This document shows positions 1-64,000 of a stretch of DNA of 64,000 bases, in pieces. A program made the translations under genes and the position numbers. The notes under the pieces are model-generated. The model was not told where the DNA came from and did not search any database. It worked only from the letters and a program-made list of their open reading frames with translations. The DNA lies in assembly GCA_030262725.1 (NCBI GenBank), contig JAJSZS010000005.1, forward strand, positions 1 to 64,000. The letters run 5' to 3'. The DNA comes from Candidatus Desulfofervidus auxilii. Its GTDB lineage: Bacteria > Desulfobacterota > Desulfofervidia > Desulfofervidales > Desulfofervidaceae. How positions within the stretch are numbered: position 1 is the stretch's first letter; each line of letters opens with the position of its first letter.

Positions 1-168
1 CATAAAGGAATTAGATTTAACTGTGTTTTTAAAAACTATTTTAAAAGACGCCTTTCTCAGGGTCTGCCCTTTAAAAAGGCCATCTTTGCTGTAGTTCATA
101 AACTTGTTAGAGTTATCTATGCTTTGCTTACTAAAAGGATGCTCTTTAATCCAACTCATTGCTTATAG
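1..168 (+). CDS. IS110-family transposase, C-terminal end (cut by window edge)
   Basis: An open frame enters from the left edge and stops at a TAG at 166-168 (55 residues visible). The tail, reading FKRRLSQGLPFKKAIFAVVH and ending in a hydrophobic YALLTKRM stretch, resembles the conserved end of the Transposase_20 domain of IS110 transposases, which move DNA through a DEDD/serine mechanism and usually lack terminal inverted repeats. The element ends within about 20 bp of the hepT stop, so it lies directly downstream of the hsdM-mntA-hepT operon and may have separated it from hsdS/hsdR. Only the C-terminus can be seen, so whether the full gene is intact is unknown. Confidence 0.7.
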   Translation, partial: HKGIRFNCVFKNYFKRRLSQGLPFKKAIFAVVHKLVRVIYALLTKRMLFNPTHCL

Positions 169-186
169 TTGACTCCTTAAAAACAT

Positions 187-645
187 TTAAATCCCCTCAT
201 CCATCTTTTCCCTATTTTTCTTCAGCCACTCTATTAATTTATCTAGCACCTGTTTTATTTCATCCAAATGATAATAACAGATTTCATATAATTCTTCTGG
301 TGTAATTTCATGGTAAAAGTGAACCATACGATTACGATAGCCAGCCATTTTTTTTAATAAAATTGCTTCTTTTTCTGGAAGGATATCTTTTTCTAAAAGC
401 CCCTTTGCTACATCCTTATATTCTGTAGCAGGATAGCCAAAACCTTTGGCTAAAATGTGTCTGCCAAGGTCAAGCAATGCTTCCAATGCCCTTCTTAAGT
501 AAGATTCAGCAGATGCCACATTTCTTTTGTCTTTTAAAAATTCATTTTGATCTTGGAGAGGCAATTCCTTTATAGACTCTATCATCTTTAAAACCCAAGA
601 GATTCTTTGTGTAACCACTTCTTTATTAATCTTTGTAGGTGTCAT
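187..645 (-). CDS. hepT: HepT-like HEPN ribonuclease toxin (DUF86)
   Basis: 152-residue all-helical protein of the HEPN/DUF86 family, the RNase toxin partner of MntA-type nucleotidyltransferases. The catalytic RX4HXY motif is visible as RNRMVHFY near residues 104-111; the Tyr is the residue AMPylated by MntA in characterised pairs. The start codon abuts the mntA stop, so the two genes are translationally coupled. It sits at the end of an hsdM operon, a setting often seen in thermophile and anaerobe type I restriction loci. The gene appears intact despite the IS110 end only about 20 bp downstream. Confidence 0.85.
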   Translation of the reverse strand: MTPTKINKEVVTQRISWVLKMIESIKELPLQDQNEFLKDKRNVASAESYLRRALEALLDLGRHILAKGFGYPATEYKDVAKGLLEKDILPEKEAILLKKMAGYRNRMVHFYHEITPEELYEICYYHLDEIKQVLDKLIEWLKKNREKMDEGI

Positions 646-1059
646 TTAAAACCCTAAAATCATCTTTTGTTTCATGCGTTCATAATGAATGAGCTCTGCT
701 GCCTGACGCATGATGTATAGTTGATATTCTGCTTCATAAGTTAAATCTTTGGCATAAAGCAATTCGCCTTTTACTATCTCAAGGGCTAAAAAGATAGGTG
801 CTTCAGGAATGATTACTAAATCAACCCTTTTAACATCAAAAATTTCTTCAAGAGCTAAGGCAATTTCAACCTTTTCTTCTACATTAAGTCTTCTTCTTGG
901 CTTTATGCCTATATCAAGGTCAGAAACACCTTTTGAAAGTCTTTCAATCTTTCCTTCAACTAAATTAAGTGCTTCCTTTGCCCTACTGCCAAAGGCATAA
1001 ATGATTTGAATGTCATATTTTTCTGCCAGTTGTTTAAGTTCATTTTTAATTTTATTCAT
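646..1059 (-). CDS. mntA: MntA-type nucleotidyltransferase antitoxin
   Basis: 137-residue minimal nucleotidyltransferase. In characterised HepT/MntA pairs this enzyme transfers AMP to the HepT tyrosine and silences it. The GSRAK motif (about residues 24-28), the SDLDIGI metal-binding pair of Asp (about 46-52) and the third Asp in RVDLVII are all present. The spacing between GS and DLD is about 21 residues instead of the usual 10, so this belongs to a long-loop subgroup or carries an insertion. The gene overlaps the hsdM 3' end by 8 bp and abuts hepT. Confidence 0.85.
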   Translation of the reverse strand: MNKIKNELKQLAEKYDIQIIYAFGSRAKEALNLVEGKIERLSKGVSDLDIGIKPRRRLNVEEKVEIALALEEIFDVKRVDLVIIPEAPIFLALEIVKGELLYAKDLTYEAEYQLYIMRQAAELIHYERMKQKMILGF

Positions 1060-2809
1060 ACTCCAACTCTACTAAATATGCTTCTATTTTTTTATTAACC
1101 TCACTAAGTTCCTTTTCAATCCACATAAGCTCCTTCCATTCTTTAGCAATGTCAATCTCCTCTATCTCCTCTTCTGGGAATATATATAAAGTAACATTTA
1201 AGTTATAGTCATTTTCTTTTATTTCATCTAAACTTACTACCTTGCAAAAGCCCTTTATATCCTTAAATTCCTTATAAGCATTTGCTATTTTTTTTATATG
1301 CTCATCCCCCAAACGATTTAGTTTTCTTACTTCTGGATGTTGTTCATATTCTTTGCTGGCATTTATAAATAAAATTTTATTTTTATTTTGTTTATTTTTA
1401 TTAAGAATAATGATTGCCCCTGGTGCACCAGTATTATAAAAAAGTTTTTCTGGCAAAAGAATAACAGCTTCTATCAGGTCAGCATTTAAAATCTGTGTTC
1501 TTATAACCTTTTCCTTCCCTCCTCTAAAAAGGCAACCATTATCTATGACTACACCTACTCTGCCTGTATCATCCTTTGCTGATGAAAGCATGTGCTGTAT
1601 CCAAGCCCAGTCTGCAGATTGTCTTGGTGTAAATCCAAATTTATACCTTTCTTTCCAAAACTCCCCTTTTTTTAGCACTGTTTCATCATAACCATCCTGA
1701 TTCCAAGGGGGATTAGCTATGACAATATCAAATTTTTTTATACCTTCTCCTTCCTTAAATTTGGGATAAAGGAGGGTGTCTCCAAGCACTAGTTGGGCAT
1801 TGCGTATATCATGGATATAAAGATTCATCTTGGCAAGGGCTAAGGTTTTATGATTGGCCTCCTGTCCAAAAAGAAAAAGTTTATCTGCTTCTTTACGACC
1901 ATGTTCATTTTCCACATATTTATAAGAAACAATAAGCATGCCACCTGAGCCACAGGCTGGGTCATAGATGCTTTCACCTGGTTTTGGAGCAAGTATTTCT
2001 ACGATTAATTTTATAACCTCTCTAGGTGTATAAACTTCTCCTTCTTTTGCCTTCTGTGGTGCAAAATAATGTAAAATCCATTCATAGGCATCTCCTAGAA
2101 TATCAGGAGAGACATTATGAAGCGATTTTGCACTAAATAACTCAACAAGTTGTCTTAAAATTTCTGCATTTTCCCTACTAGTTGTAAACTGAACAAAATC
2201 CACATTCTCAAAGACATCTCTAAGCTCTGGATTTCTCTCTGCTAATGCTTTCATTGCCTTAGAAAAATTTTCTGGAAGGCGAGAGGGTTCTCTTCTTAGT
2301 TTTTCCCAAAGGAATTCTTCAGGGATATCAAAATCATGATATACTACGTTTTTTGCTTCTTCTTTCGCTTCTTCTTCGCTTAAGCCATCTGCTAAAGCCT
2401 CTTTATAAGCCTCTTTGAATTCCTTTTCCCATTTATCACAGATTCTTTTATAAAAAAGCAAAGTTAAAATAAAAGTATAATCTACCCTTGTTCTGATAAG
2501 GTCTGCTGCTTTCTTTAAAAGTGCTTCAAGTTCACCCCTTGTAAGTTCTTCCTTGCTAACAGAAAGCAAGTTAAAGATTATTTCTTTTTTACTTTTTAGT
2601 TTATATATCCTTTTTCTTGCATCTTGAGGATCAAATTCTACTGTAAGCCATCCCTTTTTTCTTAGCTCTGAAAGAAAGACATTAACCTGGTCTTCGTTAT
2701 CTTGATTTTTTTCTTTCAATACTTTAGCCGCATCTTCAAACTTAAAAGGAGAATTTTGAAATGCCTCCCATAAAATTTCATGCCTTTTCTCTAACCATCT
2801 TGGTATCAT
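1052..2809 (-). CDS. hsdM: Type I restriction-modification DNA methyltransferase subunit (HsdM)
   Basis: 585-residue N6-adenine methyltransferase. Residues 1-75 look like a winged-helix region, followed by the HsdM_N helical domain (about 85-230) and the methylase core. SAM-binding motif I is DPACGSGGML (about 284-293) and the catalytic motif IV is NPPW (about 367-370). A coiled-coil tail (IEKELSEVNKKIEAYL) would contact HsdS. No specificity (hsdS) or restriction (hsdR) subunit is in view; mntA and hepT follow instead, then an IS110 end. HsdM needs HsdS for target recognition, so the missing subunits either lie left of the window or are lost. Confidence 0.9.
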   Translation of the reverse strand: MIPRWLEKRHEILWEAFQNSPFKFEDAAKVLKEKNQDNEDQVNVFLSELRKKGWLTVEFDPQDARKRIYKLKSKKEIIFNLLSVSKEELTRGELEALLKKAADLIRTRVDYTFILTLLFYKRICDKWEKEFKEAYKEALADGLSEEEAKEEAKNVVYHDFDIPEEFLWEKLRREPSRLPENFSKAMKALAERNPELRDVFENVDFVQFTTSRENAEILRQLVELFSAKSLHNVSPDILGDAYEWILHYFAPQKAKEGEVYTPREVIKLIVEILAPKPGESIYDPACGSGGMLIVSYKYVENEHGRKEADKLFLFGQEANHKTLALAKMNLYIHDIRNAQLVLGDTLLYPKFKEGEGIKKFDIVIANPPWNQDGYDETVLKKGEFWKERYKFGFTPRQSADWAWIQHMLSSAKDDTGRVGVVIDNGCLFRGGKEKVIRTQILNADLIEAVILLPEKLFYNTGAPGAIIILNKNKQNKNKILFINASKEYEQHPEVRKLNRLGDEHIKKIANAYKEFKDIKGFCKVVSLDEIKENDYNLNVTLYIFPEEEIEEIDIAKEWKELMWIEKELSEVNKKIEAYLVELEYE

Positions 2810-2878
2810 AAGCTTTATATTATAAACTTATCGAAAGTTTTAAAATCATAAATAATTTCTAAAATCAAGAGGTAAATT

Positions 2879-3421
2879 ATGTTAAAGAAAGTTTATATTG
2901 TTTGTTTTGTCATTTTTCCTTTTATGGTGTGTTCTGGGATGGTTTATTCTATTCTTTCTCTTTTTTTTGCTAAAGTAGGAGCAACAAAAAGTCAGATTGG
3001 ATTTATTTATACTAGTGGTGCTCTTGCCGGTGCTGTCACTGCTCCACTTTGGGGAAAATTGGCAGATAAATGGGGGAAAAAGAATGTACTTTTAAGTTCT
3101 ATGGCTGCTTTTATATTAGTATTTCTTGGTTATGCATTTAGTTCACATTATACTCATTTCTTTTTTATTCAAGTAATAGAAGGAATGGCTTGGACAGCTA
3201 TGGTAGCAAGTGCTACTGCTTTAATCGCTGATTTAGCACCAAAAAGACAAAGAGGTGAAGCTATGGGTATTTATAATACTGCTTGGAGTATAGGCTGGGT
3301 TATTGGACCTACTCTTGGAGGAGTACTTTCAGAACATCTTGATTTTCAACTTACCTTTATTTTCTGTGCCTTTCTTATGTTAAGCGGTATTTTTTTAGGA
3401 ATTTTTTTCCTTGATAAATAA
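2879..3421 (+). CDS. Major facilitator superfamily transporter, half-length (six-helix) remnant
   Basis: 180-residue hydrophobic protein covering only the N-terminal six-helix half of an MFS drug/solute transporter. The loop 2-3 signature appears as GKLADKWGKKNVLL (about residues 59-72), and the helix 5 region has the antiporter-like GWVIGPTLGGVL pattern. Full-length members have about 400 residues and 12 helices. The frame stops 2 bp before the convergent ClC gene and no second half follows, so the 3' half was probably lost by deletion. The start has a good upstream AGAGG. It may be a pseudogene; half-size MFS proteins are rarely functional alone. Confidence 0.7.
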   Translation: MLKKVYIVCFVIFPFMVCSGMVYSILSLFFAKVGATKSQIGFIYTSGALAGAVTAPLWGKLADKWGKKNVLLSSMAAFILVFLGYAFSSHYTHFFFIQVIEGMAWTAMVASATALIADLAPKRQRGEAMGIYNTAWSIGWVIGPTLGGVLSEHLDFQLTFIFCAFLMLSGIFLGIFFLDK

Positions 3422-3422
3422 C

Positions 3423-5192
3423 TTATTCTTCCTCCTCTCCTCTCATACGAGTTAACAGAGCCTTATTATAAGCAGCCCAAACATCTCTTTGAGATAAAAA
3501 TCCTACTAATTTTTTAGGATTATTAGGATCAACCACAGGTAATCTTTCAATATGATGATACCTCATCTTATCCATTGCCTTCTCAAGACTGTCTTCAGGA
3601 TGAGCTGTTATCACTTCTTTTGTCCCCATATCTTTTACACGGATGTGATCTTTAGGGCCTTCTTCTGCCAACATTTCTCTAAAATTTTGAAAAGAAATGA
3701 TGCCACACAATTCACCTTTTTTATTAACAACAGGAAAACAAGTATGTTTTTTATCTCTTACAAAACGGATAAATTCACTAAAAGTCATATCCTCTGGAAC
3801 TACAACAACATTATGTGTCATAGCATCCTTAACTTTAACAGAAGCTAAAACATTTCTTTCATGACCTGCATGAAGATTAATACCTTTTTGGCTTAATTCA
3901 TATGTATCTATTGAATCACGACTAAAGGCATAGGCAATTATTACTCCTATAACAGAAGCAAAAAGAATAGGCAAAATAATATAATAATCGCCTGTCATTT
4001 CAAAAGCTAAAAAAACAGCTGTAACTGGTGCATGAGTAAGAGCAGCTAAAAAAGCAGCAATACCTACAACAGCATAAGCTGGATAGGTTGCTGTAATTTC
4101 TGGGAAAAAATGATGAACAATGGCACCAAAACTCCCACCAGCCATAGCTCCAATATAGAAGGCAGGAGAAAACATTCCTCCCACACCACCAGACCCTAAT
4201 GTAATAGCAGTAGCAAAAATTTTTAAAAATACTAATATAAGCATTAAGTTAAGTTCCATTTGCCCATCCAAAACCGTTTGCACTTGAGCATAACCAACAC
4301 CAAATATTTGAGGGAAAAACATACCTATTAAACCTACAAGAAAAAATCCAATGAATGGTTTAAAGTAAGGTGAAAAAGGTAAATTGGAAAAACTTTCCTT
4401 TATTGCATAAAAGACACGAATGAAAAGGTAAGCAAGCAGTCCTAGAAAAATCCCTAAAATTATGTAGAAAAACAATTCCCAATAAGTGATAAAACTATAG
4501 GGTGGTAATTGGAAGATAGGTTTATTTCCAAAGAAAATTCTAGCAATAATAGTTCCCATACCAGAAGATACAACTACTGGCATAAAATTAGTAAGCTCAA
4601 AATCACCTAAAAGCACAATTTCTTGAGCAAAAAAAACACCTGCAATAGGGGCATTAAAAACAGAAGCAATCGCACCTGCTGACCCACAAGCAATAAAAGT
4701 GCGTCTTCTTTGTTCAGAAGCAACAAAAAAACGACTTATAATAGCACCTGTTAATCCTCCAATTTGGGCAATTGGGCCTTCTTGTCCAGCACTACCACCT
4801 AGACCTAAAGTAACAAGAGAACCTAAAATTCTTCCTAACATATCTTTAATTCGAATTACACCGCCTCTTAAATTGACATTGGTTAGAAAAGTAGGAAATC
4901 CATAACCATAAATTTGAGAAGAAAATAATTTAGTTAAAATAAACAATAAAAATGCGGCTGTGAGAGGCAAAAATGGAATTATAATGCGATTAAAAAAAGA
5001 AGATTGACAAAAAGTAAGTGCAGGGAGAAAGCAATGTTCCCATAAAAATTCTACTCCTTTTAAAAAAAGATAGCTACCAAAAGCAGAAAAAGTACCAATT
5101 ATAAAAGCTACAAGGACTAAAAATACGTATTCAGGAAGACGAATTTTTGTGACAAACCTAACAATAATTTGTCTTATTTGAGTAATCTCCAT
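3423..5192 (-). CDS. ClC-family chloride channel/antiporter with C-terminal CBS pair
   Basis: 589-residue membrane protein. It has about 10-12 transmembrane segments (residues 20-430) with the ClC selectivity motifs: GSAGQEGP (about 133-140, including the gating Glu), an NAPIAGVFFAQE helix and GSGGVGGMFSPAF (about 335-347). Two CBS domains (about 455-580) follow and probably sense adenine nucleotides. Presence of the gating Glu fits either channel or H+/Cl- exchanger; the second (proton) glutamate was not assigned. It is convergent with the truncated MFS gene and divergent from tsaC. Confidence 0.92.
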   Translation of the reverse strand: MEITQIRQIIVRFVTKIRLPEYVFLVLVAFIIGTFSAFGSYLFLKGVEFLWEHCFLPALTFCQSSFFNRIIIPFLPLTAAFLLFILTKLFSSQIYGYGFPTFLTNVNLRGGVIRIKDMLGRILGSLVTLGLGGSAGQEGPIAQIGGLTGAIISRFFVASEQRRRTFIACGSAGAIASVFNAPIAGVFFAQEIVLLGDFELTNFMPVVVSSGMGTIIARIFFGNKPIFQLPPYSFITYWELFFYIILGIFLGLLAYLFIRVFYAIKESFSNLPFSPYFKPFIGFFLVGLIGMFFPQIFGVGYAQVQTVLDGQMELNLMLILVFLKIFATAITLGSGGVGGMFSPAFYIGAMAGGSFGAIVHHFFPEITATYPAYAVVGIAAFLAALTHAPVTAVFLAFEMTGDYYIILPILFASVIGVIIAYAFSRDSIDTYELSQKGINLHAGHERNVLASVKVKDAMTHNVVVVPEDMTFSEFIRFVRDKKHTCFPVVNKKGELCGIISFQNFREMLAEEGPKDHIRVKDMGTKEVITAHPEDSLEKAMDKMRYHHIERLPVVDPNNPKKLVGFLSQRDVWAAYNKALLTRMRGEEEE

Positions 5193-5288
5193 ACTTTTTT
5201 AATAAACCATGAATGAGAAAAAAATCAACCATTTTTAGAAAAAAATAGGTCTTTTTTTAAATCAGATTAAGTGTAAAATAAATTTAAG

Positions 5289-5912
5289 ATGGCTATGATT
5301 CTTTCTTCTTTTGAAATCGAAAAGGCAGTTAGAATAATAAAAGAAGGAAAGGTAATTGTTTATCCCACTGAAACATTTTATGGCTTAGGAGCAAATGCCT
5401 TAGATAAAAAGGCTATTAATAAAGTCTTTTATATAAAAAAACGTCCAATTAATAAACCTATTAGTATCCTTATTCCAGACATAACCTGGCTAGAAAGACT
5501 TGTAGAAGAAATATCACCATATGCTAAAGAATTAATTAGACATTTTTGGCCTGGGCCTTTAACTCTTGTCTTTAAAGCAAAAGAAACTGTTCCATCAAAT
5601 CTTATTGCAAGTACTGGAAAAATTGCTATTAGGATTTCAAGTCATCCTTTAACCCAAAAATTTGTTAAAAATCTTAACCTCCCTATTACTACTACCAGTG
5701 CTAATTTGTCTAACAATCCCCCTCCAACTTCTATAGAAGAAATAGATCAGGAAATAAAAAATAAAATAGATGCAATAATTGATGGGGGAAAGACAAAAGG
5801 AGGTCTTGCTTCCACTATTATAGATGTTACCACAGAAAATCTTTGCTGTTTGCGAAAGGGGGCAATAAGACTTGAAGATATTTTAAAAATTACTGGATTA
5901 AAGATTTATTAA
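5289..5912 (+). CDS. tsaC: L-threonylcarbamoyladenylate synthase (TsaC/Sua5 family)
   Basis: 207-residue YrdC-fold protein that makes threonylcarbamoyl-AMP from Thr, bicarbonate and ATP for t6A37 modification of ANN-decoding tRNAs. Visible signatures are [13 protein letters not shown] (about 27-39), [12 protein letters not shown] (about 53-64), [10 protein letters not shown] and the TTSANLSN stretch (about 141-148). Length matches the short TsaC form without the extra Sua5 domain. An alternative ATG lies two codons downstream. recG follows after 1 bp, so the two are probably co-transcribed. Confidence 0.9.
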
Positions 5913-5913
5913 T

Positions 5914-8274
5914 ATGGAATCTTTTGAAAAACTTATTGAGAAACTTCTCCGTCCTTTTTTGCTAGCTAAAAGAAATAATTATGCAGCTTTAGAAAAAATT
6001 AAGTTTCTTGAAAGCTTTGTTTCTATCATGATAGAAAAACTTATGCCCTTATCTGCTCCTTGGCAACAGACAATCCTTAATCAATTAAGAGATATTATTA
6101 AAGGCTTTGATAATGCTTCAAGATTAGAAAAACAAAATAGAGTAGATCAAATTATAAAACTCATAAAAAATTTATATCAACCTCCTCCTTGTTTTGAAGT
6201 ATTACTTACCGCAATAGATAATATACCTTTACTTTCTACAAGATGGAAAAAGATTTTTCAAAAAAAGGGACTTCTTTCTTTAGAAGATCTCCTTTATTTT
6301 TTACCTACACGCTATGTTGACCATCGTCATTTTAAACGTATTGAGGAGTTAAAACCAGAAGAAACTGCCATTATTCAGGGAAAGATTATAGCAAGCGGAA
6401 TAACTCCCATAAAGCAAGGTGAGCGCAAATTGTATAAAGTTGTTATTTCTGATGGGACTGGATACTTATCAGGTGTATGGTTTAATTTTAAATTAAAATA
6501 TATGCAAAAGGAATTTAAACCAGGACGTACTGTAACTTTTATTGGCACAATCTATCAATATGGTGGAGAAAAGATTATATATCATCCAGAAGTAAATTGG
6601 AAAAAAGAAATCAAACCAGAAATTGTACCTATTTATCCAGAAATAGATGGTGTTTATCCAAAAGAATTACGCCATATTATGCAAAAGATTGCCTTAAATT
6701 ATGCATCTTTTCTTGGTTGTCCTTTACCTGAGGAAATCAGAAAAGAATATAATTTGCTCCCATTATGGAAGGCGGTTTTATCTTTACATACACCAGAAAT
6801 AAATAATTCTGTTTCTGCCCTTAATAGAAAAACTTCTCCTTTTCATTATACTCTTAAATTTTTAGAATTCTTTTTATTGGAATTAGGCTTAGCTTTAAAA
6901 CGCAAATCTTTTTTGGAAAAAAAGGGTATCTCATTTTCTCCAACTGGTATTTATATTGAGCCTTTTTTAAAAAATCTTCCTTTTACTTTAACTAAAGCTC
7001 AACAGAGAACATTTACTGAAATTAAACAAGATATGATTTCTCCTCGACCTATGCATCGTTTATTACAAGGAGATGTAGGCAGTGGTAAGACTATTATTGC
7101 TTTATTGGCAGCCCTTATAGCCATTGAATCTAATTATCAAGTGGCTATTATGACACCTACAGAAATTTTGGCAGAACAACATTTCCTTACTACTAAAAAA
7201 TGGTTTAAAGATCTTCCTATTAAAATCACACTTCTTACAAGCCAATTAAAATTGAAAGAAAAACAAAAAATATATGATGAAATTTCTAATGGAAATTACC
7301 ATTTAGTTATTGGCACACATGCTTTAATTCAAGAAAAAGTCAATTTTGCTCAATTAGGATTAGTTATTATTGATGAACAACATCGTTTTGGTGTTATTCA
7401 ACGAGCAAAACTAATAACAAAAGGTAATACTCCAGATGTGCTTGTAATGACAGCTACCCCAATCCCTCGTACCCTAGCAATGACCCTTTATGGAGATTTA
7501 GATATATCTATAATAGATGAGATGCCACCTGGTCGTAAGCCTATTAAAACTTTACATTTTTGGGAAGAACAGAGAGAAGAAGTATATCAATTTCTAGAAA
7601 AGATGCTTGCAAAAGATGCCCAAATTTATATTGTTTATCCTTTAATTGAAGAATCTGACACTTTAGACATAAAAGCTGCTACAACCATGTATGAGGATTT
7701 GAAAAAGCGTTTTTCCAAATTCCGCCTTGCTTTACTTCATGGGAGGATAAAAGCCGAAGAAAAACAAAATATTATGCAAGCATTTAGGCAAGGCAAGATA
7801 GATATATTAGTAGCGACTACAGTAATAGAAGTAGGAGTAGATGTTCCTCAGGCTACTGTAATGGTTATTGAACATGCGGAAAGATTTGGACTTGCTCAAT
7901 TACACCAATTAAGAGGACGTGTGGGTAGAGGGAAAGAGCAAGCTTATTGTATTTTGCTTACACCAAAAAAGATTACCCCATTAGCTCAGGAAAGGATAAA
8001 AGTTATGGTTAAAACTAATGATGGATTTAAGATTGCTGAAGCAGATTTACGGTTACGTGGACCAGGAGAAATTTTAGGAATTAAACAAGCAGGTTTCCCA
8101 GATTTTCGATTTGCCGACATTATAAGTGATATAAAAATTCTTAAAGAAGCTAGAAAAGCTGCATTTAAAATTGTATCTAAAGACCCTGAACTAAAATTAC
8201 CAAATCATACTTATCTTAAAGATTATCTTTATCATTATTGGGGAGAAAAACTAAAATTAGCTATGGTCGGTTAA
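5914..8274 (+). CDS. recG: ATP-dependent DNA helicase RecG
   Basis: 786-residue branch-migration helicase that remodels stalled forks and Holliday junctions. There is an N-terminal extension (1-95), the wedge/OB domain (about 130-260, with [11 protein letters not shown]-like [11 protein letters not shown]), then helicase domains: Walker A GDVGSGKT (about 385-392), motif II DEQH within DEQHRFG, motif [13 protein letters not shown] and motif [11 protein letters not shown]. The C-terminal TRG-like motif region is present ([14 protein letters not shown]). Length is slightly above the common 690-700 because of the N-terminal extension, common in Desulfobacterota. The 3' end overlaps the convergent mlaD by 4 bp. 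Confidence 0.95.
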
Positions 8275-9281
8275 TCCCATATAATCTTTGACGGCATTTC
8301 TTCTTTTAATTTAGGCTTTTTTTCTTTTTTCTCCTTTTTTTCTTTTGGCAATTTTAAATAGCGGCGAATAAACCAACTCTTTTTAGCTGCTTCTATAACC
8401 TCTACCGCTCCTTCTGAAGCAGTACGAAGCCTTTCAACAACTATTGGTAAATCTTTCGAAGCTATTTTTGCTTTCTCTCCTACATATTTTAAGTCTTTTA
8501 TCAATTTTTCTGCTTCATTTAACCAATTATCTAAACGAACAAAAAATATTTGCATTTGTTGAATAGTCTTTTTAGTCTCATTTGCTATTATAGGAAGTTC
8601 TTTAGTATTTTTTTGTAAGCGGAAAATCAATTCATTAAACTGACGTATAGTAATTAAAGTTTCTTGATAAAGGTCTTTTTTCTGCAATAAAGCACCCAAA
8701 GTCCCTTTCCCTGCAGCTAAGTCATTAGTAATTTTTTCTATATTGTAGAAAATTTGACGATATGTTTCATGCTCTCTTTTTATTTTTTCTGTAATTTCTG
8801 CTAAATTTTGTGCAACTTTTGTAACATTCTCAATTACAGGATATAATTGTGAGATAAAATCTTCCAATTGAAATGGTTCTATTGAATTAATAACACTTCC
8901 ATAAGGTAAAATTGGTGCATTTGGGTCATCCCCTCCAACAATATCTATTGCCTTATCACCTAAAATACCTACAGATACAATCTTTGCATAACAACCTTTT
9001 CGAATTTGCTTATGATAACGAGCTTCAATACGCATAATTACTTCAACTTGACCATTTTCTAAAAAACGAAAACGAGCAACATGTCCTACTCTAAGTCCAT
9101 AGCGGTAAACAGGAGATTCTTGAGAAAGCCCTGCAACAGATTTAAATTTAGTTTTTAAAATAAATGTCCGTTTAAAGGTCTGTCTTTCTTTTCCAAGAAA
9201 AACAATAACTGTTCCTAATAAGGCAAAGGAAAAAATAAGAAATAATAATGTTTTTAAAATAAAAACCCATTTTTCTTTCAT
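8271..9281 (-). CDS. mlaD: MlaD-like MCE-domain lipid transport protein
   Basis: 336-residue inner-membrane-anchored periplasmic protein with one N-terminal transmembrane helix (about 9-29), an MCE domain (about 38-118; [18 protein letters not shown] and [13 protein letters not shown]) and a long helical region (150-310) followed by a Lys/Glu-rich tail. It is the substrate-binding part of the Mla-type phospholipid transporter. It lies last in a minus-strand operon, 3 bp after mlaF. Confidence 0.9.
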
Positions 9282-9284
9282 TTT

Positions 9285-10040
9285 TTACTCCTTAATCGGC
9301 CCTTCTATTTTACCTTCAAGAAATTGTTTAAGATAAGGATTTTTATCCTCTCTAAATGTATCAACATCACCTGTAACTAGAATTTTCCCTTCATGTAAAA
9401 ACATAAGCCTATCAGCTACTTTAAAAGCACAATTTAAATCATGAGTAACAACAATAGAAGTAATGCCATATGTTTTTTGAAGATGACGGATAAGTTCACT
9501 AATAACAGCTGAGCGAATAGGGTCAAGACCAGTAGTTGGCTCATCATAAAGTATTAAAGGAGGATTAAGAGCGATAGCCCTAGCTAAAGCAACTCTTCTT
9601 TGCATACCTCCAGAAAGTTGAGCAGGGTATTTATCTTCTATCCCCTCTAATTGAACAGCAGAAAGAACCTCTTTTACTTTTTTCTTTATTTCAGTTTCAG
9701 GAAGCTTTAAATGAAAACGTAAAGCAAAAGCAATATTTTCATAAACTGTCATAGAATCATAAAGACCACCAGCTTGAAACAAAAAGCCTGTTTTTAATCG
9801 TATGGGATACCATTCCTTTTCATGACGAAAACGTGTAACTTCATAACCATGTACCCAAATTTTACCTTCATCAGCTGACAATAATCCTACAAGAATTTGT
9901 AATAATACTGATTTTCCACTTCCACTCGCGCCAAGAATAACAACTGTTTCACCTGAATAGACTTCAAAACTTATCCCACGTAATACTTTTAAAGTACCAA
10001 AAGATTTTTTTAAATTTTGTACACAGACAATGCTTTTCAT
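9285..10040 (-). CDS. mlaF: MlaF-like ABC transporter ATPase
   Basis: 251-residue ATPase that powers Mla lipid transport. Walker A GASGSGKS (about 36-43), Q-loop, signature LSGGMQRRVALARA (about 142-155), Walker B LILYDEPTTGLDP and the H-loop TSIVVTHD are all intact. It overlaps mlaE by one base and precedes mlaD by 3 bp, so the three subunits are made together. Confidence 0.95.
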   Translation of the reverse strand: MKSIVCVQNLKKSFGTLKVLRGISFEVYSGETVVILGASGSGKSVLLQILVGLLSADEGKIWVHGYEVTRFRHEKEWYPIRLKTGFLFQAGGLYDSMTVYENIAFALRFHLKLPETEIKKKVKEVLSAVQLEGIEDKYPAQLSGGMQRRVALARAIALNPPLILYDEPTTGLDPIRSAVISELIRHLQKTYGITSIVVTHDLNCAFKVADRLMFLHEGKILVTGDVDTFREDKNPYLKQFLEGKIEGPIKE

Positions 10041-10771
10041 TATGAAAAAACCATAAGTAAAATCTTTGTTAAAATGACATCAGAGATAAGAATAGCAAGA
10101 CAGGCTGTAACTACAGCAGTTGTAGTTGCCTTTCCTATCCCTTGAGTACCTCTAGGGGCATTAAAACCAAAATAAGTAGAAATCCAAGCAATTATTCCTC
10201 CAAAAAAGGCTGCTTTTATTAAACCTGGGAAAAAATCTTCAAATTCAATAAATTGAGCAGTTACTTTTGCATACCAGCCTGCAGTACTCAAACCTGTAAA
10301 TACACTTACAATTCCACCACCAATAATGCCTACTACATCAGCAATTACTGTAAGTAATGGAAGGCAAATAGTACAGGCAATTAAACGAGGCACTACTAAA
10401 TAATTTAAAGGAGAAATAGCACTTACTCTTAATGCATCAATTTGTTGAGTAACTTTCATTGCCCCTATTTCAGCAGTAATACCTGATCCTGAACGACTAG
10501 CTACTAATAAGGCAGTAAGAACTGGCCCCAATTCTCTAACAATGGATAGACCAACAATGGCAGCTATATATTTTTGAGCACCAAATCGGTGTAAAGTAGC
10601 ACCTGTTTGAAGTCCTAAAACAATGCCTACTGCTGCAGCTGCTGTGGCAATTAAAGGAAGTCCATCTGCTCCAATAATATATATTTGTTTTATTATTTCA
10701 GAGAAAAAAAAGGGTCTTTCAAAAACAGACTTTAAAGTTTTTATTATAAACAAAATGGGGTTTTTATACAC
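10040..10771 (-). CDS. mlaE: MlaE-like ABC transporter permease
   Basis: 243-residue permease of the MlaE/TTG2B family with about five membrane segments and the conserved core RELGPVLTALLVASRSGSG (about 99-117) followed by GAMKVTQQIDALRV. It forms the membrane channel of the lipid transporter with MlaF and MlaD. The start codon overlaps the mgtE stop by one base. Confidence 0.95.
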   Translation of the reverse strand: MYKNPILFIIKTLKSVFERPFFFSEIIKQIYIIGADGLPLIATAAAAVGIVLGLQTGATLHRFGAQKYIAAIVGLSIVRELGPVLTALLVASRSGSGITAEIGAMKVTQQIDALRVSAISPLNYLVVPRLIACTICLPLLTVIADVVGIIGGGIVSVFTGLSTAGWYAKVTAQFIEFEDFFPGLIKAAFFGGIIAWISTYFGFNAPRGTQGIGKATTTAVVTACLAILISDVILTKILLMVFS

Positions 10772-12129
10772 TATCCACTTAAATATTTCAAAAAAATAGT
10801 GGCAATAATCATATAAATCAAAATACCAACAACATCATTGGCTGTAGTAACAAAGGGGCCAGAAGCTACTGCTGGATCCACTCCTAATTTACGTAAAATA
10901 ACAGGCATTAAAGTTCCCATTAAAACAGCAACAGTCATAGCACAAAACATAGCTAATCCTACAACTAAACCCAATATTGCTTCTCCATGCCATAAAAAAG
11001 CAATTAGACCTACAGTTGCCCCACAGATATTGGCCATGAGAAAAGCTACTTTAATTTCTTTTATCAAATGATATTTAAAATTAAAAGACCTAACTCTTCC
11101 TGTAGCCAATCCTCTTACTGTAATAGTAGAAGATTGAATACCTACATTTCCCCCCATACCAGTAATAACAGGTATAAAACTAATCAACGCAATTGCTTCT
11201 CCGATAGTACGTTTAAAAAACCACATAATCAAACCTGTAAGCAAGCCACCAAAGAGATTAGTTATTAACCAAGGCAATCTAACCCGAGAAATTTTTAATA
11301 TTTCATCACCATAAACTATTTCTTCTACATCTGTACCAGCTAAACGATAAAAATCTTCTGAAGTCTCTTTTTCAATAACATCAATAATATCATCAATAGT
11401 AATACGCCCTAACAAAACTCCTTGATCATCTACGACAGGTGCAGAAACAAGATCATATTTTTGAAATTTTTTAGCTACTTCTTCTTGATCTTCATCTACT
11501 TTTATAACTACTTCTGGTTTTTCCATAATAGCAAAAAGTTTTTCATAAGGAGGAGCAATTATTAATTTATAAAGTGGAATAATACCTAATAATTGATGTT
11601 TTCCATTAACGATAAAAATTGCATGATATTTTTCTTCTGTTTCTTCTGATAAACTTCTTATTTTTTCAATGGCTTCTTCTACTGTAATGTCTGCTGGTAA
11701 AGTTAAAACTTCTGTTTGCATGAGACCGCCGGCAGTTTCTTCATGATAACGTAAAAGATGTCTAAGTTTTGCTTGATTTTTTGGTGGTATTTGATCTAAA
11801 ACTTTTTTAGCCTTTTCTTCTGGTAAATCACCAATAATATCAGCAGCTTCATCAGAAGGTAAATCTTCAACAATATCAGCTAAATGTCCATGAGTAAGTT
11901 CTTCTAAAATAAGGCGTCTAGTATCCTCTGAAAGTTTAACAATAACTTCTGAAGCAATATCTACATCAAGTAATTGAAAAACTTGAATTTTTTCCTCTTC
12001 ATCAGGAAGATTTTCTATAAGCTCAGCAATATCTGCTGGATGAATTTCCCTTAATAATTCAATAGTTTGTTTAAATTCCTTTTGTTTTAAGAGTTTTTCT
12101 ATTTTTTCTTTTAATTCTTCTGAATACAA
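10771..12129 (-). CDS. mgtE: MgtE-family magnesium transporter
   Basis: 452-residue Mg2+ channel. It has the N-terminal helical MgtE_N domain (1-125), two CBS domains (about 130-255) and five transmembrane helices (about 285-450) with the pore motif PVITGMGGNVGIQSST (about 318-333) and the GPFVTTANDVVGI segment. Gating is by Mg2+ binding in the cytosolic domain. It is the first gene of the operon with mlaE-mlaF-mlaD and divergent from gyrA. The 143-bp divergent gap is short and shows no ykoK/M-box-like leader. Confidence 0.95.
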   Translation of the reverse strand: MYSEELKEKIEKLLKQKEFKQTIELLREIHPADIAELIENLPDEEEKIQVFQLLDVDIASEVIVKLSEDTRRLILEELTHGHLADIVEDLPSDEAADIIGDLPEEKAKKVLDQIPPKNQAKLRHLLRYHEETAGGLMQTEVLTLPADITVEEAIEKIRSLSEETEEKYHAIFIVNGKHQLLGIIPLYKLIIAPPYEKLFAIMEKPEVVIKVDEDQEEVAKKFQKYDLVSAPVVDDQGVLLGRITIDDIIDVIEKETSEDFYRLAGTDVEEIVYGDEILKISRVRLPWLITNLFGGLLTGLIMWFFKRTIGEAIALISFIPVITGMGGNVGIQSSTITVRGLATGRVRSFNFKYHLIKEIKVAFLMANICGATVGLIAFLWHGEAILGLVVGLAMFCAMTVAVLMGTLMPVILRKLGVDPAVASGPFVTTANDVVGILIYMIIATIFLKYLSG

Positions 12130-12205
12130 TTTTTTCTCCTTAAATTTAAACTTTTTTCATATTAATCCCTAGCTATTTTTCGGGCAAGACTAAAATTTTA
12201 AATTT

Positions 12206-12234
12206 TTGACACCATATTTAGAAAATGATACAAT
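12206..12234 (+). promoter_or_regulatory. Sigma-70-type promoter of gyrA
   Basis: A perfect TTGACA (12206-12211), 17-bp spacer and TACAAT (12229-12234) lie 38 bp before the gyrA start. Confidence 0.75.
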
Positions 12235-12272
12235 TTTATAAATTTCTCAATTAATTCTTTCAGGGAGTAGAT

Positions 12273-14720
12273 ATGGCAGTTTTAAGAGAAAAAATAGAAT
12301 TAGTGCGTTTAGAAGAGGAGTTAAAGCGTTCTTATCTAGATTATGCTATGAGTGTGATAATTGGAAGGGCATTGCCTGATGTCCGTGATGGATTAAAACC
12401 TGTACATCGCCGTATTCTCTATGCTATGAAAACACTTGGTAATGAATGGGATAAACCTTATAAAAAATCTGCTAGAATTGTTGGTGATGTTATTGGTAAA
12501 TATCATCCTCATGGTGATGCTGCTGTCTATGATGCGCTTGTAAGAATGGCTCAATCTTTTTCTCTCCGTTATCCATTAATAGATGGACAGGGAAATTTTG
12601 GTTCTATTGATGGCGATCCACCTGCAGCTATGCGTTATACTGAAGTACGCATGAGTCGTATTGCACAAGAATTACTTCGAGATCTTGAAAAAGAAACCAT
12701 TGATTGGGTGCCAAATTATGATGGTACATTAGAAGAACCATCTGTTTTGCCATCTCGTTTACCAAATTTACTTGTCAATGGCTCAGCAGGCATTGCTGTT
12801 GGTATGGCTACAAATATCCCTCCTCATAATTTAGGAGAAGTATTAGATGCTCTTATTGCCTGTATTGAAAATCCTAACATTTCTTTAGATGAACTGATGA
12901 AAATAATCCCTGGTCCTGACTTTCCTACAGGTGGCATTATTTATGGTATAGAGGGAATAAAAGAAGCATATAGTAAAGGTAAAGGAATCATTTATATAAG
13001 AGGTAAAGTTGAAATAGAGGAAAAAAAAGGAAAAACTTTTCTTGTAATTAAAGAGATTCCTTTTCAAATATGTAAAGCAAAATTAGTAGAAAAAATTGCA
13101 GAATTAATTAAAGAGAAAAAATTGGAAGGTATTTCTGAAATAAGGGATGAATCAGATAGAGAAGGTATTCGTGTAGTAATTGAGCTTAAAAAAGGAGAAG
13201 ATGCGCAGGTAATCTTAAACAGACTTTATACATACACTCCATTAGAAATAAGTTATGGCATTATATTGCTTGCATTAGTAAATAATCGTCCTTTGCTTCT
13301 TAATTTAAAAGATTTACTTTTTCATTTTATCGAGCATCGTAAAGAAATTGTTATTAGAAGAACTCGTTTTGAATTAAAAAAAGCAAAAGATCGCGTTCAT
13401 ATTTTAGAAGGTTTAATGTTAACATTAAATCATTTAGATGAAATCATTAGCCTCATTCGAAAAGCAGAAAGTCCAACATCAGCTAAAAAAGATTTAATTG
13501 AGAGATTTTCTCTTTCAGAGGTTCAAGCACAGGCAATCTTAGATATGCGCCTTCAACGTTTAACACAATTAGAAAGAGAAAAACTTATTAAAGAATACAA
13601 AGATTTAATTAAAGATATTGAACGTTATGAATCAATTTTAAGTAGTGAAGCTTTGGTAAATGAAATTATTAAAGATGAATTTAAAGAATTAAAAGAAACT
13701 TATGCTGATGCACGTAAAACAGAAATAAGAGAAAAGAAAGAGATTATTTCAATTGAAGATTTGATCCCTGATGAAGAAGTAGTAGTTACTATTACCTATC
13801 GTGGTTACATAAAAAGGATTAAATTAGATATATATAAAAGTCAAAAACGTGGAGGAAAAGGTATTATTGGAACAGAAGTAAAAAAAGATGATTTTGTCCA
13901 AGACATATTTGTTGCTTCCACACATAGCTATTTACTTATTTTTACTTCTAAAGGCATTGCATATGCCTTAAAAGTGCATGAAATTCCTACAGCAGGACGT
14001 ATAGCTACAGGTAAGCCTCTTATTAACCTTCTTCGTTTATCACCTCAAGAAAAAATTGCCATTATTTTACCAATAAAAGATTTTGAAAATGATTATTTTA
14101 TTACTATAGTAACTAAAAAAGGTTTTATTAAAAGGACATCCATTAAAGAATTTGCCTTTCTCTCAACTACTACTAGAGGTATTAAGGCAGCTACTATTGA
14201 TTCTGAAGATGAATTAGTAGCAGGTCGTCTTACAGATGGAAAAAACGAAATATTTCTACTTACAAGGAAAGGACAATGTATTAGATTTAAAGAAACAAAT
14301 ATTAGATTTATGGGAAGAACAGCTAAAGGTGTAAAAGGAATAGATTTAGGTTATGATGATGTTGTAATTGGTATGGAAACATTAAATAAAAATAAAGGAT
14401 ATATTTTAATTATTACAGAAAATGGTTATGGAAAAAGAACCCCTGTGGAATTTTTCAGACCACAAAATCGAGGTGGAAAAGGTATTATTGCTATAAAGCC
14501 ATCTAAAAAGACAGGAAATGTTATTGGAATGTGTCATGTGGAAAATTCTGATGAAATATTGTTGATAACTAACTTAGGAAAAATCATTAGATTAAAGTCA
14601 GAAGATATTTCTGTTATGGGAAGACAAGCAAAAGGAGTCAAATTAATAAATTTAGGAAAAGATGAAAAAGTAGCTGGTCTTGCAAAAATTGTTAAAAAAG
14701 ATGTAGAAAATTTTTATTAA
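12273..14720 (+). CDS. gyrA: DNA gyrase subunit A
   Basis: 815-residue breakage-reunion subunit of gyrase. The catalytic Tyr sits in [11 protein letters not shown] (about 119-129), the region before it contains [15 protein letters not shown], and the C-terminal beta-pinwheel starts near residue 500. The GyrA box is QKRGGKG (about 525-531), which favours GyrA over ParC. The gene starts after GGGAG and reads from a strong sigma-70-type promoter. It forms a replication cluster with dnaN and gyrB. Confidence 0.97.
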
Positions 14721-14790
14721 AATTTATGTTTTTTAGAAAAAAATTAACAAATTTTAATGTTATTATGATTAAATTTAAAGGAGATAAAAA

Positions 14791-18263
<3,473 letters not shown>

Positions 18264-18470
18264 ATCTTATCTTTGTCCAATGTTCAGTAGGACAGTTCAT
18301 AAAGTTTAAAAACTCCTCTAAATCCTTTTTCATACTTTATCTCTAAAATAATACTTAATAGATTCTCTACCAGAAGTGTACCTATGAACCTTTGCTAAAT
18401 AGGAAAATAGCTGTTAGAATAGTTTAAAACTTATAAGTTACTAATTTAATGTTAAAAGGGAGGTAAATAT

Positions 18471-18662
18471 ATGCCCATAGCTTTAAAGGAATTGATAAAG
18501 TTTGTTGAAAACCTTGGCTACAAGGTAATCTATCCGGAGAAATTAGAGGAAACCAGTTTAGTTGATGAACTGTTGGGGGAATTTGAGGGGGCGATTCCAG
18601 AGGATATGACAAGTACGGAGTACCTGAAAAAACTCAGGGAAAGCGGTTATGGCAAATATTAA
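18471..18662 (+). CDS. Putative antitoxin of a decayed PIN-type toxin-antitoxin pair
   Basis: 63-residue acidic protein preceded by a strong AGGGAGGT ribosome site. No DNA-binding motif is obvious; the mid region EETSLVDELLGEFEGAIP and the short Lys/Arg-rich end resemble small VapB-like antitoxins whose C-terminus wraps the toxin. The stop overlaps by 14 bp the start of a frame encoding a PIN-domain N-terminus, which is the main reason for this call. The 207 bp before it (18264-18470) hold nothing recognisable. Family membership is inferred from context only. Confidence 0.5.
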   Translation: MPIALKELIKFVENLGYKVIYPEKLEETSLVDELLGEFEGAIPEDMTSTEYLKKLRESGYGKY

Positions 18663-18900
18663 GGTATTTTTGGATACGGATGTGATAATAAATTGGCTGT
18701 CCAAGGAGATAGACCCACTGGTTCTGAGCTTTGGAAGGCTCCTTATGAGATCCTTTTGATTCTATTTACTTTGCAATTTTTAGAAAAACAACAGATTACT
18801 TGATTTCCAGAGATAGGGTGTTATCAATCTTATAAACAAAGCCGAGAACAAACCTGTTGCCTTTACTCCAGAATCCTTTTTGGAAGAGATGCGGTTTTAG
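18649..18900 (+). pseudogene. PIN-domain (VapC-like) toxin, broken by frameshifts
   Basis: Starting at the ATG at 18649, the frame reads ANIKVFLDTDVIINWLSKE, a typical PIN-domain beginning with the first metal-binding Asp (LDTDVI). It stops at a TGA after about 36 codons. A second frame from 18726 continues with ELWKAPYEILLI and LEKQQIT, then stops. The first frame resumes with VINLINKAENKPVAFTPESF and ends at TAG 18898-18900, a plausible C-terminus. The middle of the roughly 130-residue domain, with the other acidic residues, is missing. At least two frameshifts plus a deletion imply an inactive ribonuclease toxin relic. Confidence 0.65.
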
Positions 18901-19038
18901 ATATAAAAAAAGAATATACCCTATTTTTTTCTCTTTGGAAATTACACACTTTTTATTTTACACTGCCGGGCTAATAAAAAACTTGACAAATATGTATCAT
19001 TATATTAAAAAATTTAAATTTAAAAGGGGGAAATTCAA

Positions 19039-19305
19039 ATGGAGGTGCAGGATAAAGAACTAACAAAAGAGGAGATATGGGCTTTACTTAGCAAGGAAGA
19101 AAAGGAAATTATTGCTGGAGGCTGTCAAGTTTTACCTGATAAAGATTGGCTTTTGACAAGAATAGGACAAGCATTTCCAGCAGTAGGATTAGATCTTTAT
19201 ATTGTTAATGAACTATTTAAAAATTTGGGTAAATTAAGATTTCCTGAAGAAAGTAAGTGGTTAATAAGTTTTTATTATGATCAATTTTTTAATGGAAAAA
19301 AATAA
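19039..19305 (+). CDS. Small protein with double-glycine-leader-like N-terminus, function unknown
   Basis: 88 residues after an AAAAGGGGGA ribosome site. Residues 8-28 read like a bacteriocin/RiPP leader, with LSKEEKEIIAGG ending in Gly-Gly at 27-28 and a Cys right after. The remaining roughly 60 residues are aromatic-rich (several Trp, Tyr and Phe) with no recognised fold. No peptidase-containing ABC exporter or modifying enzyme is adjacent. A TTGACA lies at 18983-18988 but the matching -10 is poor, so the promoter is uncertain. The 138 bases before it (18901-19038) show nothing else. Confidence 0.55.
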   Translation: MEVQDKELTKEEIWALLSKEEKEIIAGGCQVLPDKDWLLTRIGQAFPAVGLDLYIVNELFKNLGKLRFPEESKWLISFYYDQFFNGKK

Positions 19306-19345
19306 ATCTATTTCCATTCTTTAAATTCTTTTTATTTTTTAAGAG

Positions 19346-19373
19346 TTGCTAAAAATTTTAGATTGGGTAAAAT
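19346..19373 (+). promoter_or_regulatory. Possible sigma-70-type promoter of ffh
   Basis: TTGCTA (19346-19351), a 16-bp spacer and TAAAAT (19368-19373) sit 17 bp before the ffh start. The fit is moderate, and the short distance leaves only about 10 nt of leader, which holds the GAGGTG ribosome site. Confidence 0.4.
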
Positions 19374-19390
19374 AGCAAAAGAGGTGAATT

Positions 19391-20728
19391 ATGTTTGAAA
19401 ATTTAAGTGAAAAGCTTAATGCTATTTTTAAGAAATTAAAAGGGCATGGTCGGCTTACAGAAGAGCATATTAATCAAGCACTAAGAGAAGTTAAATTGGC
19501 ATTACTTGAAGCAGATGTAAATTATAAAGTTGTAAAAGACTTTCTTAATCAGGTAAAGGAAAAGGCATTAGGACAGGAGGTGATGCAAAGTCTTACTCCA
19601 GCTCAACAGGTAATAAAGATTGTAAAAGATGAATTGACTACCTTAATGGGAGGCAGTGGAGTTGAATTAAATTTAAAAGGAATGCCTGCAATTATTATGC
19701 TTGTTGGTCTTCAAGGTTCAGGAAAAACAACAACTTGTGCTAAATTGGCAAAATTTCTTAAAGAAAAAAGAGGAAGAAGACCTTATTTAGTTTCTGCTGA
19801 TGTTTATCGACCTGCTGCTATTGAGCAACTTAATAAATTAGGAGAACAAATAAGTATAGATGTTCATCCTATAGAAGATTCAAAAACTCCTTTAGATATC
19901 TGTTTAGATGCAGTGATAAAAGCAAGAAAAAAAGGCTATGATACGATTCTTATTGATACAGCAGGAAGGCTTCATATTGATGAAAAAATGATGGATGAAT
20001 TAAAGCAACTTAAATCTCAAATTATGCCTCAAGAGATTTTACTTGTTGCTGATGCTATGACTGGTCAAGATGCGGTTAATATAGCAAAGAGTTTTAATGA
20101 AGCTTTGGATATTAGTGGTGTTATCTTAACAAAGATGGAGGGAGATGCTAGAGGAGGTGCAGCTCTTTCTATTAAAGCTGTAACACAAAAGCCAATTAAG
20201 TTTATTGGTGTAGGAGAAAAGCTAGATGCACTTGAAATTTTTTATCCGGATCGCATAGCATCTAGAATCCTTGGTATGGGAGATATTCTTTCATTTATTG
20301 AAAAAGCTCAAGAAACAATTGATTTAGAAAAAGCAAAAGAATTAGAAAAAAAATTAAGAAAAAGTGAATTTACTTTAGAGGACTTTCGCGAGCAATTACA
20401 GCGTATCCGCAAAATGGGTTCTTTAGAACAAATTTTAAGTATGTTACCTGGATTTAATCAATTAAAACAATTAAAAAACTTGCAAATAGATGAAAAAGAG
20501 CTAATAAAAATAGAAGCAATTATTAATTCTATGACTAAGGAAGAAAGACTTCATCCAGAAATTATTAATGGAAGCCGTAGAAGACGTATTGCCCGGGGCA
20601 GTGGTACTACTGTACAAGATGTAAATAGGCTCTTAAAACAATATGCTCAAACAAAAAAGATGATAAAAACCTTTACAAAAATGGGGAAAAAAGGTAAAAG
20701 ACTAAATTTGATGAATTTTTTTTCTTAA
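19391..20728 (+). CDS. ffh: Signal recognition particle GTPase Ffh (SRP54)
   Basis: 445-residue SRP protein that binds 4.5S RNA and signal sequences and docks to FtsY. The N domain (1-90), G domain with GLQGSGKTTTCAKLA (about 105-119), DTAGR, TKMEGDARGG (about 243-252) and the methionine-containing M domain (about 325-430, with SRRRRIARGSGTTVQDVN) are all present. The tail is short compared with E. coli. It leads the ffh-rpsP-khpA-rimM operon. Confidence 0.96.
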   Translation: MFENLSEKLNAIFKKLKGHGRLTEEHINQALREVKLALLEADVNYKVVKDFLNQVKEKALGQEVMQSLTPAQQVIKIVKDELTTLMGGSGVELNLKGMPAIIMLVGLQGSGKTTTCAKLAKFLKEKRGRRPYLVSADVYRPAAIEQLNKLGEQISIDVHPIEDSKTPLDICLDAVIKARKKGYDTILIDTAGRLHIDEKMMDELKQLKSQIMPQEILLVADAMTGQDAVNIAKSFNEALDISGVILTKMEGDARGGAALSIKAVTQKPIKFIGVGEKLDALEIFYPDRIASRILGMGDILSFIEKAQETIDLEKAKELEKKLRKSEFTLEDFREQLQRIRKMGSLEQILSMLPGFNQLKQLKNLQIDEKELIKIEAIINSMTKEERLHPEIINGSRRRRIARGSGTTVQDVNRLLKQYAQTKKMIKTFTKMGKKGKRLNLMNFFS

Positions 20729-20749
20729 GGGAGGTGAGAGGGAAGGCAG

Positions 20750-20986
20750 ATGGCTGTAAGAATACGGTTATTGAGGATGGGAGCGAAAAAAAAGCCTTTT
20801 TATCGTATTGTAGCAGCAGATGCAAGATCACCAAGAGATGGTCGGTATTTAGAAATGCTTGGATTTTATAATCCACTAACAGACCCGCCGCAGGTAAAGA
20901 TAGATAAGGAAAAGTTAGAAAAATGGTTGCGGCAAGGGGCTGAACTTACAGGAGCGGTAAAAGGTTTATTAAAAATGCTTAATTAA
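20750..20986 (+). CDS. rpsP: 30S ribosomal protein S16
   Basis: 78 residues matching bS16 along its length: [20 protein letters not shown] at the start and [17 protein letters not shown] (about 28-44). Preceded by GGGAGGTGAGAG and placed 21 bp after ffh, the standard ffh-rpsP-khpA-rimM arrangement. Confidence 0.96.
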
Positions 20987-21001
20987 AAGTGGAGGTGCAA
21001 G

Positions 21002-21235
21002 ATGCTTAAGGAATTAGTAGAATATATTGCTAAATCTCTAGTTGATAGACCTGATTCGGTAGAAGTAAAAGAAATTGTAGGAGAGCAAACTTCTGTAATT
21101 GAATTAAAAGTAGCAAAGGAAGATTTAGGGAAGGTAATAGGTAAACAAGGACGCACAGCCCGGGCAATACGTACAATTTTAAATGCAGCCTCTACAAAAG
21201 TAAAAAAGAGGGCTGTTTTAGAAATTATTGAATAA
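21002..21235 (+). CDS. khpA: KH-domain RNA-binding protein KhpA
   Basis: 77-residue single KH domain with the [15 protein letters not shown] loop (about 43-57; GxxG is GKQG). KhpA-type proteins bind RNA, often with KhpB/Jag. RBS GGAGGTG lies 5 bp upstream, and the 3' end overlaps rimM by 8 bp. Confidence 0.93.
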
Positions 21236-21761
21236 TCCGATGAAGGAGGAATTTCTCCTCATCGGTAAAGTAGTTAATACTCATGGTATAAAAGGAGAAG
21301 TAAGAGTAATTCCTTATACAGAATCTGTAGATTCTTTTAGGGCCGCAAAGGAAGTTTATTTAAAGCAAAAAAGCGGCCCTTTTCAAAAATTTCATGTTGT
21401 TAGGGTAAGACCTCATAAAAATATTTATATTGTTGCTTTAGAAGGGATAAATCATATTAATAATGCAGAGGCTTTGATTGGGGCTGATATTTATCGAAAA
21501 AAATCTACTCTCCCTCCATTAACCTCTCCTGATGAATATTATTGGCATGAGGTAATTGGATTAGAAGTTCGGCTTATAACAGGTGAAAAAATAGGTAAAG
21601 TGAAACAAATTTTTAATGCTGGTAGCAATGATATTTTTGTTGTTTATAATAGACATAAGAAAAAAGAATATTTAATTCCATCTATTGAAGATGTTATAGA
21701 AAAATTCGATTGGGAAAAAAGGATTTTATGGATTAAACCTATAGATGGACTATTAGATTAA
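21228..21761 (+). CDS. rimM: Ribosome maturation factor RimM
   Basis: 177-residue 16S processing factor that binds uS19 during 30S assembly. The N-terminal RimM domain has [18 protein letters not shown] (about 12-29) and the PRC-barrel half has [11 protein letters not shown] (about 104-114) and AGSNDIFVV. An in-frame ATG at 21240 is directly preceded by the khpA stop and is the likelier start, but the longer frame is given. The usual next genes trmD and rplS do not follow; a convergent REC-GGDEF gene overlaps the 3' end by 9 bp. Confidence 0.94.
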
Positions 21762-22682
21762 TTCTTCATATACAACACAATTTCTTCCTTTTTCTTTTGC
21801 TTTATAAAGAGCATTATCAGCTGTTTTTATACTTTTTTCTATTAAGTTTTCCATTTTTATATCTAAAGAAGATTTAATACAAGTTACTCCAAGGCTTATA
21901 CTGATATTTAATCTTTGATTGTCTATTTTGAAAACATTTTCACAAATGCATTTGCGTAAACGTTCACTTGCTTTTATTGCCTTTTCTTTATCAATTTTTG
22001 AAATTATTATTAAAAATTCTTCTCCCCCATATCTTCCAAGATGGTCATATGGTCTTAAATGTGATTTTAAACGTTTTGCTATCTCTATAAGTATTTTATC
22101 ACCTATAAGATGACCATATTTATCATTAATTTTTTTAAAATGATCAATATCTGCCATAATTATGGCTAATGTATAATTTTCGCGTTTTGCACGGTGTATT
22201 TCCTCTTTTAATCTTTCTAAAATAGCCCTTCTATTTAAAATTCCTGTTAATCCATCTGTAATAGCAAGAAATTGAAGTTTTTGATTTATTTCTTTTAGTC
22301 TTTGTTCAAGGGCAATAATACGTAAGCCCACTTTAATACGAGAGAGGAGTTCTAAAGGTTCAAATGGTTTTGTCAAATAATCATCTGCTCCCGCCTCAAG
22401 ACCTGTTATAATATCTTTTTTTTCTCCTTTGGCAGAAAGAAAGATAATATAAACATAGTGATTTAGATTTGATGCTCTTATTTTTTTACACAATTTTAGA
22501 CCATCCATCTCAGGCATTATCCAATCAACAATAATTAAATAAATATTTTCTTTTTCCTTTTGAAATATTTCCCAACCTTTTTTCCCATTTTCCGCTAAAA
22601 TAATTTTATAACCTTGTTTTTCAAGTGTTTTTTTTAAAATTAAACGAGAAATAGCATCATCCTCTACAACAAGAAATTTCAT
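21753..22682 (-). CDS. Response regulator diguanylate cyclase (REC-GGDEF)
   Basis: 309-residue protein. REC domain (1-120) has the phosphoacceptor Asp in IVDWIMPEMDG (about residue 52) and KPFEP switch Lys. A short coiled coil leads to a GGDEF domain (about 145-305) with active-site GGEEF (about 219-223). An allosteric I-site RPYD lies five residues before it, so product inhibition by c-di-GMP is expected. Its start overlaps the next upstream gene, a paralogue of similar design, by 4 bp. Confidence 0.93.
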   Translation of the reverse strand: MKFLVVEDDAISRLILKKTLEKQGYKIILAENGKKGWEIFQKEKENIYLIIVDWIMPEMDGLKLCKKIRASNLNHYVYIIFLSAKGEKKDIITGLEAGADDYLTKPFEPLELLSRIKVGLRIIALEQRLKEINQKLQFLAITDGLTGILNRRAILERLKEEIHRAKRENYTLAIIMADIDHFKKINDKYGHLIGDKILIEIAKRLKSHLRPYDHLGRYGGEEFLIIISKIDKEKAIKASERLRKCICENVFKIDNQRLNISISLGVTCIKSSLDIKMENLIEKSIKTADNALYKAKEKGRNCVVYEELI

Positions 22683-23590
22683 ATTTCTTCCATTACTATT
22701 TTATTTTTTCCTCTTTCTTTCGCTTTTAAGAGGAAATTATCTGCATTTTTTATTATCTTTTGCAGTTCATCAGATGGATTTTTCACAAAATTTATTCCCA
22801 TGCTTACTGTTAAATTTATTTTTTTATCACCTATTTTAAAAGATTTTTCAGAAATAGCTTTAAAAAATCTTTTAGCAATTTTATAAGCTAAATCTTTATC
22901 TCCCTTTTTTACATTTATTCCAATCAAAAATTCATCTCCTCCATACCTTCCTACAAGGTCATAAGGTCTAATATTGTTAATAATTCGATTTGTTGTTTCT
23001 ATAAGTACTTTATCCCCTGCATCATGTCCAAACACATCATTAATCCTTTTAAAATTATCAATATCTAATAATATAACAGCAAAAGATTTTCCTTCTCGTT
23101 TGGCTCGATTTAATTCCTCTTTTAATCTTTTTAATATCCCTCGGCGATTTAGCACTCCAGTAAGTTCATCTGTTAAAGATAAGCTTTCTAAACGTTTTTG
23201 CATTTCTCTTAATTGTTTATCAACTTCAACAATTCTTGCCCCTGTTTTTATACGGGAGAGTAGTTCATGAGGGTCAAAAGGTTTAGTAACATAATCGTCT
23301 GCACCTGCATCAAAAGCTTTTATAGCATCTTCCCTTTTTTCTTTCACTGTAAGAAAAAGAATATAAACATAGCGAGAAATTTTTGCTTCTCTAATTTTTT
23401 TACAAAGTTCTAAACCATCTATCTCTGGCATGAGCCAGTCAATTATAGCCATATTGATTTTTTCCTTTTGAAATATTTCCCATGCTTCTTTACCATTTTT
23501 TGCACAAAATATTTTATAGCCTTCTCTTTTTAAAAGATTTTCTAAAATTAATTGTGTAATTTCATCATCTTCAGCAATTAATACATTCAT
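22679..23590 (-). CDS. Response regulator diguanylate cyclase (REC-GGDEF), paralogue
   Basis: 303 residues with the same REC-coiled coil-GGDEF design as its downstream neighbour. The phosphoacceptor lies in AIIDWLMPEIDG (about residue 51), the active site is GGDEF (about 217-221), and the I-site is RPYD. The many shared stretches (KNGKEAWEIFQKEK-type, SRIKxGxRI) indicate a tandem duplication. It starts 9 bp after the hybrid kinase, its probable phosphodonor system. Confidence 0.93.
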   Translation of the reverse strand: MNVLIAEDDEITQLILENLLKREGYKIFCAKNGKEAWEIFQKEKINMAIIDWLMPEIDGLELCKKIREAKISRYVYILFLTVKEKREDAIKAFDAGADDYVTKPFDPHELLSRIKTGARIVEVDKQLREMQKRLESLSLTDELTGVLNRRGILKRLKEELNRAKREGKSFAVILLDIDNFKRINDVFGHDAGDKVLIETTNRIINNIRPYDLVGRYGGDEFLIGINVKKGDKDLAYKIAKRFFKAISEKSFKIGDKKINLTVSMGINFVKNPSDELQKIIKNADNFLLKAKERGKNKIVMEEI

Positions 23591-23599
23591 TTTGACTTT

Positions 23600-26500
23600 C
23601 TAATGAAGAAAATTTTTAAAAAGATTTTCAATTATTTCAAAAAGTTTTTGTATTTTTATAGGTTTTGAAATATATGCATCCATACCAGCAGCAAGACATT
23701 CTTTTTTATCCTCTTCAAAGGCATGAGCAGTTAGGGCAATGATAGGAAGATGCTTTCCTGTGATTTTTTCCCTTTCTCTAATTGCTCTTGTAGCAGAAAG
23801 TCCATCCATTTTAGGCATCTGAATATCCATTAACACTAAATCAAAATCCTCTTTTTCTGTTATTTCAACTGCTTCTTTTCCATTATTAGCTACAGTTACT
23901 TGCCAACCTTGTTTTTCTAAAATTTTCACTATTAATTTTTGATTTACAGGATTATCTTCAGCAACGAGAATTCTTAATGGTATATTATTAAGTTTGCTTT
24001 TAATTATTTTTTTTGGTGTTTCTGTTTTCTCTCCAGAAATTGCCTCAATAATAACATTATATAATTTTGATTGTCTAATAGGTTTTATAATATAATGTGA
24101 AATGCCAAGTTCCTTTGCTTTTTTCCTTCCTTCTATACTTTCAGTAGAGGTCATAATGATAATAGGTGTTTTTTTGTAGGATTCCATTTTTTTTATTCTT
24201 TCTGCTACTTCAATACCACTTATATCTGGCATCCTTTCATCCAAAATAATGAGCTCAAAAGGTTTTTCTTTGATAGCTTCTGCTAGTTTATCTAAAGCAG
24301 AAAAGCCATCTTCTGCCTCATCAAATTCCATTCCCCAAGATTCCAATGTTTCTCTTAAAATAAATCGATTTATAGGATTATCGTCTACAATTAAAACTTT
24401 AAGTCCTTGAATATCTTTTGGAATTGTTTCTTCTTTTTCTCCCTTTGTTAGACCAAAACATGCTGTAAAATAAAAAGTACTTCCTTTACCTACTTCACTT
24501 TCTACCCAAATTTTTCCTCCCATCATCTCTATTAGTTTTTTAGATATAGCAAGTCCTAAACCTGTTCCACCATATTTACGTGTAATAGAAGTTTCTGCTT
24601 GGGTAAAACTTTCAAATATTCTTTCTTGTTTTTCCTTTGGTATACCAATACCAGTATCTGAAATACTAAATTGAAGTATTACTTTATCTTTTTCCTCTTT
24701 AATTTTCTTCACTTCAACAACAATATGACCTTTTTCTGTAAATTTAATGGCATTGCCAATGAGATTTACAAGAACTTGACACAACCTTATATCATCTCCT
24801 ATTACATAATTAGGTGTATCCTTTTTTATATGACAAAGTAATTCAAGCCTCTTTCTTTGTGCTCTTTCAGCTAAAGCAACAACAATAGATTCTACTGTCT
24901 CTCTTAATTTAAAAGGTTTCTTTTCAAGTTCAAGTTTACCAGATTCTATTTTTGAAAAATCAAGAATATCATTTATTATATTAAGGAGATTGTCAGCAGA
25001 AATCTTTAACATCTCTATATATTCTCTTTGTTCTTTTGTAAGTGGTGTATCCATAAGAAGTTCTGTCATACCAATAATAGCATTCATAGGTGTTCTAATT
25101 TCATGACTCATATTAGCTAAAAATTCACTTTTTGCCTTACTCGCTTTTTCTGCTGTCTGCTTTGCCTTAACCAATTCTGTCACATCTACCATATTTAAAA
25201 GAACTCCTTCATATTTTCCTTCTCGATAAATAGGTTGAATCCTTAAAATTACTTCTTTATCTTTAAAACGACGCTGAATAGTAACAGGAGGAGAATGTAA
25301 TCTTGTTCTAAAATTAAAGATAATTTCTCTTATATGAGTATATGCCTTTTTTGAATGTAATTCTTCAAGTGTTTTACCAATAATATTATGAGCTGATGTT
25401 CCCATAAATTTGCAAAAAAATTCATTTACTTCAGTTATTCTATTCCTCTTATCAGCAAAAACCACACCTTCTTCCATGCCCTTTAGCATTGCCTTAAACT
25501 TAGCCATCTCTTGACGCATTTCATCTTCTACTTTTTTTAATTCTTCAATAGGCTTTCCTTCTATAACACCACCAATAACTTTTCCTTCCCTATCTAAAAG
25601 AGGAGCAGTATTTGTTAAAGTTGAATAAGATTTACCATCTTTGCTAAATCCTATTATTTCAAACTCTGTTCTCTTTCCTTCTAATGCAAGAAAAACTGCA
25701 TCTTTTATAATTGCCATAGTTTCTTCACTAGGTGTAAACCAAGCTGTTTCCCAAACAGGAAGACCAATAACTTCTTCCTGTCTTAATTTACCTATTTGTA
25801 AGGCAGTTTTATTAACAAAAATAAATTTACCTTCTTTATCAAAAATACCTGCAAAATTACTCATAGAATTTAAAAGATATAAATATTTACTAAGTTCTTC
25901 TTCTTTTTTCTTTAAATCAGTAATTATTACTCCTTCTACTACTACTCCTTTAACTTTTTCTCTTTCATACATAGGAGTAATGGTCAATAAGCTCGGTATA
26001 GAACTTCCATCTTTAGAAACCACTGGCGTTTCAAAACGAATGGTTTTTCCTTCTCTAAGTACTTCTTTTACCGCTTTCTCTACTTTTTTTCTTATTTCTG
26101 GAACAAACCATCCTGTTTCCCAAAAAGGTTTTCCTAAAAAATCCTTTTCTTCAAATTTAAGCCATTCAATAACTTTTTTATTAGCAAATTGAATTTTTCC
26201 TTCTTTATCTAAGATTCCAGCAAAATTTGACATGGCATTTATAAGTTCATAACTAACTTGAACCTTTTCTTGTATTTTCTTAATTTCTGTGATATCTTCT
26301 GCTTCTGCAATTAAGTATTCAACTTCTCCCTTTTCATCAAAAACAGGAATCAAAGTAAATTGGATGGTAATGAAACCATTCTTTGTCCAAATCTTTTCTT
26401 CTGAGATGACAGTATTTCCTAAAGCTACTTTATTAATATATTGATTAATTTTTTCTTGAAGCTTTTTATCATAATTCCAAAAATGAATTTCAGAAAAATG

Positions 26501-27370
26501 TTTTCCTATAAGCTCCTTTGATTTATAACCCATTGCCTCAGCAGCAGTTTTATTGATCATAAGAATATTTCCATTTTTATCAAGCTTTGCTACAAAAGAG
26601 AAAAGACTATCAATAAATCGACGCAAATCCTCCTTTGCCTTTTCAACTTCTCTATACAATTTCTTTTGTTCTGTAATATCTCTCATAATTGTTTGAATAG
26701 CAGGTCTCCTATTATAGGTTATTTTAGAAGAAACAAGTTGTAACTCTTTTATTTCCCCTTCTTTTGGCTTAAATTTATACTCTTGTAATCCAATCTTCTC
26801 TCCTTTTATTACTTTTTGAATATTTTTTAATGCTCTTTCCCTTTCTTCAGGAAGTATAAACTCAGAAATATCTCTGCCAAGGATTTTTTCTTTAGAAAGA
26901 TTTAACATTTTTGTTAAGGCATCATTAACAAAAACAAATTTACCATCTTGAACAATAACAATAGCATCTTGCGAGCTTTCACTAAGCTGTTTATATTTTT
27001 CTTCTGATTCTTTTTGTTTTGTAATATCTCTTAAAAATATAGTTACATTAAAAACTTTACCATCTTTCTTATTTGGGAAGATAGTAATCCTAGCCCAAAA
27101 AGTTGAACCATCTTTTTTTAGTATTTGAATTTCCTCTGTTAATTCTTCTTTAAACCCTCTTTGAATGAGCTCTTTAATCTTCTCTTGTTTCTCTGATATA
27201 AAACAATCAAATATAGATTTTCCAATTAGTTTTTTTCTATCTTTTAAATCATAACCTAATATTTTAAGAATAGATGGGTTTAAATATTCAATTTTATTTT
27301 CTTTATTCAAAAGAACTATTCCATGAATGGCATTTTCTATCACAGAGCTAAGTATAAAGTCTCTTTGCAT
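23600..27370 (-). CDS. Six-PAS hybrid histidine kinase with two receiver domains
   Basis: 1256-residue cytosolic sensor; no transmembrane segment is visible. PAS domains lie at about 1-120, 121-245, 250-370, 375-490, 495-615 and 620-740. HisKA follows (about 750-815, H-box [18 protein letters not shown]), then HATPase (N box, [22 protein letters not shown]) to about 980. The receivers are at about 990-1115 ([13 protein letters not shown]) and 1135-1250 ([13 protein letters not shown]). PAS 4 and PAS 5 share MSNFAGI(L/F)DKEGK and WETxWF and are an internal duplication. It has no Hpt domain of its own; a separate Hpt gene is transcribed divergently at 27475, so phosphotransfer probably goes through it or to the REC-GGDEF proteins downstream. 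Confidence 0.93.
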
Positions 27371-27403
27371 AATTCAACCCTTAAGGATGTATTTTACATA
27401 AAA

Positions 27404-27465
27404 TCGACATTAAAAATGATTTTGTTCGGAAGATAACCGAACATAAAAGAGCATTTAACCGAATT
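27404..27465. promoter_or_regulatory. Divergent CCGAA-type upstream element with inverted repeat
   Basis: GTTCGG (27424-27429) and CCGAAC (27437-27442) form a 6-bp inverted repeat with a 7-bp spacer between the divergent hybrid kinase and Hpt genes. On each strand CCGAA is followed after 16 bp by a GCCGA-like word: ACCGA (27458-27462) forward and GTCGA (complement of 27404-27408) reverse. The same pairing with 15-bp spacing precedes the kinase genes at 56.2 and 58.0 kb, so this is a candidate promoter or operator. Confidence 0.45.
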
Positions 27466-27474
27466 AAAAGATGT

Positions 27475-27792
27475 ATGGAAATAAAGAAAAAAGCAAAAGA
27501 TTTAGGTTTAGATGAAAATGAATTTTTTGAATTAGTAAAAATTTTTTTAGAAGTTAGTATTTCTGATTTAAATAAATTACAATCTGCTTTTATTAAAAAA
27601 GATGTAAAACAAGTAGTTGAAGCAGCACATTCTATAAAGGGTGCAGCTAGCAATCTTGAATTTCAGGATATTTATGAAATTGCAAAGGGAATAGAGAAGA
27701 ATGCACTTAAGAACAAATTAAAGGGAATAGAAAAAGCAATTCAATTAATAAAAGAAAAATTAAATTTGATAGCAAAGGAATTAGCCATATGA
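27475..27792 (+). CDS. Stand-alone histidine phosphotransfer (Hpt) protein
   Basis: 105-residue helical protein with the Hpt signature AHSIKGAASNLEF (His about 43). It shuttles phosphate between receiver domains. It overlaps the next kinase gene by 4 bp and is divergent from the hybrid kinase that lacks an Hpt domain. No clear ribosome site is seen; the start at 27475 is 4 bp downstream of another, out-of-frame ATG. Confidence 0.88.
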   Translation: MEIKKKAKDLGLDENEFFELVKIFLEVSISDLNKLQSAFIKKDVKQVVEAAHSIKGAASNLEFQDIYEIAKGIEKNALKNKLKGIEKAIQLIKEKLNLIAKELAI

Positions 27793-29702
27793 AGAAAATA
27801 TTAGTAGTAGACAATCATCCTCTTATTTTACAATTTATGGTTAATTTACTTAAAAAAAGAGGATATGAAGTTTTAACAGTCTTAGATGGTCTTTCTGCTT
27901 TAGATATTCTAAAGGATTATATTCCCGATGTTATATTTATTGATTTAGTTATGCCAAATATTGATGGAAAAAGATTATGCCAAATTATTCGAAAAAATCC
28001 TGATTTGAGAAATACATATATTATTATTCTTTCCAGTATTGTTGCTGAAGAAGGGATAAATCTAGCAGAATTTGGGGCAGATGCATGTATTGCTAAAGGA
28101 CCTTTAAAGAAAATGGCAGAGAATATTCTTGCTATTTTAGATAAAATAGAAAAGAAAGAACTTGAAAAATCCCCAGAAGTCTTAGGAATTGAAGGTATCA
28201 TTCCACGAGAGATTACGAAAGAATTACTTTGGGTTAAAAAGCATTTTGAAATTATCTTAAGTAGCATGTCTGAGGGTATTTTAGAAATCACACCAACAGG
28301 AAGAATAGTTTATGCTAACCCCTTTGCCCTTTCTTTAATTTGTAAAACAGAAGAAGAATTATTAGGTTTAGATTTTATATCTTTATTTGCTCAAGAAGAT
28401 CGTCAAAGAATTAAAAGTTTACTTGAAGTAGCATCTATTGCCCCTCAAAAAATAAGTGAAGAAAATCCAGTAATATTAAATAGTAAACAAATTATTTTAA
28501 CATTTTTACCAGTTAAAGATGAGGAACATAATAGTATTATTGTCATTTTAGTTGATGTTACTGAGAAAAAGCAAATGGAAGCTAGACTTCTTCAAGCTCA
28601 AAAAATGGAGGCTATAGGCACATTAGCAGGTGGTATTGCGCATGATTTTAATAATTTGCTTATGGGTATACAAGGACATATTTCTCTTATGCTTATGAAA
28701 ATGGATGCATCTCATTGTTATTTTAAACATTTAAAAGCAATAGAAAATATGGTGAAAAGAGGGGCTGAGCTTACTAAACAGCTTTTAGGATTTGCTAGAA
28801 AGGGTAAATATGAAGTTAAATCTATTAATTTAAATGAAATAATTGAGAACTGTTTAGAAATGTTTGGACAGGTTAGAAAAGAAATAAATATTCACAAAAA
28901 TTTTCAAAAAGATATTTGGCTAGTGGAAGCAGACCGCTCTCAAATGGAACAAGTATTTTTAAATTTATTTGTTAATGCTGCAGATGCTATGCCAAAAGGA
29001 GGGGAATTATATGTTGAAACAAAAAATATTGTATTTAACGATTCTTTTAAAACAAGACCAGGGGATTATGTAAAAATTTCGATTACAGATACTGGTATAG
29101 GTATGGATGAGGCAACTCAACAAAGGATATTTGAGCCTTTTTTTACTACTAAAGAGAGAGGGAGGGGAACAGGACTTGGTCTTGCCAGTGTTTATGGAAT
29201 CATAAAAAATCATGAAGGTTTTATTACTGTTTATAGTAAGAAAGGGAAAGGAACAACGTTTAACATTTATCTGCCAGCCTCAAAAAAAGGGATACAAAAA
29301 GAGAAGACTTCTTCTAAAGAAATATTAAAAGGTAATGAGACTATTTTAATTATAGATGATGAGGAAGAAATTCTTAAAGTTACTGCAGAAATGTTAAAGA
29401 GCTTGGGATATAAAGTAATAATGGCAAATGATGGTAAAGAAGCTATAGAAATTTATCAAAAAAACAAAAAAGATATTCAGTTGGTAATTTTAGATATAAT
29501 TATGCCAGGAATGAATGGCAAAGAGATTTATGAAACATTAAGAACAATTAATCCAAAAATAAAAGTAATTATTTCAAGCGGGTATAGTTTTAATAATCAA
29601 ATAAATGAAATTTTAAAACAAGAATGCGCTGCTTTTATCCAAAAACCTTTTAGTTTAAAAGAATTATCACAAATAATTAGAAAAGTTTTGGATAAAAAAT
29701 GA
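27789..29702 (+). CDS. Hybrid histidine kinase REC-PAS-HisKA-HATPase-REC
   Basis: 637 residues: N-terminal receiver (1-120, Asp in VIFIDLVMPNIDG), PAS (about 148-265), HisKA with H-box GTLAGGIAHDFNNLLMGI (about 280-297), HATPase (about 385-505, GTGLGLASVYGI) and C-terminal receiver (about 515-635, LVILDIIMPGMNG). The H-box GIAHDFNN form is typical of soluble deltaproteobacterial kinases. It has no membrane segment. It is flanked by two Hpt genes (27475 and 29756), giving a complete multi-step phosphorelay in one transcript. Confidence 0.93.
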   Translation: MKKILVVDNHPLILQFMVNLLKKRGYEVLTVLDGLSALDILKDYIPDVIFIDLVMPNIDGKRLCQIIRKNPDLRNTYIIILSSIVAEEGINLAEFGADACIAKGPLKKMAENILAILDKIEKKELEKSPEVLGIEGIIPREITKELLWVKKHFEIILSSMSEGILEITPTGRIVYANPFALSLICKTEEELLGLDFISLFAQEDRQRIKSLLEVASIAPQKISEENPVILNSKQIILTFLPVKDEEHNSIIVILVDVTEKKQMEARLLQAQKMEAIGTLAGGIAHDFNNLLMGIQGHISLMLMKMDASHCYFKHLKAIENMVKRGAELTKQLLGFARKGKYEVKSINLNEIIENCLEMFGQVRKEINIHKNFQKDIWLVEADRSQMEQVFLNLFVNAADAMPKGGELYVETKNIVFNDSFKTRPGDYVKISITDTGIGMDEATQQRIFEPFFTTKERGRGTGLGLASVYGIIKNHEGFITVYSKKGKGTTFNIYLPASKKGIQKEKTSSKEILKGNETILIIDDEEEILKVTAEMLKSLGYKVIMANDGKEAIEIYQKNKKDIQLVILDIIMPGMNGKEIYETLRTINPKIKVIISSGYSFNNQINEILKQECAAFIQKPFSLKELSQIIRKVLDKK

Positions 29703-29755
29703 ATAATTTTTGAAAAAGAAGAGTCTTTTTAAGATTGTTTGAGAGGAGGTAAAAG

Positions 29756-30085
29756 ATGTTTGATTTGAATAAGGTAATGGAGATGGTTGAGGGTGATAAG
29801 GAACTTTTAAAAGAACTTTTAAATTTGTTTTTTTCAGATTATCCAGAAAAACTTGCTAAAATTTATCATGCTCTTGAGAAAAATGATGCAAAGACAGTCT
29901 ATGAAACTGCTCATAGCTTAAAAGGAGCTTGTGGTAACTTGGGTTTAAGTCGTGCTTATAATTTATCACTTGAAATAGAAAGAATGGGTAAGGAGGGCAA
30001 ATTAGAGAGAGTAGAAGAGGCTTATAAAAAACTAGTAAAAGAATTAGATGAGTTTAAACAATTTGTTTCTGATATTAATTTATAA
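29756..30085 (+). CDS. Stand-alone histidine phosphotransfer (Hpt) protein
   Basis: 109-residue Hpt with AHSLKGACGNLGL (His about 50). It starts after a strong GAGAGGAGGT, 53 bp after the hybrid kinase. It is the second Hpt protein in this 2.6-kb operon and shares the size and helical layout of the first. The 3' end overlaps convergent engB by 11 bp. Confidence 0.88.
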   Translation: MFDLNKVMEMVEGDKELLKELLNLFFSDYPEKLAKIYHALEKNDAKTVYETAHSLKGACGNLGLSRAYNLSLEIERMGKEGKLERVEEAYKKLVKELDEFKQFVSDINL

Positions 30086-30662
30086 GCATTTTAAAAATTG
30101 CTTTTAATAATTGTGATTTACCTTCTGCTGTGCGGGCAGAAAAAAAATAGAGTGGAAAATCTTTTTTTAGGTTAAATTTTTGATAAGTAATTTTGATTAT
30201 TTTTTCTCTTTCTTTATTTTTAATCTTATCAACCTTAGTAAGGACAATAATGGTTTGTCTTTTATAATAATTTAACCATTCCCAAAGTTGTAAATCATTG
30301 GCTAATGGGCCAAATCTAGCATCTAATAAAAGTACTATACCTTTTAATTGTTTTCTTTTGGCTAAATAAGTTTCTATACTTTTCCCCCACTGTGCTCGTA
30401 AATGGTTAGCTACCTTTGCATAACCATAACCAGGTAAATCAGTGAAGAAAAATTTCTCATTTATTAAATAAAAATTAATAGTGCGAGTACACCCAGGTGT
30501 ATGACTGACACGAATAAGTTTTCTTTGACCAAGAATTGTTCTAAGTAAGGAAGATTTTCCTACATTAGATCTACCAGCAAAGGCAACTTCAGGATAAGGT
30601 AAATCTGGCCAATCTTTTTCCCAAAGAGCACTTTTAAAAAATCTTATTGTTTTAATTTGCAT
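30075..30662 (-). CDS. engB: Ribosome biogenesis GTPase EngB (YsxC/YihA)
   Basis: 195-residue TRAFAC GTPase needed for 50S assembly. G1 GRSNVGKSSLL (about 31-41), G2 TRTINFY, G3 DLPGYGYAKV (about 74-83) and G4 TKVDK (about 139-143) are intact. It overlaps the aminotransferase 3' end by 19 bp and is the last gene of a long minus-strand run. Confidence 0.95.
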   Translation of the reverse strand: MQIKTIRFFKSALWEKDWPDLPYPEVAFAGRSNVGKSSLLRTILGQRKLIRVSHTPGCTRTINFYLINEKFFFTDLPGYGYAKVANHLRAQWGKSIETYLAKRKQLKGIVLLLDARFGPLANDLQLWEWLNYYKRQTIIVLTKVDKIKNKEREKIIKITYQKFNLKKDFPLYFFSARTAEGKSQLLKAIFKMLIN

Positions 30663-31795
30663 ATTTTAAAATAGTTTTTAAGCCTTTTTAATCCCTCCTT
30701 TATATTTTCTAAAGAGTTTGCATAAGAAATTCTTAAAAAACCTTCTCCTTCAGTGCCAAAATCAATTCCTGGTGTTACAGCAACCTTGACTTTTTCTAAA
30801 ATATCAAAAGCCAAAGCATAACTATTATTACTTATATGTTTTACATTAATGAAAAAATAAAAAGCCCCTTGTGGGGGTTTTTTTAAAGGGAAACCTATTT
30901 CTTTTAAAGTATGAAAGACAAAAATCCTTCTTTCATTATAAATTTCTTTCATTTTTAAAACATCTTTTTTTGCTTCCTTTAAGGCAGCAATACCAGCATA
31001 TTGAGCTATACTAGAAGTGCAGATAAAGAAATTTTGCTGAATCTTTTGCATATGTCGAATAAATTTTTTAGGAGCAATTACATAACCTAATCGCCAGCCT
31101 GTCATAGCATAAGATTTGGAAAAACCGTTTAAAATAAAAGCATTTTCACTAAATTCCAAAGCTGTTTTTTCTTCACCTTCATAGACAAGCCCATGATAAA
31201 TTTCATCTGAGATTAAAGGTAAACCAAAATCAGCAAGTGATTCTATAATTTCTGAAGGAGTTAATGCACCTGTAGGATTGGCAGGCGAATTGATAATGAT
31301 GGCTTTTGTTCGGCGGTTCAAAACCTTTTTAATATCTATCAAATCATAAACAAATCCATTTTCCTCTTTAACCGGAATAAAAATTGGTTTTGCTCCAAAA
31401 AAATGAATGAAATTAGGATAACAAGCATAACCTGGATTCGGAACAATAACCTCATCACCTGGTTCCAAAAGGCTAGCAAAAACAAGAAATATAGCTGGTG
31501 AGCTGCCAGCAGTAACAATTACTTGTTCAGGAGAAACTGTTACTTTGTATTTTTCTTGATAATAATTAGCAATAGCTTCTCTTAATTCTGGCAAGCCAAG
31601 GCTATGAGTATAGTATGTTTTACCTTTTTTAATTGCATCTATAGCGGCTTTTTTAATGCATTCAGGTGTGTCAAAATCTGGTTCACCTATCTCTAAATGA
31701 ATGACATGATGCCCTTGTTTTTCCAAACTTTTTGCTTTTTCCAATATATCCATGACAATAAAAGAAGAGATTTCTTTAGCACGCCTTGCTATCAT
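30644..31795 (-). CDS. Class I/II pyridoxal-phosphate aminotransferase (aspartate-type)
   Basis: 383-residue PLP enzyme of fold type I. The substrate and cofactor motifs are NSPANPTGA (about 168-176), SDEIYHGLVY (about 195-204) and the PLP Lys in FSKSYAMTGWRLGY (about 228-241). The general family converts an amino acid and 2-oxoglutarate to the keto acid and glutamate; the substrate cannot be fixed from sequence. The start overlaps the TPR gene by 4 bp. Confidence 0.92.
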   Translation of the reverse strand: MIARRAKEISSFIVMDILEKAKSLEKQGHHVIHLEIGEPDFDTPECIKKAAIDAIKKGKTYYTHSLGLPELREAIANYYQEKYKVTVSPEQVIVTAGSSPAIFLVFASLLEPGDEVIVPNPGYACYPNFIHFFGAKPIFIPVKEENGFVYDLIDIKKVLNRRTKAIIINSPANPTGALTPSEIIESLADFGLPLISDEIYHGLVYEGEEKTALEFSENAFILNGFSKSYAMTGWRLGYVIAPKKFIRHMQKIQQNFFICTSSIAQYAGIAALKEAKKDVLKMKEIYNERRIFVFHTLKEIGFPLKKPPQGAFYFFINVKHISNNSYALAFDILEKVKVAVTPGIDFGTEGEGFLRISYANSLENIKEGLKRLKNYFKICKLKQ

Positions 31796-32532
31796 GAGAG
31801 ATTTTCTAAAATATTTATTGCCCGTTTTCTTAAGGGCCCATTATCTATCTGAACTACTTTTTCAAATTGTTTTTTTGCCTGTTCAATTTTGCCAATTTTA
31901 AGATAAAGTAAACCCATTCTAAAATAAAGTGCGGAGGCATCAGGAAGATATGTTATGCCTTCAGCATATACTGCTATTGCTCTTTCATATTTTCCTTCCT
32001 CTTCCCAAGTTCTGGCTAGACCAAGATATGCAGGTAAATAATGGTGATTTAATTCCAATGCTAAAATAAAATTTTTTCTAGCTTTAGAGAAATCTTTCTG
32101 TAAAAGATAACAAGAGCCAAGATTTGTATAAGCTGCTTCTGGAGTAGGATAAGTAGGGATAGCTAAGGCTTTTTTAAAATAAGATTCAGCTATCTTAAAT
32201 TTTTTCTTTCGTAAATATAAAAGTCCAAGATTGTTATAGGCGGCTGCATAATTTTTATCTAAACCTAATATTTTTTTAAATTCTTTTTCTGCTAAATTTA
32301 AATTACCTCTTGCCATATATGCAAGTCCTAAAGCCAAATGAATATCTGGATTTTTATCATCAAGTTTAACTGCCTTTAACAATTCTTTTAAAGCTAAAGC
32401 ATATTTTCCTTCTCTTAAATAAGAGCTACCTAAACGATAATGTATTTGTGCATTATCATGCTTATTTTTAGGCTGAATATTAGTACAATTTATTGATAAA
32501 AAGATTAAGCTATAAATTAACCATTTCATCAT
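31792..32532 (-). CDS. TPR-repeat protein with N-terminal export signal (PilF/PilW-like)
   Basis: 246 residues: an N-terminal hydrophobic segment (2-15) ending near a Cys (FLSINC; Asn before Cys is unusual for a lipobox), then about six tetratricopeptide repeats from residue 28 to 240 ([19 protein letters not shown] type). Such proteins act as scaffolds, for example the PilF pilotin, but no pilus genes are nearby. It overlaps hisG by 4 bp. Confidence 0.8.
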
Positions 32533-33401
32533 ATGACTTTGTGAAGAGGATATTCAATAATGCCTTCAGCCCCAGCCTTAAGGAGCTTTGGAATTAGTTC
32601 TCGTACTATTTTAGCATTTACTACTGTTTCTACTGCACACCATTTTTGATCATGAAGAGGAGAAATAGTAGGTGCATTAAGGCTTGGTAATAATTTTACA
32701 ATTTCTTCTAATTTTTCCTGAGGTACATTCATTTTTAAACCTACCATATGATATCCATGTAAAGCCCCTTTTAATAAAAGGACAATCTGTTCTATCTTTT
32801 CCTTTTTCCATGAATCTTTCCAACTTTCTGGATTGGCTATAAATTGAGGATAAGAAATCATTAATTCCTTAATTATCTTTAAACCATGTGCCTTTAAAGT
32901 TGTACCAGTTTCAGTAACTTCAACAATAGCATCTGCTAATCCAGAAACTACTTTGGCTTCTGTAGCACCCCAAGAGAACTCTACAGTAACATTTATACCT
33001 TCTTTTTCAAAAAAACGTTTAGTAAAATTGACTAACTCTGTAGCAATCTTTTTCCCTTCTAAATCTTTTATATCTTTAATATGAGTGTTTCCTGCTACTG
33101 CTAATACCCATCTTGTGGGACGAAGGCTTGTTTTTGAATAAATCAAATCAGCTACTACTACTACTTTAGATTCATTTTCTAATATCCAGTCCTTTCCTGT
33201 AATACCTGCATCTAATGTACCATTTTCTACATAACGAGACATTTCTTGAGCACGACACATACTACATTCAATTTCTTCATCATTAATAGTAGGAAAATAA
33301 CTCCTTTCACCTACCTTTATCTCCCATCCTGCTCGTTTGAAAAGCTCTATAGTAGCATTCTGAAGACTGCCTTTTGGTATGCCTAACTTTAACTTCTTCA
33401 T
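32529..33401 (-). CDS. hisG: ATP phosphoribosyltransferase, long form (HisG)
   Basis: 290-residue first enzyme of histidine biosynthesis (ATP + PRPP to phosphoribosyl-ATP). The N-terminal catalytic lobes ([26 protein letters not shown], and the [13 protein letters not shown] stretch) are followed by the C-terminal HisG_C domain (about 215-288). This is the long form with built-in regulatory domain, feedback-inhibited by histidine in characterised members, and no HisZ is needed. It overlaps hisI by 4 bp. Confidence 0.96.
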
Positions 33402-33772
33402 TTTTTATAAACCTCCTCTGGCTCAAAAACTTTTTCAGCTACAATTTTTAAGTCATTTCCTTCTAGTTTGCGATAAAAACAACTGCGATATCCAGTATGA
33501 CATGCAGCTCCTATCTGCTCAACTTTAAGTAATACGGTATCTTTATCACAATCTACATAAATTTCTTTTACTTTTTGAATATGACCAGAGCTTTTACCTT
33601 TTTGCCATAGACATTTCCTAGTACGGCTATAATAATGAGCTAATCCTGTTTCTAAAGTCCTTTCCCAAGCCTCTTCATTCATAAAAGCCAACATTAACAC
33701 TTCATTTGTCTTATAATCTTGAACAATTGCAGGAATGATTCCCCCCATTTTTTCAAAATCTAATTTAATCAT
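33398..33772 (-). CDS. hisI: Phosphoribosyl-AMP cyclohydrolase (HisI)
   Basis: 124 residues, third step of histidine synthesis. Zn and catalytic motifs are [11 protein letters not shown] (about 58-68), CDKDT (about 77-81) and [14 protein letters not shown] (about 91-104). A longer upstream frame exists, but homology begins at [15 protein letters not shown], so I use the internal start at 33772, giving the usual length and an 8-bp overlap with rlmN. It is the single-domain form without HisE. Confidence 0.93.
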
Positions 33773-34820
33773 TTTTAAACTCCCTTGGTTTTCCATCCAA
33801 TTGACCACATGCTGCTCCAATATCTGCTCCCTTACTTTGCCGAATAGTAACTGTATATCCGTATTTTTGCAAGACTTCTTGAAATTGTAAGATTTCATAA
33901 GTTAATGGAGGGGAAAAATCAATATCTGGACAAGGGTTAAAGGGAATTAAATTGATTTTAACAGGAAGCCCTTTAAGTAATTTAGCTAAATCTTTAGCTT
34001 GCCTTACTGAAGTATTCACCCCTCTTAAAAGTACATATGCAATAGTAAATCTCTTTCTTTTAGGTAATGGCATCTTATGCATAGTTTTTATTAAAACTTC
34101 TAAAGGATACTTTTTATTTATAGGTACAAGAAAATTTCTTGTTTTGTTATCGGCAGCATGAAATGATATAGCCCAGCTTACATTAGCTTTTTGAGAAAAT
34201 TTAAGCATTTGCGGAGCCAAACCAATAGTAGAAATAGTGACTCGGCGGTGAGAAAACCTTAATCCAAGTGGGTGAGTTAAGATATTTACGGCTTTCAAAG
34301 TAGCTTCAAAATTATGCAATGGTTCACCCATACCCATAAAAACAATATTTCTTAAAGGCCAATGTTGAGGTAAATGTTCTTTAGCATAAAGTACTTGATT
34401 GATAATTTCTGCAGTCTCAAGATTTCTTTTAAATCCCATTTTCCCAGTAAGACAAAATTTGCAGCCCATAGCACAACCTACTTGGGTGGAGACACAAAGG
34501 GTATAATAACCTGATTGAGGAATAAGTACCGATTCAATAAATTGTCCATCTTTAAGACGGAAGAGGAATTTGATTGTTCCATCAGAAGCAGTTAATGTTT
34601 CTTCAGATTGAAAACTACTAATTTGACATATTTCAGATAAATGAGAACGTAAAGATTTTGACAAAGTAGTGATAGAAAAAATATCTTTTATATTATGTTT
34701 ATAAATTGCCTCAAAAATCTGATGCGCCCGAAACTTAGGCTCGCCAAATTTTCCTATCCATTTTTCCAATTCTGATAAAGTGAGATTTTTCAAATCAATT
34801 TGTTTTTCCTTTAAAACCAC
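33765..34820 (-). CDS. rlmN: 23S rRNA/tRNA adenine-C2 methyltransferase RlmN
   Basis: 351-residue radical SAM enzyme that methylates A2503 of 23S rRNA and A37 of some tRNAs. The CX3CX2C cluster motif is CAMGCKFC (about 117-124), the methylated-cysteine region is GAACGQL near the C-terminus, and the substrate region GMGEPLHNF (about 165-173) is present. The start overlaps the preceding TraF-like barrel gene by 10 bp. Confidence 0.96.
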
Positions 34821-36097
34821 TTAGAAACTAAAGAAATTTGAATTCTAGTATATCGCGGTATGGCATGTTCTTGAAAATGTCCTTTTTTACTTGAAACTTG
34901 TCCAGCAATATCAAGCTGAAACCACTTTAATCCAAATCCTAATCCAGCAGTAAAAATGACCCCTTCATCTCCTTCTGCTACATTGCCCATAATACCACCT
35001 CTTAAAGAAAACCAGCTAAATGGATGAAAATTGAAACCTCCTCCAATAAATCTGCACTTATAGTTTGAAATAAATGTAGGATTAGCTGTTAAATCAACAT
35101 CTGCAGCAAAAGTAATTTTCCAAAAATCATAAGCAACACCAGCTCTTACCATAGGCTTTATTTTATAAGTATTTCCTTTTGCTGTATCAAATTTAGGTGT
35201 ATTTAGATTTTTCCCTACAAGACCTATTTTTAAACCAGGTATTTTTGGTTTATAAAGTAATCCTAAGTCAATACCCCAAGATGTATCTCTTTTATCTGCA
35301 TCACTAAGTTCATCATCAATATCTTCTGATGCAGTATCAATATCTATTTTGGCATCAAATGTCCAGCCTGGCATAACTTTTACTGCTCCTCCAATAGTCA
35401 ATGTGCCAAAAGGAGTCTCAAATTCATGAGCATAGGCAATAGGTATTTCCAAATAGGCAAGACCAGCAAGTTTTAAATAAGTCAGATTATTTTCAATAGC
35501 ATATTGAAGGGAAGAATTCTGATACTCTGTTTCATTGGAAGATTCATACTGTCCTGTTGTTTCATTATATTTGTAATAATCATCATCTATTTTCACAATA
35601 AAATCCAAATGTTTTGAATCAATCACTGCATAGCCAGTAGCCTCTGAGAGACCAAATATACCAAAACCAAATTTCTTTATTTGCATACCTAATGAAACAG
35701 TGGGCATAAGTTGCAAACCATTTTTTTCAGCAATGCTTTGCAATTCATTTTTTATAGTATTTATTTTATCTTTTACATCTGATGATGCTATCCCTCCTGG
35801 TGCTTCTCTTTCTATTAAATCAAATGTATTTTCAATATCTATATCTGCCAGTTTATCAATATGATCAACAAGATTTACTTCCCTTGCACCTACACCAACA
35901 CAAAGAGCAAACTCAGCACCATGCACTGGTTCAGATAAAAGTGCAGGATTATAATAAACAGCAAAGCTTCCTCTAGCAGAAGCTACACCTGCTCCACCCA
36001 TAGAAAGGGATTCAAAACCAATAGGCTGAAACTCAATAGCAAATACCATTGTTGGACATAAAATAAAAAAACAAAAAAATAGCCCTATTTTTTTCAT
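34811..36097 (-). CDS. TraF-like outer-membrane beta-barrel protein
   Basis: 428 residues with a signal peptide (1-20, cleavage after VFA) and an OmpP1/FadL-like start, GFESLSMGGAGVASARGSFA (about 28-47), then YYNPALL, a pattern shared with the TraF_2 family. The rest alternates polar and aromatic residues, as in a beta-barrel, ending in Phe. Despite the family name, no conjugation genes are nearby. A role in outer-membrane transport or in the cell surface is inferred. Confidence 0.75.
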   Translation of the reverse strand: MKKIGLFFCFFILCPTMVFAIEFQPIGFESLSMGGAGVASARGSFAVYYNPALLSEPVHGAEFALCVGVGAREVNLVDHIDKLADIDIENTFDLIEREAPGGIASSDVKDKINTIKNELQSIAEKNGLQLMPTVSLGMQIKKFGFGIFGLSEATGYAVIDSKHLDFIVKIDDDYYKYNETTGQYESSNETEYQNSSLQYAIENNLTYLKLAGLAYLEIPIAYAHEFETPFGTLTIGGAVKVMPGWTFDAKIDIDTASEDIDDELSDADKRDTSWGIDLGLLYKPKIPGLKIGLVGKNLNTPKFDTAKGNTYKIKPMVRAGVAYDFWKITFAADVDLTANPTFISNYKCRFIGGGFNFHPFSWFSLRGGIMGNVAEGDEGVIFTAGLGFGLKWFQLDIAGQVSSKKGHFQEHAIPRYTRIQISLVSKWF

Positions 36098-36113
36098 AAT
36101 CCCCTCCCAAGAT

Positions 36114-36503
36114 TTATTTCACAAATAACAATACACCTTCAGCTGTGGCGATAATTTTATTATCTATTATACGCCTCATCTCAGCCTTTGTTTCCACTTT
36201 ACGATTTGTTTTATTTTCAATCCAGCCAGAAACAATAACTTTTTCATTTGGATGAAGGGCTTGACGGAAAGTAATATTTAAATGGATGGTCATAGTAGGA
36301 CCTAATTGTCCAGCAGCATAGGCCATAATTTCATCTAAAAGAGTGGCAATAATTCCACCATGAATGAAACCTTTCCAACCTTGATACTCTGGAGGGAAAG
36401 AATAATATGTTTTGGCTATACCATTTTCATAAAAAACTTTAATTTTAAGACTTTTAGGATTTTTAGAACCACAAACAAAACAATAAGAACTGTCCAGGGT
36501 CAT
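36114..36503 (-). CDS. PaaI-like hotdog-fold thioesterase
   Basis: 129-residue hotdog protein with the PaaI/4HBT signature FIHGGIIATLLDEIMAYAA (about 46-64), where HGG and Asp/Glu form the acyl-CoA thioesterase active site. An N-terminal CFVCGSKNP (about 8-16) is a Cys pair of this subfamily that may bind metal. It abuts the small ORF upstream by one base. The substrate is unknown. Confidence 0.88.
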   Translation of the reverse strand: MTLDSSYCFVCGSKNPKSLKIKVFYENGIAKTYYSFPPEYQGWKGFIHGGIIATLLDEIMAYAAGQLGPTMTIHLNITFRQALHPNEKVIVSGWIENKTNRKVETKAEMRRIIDNKIIATAEGVLLFVK

Positions 36504-36739
36504 CAGTGTTTAATAGAGCGCTGCTTAATAATTTCATTAAAAGCTGCATCAATAGCTTTATCTATTAAACTAGCAGGTAAATGACCATATTTATGCATTT
36601 CTTTTTTTAATAATAAACTAAAGGCATTAAGCAACTCTTCATTAACTAATACACCAGTCTCATCCATCTTATCAAGCTCTTGCTCGATTCGACGTAAAAA
36701 AATTTGACTAAGTGAATCTATTAAATGTTTTTCATCCAT
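36503..36739 (-). CDS. Small helical protein of unknown function after tmRNA
   Basis: 78 residues from the ATG at 36739 (MDEKHLIDSLSQ). A longer frame begins inside tmRNA and is not credible. The protein is predicted helical with no recognised motif. The start lies only 13 bp from the CCA end of the ssrA gene and has no ribosome-site match, so it would be translated only from a transcript running through tmRNA, or leaderless after processing. It overlaps the thioesterase gene by one base. Confidence 0.55.
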   Translation of the reverse strand: MDEKHLIDSLSQIFLRRIEQELDKMDETGVLVNEELLNAFSLLLKKEMHKYGHLPASLIDKAIDAAFNEIIKQRSIKH

Positions 36740-36752
36740 TGTAATATCTTTT

Positions 36753-37113
36753 TGGTGGAGGCGGCGGGAATTGAACCCGCGTCCGGGAATATTCGGCTTA
36801 AGCATCTACATGCTTAGTTCGGGTCTCCCTTTTCGCTTCTGGCATTCCCCCGAACTGGAAGCCCAGAAGCTAGCCCATGTCAATTTTCGCTATCAACTGT
36901 CATGGGCACCAGTTGATAGCTAGCCTGCATCACCGACGCCTACACCAACCCTGCAGGCGAGGTTGGGTAGACGCTGGCTGCTTCAATTAGGCAGCCAGAG
37001 CATAAGCATAGTCATTGGCATTTGTTTTTACCCTATCTTTTTTTCACGAGGCGATAGGAACCCCGGCATGCAGCTTAAGCCTACCATATCCCCGTCGAAC
37101 CCACATCGCCCCC
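36753..37113 (-). ncRNA. ssrA: Transfer-messenger RNA (tmRNA)
   Basis: The tRNA-like ends are clear. The 5' GGGGGCG pairs with CGCCTCC before the discriminator and encoded CCA at 36753-36755, and a T-arm GGTTCAATTCCCG and GTGGGTTCGACGGGG start are present. The tag frame (36987-37019) encodes ANDYAYALAA then TAA, with the usual degradation-signal ending ALAA. The resume codon may be the GCC or lie upstream, since the frame also reads KTN before it. The RNA rescues stalled ribosomes with SmpB, which is not in this window. Confidence 0.95.
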
Positions 37114-37122
37114 GCATTTTTT

Positions 37123-37150
37123 ATTATAAACATTTTTATCAAAAGAGCAA
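37123..37150 (-). promoter_or_regulatory. Probable tmRNA promoter
   Basis: On the minus strand TTGCTC (complement of 37145-37150), a 16-bp spacer and a perfect TATAAT (complement of 37123-37128) end 9 bp before the mature 5' end. Confidence 0.55.
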
Positions 37151-37158
37151 GAAAAAAA

Positions 37159-38199
37159 TCAAATTATTTTAATTTTCCCTTTTTGATGCTCTTTTAATAC
37201 TTGCCCAATAATATTTGCTTCTTTTATTCCTTCTTCTTTAAGTCTTTTTAAACAATTATTAGCCTCTTTTTCAGGTAATGCAATGATAAGTCCACCTGAA
37301 GTTTGGGCATCAAAAAGGAGGTCTATTTTAGGAAGTGGAATTTTTTCATTAATTTCTACTAAATTTTCACAAAAATGTTTATTAGCATAACTTCCTGCTG
37401 GAATAAGTCCCATAGAGGCATATTCTAATGCTTCTGGAATGATAGGTACATTTTCTGCCCAAATTTCAATCTCTTTTTTTGATGCAATAGCCATTTCTAA
37501 TAAATGACCAGCTAAGCCAAATCCCGTTACATCTGTGCAGGCATGTATTGAAAAAAAATGCATTACTTTAGCTACTTTATCATTTAAAGTAGCAGCAATA
37601 TTTATTAATTTTTTTATAGCTTCATAAGAAGCTAAATTAGCTTTAATGGCTGTAGCAATAACACCTATGCCTATTGGCTTTGTTAAAATTAATATATCTC
37701 CTACTTTAGCACCTGCATTAGTCAAAATTCTTTTAGGATGAACTATTCCTGTTACAGAAAGTCCATATTTAATTTCTGGGTCCTCTACACTATGTCCACC
37801 AACCAAAATAGCTCCTGCCTCATGGATTTTATCTAATCCTCCATGCAATATTTCTTTAAGAATATCTTTTGATACTTCTTTGGCAGGAAAACAGACAATA
37901 TTCATAGCTGTTAAGGGTTTTCCACCCATTGCATAAACATCACTTAAGGCATTAGCAGCAGCAATCTGACCAAAAAAATATGGGTCATCCACAATTGGTG
38001 TAAAAAAATCTAATGTTTGGACTAAAGCAATGTCTTCTGTAATTTTATATACCCCAGCATCATCATAAGTTCCATAACTTACTAATAAATTGGGATGTTT
38101 TTGAATAGGTAATTTTGCCATTATTTCAGCCAGGTCCCCTGGACTGAGTTTTGCTGCTCAGCCAGAGGCCTTAACTTTAGCAGTAAGTTTATAATTCAT
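37159..38199 (-). CDS. selD: Selenide, water dikinase SelD containing selenocysteine (in-frame UGA)
   Basis: SelD makes selenophosphate from selenide and ATP. An ordinary frame starts only at 38121, but family members need the N-terminal Cys/Sec loop. Extending upstream through one TGA (38158-38160) gives MNYKLTAKVKASGUAAKLSP, exactly the SelD start with Sec at the catalytic position (residue 14). The rest (346 residues in total) has DDAGVYKI, the DFFTPIVDDPYFFG and AAANALSDVYAMGGKP motifs. A hairpin directly after the UGA fits a bacterial SECIS. The start overlaps the upstream hypothetical gene's stop by 11 bp. This implies SelA/B/C elsewhere in the genome. Confidence 0.93.
38127..38146 (-). 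promoter_or_regulatory. Bacterial SECIS hairpin in selD mRNA
   Basis: On the minus strand, starting 12 nt after the UGA codon, CAG-U-CCAGG / GGA / CCUGG-CUG folds into a 3+5 bp stem with a single bulged U and a G-rich tip. A bulged U and a G at the start of the apical loop are the features SelB recognises in characterised bacterial SECIS elements. The hairpin is coding as well. Confidence 0.75.
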
Positions 38200-38545
38200 T
38201 TTTTAATAACCTATTTTTTACTATTTCTGGTATTTCTATAGTCTTATTTAATTCCATTAAAATTTTTTGTGCTTCTTTTAAAGGAAAATTTATTTCTAAA
38301 GGAGGATAATCCACTACCATAATAAATTTTTTATCAAAATAAAGCATTAATTCACACGGTAAACAATATTCTTTATCCTTTAAATGTCTATCCCAAAAAA
38401 TACTTAAATCTATTTCTTTTTCTTCTTGTGCTAAAAAAATAGTATCTTGTTCTGCATCATAAAGAAAAATAAAAAAAGAATTATTCTTTTTAAATCTTAC
38501 TAAAAAGCATTTTTTATCTTTAAAAGAGTTTTTTAAATCAATCAT
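38189..38545 (-). CDS. Hypothetical protein upstream of selD
   Basis: 118 residues using the ATG at 38545 (MIDLKNSFKDKK), chosen because a longer frame would run into the divergent LysM gene. No family recognised. The protein has alternating beta-like segments and two Cys (CLPCE, about 66-70). Its stop overlaps the selD start by 11 bp, so translational coupling with selD is likely and a selenium-related role is possible, but this is context only. Confidence 0.6.
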   Translation of the reverse strand: MIDLKNSFKDKKCFLVRFKKNNSFFIFLYDAEQDTIFLAQEEKEIDLSIFWDRHLKDKEYCLPCELMLYFDKKFIMVVDYPPLEINFPLKEAQKILMELNKTIEIPEIVKNRLLKNEL

Positions 38546-38600
38546 TTTTAAATTATTTATCAAAAATGCAAATAGGTCAAATTTATGATATAAAATTGTT

Positions 38601-39479
38601 ATGTTTAAATGCATTTTTTTATTCATTGCTTTTTTTATCCCAAATTCTTTATTTGCTGCTGGGGCTTATCCTTATCATGTACCAAATAAAACTGTAATAG
38701 GTGTTATTCTTAAGCATAAGATAAAAAAAGAAGAAACCATGCTTGATATAGCCAGAAGATATGGACTTGGTTATCAAGAACTAATGTTACTTTATCCTAA
38801 TATGGATCCTTGGTTACCTCCTGCAGGAAAGACAATTGAAATTCCTACACAATGGGTTTTACCTCATTTTAAAGGAAAAGGTCTTGTTATAAATGTAGCT
38901 GAATTAAGGCTTTTTCTCTTTTTATCTGATATAGGTCTTGTTAAAACTTATCCCGTAGGCATAGGGGTTCAAGAATTTCCCACCCCTTTTGGAGACTTTA
39001 AAGTAATTGAGAAAAAGAAAAATCCTATATGGCAGATACCTCCTTCTTTACGCAAAGAATATGGAGGTAGATTTCAAATATTGCCTGGTCCTGAAAATCC
39101 TCTTGGAAAATTTTGGATAGGGCTTTCAGCAGATGGGTATGGTATTCATGGAACTAATTCACCTTGGGGTATAGGTAGATTAGTCAGTCATGGTTGTATC
39201 CGCTTATATCCAGAAGATATAAAAGAACTTTTCCCCTTTGTGAAAATAGGAATGCCTGTAAAAATTATATATGAACCAGTAAAATTTGGTTTTTTAAATA
39301 AAAAAATTTATGTAGAGGTACATCCAGATATTTATCATAAAATAGTTGATCTCTTTTCTTATGGGATAAAAAAGGCAAAAACTCTTAATCTTTTATCAAG
39401 GATAAATTTAAATATATTTTTAAAAGCCTTAAAAGAAAAAAAAGGTATTCCTATTAATGTAACTTATAAAACTAACTAA
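38601..39479 (+). CDS. LysM and L,D-transpeptidase (YkuD) domain protein
   Basis: 292 residues: signal peptide (1-19, cleaved near LFA), LysM peptidoglycan-binding domain (about 38-84), then a YkuD domain (about 93-220) with the catalytic signature HGTNSPWG ... SHGCIRL (His about 180, Cys about 199). Such enzymes form 3-3 peptidoglycan crosslinks or attach Lpp-like lipoproteins. The Lpp-like alanine-zipper lipoprotein gene immediately downstream on the opposite strand is a plausible partner. The C-terminal 70 residues are unassigned. Confidence 0.9.
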   Translation: MFKCIFLFIAFFIPNSLFAAGAYPYHVPNKTVIGVILKHKIKKEETMLDIARRYGLGYQELMLLYPNMDPWLPPAGKTIEIPTQWVLPHFKGKGLVINVAELRLFLFLSDIGLVKTYPVGIGVQEFPTPFGDFKVIEKKKNPIWQIPPSLRKEYGGRFQILPGPENPLGKFWIGLSADGYGIHGTNSPWGIGRLVSHGCIRLYPEDIKELFPFVKIGMPVKIIYEPVKFGFLNKKIYVEVHPDIYHKIVDLFSYGIKKAKTLNLLSRINLNIFLKALKEKKGIPINVTYKTN

Positions 39480-39482
39480 ATA

Positions 39483-39821
39483 TTATTTCCTTAATCCTTT
39501 TTCAAAACATCTTTCGCATTTTTCAGCCATTCTTTCAGCTTTTTCTGCAGCTACCTCAGCTTTATCTGCTGCAGTTTGGGCTTCAATTGTGCAAGATTGA
39601 GCCTTCTTAGCCGCAGCTTCTGCTTTGGCTGCTGCTTCTTCTGCTCTTTTAGCCGCTTCTTCTGCTTTCATAGCTGCTTCTTGAGCTGCCTTCATTGCTG
39701 TTTCAGCAGCAGCCCTATGCTCTCTCATCTCTTTTACACTAGCACAACCAATAATTAAGAAAATAAATAGTAAAAAAGAAGCTAACACAATACCTAACCT
39801 TTTCCATCCTGAAAACCTCAT
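39483..39821 (-). CDS. Alanine-zipper outer-membrane lipoprotein (Lpp/OprI-like)
   Basis: 112 residues with a lipoprotein signal (hydrophobic 10-24, lipobox IIGC with Cys at 26) and a long Ala/Lys/Glu coiled coil of AxxAAxKAEEAAxRAEEAA type (about 38-100). It ends KGLRK; a C-terminal Lys is what Lpp uses for attachment to peptidoglycan. Two Cys (about 77 and about 102, 105) are unusual for Lpp. It is convergent with the YkuD transpeptidase gene, a sensible partner. Confidence 0.8.
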   Translation of the reverse strand: MRFSGWKRLGIVLASFLLFIFLIIGCASVKEMREHRAAAETAMKAAQEAAMKAEEAAKRAEEAAAKAEAAAKKAQSCTIEAQTAADKAEVAAEKAERMAEKCERCFEKGLRK

Positions 39822-39856
39822 CTGTTAGCCTCCTTATAAAAATTTAAAGTGGCTCA

Positions 39857-39885
39857 ATTATAAAGCTTTGTTTAAAAAAAATCAA
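39857..39885 (-). promoter_or_regulatory. Sigma-70-type promoter of the alanine-zipper lipoprotein gene
   Basis: On the minus strand TTGATT (complement of 39880-39885), a 17-bp spacer and a perfect TATAAT (complement of 39857-39862). It overlaps the stop of the HAD gene. A CCTCC (ribosome site on the minus strand) follows at 39827-39831. Confidence 0.7.
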
Positions 39886-40565
39886 GAAAAAATTAAAGAT
39901 ACCAGTGTTTTTAAATCTGGTACTTCTATGTCTGGATATCCAAAAACAGAAGGTGTAGCACCAAAGCCTCTTCTTTTTATTAAAATAGTAGTTAAACCTA
40001 ATTTTTTAGCAGGATTGATATCATGATAAATGCTTTGAGCAATATGTAATATTTTCTCCTTTGGAACATTTATCTCTTTAATAGCATACTTAAAATTCTC
40101 TAATGATGGTTTATATGCTTTTATATCTTCAGAAGTAATTATCCAATCAAATTCTACTTTAAGCTGTTTTTGAGTAAAAGCAAATAAATCTCTGTCTATA
40201 TTAGAAATAATAGCCAACTTATATTTTTCTTTCAGCTTTTTTAAAGCAGAAACTGTATCAGGAAAAGGTGGCCAATGTTTTAAAGAATCAACTAAACAAT
40301 TTAATTCTTCCTTAGAAGGTGAAAATTTAAATTTTTCTCCAAATTTTTTCAATACTTTTTTAAGAACTTCTTTGTATTTGATATATGAACCTTTTTCTAT
40401 TTCTGATTCAAATTCAGCATAATTTTTAAGAATTTCATTATCATTTATATTTATTCCATATTTTAAAAAAATAGGTCTTAATGCATTTAAAATGCCTGTT
40501 TCCCAATCTATCAAAGTACCATAACAATCAAATGTTAAAACTTGAAATTTATTGAAATTTAACAT
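39882..40565 (-). CDS. HAD-superfamily hydrolase (haloacid dehalogenase type)
   Basis: 227 residues. The HAD nucleophile motif is TFDCYGTLIDWE (about 9-20), motif II is AIISNIDRDLF (Ser about 122), the conserved Lys is in EDIKAYKPS (about 144-152), and the acidic motif is HDINPAKKLG. These fit a type II haloacid dehalogenase-like phosphatase or dehalogenase. The start overlaps tusA by 7 bp. Role in the sulfur/selenium operon is unknown. Confidence 0.88.
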   Translation of the reverse strand: MLNFNKFQVLTFDCYGTLIDWETGILNALRPIFLKYGININDNEILKNYAEFESEIEKGSYIKYKEVLKKVLKKFGEKFKFSPSKEELNCLVDSLKHWPPFPDTVSALKKLKEKYKLAIISNIDRDLFAFTQKQLKVEFDWIITSEDIKAYKPSLENFKYAIKEINVPKEKILHIAQSIYHDINPAKKLGLTTILIKRRGFGATPSVFGYPDIEVPDLKTLVSLIFS

Positions 40566-40780
40566 TTTTGAATAATTAGTTTAATTTTTTCTCCTTCCTC
40601 TATTTCTACTTTACAACCCTCATGCTCTGCCAATCTTTTAACATTTTCCTTTGAGGGTGGATAATCTACGATTACTTCCAATATATCACCTTTTTTCATC
40701 TTATCAAGCATGGCTTTTGTCTTTACTACTGGTATAGGGCAAACTTCTCCACATACATCAAGTATATGTCTTTCTCCCAT
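40559..40780 (-). CDS. tusA: TusA-family sulfur (or selenium) carrier protein
   Basis: 73 residues with the persulfide-carrying CPIP motif (Cys about 14, in DVCGEVCPIPVVKTK), plus an additional CGEVC pair. TusA proteins relay sulfane sulfur from cysteine desulfurases to tRNA thiolation or to the Dsr/YedE pathway; members linked to selenium use are also known. It lies in one operon with two YedE halves. Confidence 0.92.
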   Translation of the reverse strand: MGERHILDVCGEVCPIPVVKTKAMLDKMKKGDILEVIVDYPPSKENVKRLAEHEGCKVEIEEGEKIKLIIQKC

Positions 40781-40788
40781 TTTTCCTC

Positions 40789-41313
40789 CTATTTTAATGC
40801 TTTAATTAATGGTACCAAAAATTTATGAAATATAACTGCACCTGAAATAAAGCCAATAATATAGCTAAGTGCACTATAACTACCTTCTGCTGCCATAACA
40901 TGTTGTCTAAAAGGGCAACCTCCTGCTAAAACAGAGAAAAAACCAACCATTATGCCACCAATAAAGGCTAAAATTAAATGATAAATTAATTTTGGTGACC
41001 AACTGATGGGATCACCAGGTACAGGCAGGATAGGATTTGGTGTAGCTTCAATGCCAATGACTTTCCATTTTTTGATAAATACACTTGCTCCATTTATAAA
41101 CCAGGGAAATGTCTTTAATGTGACAAAGGGAATAATATAATGAAATAGAAAAAAGCCTAAAAATGCTCCAAAGAAAAAGCTAAAAAGCCCTTTAATTAAA
41201 TAGGTATCTTTTACTAAGAAATAATCTCGCATCCCACCAATAAAACAGAGCCTTGCCCTTTGACCTAAATATCCTAATAAAAAACCCAAAAACAAACTAT
41301 AAATGATAGACAT
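40789..41313 (-). CDS. YeeE/YedE (TsuA-like) sulfur-compound transporter, second half
   Basis: 174 residues with four to five membrane segments and the conserved GGCPFRQ (about 130-136) and CFIGGMRD (about 23-30) motifs, whose cysteines relay thiosulfate or persulfide in characterised YeeE. The other half is encoded just upstream with a 17-bp overlap, giving a two-protein transporter. In selenium-utilising genomes related YedE proteins are linked to selenium. Confidence 0.9.
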   Translation of the reverse strand: MSIIYSLFLGFLLGYLGQRARLCFIGGMRDYFLVKDTYLIKGLFSFFFGAFLGFFLFHYIIPFVTLKTFPWFINGASVFIKKWKVIGIEATPNPILPVPGDPISWSPKLIYHLILAFIGGIMVGFFSVLAGGCPFRQHVMAAEGSYSALSYIIGFISGAVIFHKFLVPLIKALK

Positions 41314-41794
41314 TTTTCCTAACCAAAAACTTAATAACTTTACAGCCCAATATTACGCCAATAAAGATTGAAATGAGCCCAAATATAGCTGTAATATCTA
41401 AATAAGCTGCTTTTAAAGTTGTACGAATAGGACAACCACCCATCATCAATGCACCAATACAAACAAGCATGCCCCAAAAAAATTCTGTTTCAGGTCTTTG
41501 CCACCAAATACGCATAGTTTTTAATTGAAATTCTTTATTAATCTTTGCTGCTAAAAATGCACCTATTATAACACCAACAATGGTTAATAGAGGGAATTTG
41601 GCTGAAATCGGTGCACCAACAAATTTCCCATAAAAATTAGGAAAGATTTTAAAAATAACCCAATTAGTTAAATCTCTTACATGACATGCAATACAAATAC
41701 CATAGGCAGGGGGTGGAAAGATTTTAAATAATGCTTGACCAATAGCTGCCCCAAACCCAATTAAAAAACCTACTTTTGCTGCTGTCCATTTCAT
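41297..41794 (-). CDS. YeeE/YedE (TsuA-like) sulfur-compound transporter, first half
   Basis: 165 residues with several membrane segments. Conserved cysteine sites are ICIACHVRD (about 33-41) and GGCPIRTT (about 118-125). It is the partner half of the downstream gene, overlapping by 17 bp, each with its own start. Separate halves are common in the family, so this is not a frameshift. Confidence 0.9.
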   Translation of the reverse strand: MKWTAAKVGFLIGFGAAIGQALFKIFPPPAYGICIACHVRDLTNWVIFKIFPNFYGKFVGAPISAKFPLLTIVGVIIGAFLAAKINKEFQLKTMRIWWQRPETEFFWGMLVCIGALMMGGCPIRTTLKAAYLDITAIFGLISIFIGVILGCKVIKFLVRKNVYHL

Positions 41795-41795
41795 A

Positions 41796-42632
41796 TTATG
41801 CCTCCTCTATTGCCTTAGGAATAAACTTAACAATCTCAGAAACAGATGTTGCTGGTGTAGGATGAGCTAATTTTCCTGCAATACGATTTATTTTAGCTGC
41901 TAAAACACTTGCCTTTTCAAAAGGAAAGTCTGCTTCAATAAGACTACTCAATATACCAACCAATGTATCTCCAGTACCTCCAATTGCTTCCATTGCTTCT
42001 ATTGATGGTTCAGAAACTGAAGCAATAATATTTCCATCCTTTACAATTAAATCTTTTTTTCCTTTTACAAGAGAAAAGCAAGGTAAATTTTTTTCTAAAT
42101 AGGCTTGCTTTATCAAACTTTCCATTTCCTCTGTATCTATTTCAAATAGTACTTTTTTAACATAAGCAGGATGAGTAGCATCTTTATCTGCTAAAAAAGC
42201 TAATTCACCTGCATCTGGAGTAAATATATCTAAATTTCTTGCTAAACCTGCTGCTTTTGCTGCATACATCATACCTGCGTCGGCAATAATGAATTTGGCA
42301 TTTTTCCTTAATTTTGGGAAAATTTTTTTAAATTCATCCACATAAGGCATCATATAATGTCCACAAATAACTGTTTGTCTTGTTAAATTACAATCTTTCA
42401 AATAGGAAAAAAGTCTTTTTGTTCCTTTCCCATCACCTTTATCTCCTGAAAGGATAACATGAAGCGAAGGTTTGCCTAAAGTGGACAGCACATGAATGGC
42501 AGCGGCTAAAAGAGCAGTGGTGCCAATTGTAACTGGTAGAGTTAAACTATTAATTTTTATCTCTTTTTCTTTTAATTTTGCTTTCCCATCAATTATTTCT
42601 ATCTCAAATGGCATAGTACCTATTACTAACAT
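41796..42632 (-). CDS. Ribokinase-fold protein, NAD(P)HX dehydratase (YjeF C-terminal)-like
   Basis: 278 residues with the ribokinase/NnrD core. The C-terminal GGTGDTLVGILSSLIE (about 218-233) contains the active Asp (GTGDTL), and TPDAGELAFLADK (about 145-157) is the substrate-region motif of NnrD-type enzymes. Typical NnrD repairs hydrated NADH; here the protein lacks the N-terminal epimerase domain and sits in a TusA/YedE/DUF3343 operon, so a different kinase role is possible. It overlaps the DUF3343 gene by 7 bp. Confidence 0.7.
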   Translation of the reverse strand: MLVIGTMPFEIEIIDGKAKLKEKEIKINSLTLPVTIGTTALLAAAIHVLSTLGKPSLHVILSGDKGDGKGTKRLFSYLKDCNLTRQTVICGHYMMPYVDEFKKIFPKLRKNAKFIIADAGMMYAAKAAGLARNLDIFTPDAGELAFLADKDATHPAYVKKVLFEIDTEEMESLIKQAYLEKNLPCFSLVKGKKDLIVKDGNIIASVSEPSIEAMEAIGGTGDTLVGILSSLIEADFPFEKASVLAAKINRIAGKLAHPTPATSVSEIVKFIPKAIEEA

Positions 42633-43165
42633 TTTGTTATCTTTAAAGCCTTTTCTAATGCTTTTTTCAACATATAAGCACAGAGAGAATAGCCATTTTC
42701 CATAATTTTATTAGCCTCTTTTAAATGTTTTCCAATTAAATTTTTTGATAAAAATGGGATATCTGGACAGCCACCACCAGATATATTGACAATTATTCCA
42801 GTCTTTGGCTCAATTGTCAGTTTCATATTGGCTGCTCTAATTAAAATATAGTTATCTATTTCTTTTGTTTTTGTTATTTCTAATGGTCTTTCACTTGTAC
42901 TTAAAGAGACAATTTCATAAATAATCTGAATCTTTTTTAATATACGTTCAATCCCCATCTGTTCAACTAAATCAAACTCTACAGCTAAATCACATCCTTT
43001 ACGTAAATAAATAGGTGGTGCTACACCACGTACTGAAAAACCATGTTCTTTTAAAATTTCTTCAACAGCCATGGCATTGGCTACATTTTCTACCAAAATA
43101 AGCCCTTTTTCTCTTAAATCCTTTTTCTTAAATAATCTTTCTTTAATTTGCTTTAACATTACCAA
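42626..43165 (-). CDS. DUF3343-domain protein (putative Se/S carrier) with C-terminal extension
   Basis: 179 residues. The N-terminal part (about 20-100) resembles DUF3343: LILVENVANAMAVEEIL (about 22-38), then PIYLRKGCDLAVEF (about 51-64) with the Cys of the family. The C-terminal part (about 105-170) has NISGGGCPDIPFLSK, with a second Cys. DUF3343 domains occur as the second half of the selenium-trait protein YedF. It is the first gene of the operon that continues to TusA and the YedE pair. Confidence 0.7.
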   Translation of the reverse strand: MVMLKQIKERLFKKKDLREKGLILVENVANAMAVEEILKEHGFSVRGVAPPIYLRKGCDLAVEFDLVEQMGIERILKKIQIIYEIVSLSTSERPLEITKTKEIDNYILIRAANMKLTIEPKTGIIVNISGGGCPDIPFLSKNLIGKHLKEANKIMENGYSLCAYMLKKALEKALKITKC

Positions 43166-43213
43166 TTAAATCCAGAAAATTTTATATCTTTTTTAGGGAA
43201 AATGCTATAATAA

Positions 43214-43242
43214 TTGACATTTGAATTAGGAAATGGCATAAA
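43214..43242 (+). promoter_or_regulatory. Possible sigma-70-type promoter of alr
   Basis: TTGACA at 43214-43219, a 17-bp spacer and CATAAA at 43237-43242, 33 bp before the alr start. The -35 is perfect; the -10 is weak. Confidence 0.45.
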
Positions 43243-43274
43243 CTGCAAAGTTACTTTGTTTTTAAATAATTTAA

Positions 43275-44381
43275 ATGTCTGTTTTAGTAGAAATAGATTT
43301 AAAGGCTATTGCAGCTAATCTAGCAGAGATAAAAAAATTTGTTGGGAATAAAATTAAAATAATGCCTGTAGTTAAAGCAGATGCTTATGGACATGGACTT
43401 ATACCAGTAGCACAGACATTAGTAAAAAATGGGGTGGAATTTTTAGCTGTAAGTTATGTAACAGAAGGGATAGAGTTGAGAGAAGCAGGAATTAATATAC
43501 CTATTGTTATTTTGCTTGGAGTACTTCCAGAAGAAATTGAGGCTGTTTTTAAATATCAGTTTATACCTGTCATTTATCGTTTAGAAATAGCCTCCCTTTT
43601 ATCAAAAAAAGCAATAAAATACAAAACAGTTTTATCAGTATTTTTAAAGATAGATACAGGTATGGGAAGATTGGGTGTATTTTATAAAGAGGCAATCTCT
43701 TTTTTAAAATCTATTTTGACTATGCCTGGCTTAAAAATTTTAGGTATTACATCACATTTAGCAGTAGCAGAGTCTAATGAAGAGTTTACTAAAAAGCAAT
43801 TGAGTCGTTTTAAAGAAGTATTAAAAGCTGCTAAAGAGATGGGATTTCAATTGCCTTATAATCATATTGCAAATAGTGCAGGCATCCTTAATTACAATGA
43901 AAGTTTTTTTCAAGTTGTAAGACCTGGCTTAAGCATCTATGGCATTTATCCTGTTTCTTCTCTTAGGAAAAAAATAAAATTAAAACCAGCAATGAGTGTT
44001 AAAACAAAAATTATTTACTTAAAATGGCTTCCTCCTAATGTAGGAGTAAGTTATGGTCATACATTCATGACATCAAGAAAAACAAAAGTGGCTGTTTTAC
44101 CTATTGGTTATGATCAAGGACTTTTAAGACAACTTTCTAATAAAGGAGAAGTTCTTATTCAAGGTAAAAGGGCACCTATTATTGGTACTGTTTGTATGCA
44201 CTTAACTATGGTAGATGTTACACATATTGAGCATCTTAATTTAGGGGAGGAGGTAGTAATCCTTGGGAAACAAGGGAAAGAAGAGATTACAGCTGAGGAG
44301 ATAGCAAAAAAGGCAGGTACTATAAGCTATGATGTGCTTTGCCGTTTTGGTAAAAATAATTTAAGGGTATATAAATGTTAA
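43275..44381 (+). CDS. alr: Alanine racemase
   Basis: 368-residue PLP enzyme that makes D-alanine for peptidoglycan. The PLP Lys sits in VVKADAYGHG (about 35-44), the catalytic Tyr in VGVSYGHTF, and GTVCMHLTMVDVT (about 306-318) is the conserved C-terminal barrel motif. Complete in length. The stop overlaps the YcaO gene start by 7 bp, forming an operon. Confidence 0.95.
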   Translation: MSVLVEIDLKAIAANLAEIKKFVGNKIKIMPVVKADAYGHGLIPVAQTLVKNGVEFLAVSYVTEGIELREAGINIPIVILLGVLPEEIEAVFKYQFIPVIYRLEIASLLSKKAIKYKTVLSVFLKIDTGMGRLGVFYKEAISFLKSILTMPGLKILGITSHLAVAESNEEFTKKQLSRFKEVLKAAKEMGFQLPYNHIANSAGILNYNESFFQVVRPGLSIYGIYPVSSLRKKIKLKPAMSVKTKIIYLKWLPPNVGVSYGHTFMTSRKTKVAVLPIGYDQGLLRQLSNKGEVLIQGKRAPIIGTVCMHLTMVDVTHIEHLNLGEEVVILGKQGKEEITAEEIAKKAGTISYDVLCRFGKNNLRVYKC

Positions 44382-45829
44382 ATTCATCTTTTAAAAAATA
44401 TACTTATGGTCAAGATAAAGCTTGTTCCCCAACTGAGACAATAAAAAAGGCATTAAACCGATTATATCAAGATAAAAAACCTATATTAAAAGAAATTTTG
44501 CGAATAGATACATTAGATAGAATTGGTATTCCCGTTTACACTTGTAAGCTTAATTTAGAAGTTATTAAAACTCTTGGGTTTGAAGAGACATTTGGTAAAG
44601 GTATTACACCTGAGCAAGCCCAAGCTAGCGCCCTTATGGAATTAGTAGAAAGATATAGTGGTTTTTCTTTTTTGAAAAAGAATTTTTTAATAGATTCCTT
44701 TATTAAAATAAAGGAAAAAGCTATACCAATTGAGAATTTACTTTTACCTTTGCCTTTTCTTTTTAGGCAAGATATATTTGTTGAAAAATTAAGAAATGTT
44801 TCTTTATGTTGGATTGAAGCATATAATCTTATTAAGAACAAAAAATTTTTATTTCCCTTACCTTGGTTTTATCGCATTTATGGTACTACTGGTTGGGCAG
44901 CAGGTAATAGTTTAGAAGAGGCTATTCTTCAAGCCATTTGTGAAATTATTGAAAGACATTGTGTTTCAATTGTAATGGAAGAAAGACTTGAAGTGCCTAC
45001 TATAAGGATTGATTCAATAAATTCTTCATTAATTCAAGAATTGCTTAAAAAAATTTCTGATGCAGGTATTGAATTATTTATAAAGGATTTTTCATTAGGT
45101 TTAGGTATTCCTACAATAGCAGTTATTGCTCATGATCCCTCTCCGCCAACGCCAACTCTAAAAGTATATGCTGCTGCTGGAACTCATCTAAATCCAAATT
45201 TTGCTCTTATTCGAGCCTTAATAGAATTTACTCAACACCGAGCACAAATCATTTATCGTGAATTAATACAAAAGCGTCCTGGTGGCCCAACCTATTGCTT
45301 TTTAAGGTTTAAAGATTTAAAAGATGCAAATTTCCTTATAAAGGGAGATAAAATTCCCTTTAGTAATCTTCCTTCTTTTTCTCATCCTGATTTTAAAGTA
45401 GAAATAGAGTATATTTTAAATTTAATCTCTCAAAGAGGATTTGAAGTATTTATAATAGAAACTACTCATCCTTCTATACAGTTGCCCTCTGTTATTGTCA
45501 CTATACCTGGTGTTCGACTTAATCGGCCAAGTACAAAACTTCATCCTTATTTATTATTAGCTCGCCAATTTATGGATTTAAAAGACTATAAAAAAGCATT
45601 AAGTTATATAGAAGAAACTTTTGAAGATGAGCCTTCTTATCGTAAGCTGCCACAGATTCTTTGTCAGGCAGCTGTATGTGCAAAAAAGGCAAGTGATTAT
45701 CAAAAAGCATTAAAATATTATGAAGAAGCAGTAGAGATTGCTCCTTATCTCCTTCAATCTGAAAAATTTGTATTGGATTTTGCTGAAACACATGCCAAAA
45801 TCTTTAAATCATCTCAAACAGATTCTTAA
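44375..45829 (+). CDS. YcaO-domain protein with C-terminal TPR region
   Basis: 484 residues. The YcaO ATP-binding motifs are visible: KGITPEQAQASALMELVERY (about 75-94), AGNSLEEAILQAICEIIERH (about 175-194) and the C-terminal RLNRPSTKLHPYL (about 382-394). YcaO proteins phosphorylate backbone amides for azoline, thioamide or related chemistry. This one lacks the Pro-rich tail of azoline-forming members; instead it has two TPR-like helices (about 395-470), as in E. coli YcaO, which promotes S12 methylthiolation. It overlaps alr and the ABC-class ATPase gene. Confidence 0.88.
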   Translation: MLNSSFKKYTYGQDKACSPTETIKKALNRLYQDKKPILKEILRIDTLDRIGIPVYTCKLNLEVIKTLGFEETFGKGITPEQAQASALMELVERYSGFSFLKKNFLIDSFIKIKEKAIPIENLLLPLPFLFRQDIFVEKLRNVSLCWIEAYNLIKNKKFLFPLPWFYRIYGTTGWAAGNSLEEAILQAICEIIERHCVSIVMEERLEVPTIRIDSINSSLIQELLKKISDAGIELFIKDFSLGLGIPTIAVIAHDPSPPTPTLKVYAAAGTHLNPNFALIRALIEFTQHRAQIIYRELIQKRPGGPTYCFLRFKDLKDANFLIKGDKIPFSNLPSFSHPDFKVEIEYILNLISQRGFEVFIIETTHPSIQLPSVIVTIPGVRLNRPSTKLHPYLLLARQFMDLKDYKKALSYIEETFEDEPSYRKLPQILCQAAVCAKKASDYQKALKYYEEAVEIAPYLLQSEKFVLDFAETHAKIFKSSQTDS

Positions 45830-47486
45830 ACATATAAATGGACATGGTTATAAAGCATATAAAGAATTGGAAGGAACTTATCAATTTTCATGGTTCCAAT
45901 TAGCTATTGATCATGTACAAGGAGATCCATTTGCTTCACCTTCTCGCTTTACTTTAATTATCCCTATAGAAAAGACAAAAATTCCTAAATATTTATGGTC
46001 AAATAAAAGAAGAATTATTGCTTTAACTGACTTTCTTACCCGTTTTTTTAAAGAGATTTCTTATCCCTTTTCTAAAATTTGTGGTACTGGTCATAGTGGG
46101 AAAATAGGGATTCAATCAACTGGCCAAGCTATTCTTGAAAGAAACAGTATTGTTATAAAACCACCAAATTTAGAAGTACGTTTTACAATAGGACTTCCTG
46201 CTAGCGGTCGTACCATTTTAGGAGAAAAAGCAGAAAAGATAATATGTGAGTATATTCCTCAGATTGCTGAAAAAACTTTTTTATATCAAAACTTACCAAA
46301 AAAAGCATTAGAAGAGCATGTTTTTGTTTATGAAGATCAAGAAATCTTGCGAGAAAAGTTAAAAGAATTAAATTTAGTAGCCTTTATACCTGATGGGGCT
46401 ATTCTTCCTAGAAAAAGCGGGATAGAAGATACACCTCTTCCAGACGCCATTCCTTTTATTTCTCCGAAAGAGGCAAAAATTTCTATAGAATTGCCTTATA
46501 AGGGGAAGATCACAGGAATGGGTATACCTAAAGGTGTGACTTTGATAGTAGGTGGTGGTTTTCATGGAAAATCTACATTACTTAAGGCAATTCAAGAAGG
46601 TATTTATAATCATATTCCAGGAGATGGACGTGAGTATGTAGTTAGTTTGTCTGATACAGTAAAGATAAGGGCAGAAGAGGGGCGTAGGATTGAAAAAGTA
46701 GATATTTCTCCTTTTATAAATAATCTTCCTTTTGAAAAGGATACAAAGGCATTTTCTACAGATAATGCAAGTGGTAGCACGTCACAGGCAGCTAATATTA
46801 TGGAGGCTATTGAGATAGGTACACATTTAATTTTATTAGATGAAGATACATCTGCTACTAATTTTATGATTAGGGATAAACGTATGCAGACCTTAATAAG
46901 TAAAGAAAAAGAACCAATAACTCCTTTTTTAGATCGTGTGAGAGAACTTTATATTAATTATGATATATCTACTATTCTAGTTATGGGTGGATGTGGTGAT
47001 TATTTAGATGTTGCTGACTTTGTTATTATGATGCTAAATTATCAACCTCATATTGTTACTAAAAAAGCTAAGGAAATTGCTAAAAAATATGATATAGGTA
47101 GAGAATACGAAGCTTATTTTCCTTTTCATTTGCCCATACCTAGAAAACCTTTAAAAGGAATAAATCCAAAAAGAGGAGAAAGAATAAAAATAGCGGCAAA
47201 AGGTGTTAAGAATCTTGTTTTTGGAAGACAAAATATAGATCTAAGTGCCAATGAACATCTGAAAGAGTCTAATCAAGTGTTAGCCATTGGTTATATTCTT
47301 AATTATTATGCCAATCATTATCTTTCAAAACTTTCCATAAAAGATGCTTTGGAAAAAATAGAAAAAGAAATAGATAATTATGGTTTAGATATATTATTGC
47401 CTTACCGTGCAGGTAATCTCTCTCGTTCTAGAAAACAAGAGGTAGCTTTTGCTTTAAATCGTCTTCGTTCTTTAAAAATATCTTGA
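45792..47486 (+). CDS. Predicted ABC-class ATPase (PF09818-like)
   Basis: 564 residues from the ATG at 45792, chosen as homology begins at MPKSLNHLKQILKHINGHGY; a further upstream start is less likely. Walker A is VGGGFHGKS (about 253-261), and the family's distinctive Walker B is LLDEDTSATNFMIRDKRMQ (about 336-354), with a following VMGGCGDYLDVAD. The family (COG3044) has no transmembrane part and its function is unknown. It overlaps the YcaO gene by 38 bp and is convergent with the glycosylase gene (15-bp overlap). Confidence 0.85.
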   Translation: MPKSLNHLKQILKHINGHGYKAYKELEGTYQFSWFQLAIDHVQGDPFASPSRFTLIIPIEKTKIPKYLWSNKRRIIALTDFLTRFFKEISYPFSKICGTGHSGKIGIQSTGQAILERNSIVIKPPNLEVRFTIGLPASGRTILGEKAEKIICEYIPQIAEKTFLYQNLPKKALEEHVFVYEDQEILREKLKELNLVAFIPDGAILPRKSGIEDTPLPDAIPFISPKEAKISIELPYKGKITGMGIPKGVTLIVGGGFHGKSTLLKAIQEGIYNHIPGDGREYVVSLSDTVKIRAEEGRRIEKVDISPFINNLPFEKDTKAFSTDNASGSTSQAANIMEAIEIGTHLILLDEDTSATNFMIRDKRMQTLISKEKEPITPFLDRVRELYINYDISTILVMGGCGDYLDVADFVIMMLNYQPHIVTKKAKEIAKKYDIGREYEAYFPFHLPIPRKPLKGINPKRGERIKIAAKGVKNLVFGRQNIDLSANEHLKESNQVLAIGYILNYYANHYLSKLSIKDALEKIEKEIDNYGLDILLPYRAGNLSRSRKQEVAFALNRLRSLKIS

Positions 47487-48077
47487 TAAAAATTTTGAGC
47501 CTTTTATAATAAAACGCCAAGGCCAATCTTTTGCTTCTTCTGCATAAGGAATATTTATCCTTGGTGTAGCAATTATGTCTTCTTCTTTAATATTTTCTCC
47601 AAAAGCAATATAAATTTCATTTCCTTCAATCATGTCCTTTCCATTCATAGCCTTTGTTATCTTTAATGCTTTACACAATTTTCCTGGCCCATTTAAAAGC
47701 CTTGTTATATCATAATTTTTTTTATTTAAATTTTTTAAAATTATATCAATGCCATAAATAGGTTCTAATGCCCTTATTAGTACAGCCCCTGCTTCTCCAT
47801 CTTTATGTGCTACAATATTTAAACAATAAGTATTAATATAAACAGAATAAACATAAGCATAACCTACTTCACCAAATAGAATTGCTGTTCTTTTTGTATA
47901 TCCAAACCTTCCTACATGACACCCCTTATCTTCTTTACCTCCATAAGCCTCTGTTTCTACAATTTTTCCAACAATTTTTTGATAATTAATCTCCCTTATT
48001 AAATACTTCCCCAATAAATCTTTTGCTACTTCTTTAGGATGTCTTTTAAAAAATGCTCTATTGAGCCTTTTTAGCAC
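47472..48077 (-). CDS. 3-methyladenine DNA glycosylase (MPG/AAG family)
   Basis: 201-residue base-excision glycosylase removing alkylated or deaminated purines. Signatures are VAKDLLGKYLI (about 18-28), GKIVETEAYGGKEDKGCH (about 36-53; active Glu in ETEAY), RTAILFGEVGYAYVYSVY (about 62-79) and GEAGAVLIRALEPI (about 92-105). Full length. The start overlaps the preceding unknown gene by 20 bp. Confidence 0.93.
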   Translation of the reverse strand: MLKRLNRAFFKRHPKEVAKDLLGKYLIREINYQKIVGKIVETEAYGGKEDKGCHVGRFGYTKRTAILFGEVGYAYVYSVYINTYCLNIVAHKDGEAGAVLIRALEPIYGIDIILKNLNKKNYDITRLLNGPGKLCKALKITKAMNGKDMIEGNEIYIAFGENIKEEDIIATPRINIPYAEEAKDWPWRFIIKGSKFLSRYF

Positions 48078-48597
48078 TGCTAATTACTAATTTTGACCAT
48101 TTTTCTGCTAATTCATCACGGCGTGGCTTATAAACAGTTTCATAAAAGTAGCGCTGTGACTTCAATATACCTGGATCATAAGATTTACAGATATTTATTG
48201 CTTCTTTAAAACATTCATCAAAATATTTCCCAAATCTTGATTCTATCTGTTTATAAAAATCATCCTCTGTTTGTACCTGATTTCCAATAACAAACATGGG
48301 TCTTTCATCAATCTTTACACAATATGCCATCTCATCTCCTAGGTGAAATAAACCAAATGTTTTTCTTATTGTTTCAAGTTTTTCAGTTGCAATAGGTTTG
48401 CCTTTTATAGTTATTTCTTTTATCAATTGTGGTTTTGCCCTTACAAATCCACGTTTTGCTGCTGCATAAAATATTGCCCGATTCAATCCCCATGATTTGG
48501 CAGAAGGTATTTCTAATCCCAATACATAGGCTCTAGCAGCTTGAAGGATTGCCATCACTTGGAATCGACCAATAATTTTAGACCTTCTTATAGCCAT
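48058..48597 (-). CDS. Conserved-looking hypothetical protein
   Basis: 179 residues, no family recognised. It is a soluble alpha/beta protein with a central YCVKIDERPMFVIGNQV stretch and a basic, Lys/Arg-rich C-terminal helix (YETVYKPRRDELAEKWSK). Overlap of 10 bp with the LOG-like gene and 20 bp with the glycosylase gene indicates an operon. A start at Met15 (MAILQAARAYVLGLEIP) is possible. Function cannot be inferred. Confidence 0.75.
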   Translation of the reverse strand: MAIRRSKIIGRFQVMAILQAARAYVLGLEIPSAKSWGLNRAIFYAAAKRGFVRAKPQLIKEITIKGKPIATEKLETIRKTFGLFHLGDEMAYCVKIDERPMFVIGNQVQTEDDFYKQIESRFGKYFDECFKEAINICKSYDPGILKSQRYFYETVYKPRRDELAEKWSKLVISSAKKAQ

Positions 48598-49034
48598 AAC
48601 TTTGCTTTTTCTATTGCTTCTTTTGGCGTTTTAACATAATGAATCTTCTCAAAACCTGGCCAAGTATTGAGTCCAATAATAGGTTTATCCATTTTTAAGG
48701 CAAAGGCAATTTCAGAAAGGGTGCCATAACCACCAGAAATAGCGATTAATACTTTGGCTGTACGCACAATGATGATATTTCTAGCCTCTCCTAAGCCTGT
48801 AACAATTGGTATGTCTATATAAGGATTGGCATCAAGAGGATTAAAACTAGGCAAAACACCAATAGTTAATCCACCTGCTTCCTTTGCCCCTTTTGCTGCT
48901 GCCTCCATTACTCCACCTAAACCACCACATATCAAAGCGCAACCACAAATAGCAATCTCTTTGCCTACTTCTTTAGCTAATTCATAAGTAGCTTTATCAC
49001 ACTCTCCTGCCCCAATAACACCTATAATTTTCAT
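48588..49034 (-). CDS. LOG-like family protein (TIGR00725 type)
   Basis: 148-residue Rossmann-like protein. The family motifs [20 protein letters not shown] (about 36-55) and [15 protein letters not shown] (about 98-112) match the TIGR00725 subfamily of lysine decarboxylase-like/LOG proteins, which bind or hydrolyse nucleotide monophosphates. It shares a 4-bp ATGA overlap with purC, suggesting a nucleotide-linked role. Confidence 0.85.
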
Positions 49035-49903
49035 TCTAACAATCTATTTAATGCTTCAAAATATTTTTCTCTAGTTTTATCAATTACCTCTTGGGGTAAA
49101 GGAGGAGGTGGTGGTTTTTTATTCCAATTAATACTTTCTAAATAATCTCTTAAATATTGTTTATCAAAACTTATTTGAGAGCGACCGGGTTCATAATCTT
49201 TTTCTGGCCAAAAGCGAGAGGAATCAGGTGTTAATAATTCATCTATTAAAATGAGTTTGTCATTTTCATCAAAACCAAATTCAAATTTTGTATCAGCAAT
49301 AATGATACCTTTCTTTAAAGCAATTTCTGCTGCTTCTTTATATATTGCTAAACTATATTCTCTTATTTTTTCAGCTAATTTTCTATCACCAAGTATATTT
49401 ACCATCTCTTCAAAAGTAATATTTATATCATGTCCTTTTTTTGCCTTTGTTGATGGTGTAAAAATAGGTTCTTGTAATTTTTCTGCCTCTTTCATTCCAT
49501 CTGGCAATTTAATACCACAAATAGAACCACTTTTTTTATATTCTTTCCAAGCAGAACCAGCAAGATAACCTCTAACAATACACTCTACTGGTAATGGTTT
49601 TGCCTTTTTAACAAGCATGCTCCTTCCTTCAAGAATCTCTTTATATTTTTGACAAATTGAGGGAAATTCACTTACTTCAGAAGCAATTAAATGATGAGGT
49701 AAAAAATCAAACTTTTTAAACCAATAAAGAGAAATCTGAGTCAAGACATAACCCTTATCAGGTATGGGTTCTCTCATTACTACATCAAAGGCAGAAATTC
49801 TATCTGTAGCTATGATTAATAAATATTTATCTAAATCATAAATATCTCTTACTTTACCCTGATGTTTTTCCCCTATATCCAAATTTGTTTCATAAACAAT
49901 CAT
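49031..49903 (-). CDS. purC: Phosphoribosylaminoimidazole-succinocarboxamide synthase (PurC)
   Basis: 290-residue SAICAR synthetase of purine synthesis. [20 protein letters not shown] (about 15-34) is the ATP-binding start, [13 protein letters not shown] (about 108-120) and [15 protein letters not shown] (about 218-232) are conserved active-site regions. The longer 290-residue form, with the C-terminal extension, is typical of this class. It overlaps both neighbours by 4 bp. Confidence 0.96.
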
Positions 49904-50775
49904 TTTAAATAACTCAATCCTTCCTTAAATTTTATTGGTTTTAATGGAAAAATTTCATAAAATTTATTATCTTTTGCTACATTTCCAGCTAAAAGCATAG
50001 TAAGCATCTCTTCTGTTAAAGGATAAAGAGATAAATTTTGTAATTTTTTTGTAAAAAAATTCACCATTTCTAAAGGCACATATACTTTTTTAATTTTTTT
50101 ATTTAAAACACTGGCTATTGTATCTACTATCTCTTTATAACTTAATACTTGAGCCCCTCCTACTTCAAAGACCTGATTTTCACTGGCAGGGAGATGTAAA
50201 GATAAGGCAAAGGCTAAAGCAACAGTTTTAACAGGAACAGGCTGCATCTTATAAAGTCCATCACCAATAATGGGTAAGATAGGAGAAATTTTTATTATTT
50301 TTGAAAGCATACTGACAAAATGATCATAAGGGCCATAAATTACTGAAGGTCTAAATATTGTATAAACAAGCCCACTTTCTTTTACCAAATTCTCTGCCCT
50401 AAATTTGGTCTTATGATATTGGCTAATTGCCTCTGGCCCTGTTCCTAAGGCACTCATATGGATAAACCTTTTAATACCTGCTTTTTTTGCTGCTTCTAAA
50501 GCAAAATGAGTAGCCTCTACATGAAGTTTTTCAAAGGTAATTCCTTTTTTTGGAAACTCACGGATGATTCCAATTAGATGGATTACAGCTTTGCAGCCCT
50601 CCATCTTTTCTGCCAAATCAGGAGAAAAAATATCTCCTTTAGCAATTTCTACTTTATAACGAAGCTTTTTTTCTGAACCAGGTCTGACAAGGCATCTTAC
50701 CCTTTCCCCTAAAGCCAAAAGTGCACCTATAATGTGATTTCCAACAAATCCTGTACCACCTGTAACAAAGATCAT
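49900..50775 (-). CDS. NAD(P)-binding epimerase-like protein (NDUFA9-like SDR)
   Basis: 291 residues, extended short-chain dehydrogenase of the atypical NDUFA9-like group. The Rossmann motif is [13 protein letters not shown] (about 3-15), with LIGIIREF and a YHKTKFRAE stretch (about 120-128; YxxxK lost its usual spacing in this group). The substrate is unknown; members appear to act in redox sensing or quinone and sugar metabolism. Overlaps purC and the peptidase gene by 4 bp. Confidence 0.85.
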
Positions 50776-51896
50776 TTAATGACCCAATCCTTTAATTCAT
50801 TACTGGTTTTATTTAACCTCTTACAACCATTTTCCTCAATTACTACCATGTCCTCTATGCGGACGCCACCCCATTCACTAAAATAAAGTCCTGGCTCTAT
50901 TGTAACTACCATGTTTCTTTTTAATGTTAAAGCAGGCTTTCTTGGAGAAAGAGCTGGCATTTCATGAACCAAAATTCCTACTCCATGGCCTAAAGAATGT
51001 TTAAATGCTTTTTCTAGCCCTTTTTCTTTAAAAAAATCTCTTGCTAATGCGTCAGCTTCATCTGTCTTTAAGCCTGCTTTTATCCCATTTAATGCCCGTT
51101 TTTGCGCTTCAAATACAGTTTCATATATTTTTTTAAACCTTTCATCTGGCTCACTTAAATAAAATGTGCGTGTCATATCTGCACAATATCCTTCCCATCT
51201 TAATCCAAAATCAATAATTATAGGCTCATTTTTTTTAATTTTTCTTTCTGTAGGAACAGCATGAGGAATAGCACTATTTTCTCCACTAGCTACAATAGGA
51301 GGGAAAGAAAGCTCTGCTTTATATTTTAAACGAATCTTTTCTTCAATCCACCAGGCAATTTCCTTTTCTATAAGACCTGGTTTTAAGAAATCTTTTAAAT
51401 TTAAAAATATCTCTTCTGTCATAGAAAGTGCCTTTTTTATAGCATCAATTTCTTCTTTTTCCTTTATCTGACGTAAACTCTCTATCAGATTTTCTGTTGG
51501 TAATATTTCATTTTGATAAATTTCTTTTAATCTTTGATAAAATTTATAATTCAAATGATTTGCCTCAAAACCTAAAGGAGGAGGCATTTCTTTTAATACT
51601 TTTTCAATTTCTTCAAAGAGATTTAAATGATAAACACAGATTTCCCATCCCTTTGCCTCTTTTATGGCTAAATCAGCATAACGTGGATCAGTAAATAAAA
51701 ATGATTTTTCTTGAGAAATAAGTAATACACCAGCTGTTTCTCCTACTTGTGGGTCTTCCGCTTTAAATCCACTTAAATAGCGACGATTAGCTGGATGTGA
51801 AACAAAAAAACTACCAATGTTTTTTTCTTTCATCAAATCTCTCAATCTTTTAAGCCTCTTTATAAAAACTTCCATATTGCTTATCTGGTAATGCAT
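50772..51896 (-). CDS. Xaa-Pro aminopeptidase (M24B family)
   Basis: 374-residue metallopeptidase with the creatinase N-terminal domain (about 8-135) and M24 catalytic domain. Metal ligands: IIDFGLRWEGYCADMTRTFY (about 226-245), HSLGHGVGILVHE (about 296-308), EPGLYF and VRIEDMVVI (about 350-358). It cleaves Xaa-Pro peptide N-termini. Met8 (MEVFIKRLKRLRDLM) is an alternative, probably better start. Confidence 0.92.
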   Translation of the reverse strand: MHYQISNMEVFIKRLKRLRDLMKEKNIGSFFVSHPANRRYLSGFKAEDPQVGETAGVLLISQEKSFLFTDPRYADLAIKEAKGWEICVYHLNLFEEIEKVLKEMPPPLGFEANHLNYKFYQRLKEIYQNEILPTENLIESLRQIKEKEEIDAIKKALSMTEEIFLNLKDFLKPGLIEKEIAWWIEEKIRLKYKAELSFPPIVASGENSAIPHAVPTERKIKKNEPIIIDFGLRWEGYCADMTRTFYLSEPDERFKKIYETVFEAQKRALNGIKAGLKTDEADALARDFFKEKGLEKAFKHSLGHGVGILVHEMPALSPRKPALTLKRNMVVTIEPGLYFSEWGGVRIEDMVVIEENGCKRLNKTSNELKDWVIK

Positions 51897-51971
51897 AAAT
51901 TAAAGTATGTCAATGTTTTTAATTCTTTATTAAGACTTGCTTTTTTCTTTAATTTTCTTTATTCTTGACAC

Positions 51972-52481
51972 ATGAATGTCATAGATGTGATAGTTTTGTC
52001 TCTTATGGGTATCTTTTTAATTTTAGATGGTTTGAGAGGATTTGTTAAAAGCATTGGTTTTCTTGTTAGTTTTATATTAGGTTTTTGGTTTGCAGGACAT
52101 TATGCATATATTGGAGTAAATTATTTAAAATCATGGCTCCCTTCAATCTTGGCTTATATAATAAGTTTTGTCTTTATCTTAATTTTGGTTTTTATTATAT
52201 GTCATTTTCTTACCTTTATTTTAAAAACCCTTTTAAGAGAAAGAACAATAAGATTTTTTGATCATATTTTAGGTATCTTTTTTGGAGCAATAAAAGGATT
52301 TTTTTTGGCTACTATTTTATTTACATTTTTAAATCTTTTTTACCCTTTACCTCCTGAATGGAAAGAGAAATCTTTTACTTATCCTTATCTTTATAAATTA
52401 AATAGATTTATGGTGAAACAAATACCACAAAGGATGCAACTTACCAATCCAAAAAAGGTAAAACATGGCAAATTTATCTAG
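51972..52481 (+). CDS. CvpA-family membrane protein
   Basis: 169 residues with four transmembrane helices, starting with NVIDVIVLSLMGIFLILDGL typical of CvpA (colicin V production protein), which tethers to the envelope and in some species supports biofilm or stress resistance. It overlaps mazG by 17 bp. Confidence 0.8.
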   Translation: MNVIDVIVLSLMGIFLILDGLRGFVKSIGFLVSFILGFWFAGHYAYIGVNYLKSWLPSILAYIISFVFILILVFIICHFLTFILKTLLRERTIRFFDHILGIFFGAIKGFFLATILFTFLNLFYPLPPEWKEKSFTYPYLYKLNRFMVKQIPQRMQLTNPKKVKHGKFI

Positions 52482-53226
52482 ATTAGAAGATATTGTGGCA
52501 AGTTTAAGAGGAGAAAATGGTTGCCCATGGGATAAAAAACAAACTCCATTTACTTTAAAACAATATCTTTTAGAAGAAGTTTATGAGCTTATTGAGGCAA
52601 TAGAGGAAGAAAATATTGAGGCTATAAAAGAAGAATTAGGTGATGTGTTATTTATTTTAGTTTTTATTGCTCATATATATAAAGAAAAAAATATTTTTAA
52701 TTTGGAAGAGATTATTCAATATGTAGCAGAGAAGATGATTCGTCGCCACCCCCATGTTTTTGGTCAAGAGAAAGCAAAGGATATTGAGATCATTCGTGCT
52801 CGTTGGGAGGAAATAAAAAATAAGGAAAAAAAGAAAAAATCTATTTTAAATGGTATTCCTAAAACACTTCCTGCTTTAACTCTTGCTTATAAGATAGGAG
52901 AAAGGGCTTCAAAAGTAGGTTTTGATTGGAAAAATGTAGAAGATGTTTTTGAAAAAATGATTGAAGAAACAGAAGAATTTAAAAAAGCTATTAAGGAAAA
53001 TGATACAGAAAAGATAAAAGAAGAATTAGGAGATATCCTTTTTACATGGGTAAATATAGCTAGATTATTAAAAATTTCTCCTGAGGAGGCATTGAGAGGA
53101 ACAATAAAAAAATTTAAAGAACGATTTTATTTTATTGAAAATGAAATAAAAAGAAAAGGAAAATCCCTCAACAATGCTTCTTTGTATGAAATGGATCGTC
53201 TCTGGGAGCAGGCAAAGAGGAAATGA
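52465..53226 (+). CDS. mazG: Nucleoside triphosphate pyrophosphohydrolase MazG
   Basis: 253 residues with two MazG-type all-alpha NTP pyrophosphatase domains. The first is about 5-115 (ENGCPWDKKQT, EEVYELIEAIEE, KEELGDVLF) and the second about 130-240 (EETEEFKKAI, KEELGDILFTW). EExxE and ExxD metal sites are present in both. It clears aberrant NTPs. RBS is weak and the start lies inside cvpA. Confidence 0.93.
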   Translation: MANLSRLEDIVASLRGENGCPWDKKQTPFTLKQYLLEEVYELIEAIEEENIEAIKEELGDVLFILVFIAHIYKEKNIFNLEEIIQYVAEKMIRRHPHVFGQEKAKDIEIIRARWEEIKNKEKKKKSILNGIPKTLPALTLAYKIGERASKVGFDWKNVEDVFEKMIEETEEFKKAIKENDTEKIKEELGDILFTWVNIARLLKISPEEALRGTIKKFKERFYFIENEIKRKGKSLNNASLYEMDRLWEQAKRK

Positions 53227-53612
53227 TTTTTTTAAAATTATTCATACTTTTTACTCTTGTTACCATATTGGAATTAGCGCTTATCATTGAAGTAGGTAGC
53301 CGTATAGGAATAATGTACACTATATTGTTAATTATTGGGACAGCTATATTAGGAGCTTATTTAGCTCAAAGTCAAGGTTTAGCTATACTTATGCGTATCC
53401 AAAATGAATTAAAAGCAGGCATATTACCTAATGATGCTCTTATAGAAGGATTGCTTATTCTTATTGGTGGTGTTTTACTTTTAACACCTGGCTTTGTTAC
53501 GGATACTTTAGGTTTTCTTTGCATCTTACCACCTAGCCGAAAAAGGTTTAGAGAAAAGTTAAAAGCTTACTTTCGGAATCGAATTTATTGGGAAATTTAT
53601 TATGGAGGCTGA
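53223..53612 (+). CDS. fxsA: FxsA-family membrane protein
   Basis: 129 residues with three to four hydrophobic segments and the FxsA features [14 protein letters not shown] (about 16-29), [16 protein letters not shown] (about 82-97) and a final cytoplasmic Arg/Lys-rich tail. In E. coli FxsA over-expression counters phage exclusion; the normal role is unclear. It overlaps mazG by 4 bp. Confidence 0.9.
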
Positions 53613-53614
53613 AT

Positions 53615-53872
53615 ATGGGGGTTAAATTGCTAAGTATTGGTTTTGGTAGTAGTGTAGCTATTAGTAGGATTGTTGCTATTCTTACACCTAATTCTGCGCC
53701 TATGAGGAGATTGCGTGAAGAAGCAAAAAAAAATGGACGGTTAGTAGATGCTACTTTTGGTAGAAAAACACGTTCTATCATTATCACTGATAGTAATCAT
53801 GTTATTCTTTCATCTTTACATGCTGAAACACTTGCTCAAAGATTATCTACTATTTATCATGAGGAGGAATAA
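53615..53872 (+). CDS. remA: RemA-like regulatory protein (DUF370)
   Basis: 85 residues from the ATG at 53615, preceded by TATGGAGGCTG; the longer frame extends into fxsA without homology. DUF370 matches throughout: [20 protein letters not shown] (about 4-23), [30 protein letters not shown] (about 44-60). RemA of Bacillus activates biofilm matrix genes; the frequent remA-gmk pairing is seen here with a 14-bp overlap. Confidence 0.92.
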
Positions 53873-54482
53873 AGGAAATATTTTTGTTATTTCTGCCCCT
53901 TCGGGTACAGGTAAAACTACCCTTATTAGAATTTTAATGTCACGTTTTCCTGAAATGGTCTTTTCTGTTTCCTGTACTACTCGTCCACCACGTCCTGGAG
54001 AATTACATGGTCGAGATTATTTTTTTATAACTGAAACAGAATTTAAAAATATGGTTGAACATGGTGAAATGTTAGAATGGGCAAAGGTTCATGGACATTA
54101 TTATGGAACTCCATTGCCTTTTATTAAAGAGAAACTTGCTGCTGGTAAAGATATTATTTTAGATATTGATGTCCAAGGTGCACGTCAGGTAAAAGAAAAA
54201 TTGCCAGAAGCAATTTTAATCTTTATTATTCCTCCTTCTTTAAAAGAATTAAAAAAAAGGCTTCTTAAACGTTCTACAGAATCTTTAGAAATAATAGCAA
54301 AAAGATTAAAGGTTGCACAAAAAGAGATAGAGATGGCAAAAGAATTTGATTTTATTGTAGTTAATACAGAGATTAAAACAGCTTTAAAGGAATTAGAATG
54401 TATTATATTTGCTACAAAAGCTAAAACAATAAAAAGATGGCATCTAGCAGAAAAATTATTGGAAGAAATGTTGCCTGTTTAA
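53859..54482 (+). CDS. gmk: Guanylate kinase
   Basis: 207 residues from the ATG at 53859 ([18 protein letters not shown]). The long upstream frame is discarded. Walker A is [11 protein letters not shown] (about 12-22), the GMP-binding segment is [19 protein letters not shown] (about 37-55) and [13 protein letters not shown] (about 97-109) is conserved. It phosphorylates GMP to GDP. Confidence 0.96.
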
Positions 54483-54494
54483 AGGGGGTGATTT

Positions 54495-54962
54495 ATGGGA
54501 TTAACTGAATTAGATAAAAAGATTATTAAAGCATTACAAAAAGATTTACCTTTGGAAGGAAAACCATTTGCAAAAGTAGCAAAAGAGCTTGGGATGAAAG
54601 AAGAAGTATTACTTAAACACATAAAACGTTTTATTAAAAAAGGAATTATAAGAAGATTTGGGGCTACAATTTTTCATAATCGCTCAGGTTTTGAAGCCAA
54701 TGTAATGGTAGCTTGGGAGGTACCAACTGAGCGTTTAGATAAAGTAGGTAAAATTATGGCAAAATTTCCAGAAATTACTCATTGTTATGCTAGAGTTAGT
54801 TATCCAGAATGGCCATATAATCTTTATACTATGATACATGGTCATAGTGAAGAGGAATGTCGTGAAATTGTTAAAAAAATTGCTAAAATTACAAACATTA
54901 AGCATTATCGTCTTTTATTTACTGAGCATACTTTCAAACGAGCTTCTATGCAGTATTTTTAA
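54495..54962 (+). CDS. ahbB: Siroheme decarboxylase subunit (AhbA/AhbB, Lrp/AsnC-like)
   Basis: 155 residues: N-terminal winged helix of Lrp/AsnC type (1-60), then the AsnC-like domain with FHNRSGFEANVMVAWEVPT (about 57-75) and HCYARVSYPEWPYNLYTMIH (about 96-115). The HNRxGF and WPYNLYTM patterns are those of AhbB/NirD-type siroheme decarboxylases, which convert siroheme to didecarboxysiroheme in the alternative heme pathway of sulfate reducers, denitrifiers and archaea. The partner half gene is not in view. It is in the operon with gmk and a DUF401 membrane protein. Confidence 0.8.
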   Translation: MGLTELDKKIIKALQKDLPLEGKPFAKVAKELGMKEEVLLKHIKRFIKKGIIRRFGATIFHNRSGFEANVMVAWEVPTERLDKVGKIMAKFPEITHCYARVSYPEWPYNLYTMIHGHSEEECREIVKKIAKITNIKHYRLLFTEHTFKRASMQYF

Positions 54963-56195
54963 ATGGCTCTCCTAAAATTAATTTTTCTTTTTTTCTTTTT
55001 AGTTTTTTTACTTAAAAAAAGATGGCTGTTAGGTCATGCCCTATTTTTAGCAGCTATTTTATGCGGATTGATACAAAATCTTTCTATTTTACAAATTTGT
55101 TTTTCGTTTATTACAGCTATAACTTATAAACAAAATCTTCTTTTAGCTTGTGTTATAATTTCAATTTTAATTTTTGCTCATAGTCTGGAAAAGACCGGTT
55201 ATATTAGACATATAATTGATATTTTTCAGGGTGTTTTTCCTTGGCCTCGTTTAAATCTCATGATATTGCCTGCATTGATTGGCTTATTACCAATGCCTGG
55301 AGGGGCTATTTTTTCAGCACCATTTATAGAAGAGATAGCAAAGCATTATAAAATATCACGAACACAACAAGCAATAATCAATTATTGGTTTCGCCATAGT
55401 TGGGAATATTCTTGGCCACTTTATCCAGGTTTACTTTTAACTGTACATTTAGGTCAAGTAGGATTATTTGAATTAGCAATAATTGATTTGCCTATTATGA
55501 TACTTTCTTTTCTTTTCGGATACATATTTTTTCTAAGTCCAGTAAAAGGGAAGAGTTTTGCCTTAAAAGGTCAATTTTGGATTTTTTTAAAAGAAATAGC
55601 TCCTATTCTTACTGTCATTTTTCTTGCTGGAGGAAGTGAACTTATTTTTCACTTTCTTCCTAGGGAATTGTTTATTATTCTGGCGGTATGGGTTGGGATT
55701 ATCTGGGTATGGATAAGAAAAAAAATAACCTTATTTCAACTATATACTATTTTAAAGGACAAAACCCTTTTAAAAGTATTATATGCAGTGATGGCAATTT
55801 TTTCATTTAAACAAATTTTAATTGATAGCCAAATTGTTTTATATGCCAACAAAACACTTATAAGCTACCATATACCTATTGCCTTTATTGCATTTTTTTT
55901 GCCTTTTTTAGTAGGATTAACAATTGGTCTTACTCTTGCTTTTGTTGGTAGTACGTTTCCCTTTATCTTTAGTCTGCTTGAAACTACTCATACCCCTCTA
56001 CTTCCCTACGTAATGCTTGCCTACTCCTCAGGAATAATAGGTGTTTTACTTTCACCTATGCATCTTTGTCTTGTACTCAGTATAGAGTACTTCCATGTTG
56101 AATTTAGCAAAACCCATCAGCAATTATACTGGCCATGCATATTAATGCTTTTTTGTATTATAATTTGGTTTGTATTTTTAAGATGGCTTTATTAA
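54963..56195 (+). CDS. DUF401-family integral membrane protein
   Basis: 410 residues with about ten transmembrane segments, containing the DUF401 hallmark LLPMPGGAIFSAPFIEE (about 106-122) and a repeat-like second half with FVGSTFPF (about 326-333). COG1906-like proteins resemble ion-transporter superfamily members, but no substrate is known. It starts immediately after the siroheme decarboxylase stop. Confidence 0.85.
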   Translation: MALLKLIFLFFFLVFLLKKRWLLGHALFLAAILCGLIQNLSILQICFSFITAITYKQNLLLACVIISILIFAHSLEKTGYIRHIIDIFQGVFPWPRLNLMILPALIGLLPMPGGAIFSAPFIEEIAKHYKISRTQQAIINYWFRHSWEYSWPLYPGLLLTVHLGQVGLFELAIIDLPIMILSFLFGYIFFLSPVKGKSFALKGQFWIFLKEIAPILTVIFLAGGSELIFHFLPRELFIILAVWVGIIWVWIRKKITLFQLYTILKDKTLLKVLYAVMAIFSFKQILIDSQIVLYANKTLISYHIPIAFIAFFLPFLVGLTIGLTLAFVGSTFPFIFSLLETTHTPLLPYVMLAYSSGIIGVLLSPMHLCLVLSIEYFHVEFSKTHQQLYWPCILMLFCIIIWFVFLRWLY

Positions 56196-56197
56196 GT

Positions 56198-56225
56198 CCG
56201 AACTTTTTTTTAAAGATGCCGATTT
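56198..56225 (+). promoter_or_regulatory. CCGAA-N15-GCCGA upstream element (first copy)
   Basis: CCGAAC at 56198-56203, 14 bp, then GCCGATTT at 56218-56225. The GCCGA word resembles a FliA (sigma-28) -10 (GCCGATAA), and CGAA sits where the -35 TAAA would (15 bp upstream). It ends 12 bp before the kinase start, so the leader would be very short. Confidence 0.45.
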
Positions 56226-56237
56226 GTCATAAAACAG

Positions 56238-57947
56238 ATGAGTGTTATGAAGCCAATTATCCTTGTTGTTGATGATGAATATGAAACTATTCAGGTAATA
56301 AAATCTGCTCTTTCTGATGAGTATAGAATTATAACAGCAGACAATGGAAAGACAGCTTTAGAAAAGATTTCTTTAAATCCTCCTGATTTAGTGCTCCTTG
56401 ATTTATTTATGCCAGAAATGGATGGCATTGAATTTTTAAAAAAAGCTCAATCTATTTTAAATAAATATTATATCCCTGTCATTGCCGTAACAGGTTATAC
56501 TGAAGAAAGTAAGATAGAAGCCTTTTCTCTTGGCTGTTATGATGTAATTGAAAAGCCATTTCACCTTCTTCAACTCAAATTTAAGATAAAAAAAGTTTTG
56601 CAAATTAGAGAGCATCTAAAAACATTAAAGAAAAAACTTTATGAGAAAGCAGAAAGAATCAAATTAGCTTGGGAAGAGGCTAAGAGACAATCTCATTATC
56701 TCAATTCTATTATCAATGCCGTAGATGAAGGGATAAGGGTAGTGGATCTGGATTTTACCGTAAAATTAGCGAATGCAAAAATGGAGAAATTTTTTAATAT
56801 ACCGGTTTCAGAACAGATTGGCAAAAAGTGCTTTGTTTGCTCTCCAGTAAAGGATTGTCATACTCCTCTATGTCCAATAGAACGTATAAAGGTTGGTGAA
56901 ACATTGGTAAATAGAGAAGAATTCTATGGTTCACCTCAGAAAGGAGTATGGATTCATAAGTTAAGTGTACCTTTTAAAAATGAAAAAGGAGAGATTATAG
57001 GAGTGATTCAAACTTTTCATGATATTACTGCTTTAAAAAAAGTAGAAGAGGAATTGAGGGCAACAGTAGAGGAGCTAAAAAATACTCAATCATTTTTAGT
57101 GCAACAAGGTAAGCTTATGGCTATTGGTCAATTAGCTGCAGGTATTGCTCATGAGATGAATAATCCTTTGGGATTTGTTGCAAGCAATTTTAGAACTTTA
57201 AGGGAATATATAGCAGACATAAAGGAGTTATTAATTGCCTATCAGGGTTTAAGGGAGCGTTTGGAGAGGGGGGAGGGGGTTAATGGTGAGATAGGGCATA
57301 TAAAGGCAATTGAAGAGAAGGTGGATATTGAATTTATTTTAGAAGATATAGAGTCTCTTTTTAAGGATACAATGGATGGTATTGATAGACTTACTGGCAT
57401 TATTAAAAGTTTAAGGGATTTTTCAAGGATTGATCAATTAGAAGATTATACAGAATATGATATAAATGAAGGGATAAAAAGTACATTAGTTATTACCAAG
57501 AATGAATACAAATACTATGCTGAAGTAAAGACAGAATTAGGTGATATTCCTCCTATTTATTGTCATCCAAATAAAATTAATGAAGTTTTTTTAAATCTTA
57601 TTGTGAATGCTGCTCAGGCGATTGCTGGACAGAATAGGGAGGAAAAAGGGACAATTTTCATAAAGACTTTTAAAGAGGGTGAATTTGTTTATATTCAGAT
57701 TAGTGATGATGGTCCTGGTATTCCTGATGAAATAAAGGATAAAATATTTGATCCATTTTTTACTACTAAGCCACCAGGGAAAGGGACGGGATTAGGATTA
57801 AGTATTTGCTATGATATTGTTGTTAATAAACATAAAGGGCAGATTTGGGTGGAAAGTGAAGTTGGTAAGGGAACTACTTTTACTGTGAAATTACCAATAA
57901 AACCTGATTTAGATAAAGAAAATGAGAAAAGAGTAAATAATCATTAA
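56238..57947 (+). CDS. Sensor kinase REC-PAS-HisKA-HATPase (first of duplicate pair)
   Basis: 569 residues: receiver (1-125, [13 protein letters not shown]), PAS (about 150-270) with a cysteine cluster [20 protein letters not shown] (about 197-216), HisKA with [18 protein letters not shown] (about 297-314) and HATPase ending [14 protein letters not shown] (about 515-528). The cysteines are typical of a subgroup of deltaproteobacterial PAS domains and may bind a redox cofactor. Residues about 270-560 are identical to the next kinase. An ATG three codons in (MKPIIL) is an alternative start. No membrane segment. Confidence 0.92.
57044..57924 (+). repeat. 881-bp direct repeat, copy 1 (kinase transmitter half)
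   Basis: Matches 58742-59622 with a constant offset of 1698 bp; blocks compared by eye have no mismatch, including third-codon positions, and the encoded protein is identical. It ends at ATG at 57922-57924. Confidence 0.9.
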
Positions 57948-57966
57948 TAAAAAATCACTATTTGTA

Positions 57967-57991
57967 CCGAACTTTTTCTCAAAAATGCCGA
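57967..57991 (+). promoter_or_regulatory. CCGAA-N15-GCCGA upstream element (second copy)
   Basis: CCGAAC at 57967-57972, 14 bp, then GCCGA at 57987-57991, the same spacing as the copy at 56198. It lies outside the duplicated coding region and precedes the AAAGGA ribosome site at 58001-58006. Confidence 0.45.
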
Positions 57992-58013
57992 AAGATAAAC
58001 AAAGGAAATGGTT

Positions 58014-59651
58014 ATGACAAATGATGAGCAATTGAAATACAAAGTTTTATTTATTGAAGATGATAATATCTGTCAAATATGTTTTAAGCAATTTGTTAAA
58101 ACTAAAAAATTGCCATATGACTATATCATAGCAGGATCTGTTTCAGAAGCTAAGAAAATTTTAAATTCTGAGAGATTTGATGTTGTGATTATGGATTACT
58201 TACTTAATGATGGTACAGCATTTGATATTTTTGATTTAATAACGGATACACCAATCATTTTTGTTACTGGAGCTGGTGATGAAGAAGTTGCAGTTAAAGC
58301 TATGAAAAAAGGTGCATATGATTACCTAATAAAAGATCCAGACAGAAATTATCTTAAAATGCTTCCTACAGTTGTGGAAAATGCAATTAAACACAAAAAA
58401 GCAGAGCAACGTTCCAGAATTTTATCCCATGCTATTATGTGTATCAATGATAGTGTTTATATCACTGATATGGATGATAAAATTATTTTTGTTAATAAAG
58501 CATTTTGTAAAACTTATGGATATAAAGAAAAGGAAATTCTTTCACAACATAGTCGTATTCTTTGGAAGGAGGAATCCGCAAGTAATAATTTAAAAAATAT
58601 TTCAGCCAAGGAGTTTTGGCATAAAATGAAGGATGGTACTGAATTTCTTGTTTCCCTTTCCCGATCAGTAATTAAAGATGAAAATGGAAATGAAGTTGCT
58701 ATTGTTGGAGTAACTCGTGATATCACTAAACTTAAAAAAACAGAAGAGGAATTGAGGGCAACAGTAGAGGAGCTAAAAAATACTCAATCATTTTTAGTGC
58801 AACAAGGTAAGCTTATGGCTATTGGTCAATTAGCTGCAGGTATTGCTCATGAGATGAATAATCCTTTGGGATTTGTTGCAAGCAATTTTAGAACTTTAAG
58901 GGAATATATAGCAGACATAAAGGAGTTATTAATTGCCTATCAGGGTTTAAGGGAGCGTTTGGAGAGGGGGGAGGGGGTTAATGGTGAGATAGGGCATATA
59001 AAGGCAATTGAAGAGAAGGTGGATATTGAATTTATTTTAGAAGATATAGAGTCTCTTTTTAAGGATACAATGGATGGTATTGATAGACTTACTGGCATTA
59101 TTAAAAGTTTAAGGGATTTTTCAAGGATTGATCAATTAGAAGATTATACAGAATATGATATAAATGAAGGGATAAAAAGTACATTAGTTATTACCAAGAA
59201 TGAATACAAATACTATGCTGAAGTAAAGACAGAATTAGGTGATATTCCTCCTATTTATTGTCATCCAAATAAAATTAATGAAGTTTTTTTAAATCTTATT
59301 GTGAATGCTGCTCAGGCGATTGCTGGACAGAATAGGGAGGAAAAAGGGACAATTTTCATAAAGACTTTTAAAGAGGGTGAATTTGTTTATATTCAGATTA
59401 GTGATGATGGTCCTGGTATTCCTGATGAAATAAAGGATAAAATATTTGATCCATTTTTTACTACTAAGCCACCAGGGAAAGGGACGGGATTAGGATTAAG
59501 TATTTGCTATGATATTGTTGTTAATAAACATAAAGGGCAGATTTGGGTGGAAAGTGAAGTTGGTAAGGGAACTACTTTTACTGTGAAATTACCAATAAAA
59601 CCTGATTTAGATAAAGAAAATGGAAAGAAAAAAAATTCTTTTCGTAGATGA
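58014..59651 (+). CDS. Sensor kinase REC-PAS-HisKA-HATPase (second of duplicate pair)
   Basis: 545 residues from the ATG at 58014, 7 bp after AAAGGA; the ATG at 58008 is too close to that site. The receiver (1-125, [11 protein letters not shown]) and PAS (about 135-240) differ from the first kinase, while the region from about residue 244, including the coiled coil, HisKA and HATPase, is identical. It lacks the cysteine cluster in PAS. The last 32 bp overlap the start of the HDOD gene. Confidence 0.92.
58742..59622 (+). repeat. 881-bp direct repeat, copy 2 (kinase transmitter half)
   Basis: Second copy of the repeat at 57044-57924. Its last three bases are the ATG of the HDOD gene at 59620, so the repeat boundary coincides with a start codon. 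Confidence 0.9.
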
Positions 59652-60828
59652 TGAACCCCAAGTTATTCATGCCTTAAAAAGGGATTTTCGAAAATCCCCT
59701 TATCAGACTTTTTTTGCCTTAAGTGGCAAAGAAGGGTTAGAAATCTTAGAAAAAGAGGAAATAGACTTGGTAGTAGCTGATATGAAGATGCCTGAAATGG
59801 ATGGCTATGAATTTCTGCGTCAAGTAAAAATAAAATACCCAGAAATAATTTGTATTATCTTAAGTGGTTATACAGAGAGTGAAGCTGTTTATCAAGCTTT
59901 AGTTAATGGGACTGCTCGGGCTTACCTCTGTAAACCCTGGGAGAGAGAAACTCTACAGAATTACATTGACCAGCTTTTTTCCATAAAGAAATCTTTGGAA
60001 GACAAACAACTTTTACAGGTTGTTAATTCTGTTTCTTACTTACCTACATTAGGCAAACATTATCAAAGAATACTAAACCTTATTGCTGCTGGCGAGGATT
60101 TAGGAAAGATTGCTGAGGTAATAGAAGAGGATCCTGCTTTGACTATTGATGTATTAAAAGTAGCAAATTCTGCTTTTTATGGTCAGAGGATGCCTATTGC
60201 TTCTGTAAAAAGGGCAGTGGTATTACTTGGATTAAATGTTATAAAAGATATTGTCCTTTCCCTTGGTATTCTTAATAGTTTTAAAAAATTTGGGAAAGTC
60301 CGTATAGAAATTGAAAAATTTTGGGAACATGCAAACTTATGTAATAAAATGATTGGTTTTCTTTATGATACTTTTTTTAATCAAAAATTGCCTGAAGAAT
60401 TTTCTGCTGTAGGATTATTACATGATATTGGTAAATTATTTATTTTAGCATATTTTCCAGAAAAGTTTTTTCAGATAATAAAAGAGATAAAAAAATATCC
60501 TGAAATGAGTCTCAAAATAGAAAAAGAAATTATTGGTGTCCCTCATACATTACTAGGTGGTTATTTGCTTAACTGGTGGAATTTACCATATCCTATTATA
60601 GAAGTAGCTATTTTTCATCATGAACCAAATGCTCCAGGTATTACTAATAAAGAAATCAATGCCCTTGTTCATATTGCTGATTTTTATTCTTATAAAATCC
60701 TTAATGTCGAACCTTATTGCTATTTAATCCCAGAAGCATTTGATATTCTTGAAATAAAAAAAGAAGAAATTGAAGAAAAAATAGAAGAATTCTCAAATGA
60801 AGGGAAGATAAATGCAGCGGCTCCATAA
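59620..60828 (+). CDS. Response regulator with HDOD output domain
   Basis: 402 residues: receiver (1-120, LVVADMKMPEMDG with Asp about 54; the region ends LCKPWE) and HDOD domain (about 135-340) with AVGLLHDIGKLF (about 265-276). HDOD is a degenerate HD-GYP-like domain; it has no proven hydrolase activity and often acts in c-di-GMP or protein-interaction signalling. It overlaps the kinase by 32 bp and the next receiver gene by 17 bp. Confidence 0.92.
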   Translation: MERKKILFVDDEPQVIHALKRDFRKSPYQTFFALSGKEGLEILEKEEIDLVVADMKMPEMDGYEFLRQVKIKYPEIICIILSGYTESEAVYQALVNGTARAYLCKPWERETLQNYIDQLFSIKKSLEDKQLLQVVNSVSYLPTLGKHYQRILNLIAAGEDLGKIAEVIEEDPALTIDVLKVANSAFYGQRMPIASVKRAVVLLGLNVIKDIVLSLGILNSFKKFGKVRIEIEKFWEHANLCNKMIGFLYDTFFNQKLPEEFSAVGLLHDIGKLFILAYFPEKFFQIIKEIKKYPEMSLKIEKEIIGVPHTLLGGYLLNWWNLPYPIIEVAIFHHEPNAPGITNKEINALVHIADFYSYKILNVEPYCYLIPEAFDILEIKKEEIEEKIEEFSNEGKINAAAP

Positions 60829-61336
60829 TATCCTTGTGGTAGATGATGAAGTGTCTATTCTTACTGCCATAAAAAGGTTATTTAAATCATTTCCTTTAAT
60901 TAATTGTTTTACTACCACAAGTCCAAAAGAAGCCCTTAAAATAATGGCAAATAAAGAAATAGATCTTATTGTTACTGATCAACGTATGCCTGAAATGACA
61001 GGTATAGAACTATTGCGGGAAGTTACGGCAAAATATCCTGATGTAATAAAGATTATACTTACAGCTTATTCAGATATTGATGTAATCCTTAAAGCTATTA
61101 ACGAAATTGGTATTTATAAATTTATTTTAAAACCCTGGGATAATCAAGACTTACGTTTAACTATAATAAGAGCATTAGAGTGGAAAGAAACATTAGAAGA
61201 AAATAAGTCATTGCAACAAGAATTAAAAAAAAGACAAGCTATCCTTTCCTATTGGGAACATAAATATCCTGGTATTAGCAAAGTACAGATTGATGAGGAT
61301 GGTGAAGTTTATGTGGAGCTGGAGATGGAAGAATGA
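60812..61336 (+). CDS. Single-domain response regulator with coiled-coil tail
   Basis: 174 residues: receiver (about 4-120, Asp in LIVTDQRMPEMTG, LKPWDNQDL at the end) and a helical tail with YWEHKYPGISKVQIDEDG. The LKPWD form is shared with receivers of RpfG/HD-GYP regulators, but no output domain follows. It overlaps its neighbours at both ends by 17 and 4 bp. Confidence 0.9.
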   Translation: MQRLHNILVVDDEVSILTAIKRLFKSFPLINCFTTTSPKEALKIMANKEIDLIVTDQRMPEMTGIELLREVTAKYPDVIKIILTAYSDIDVILKAINEIGIYKFILKPWDNQDLRLTIIRALEWKETLEENKSLQQELKKRQAILSYWEHKYPGISKVQIDEDGEVYVELEMEE

Positions 61337-61962
61337 GTGCTACAGTTTTGTTTGTTGATGATGAAGTAAGAATTTTAGCAGCTATTAAGAGAATGTTGAG
61401 GCAAGAAAATTACAAAAAGATATTTGTTTCTAGAGCTATAGAAGCCTTAGAGATTATAGAAAAAGAACCAGTGCAGGTTCTAGTTACAGATTTAAGAATG
61501 CCAGAAATGGATGGTTTGGCTCTTATTAGGAAAGTAAAAGAAAAAAAGCCTGAAATTGTATGTATTATTTTAACAGCTTATTCTCAAGTGCCTACTTTAT
61601 TAGCTGCTATAAACCAGGGAGATGTTTTTCGCTATCTTACAAAGCCTTGGAATTCTGAAGAAGATTTCAAAAAAGTAATTCAAGAGGCTATTGCATGTTA
61701 TGAACAACAAGAAGAGCAAAAAAATTTAATTAAAAGGCTTACATTACAAACAAGGGCTATGCGTAATACTTTGGAAAGATATGAAAAAAGATTAAAAAAT
61801 TATCATCAGCAACATAAAATTATCTTGCATCACTTTACTACTTATATTGAACCAGCTTTTAAAAAATTGATTTCTGAAAAAAATCTTAAAGAATATACAG
61901 AGATCAAACAACAATTTGAGGAATTTAAACGTCTTTTAACATCGCAGGAATTTTCTCAATAA
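61333..61962 (+). CDS. Single-domain response regulator with long helical tail
   Basis: 209 residues: receiver (about 4-122, Asp in VLVTDLRMPEMDG, TKPWNSEED at the end) and a long basic coiled coil (about 130-209). Shares the KPW receiver group with the two genes before it, so the three are probably targets of the duplicated kinases. The 3' end overlaps the convergent cysteine desulfurase by 38 bp. Confidence 0.9.
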   Translation: MSATVLFVDDEVRILAAIKRMLRQENYKKIFVSRAIEALEIIEKEPVQVLVTDLRMPEMDGLALIRKVKEKKPEIVCIILTAYSQVPTLLAAINQGDVFRYLTKPWNSEEDFKKVIQEAIACYEQQEEQKNLIKRLTLQTRAMRNTLERYEKRLKNYHQQHKIILHHFTTYIEPAFKKLISEKNLKEYTEIKQQFEEFKRLLTSQEFSQ

Positions 61963-63058
61963 ATAAATTTAAAGCCATTTCTATTTCTTCTTCAGTAGTA
62001 AAATAACCTAAACTAAAACGTATTGCTCCTTTCCCTATCTCTGGTGGAACTCCCATTGCCTTTAAAACATGAGACATCTTAATCTCTTGACTATGACATG
62101 CAGCTCCTGGTGAAGCACATATTTCAGGTATAAAATTCAATAAATCTTGAGCAGTCAATCCTTTAAAAGAAATATAAAGAGTATTTGGTAAACAATATTT
62201 AGGATTACCATGACGTATTACATCAAAATGAGCTTTAAGCCCTTCCCAAAGTTTATCTCTCAATTTAGCTATTTTTAAAATTTCTTTATTCTTCAATTTC
62301 TCTTTCAATAAACTACAGGCCTTACCTAAACCAACGCAAAAAGCGACATTTTCTGTACCTGCTCGACGTCCATTTTCTTGACCTGCTCCATGTATAAGTG
62401 GAGAAAAGGGGATGCCTTTTCTCACATACAATGCCCCAATGCCCTTTGGGGCATAAAGCTTATGTCCAGCAATAGTAAGTAAATCAACATTTAGAATATT
62501 GACATCTACCTCAATTTTTCCCAAACTTTGAGCCGCATCTGTATGAAATAAAATGTCATATTCTTTAGCTATCTTCCCAATTTCTTCTATAGGTTGAATA
62601 ATTCCAGTTTCATTGTTAGCATGCATAACAGAAATCAAAACAGTATCCTTTCTAATTGCTTTTTTTAAAGTTTCTGGCTCGATTATTCCTTCAGGTGTAG
62701 GTAGGATAAATGTTATTTCAAATCCTAATTCTTGCATAAATTGAGCAGGTTTTAAAACAGAAGGATGTTCTATAGCAGTTGTAATAACATGATTTCCTTT
62801 TTCTTTTAATGCCCATAAAATTCCCTTAAACACAGTATTATTGGCTTCTGTCCCTCCGCTCATAAAAACAATTTCTTCTGGTTTTGCATTAATAAGATTT
62901 GCTACTTCTTCTCGTGCATGTTCTAAGGCTATTTTTGCTTCCTTGCCTAAAGGGTAAAGACAAGATGGATTACCAAAATTTTCTTTCAAAAAAGGCTCTA
63001 TTTCCTCTTTTACTTCAGGGGCAATAGGGGTAGTAGCGTTATAATCAAGGTAAATCAT
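61925..63058 (-). CDS. nifS: Cysteine desulfurase (NifS/IscS type)
   Basis: 377-residue PLP enzyme removing sulfur (or selenium) from cysteine. The PLP Lys is in IAGHKLYAPKGIGALY (about 198-213), GGTEANN (about 69-75) and HTDAAQSLG (about 175-183) are cofactor contacts. The catalytic Cys is in GAACHSQEIKMSHVL (about 322-336), a GAACHS variant of the usual GSAC. It supplies persulfide, e.g. to TusA encoded at 40.6 kb. No IscU or IscR gene is next to it. Confidence 0.93.
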   Translation of the reverse strand: MIYLDYNATTPIAPEVKEEIEPFLKENFGNPSCLYPLGKEAKIALEHAREEVANLINAKPEEIVFMSGGTEANNTVFKGILWALKEKGNHVITTAIEHPSVLKPAQFMQELGFEITFILPTPEGIIEPETLKKAIRKDTVLISVMHANNETGIIQPIEEIGKIAKEYDILFHTDAAQSLGKIEVDVNILNVDLLTIAGHKLYAPKGIGALYVRKGIPFSPLIHGAGQENGRRAGTENVAFCVGLGKACSLLKEKLKNKEILKIAKLRDKLWEGLKAHFDVIRHGNPKYCLPNTLYISFKGLTAQDLLNFIPEICASPGAACHSQEIKMSHVLKAMGVPPEIGKGAIRFSLGYFTTEEEIEMALNLFIEKIPAMLKDV

Positions 63059-63086
63059 ATTTAAGTTTATACTCTTCTAAGCTATC

Positions 63087-63116
63087 TTGACAAGAAAAAA
63101 TTTCACAGTTTATAAG
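63087..63116 (+). promoter_or_regulatory. Sigma-70-type promoter of the 59-residue gene
   Basis: TTGACA at 63087-63092, 18-bp spacer, TATAAG at 63111-63116, followed by the ribosome site AAAGGAGG at 63123-63130. Confidence 0.65.
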
Positions 63117-63135
63117 TATCAAAAAGGAGGTTAAG

Positions 63136-63315
63136 ATGCCAGAACTTTCTAAGATTTTTGATAATAAAAAGTATATGTGGGATGGTGAGATTTATGATAC
63201 AGAAGAGGCTGCCAAAAGTACTGCTCAAAAATATGAACAAGATGGATTTGAGATAAAAATTGTTGAAGAGAATGGAAAATATTTAATTTATAATCGTCGT
63301 GAGATAAAAACTTAA
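63136..63315 (+). CDS. Small orphan protein, 59 residues
   Basis: ATG at 63136 after a strong AAAGGAGG ribosome site and a good promoter, TAA at 63313-63315. The acidic, mixed alpha/beta sequence (MWDGEIYDTEEAAKSTAQKY) has no recognised family or membrane segment. The strong expression signals support a real gene; the function is unknown. It is a single-gene unit between nifS and the AddB-like gene. Confidence 0.7.
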   Translation: MPELSKIFDNKKYMWDGEIYDTEEAAKSTAQKYEQDGFEIKIVEENGKYLIYNRREIKT

Positions 63316-63338
63316 TTGTCTTTTCCTACTTTTTAAGA

Positions 63339-63366
63339 TTGATTTTTAAAGCTAAGTGCTTATAAT
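63339..63366 (+). promoter_or_regulatory. Sigma-70-type promoter of the AddB-like gene
   Basis: TTGATT at 63339-63344, 16-bp spacer, perfect TATAAT at 63361-63366, with AAGGAG before the ATG at 63389. Confidence 0.6.
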
Positions 63367-63388
63367 GAGTTTTTAGCAAGGAGTTTAA

Positions 63389-64000
63389 ATGTCTTCTTCT
63401 GTTTTTGTTGTTTCTTTTAAAACTGATATTTTAAAAACAGTAGGAAAACATCTTTTAGAAAATTGGACATCTTTAGAAAATATTGCTCTTATTTTTCCAA
63501 CAAAACGTAATAAATTTTATTTTCAACAATATTTACAAGAATTAACAGGAAAAGAGGCTTTTCATTTACCTTATCTTTATGAAGTAAGTGAATTTATAAA
63601 TGAAGCTACTTTAGTCCCCTATGAAGGAATTTTGCTTAATCGCTGGCAGAGAAATTTACTTTTAAAAGAGGCAATCTTAAAAACAAAACAAGATTTATCT
63701 CCACTTTTTGGAAAACAACTTGAAAATTTAAAAGAAGATTTTTTTGGTTTTTTAAGTGTAGGAGATAGACTTTTACGGTTTTATGAAGAGATATTTAGAG
63801 AAAAAGTAAGTTTTTCTGATTTAAAAAAAGAAGCACTTTATACGGATTATGAAACACACATAAACATTCTTGAAAATATTTGGTTAACTTATGAAAAACT
63901 TTTGAAAGATAATAGACTTATTGATCCACTTTTAAAAGAAATTGCTCTTTTACTTGATGAGGAGTTTTTAAAAAGCTTTAAAGCTATTTATTTGGTTGGG
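63389..64000 (+). CDS. AddB-like recombination nuclease/helicase, N-terminal part (cut by window edge)
   Basis: 204 residues visible to the window edge. The region FVVSFKTDILKTVG, then NIALIFPTKRNKFYFQQYL (about 31-49) and a following helical stretch resemble the N-terminus of PD-(D/E)XK nuclease/UvrD-like AddB proteins involved in double-strand break repair. The catalytic parts lie right of the window, so the call is provisional. Confidence 0.6.
   Translation, partial: MSSSVFVVSFKTDILKTVGKHLLENWTSLENIALIFPTKRNKFYFQQYLQELTGKEAFHLPYLYEVSEFINEATLVPYEGILLNRWQRNLLLKEAILKTKQDLSPLFGKQLENLKEDFFGFLSVGDRLLRFYEEIFREKVSFSDLKKEALYTDYETHINILENIWLTYEKLLKDNRLIDPLLKEIALLLDEEFLKSFKAIYLVG

Follow-up and report, generated by a model that had tools for sequence, protein, structure and literature searches.

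Which transcription factor reads the short element that stands in front of several two-component genes of Candidatus Desulfofervidus auxilii, and is this element a flagellar promoter? The family Ca. Desulfofervidaceae includes thermophilic, sulfate-reducing partners of archaea that oxidise alkanes, and the window analysed here is a 64-kb stretch of a genome of this family (G000) with a G+C content of 31%. The original prediction had described CCGAAC and GCCGA at an equal spacing of 14 bp before two kinase genes, copies on both strands around an inverted repeat between divergent kinase and Hpt genes, and no such pair in any other intergenic region of the window. A scan of both strands for CCGAA-N14..17-YCGA bears out all three points, as it returns exactly four matches: CCGAAC-N14-GCCGA at 56198-56222 (+) and 57967-57991 (+), and CCGAAC-N15-RYCGA at 27437-27462 (+) and 27429-27404 (-). 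Dinucleotide shuffles of the window (n=100) gave 0.20 matches on average and two at most, and none reached four. All four elements lie on the correct strand within 100 bp 5' of a gene start, a placement that applies to 4.7% of the strand-positions (P ~5e-6), and all four precede a histidine-kinase or Hpt gene at a distance of 37-59 bp (Table 1). The predicted transcription starts fall a few bases 5' of the listed start codons in three of the four genes, which would imply either very short leaders or true start codons located further downstream.

Table 1. Predicted promoters and associated genes in the window, and further copies of the element in the genome (positions prefixed by C refer to contigs)
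Feature	Location	Strand	Details
Sigma-28 type promoter (predicted)	56198..56225	+	-35 CCGAAC 56198-56203, N14, -10 GCCGATTT 56218-56225; gene 56238-57947
REC-PAS-HisKA-HATPase kinase, putative regulon member	56238..57947	+	569 aa; Pfam
Sigma-28 type promoter (predicted)	57967..57994	+	-35 CCGAAC 57967-57972, N14, -10 GCCGAAAG 57987-57994; gene 58008-59651
REC-PAS-HisKA-HATPase kinase, putative regulon member	58008..59651	+	547 aa; Pfam
REC-HDOD gene	59620-60828		3' of kinase 58008-59651, with two REC genes after it; Pfam
Sigma-28 type promoter (predicted)	27437..27465	+	-35 CCGAAC 27437-27442, N15, -10 ACCGAATT 27458-27465; gene 27475-27792
Hpt phosphotransfer protein, putative regulon member	27475..27792	+	105 aa; Pfam
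Hybrid kinase	27789-29702		directly after the Hpt gene; Pfam
Divergent sigma-28 type promoter (predicted)	27401..27429	-	-35 CCGAAC 27429-27424, N15, -10 GTCGATTT 27408-27401; gene 23600-27370
PAS-rich PAS/HisKA/HATPase/REC hybrid histidine kinase, putative regulon member	23600..27370	-	1256 aa; Pfam
REC-GGDEF gene	22679-23590		downstream of hybrid kinase 23600-27370; Pfam
Inverted repeat GTTCGG-N7-CCGAAC	27424..27442	.	-35 boxes of the two divergent promoters, back to back
Element before flagellin gene	C15:9636
Element before flgM	C7:69031
FlgM (PF04316)	C7:69086		cognate anti-sigma factor of FliA, behind the element
Element before cheX, cheA, cheW and cheR	contig C15
Element before second cheW	contig C20
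Element before another PAS kinase gene	C9:65033		CCGAAT-N15-ACCGAATT
Element before M23 peptidase gene

The element resembles sigma-28 promoters except at the -35 box

Canonical sigma-28 (FliA) promoters have the form TAAAGTTT-N11-GCCGATAA, for example those of aer and fliC in E. coli, and the flagellin, flgM and che genes constitute the classical late, sigma-28-dependent class with flagellin and flgM as its core targets. To our knowledge, the TAAAG -35 box is near-universal in sigma-28 promoters, and sigma-28 is regarded as having one and the same specificity in organisms as distant as E. coli and Streptomyces. Our genome-wide work consisted of pattern searches, with CCGAAN{14,16}NYCGA and then with YGAACN{13,15}NYCGANWW, and of the stretches retrieved with them. 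Outside the window, the element occupies the places typical of late flagellar and chemotaxis promoters, i.e. before fliC, flgM, cheA, cheX, cheW and cheR. Among 15 promoter-positioned sites of this genome, the G and both A of CCGAAC are present in every one and the last C in 14, and the spacer is N14 or N15 throughout, compared to the N14 that separates TAAAG from GCCGA in canonical promoters. The -10 consensus of these sites is GCCGATAT/A (G-C/T-C-G-A-T-A-T/A) with an invariant CGA, which is the -10 of sigma-28 promoters, and CGAA begins 19-20 bases before the -10 GCCGA at the very place of TAAA. This distance, together with the flagellin, flgM, cheA, cheX, cheR and two cheW targets, supports the earlier suggestion of a FliA-like -10 (GCCGA) with CGAA at the -35 position. 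The -35 itself is where the element departs from the sigma-28 type, as TAAAG is absent from that place in these promoters and CCGAAC is found instead; CGAAC and TAAAG differ at three of five bases. As the -10, the spacing and the target genes (flagellin, flgM and che) are all of the usual kind, the element would thus be a sigma-28 promoter in all but its -35 box.

How severe such a difference is for an ordinary FliA can be judged from the E. coli aer promoter, in which changes of TAAAG to CAAAG, TATAG and TAAAA reduce the activity from 223 to 23, 26 and 50 Miller units, respectively, at a background of about 12-23 Miller units without FliA (PMC2859248). Since single base changes already nearly abolish this promoter and CGAAC differs at three of the five bases, ordinary FliA should not use CGAAC.

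The original prediction also implied a genome-wide enrichment of the element, and this expectation held for the position of the matches but not for their number. Six of the 22 genome matches are located on one 47-kb flagellar/chemotaxis contig that makes up 2% of the genome (expected 0.45; P ~8e-6), while the raw number of short-pattern matches in the genome showed no excess over a reversed control. Raw pattern counts over 395 genomes of the phylum were uninformative and follow the G+C content, and counts of the canonical TAAAG pattern in six close genomes were near control. As the raw counts do not exceed the control, position and covariation carry the argument.

Further matches concern genes of other kinds. 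TCGAAC-N15-TCCGATAATA lies before the gene of a small protein that resembles pilins and bears a prepilin methylation motif (C19:23218 (+), L029:4219), and the regulon of the flagellar genes may extend to this pilus gene, as in the Rubrobacter WhiG case. CCGAAC-N14-TCCGATAATA is found ~45 bp before the gene of a secreted protein in which CXXCH haem motifs occur in pairs (C1:163116-163140 (-), L031:4140), possibly a sigma-28-controlled cytochrome. Relaxed matches inside genes (C7:15313, C2:159688) are probably due to chance and were left out of consideration.

FliA carries an altered recognition helix

The genome encodes one FliA that scores above the curated TIGR02479 cut-off (254.5 vs 189.6 bits; protein P0001), and its closest named records originate from Candidatus Desulfofervidaceae MAGs with identities of 71% and 63%. 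The recognition helix in region 4.2 of this protein reads AKSTVCELQTKA (A-K-S-T-V-C-E) compared to the usual TESR[VI]SQ[ILM]H, which amounts to the changes E227K, R229T and Q232E relative to the consensus. Among 108 FliA proteins of numerous phyla used for comparison, the residue aligned with T229 is arginine (108/108), that aligned with E232 is glutamine (108/108) and that aligned with K227 is glutamate or proline, whereby the variant proteins were chosen by the motif K-S-T-x-[SC]-E and the independent information at those positions is the absence of intermediates among the 108. The helix [EP]-S-R-[VI]-[SC]-Q of the clade is hence not matched by the variant form, K-S-T-V-[SC]-E, which is present in FliA of G000, G002, G003 and G004. 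Only six FliA residues are shared by all variants but seldom seen in other FliA proteins, and four of these belong to the recognition helix. Position 97 (numbering of P0001; region 3.0) is arginine in all 108 other proteins, whereas every variant has lysine there despite an almost unaltered -10.

Box and helix change together across genomes

In further genomes, the box at the correct spacing in the flagellin promoter was classed as TAAAG or CGAAC and compared to the FliA helix of the same genome. The new helix coincides with CCGAAC in five of five genomes (G000, G002, G003, G004 and G396, the latter from a second lineage), the old helix coincides with TAAAG or a one-base variant thereof in 15 of 15 (G001, G006, G008, G010, G012, G013, G022, G025, G026, G027, G031, G032, G033, G034 and G037), and mixed genomes were not found; the ambiguous flagellin promoters of G020, G007 and G038 were excluded from this pairing. 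For independent genomes, a clean split of 5 and 15 would have a chance probability of 1 in 15,504, but these genomes are not independent. CCGAAC precedes flagellin in the relatives G002, G003, G004 and G005, and for G005, a member of the same order, FliA is missing from the 82% complete assembly. The flagellin promoters of G005 (L189), G003 (L198), G004 (L187) and G002 (L192) are situated within the 3' end of an upstream ORF of ~480-510 aa, and the neighbour genes that bear the element start like glycosyltransferases.

The kinship among these genomes is addressed by two cases, which provide the sole strong phylogenetic contrasts. One is G001, which in the rpoB tree falls inside the CCGAAC clade (the family without G005, 97/98 support) as the sister of G000 (81/81). 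Its FliA possesses the old helix and stands apart from the variant clade in the FliA tree, and its flagellin promoter reads TAAAG-N14-GCCGATAA. The flagellin of G001 (C1:715421, L039) has 82% identity with its counterpart in G020, a genome related only at the level of the phylum, and 39-44% identity with the flagellins of its own family. The simplest account is that the flagellar genes of G001, together with their sigma factor and promoters, were replaced from outside, likely by horizontal transfer.

The other contrast is a lineage that was found through its FliA. The FliA loci L091 and L092, from MAGs labelled Desulfobacterales, are sisters of the variant clade in the FliA tree (100/99) and carry AKSTVSE helices. 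As these helices were seen before the promoters, CCGAAC promoters could be predicted for this lineage. In line with this prediction, the flagellin gene in the L092 genome (L258) is preceded by CCGAAC-N14-GACGAAAA, the -10 containing GACGA, and a gene for a 98-aa FlgM-like protein (L263) is preceded by CCGAAC-N14-GACGATAA. Both promoter predictions that could be made for the second lineage thus came true, on two promoters only and with GACGA in the -10.

Alternative readers of the CCGAAC box

Judged from sequence comparison, the element is very probably a sigma-28 promoter whose -35 box, formerly TAAAG, has become CCGAAC and is read by the FliA of this lineage. CCGAAC might instead be bound by an activator or repressor of flagellar genes that is particular to this lineage, at a site overlapping the -35, with FliA reading the -10 alone. 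The back-to-back inverted repeat at 27424-27442, a common form of regulator sites, would fit such a protein, but two divergent promoters fully account for this repeat, and the remaining sites are single and kept at a fixed 14-15 bp from the -10, exactly at the TAAAG place, with no TAAAG left in these promoters. Moreover, the box co-varies with FliA helix residues that are invariant elsewhere, and box and helix switch jointly in G001 and in the second lineage, which makes a separate regulator improbable. We consider it highly improbable that a different sigma factor, such as another sigma-70-family protein, reads CCGAAC: the genome indeed encodes three further proteins of this family, but these carry the standard TRERIRQ/SRERIRQ helix in region 4.2, the element has a -10 of the sigma-28 type (GCCGATAW), the targets include flagellin, flgM and che genes, and FliA alone changed along with the box.

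It is also conceivable that the flagellar sites are genuine while those before the kinase genes of the window are chance matches, a reading in keeping with the raw genome counts and with the short leaders predicted at the kinase genes. The surplus over the shuffled windows, the position of all four matches close to gene starts and before two-component genes, and the fifth kinase gene behind the element on contig C9 argue against it and render it unlikely. The variant FliA hence remains our preferred reader of CCGAAC, also at the window genes.

Proposed mechanism and implications

RNA polymerase containing the variant FliA would bind CCGAAC by region 4.2 and RYCGATAW by regions 2.4/3.0, with 14-15 bp in between, and FliA itself would read CCGAAC with no activator involved. 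The regulon would comprise the late flagellar and chemotaxis genes plus histidine-kinase/Hpt genes including the four transcription units of the window, and these kinase genes would be expressed together with the flagellum. As flgM is located behind the same promoter type, the flagellar anti-sigma checkpoint presumably applies.

Possible contacts are suggested by sigma-70, in which R584 recognises C:G at -31 and E585 the base pair at -33 (PMC2613000), and R584, E585 and Q589 are conserved residues that read the -35 (PMC8407463). In an alignment to sigma-70, K227 of the variant takes the place of R584 and E232 that of Q589. The fifth base in the CGAAC register is C, as in TTGAC of sigma-70, and a basic residue is again found at the place of R584. 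We thus infer from these sequences that K227 may recognise the final C:G pair of CCGAAC and that either E232 or T229 may recognise the G:C pair located three bases 5' of it; a glutamate facing the upstream G:C pair would match the glutamate-cytosine contact of the E585 type.

The best reading of these data would be a natural, regulon-wide shift in the -35 specificity of sigma-28, present in Ca. Desulfofervidaceae and in a second lineage. We further regard it as probable that this shift is a full re-specification, in which about three helix substitutions (E to K, R to T and Q to E) and the change of the whole regulon's boxes from TAAAG to CGAAC yielded a system orthogonal to the sigma-28 of nearly all flagellated bacteria, and that G001 regained the old code with foreign flagellar genes, which brought their own promoters and an old-type FliA. 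An alternative sigma factor present as a single copy would then have arrived, along with its regulon, at a new -35 code, with the old code in living relatives and a natural replacement in one genus. The route of such a regulon-wide change would be directly testable with a few point mutants in vitro, and the two forms are candidates for an orthogonal pair of sigma-28 systems. Flagellar promoters are searched for in genomes by means of TAAA/GCCGATAA, and the prediction of FliA regulons in these syntrophy-associated sulfate reducers needs another motif.

Comparison with known systems

ECF sigma factors possess diverse -35 specificities, and the co-divergence of sigma proteins and promoters is known from them; ECF factors are however many-copy paralogues, whereas FliA is single-copy and conserved across phyla. 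The promoters described here share with canonical sigma-28 promoters the GCCGATAA type of -10, the distance between the boxes and the placement before flagellin, flgM and chemotaxis genes, but differ in the CCGAAC -35, while changes at bases 1, 3 or 5 of TAAAG cripple the E. coli aer promoter (PMC2859248). The WhiG/flagellar sigma clade of Streptomyces and Rubrobacter is the same protein clade, and WhiG likewise runs non-flagellar regulons, e.g. pili and c-di-GMP genes (PMC8325347). TAAA/GCCGATAA is also the promoter motif of the actinobacterial WhiG branch (PMC8325347) and is retained there even with an altered regulon, whereas in the FliA of Desulfofervidaceae the -35 specificity itself appears altered. 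The closest parallel at the residue level is provided by the region 4.2 mutants of sigma-70 (R584, E585 and R588), which concern the same helix and combine a charge change at the R584 position with a change of the -31 base pair (PMC2613000). These are laboratory point mutants that relax specificity, in contrast to the change in this lineage, which would be natural and extend through the whole regulon.
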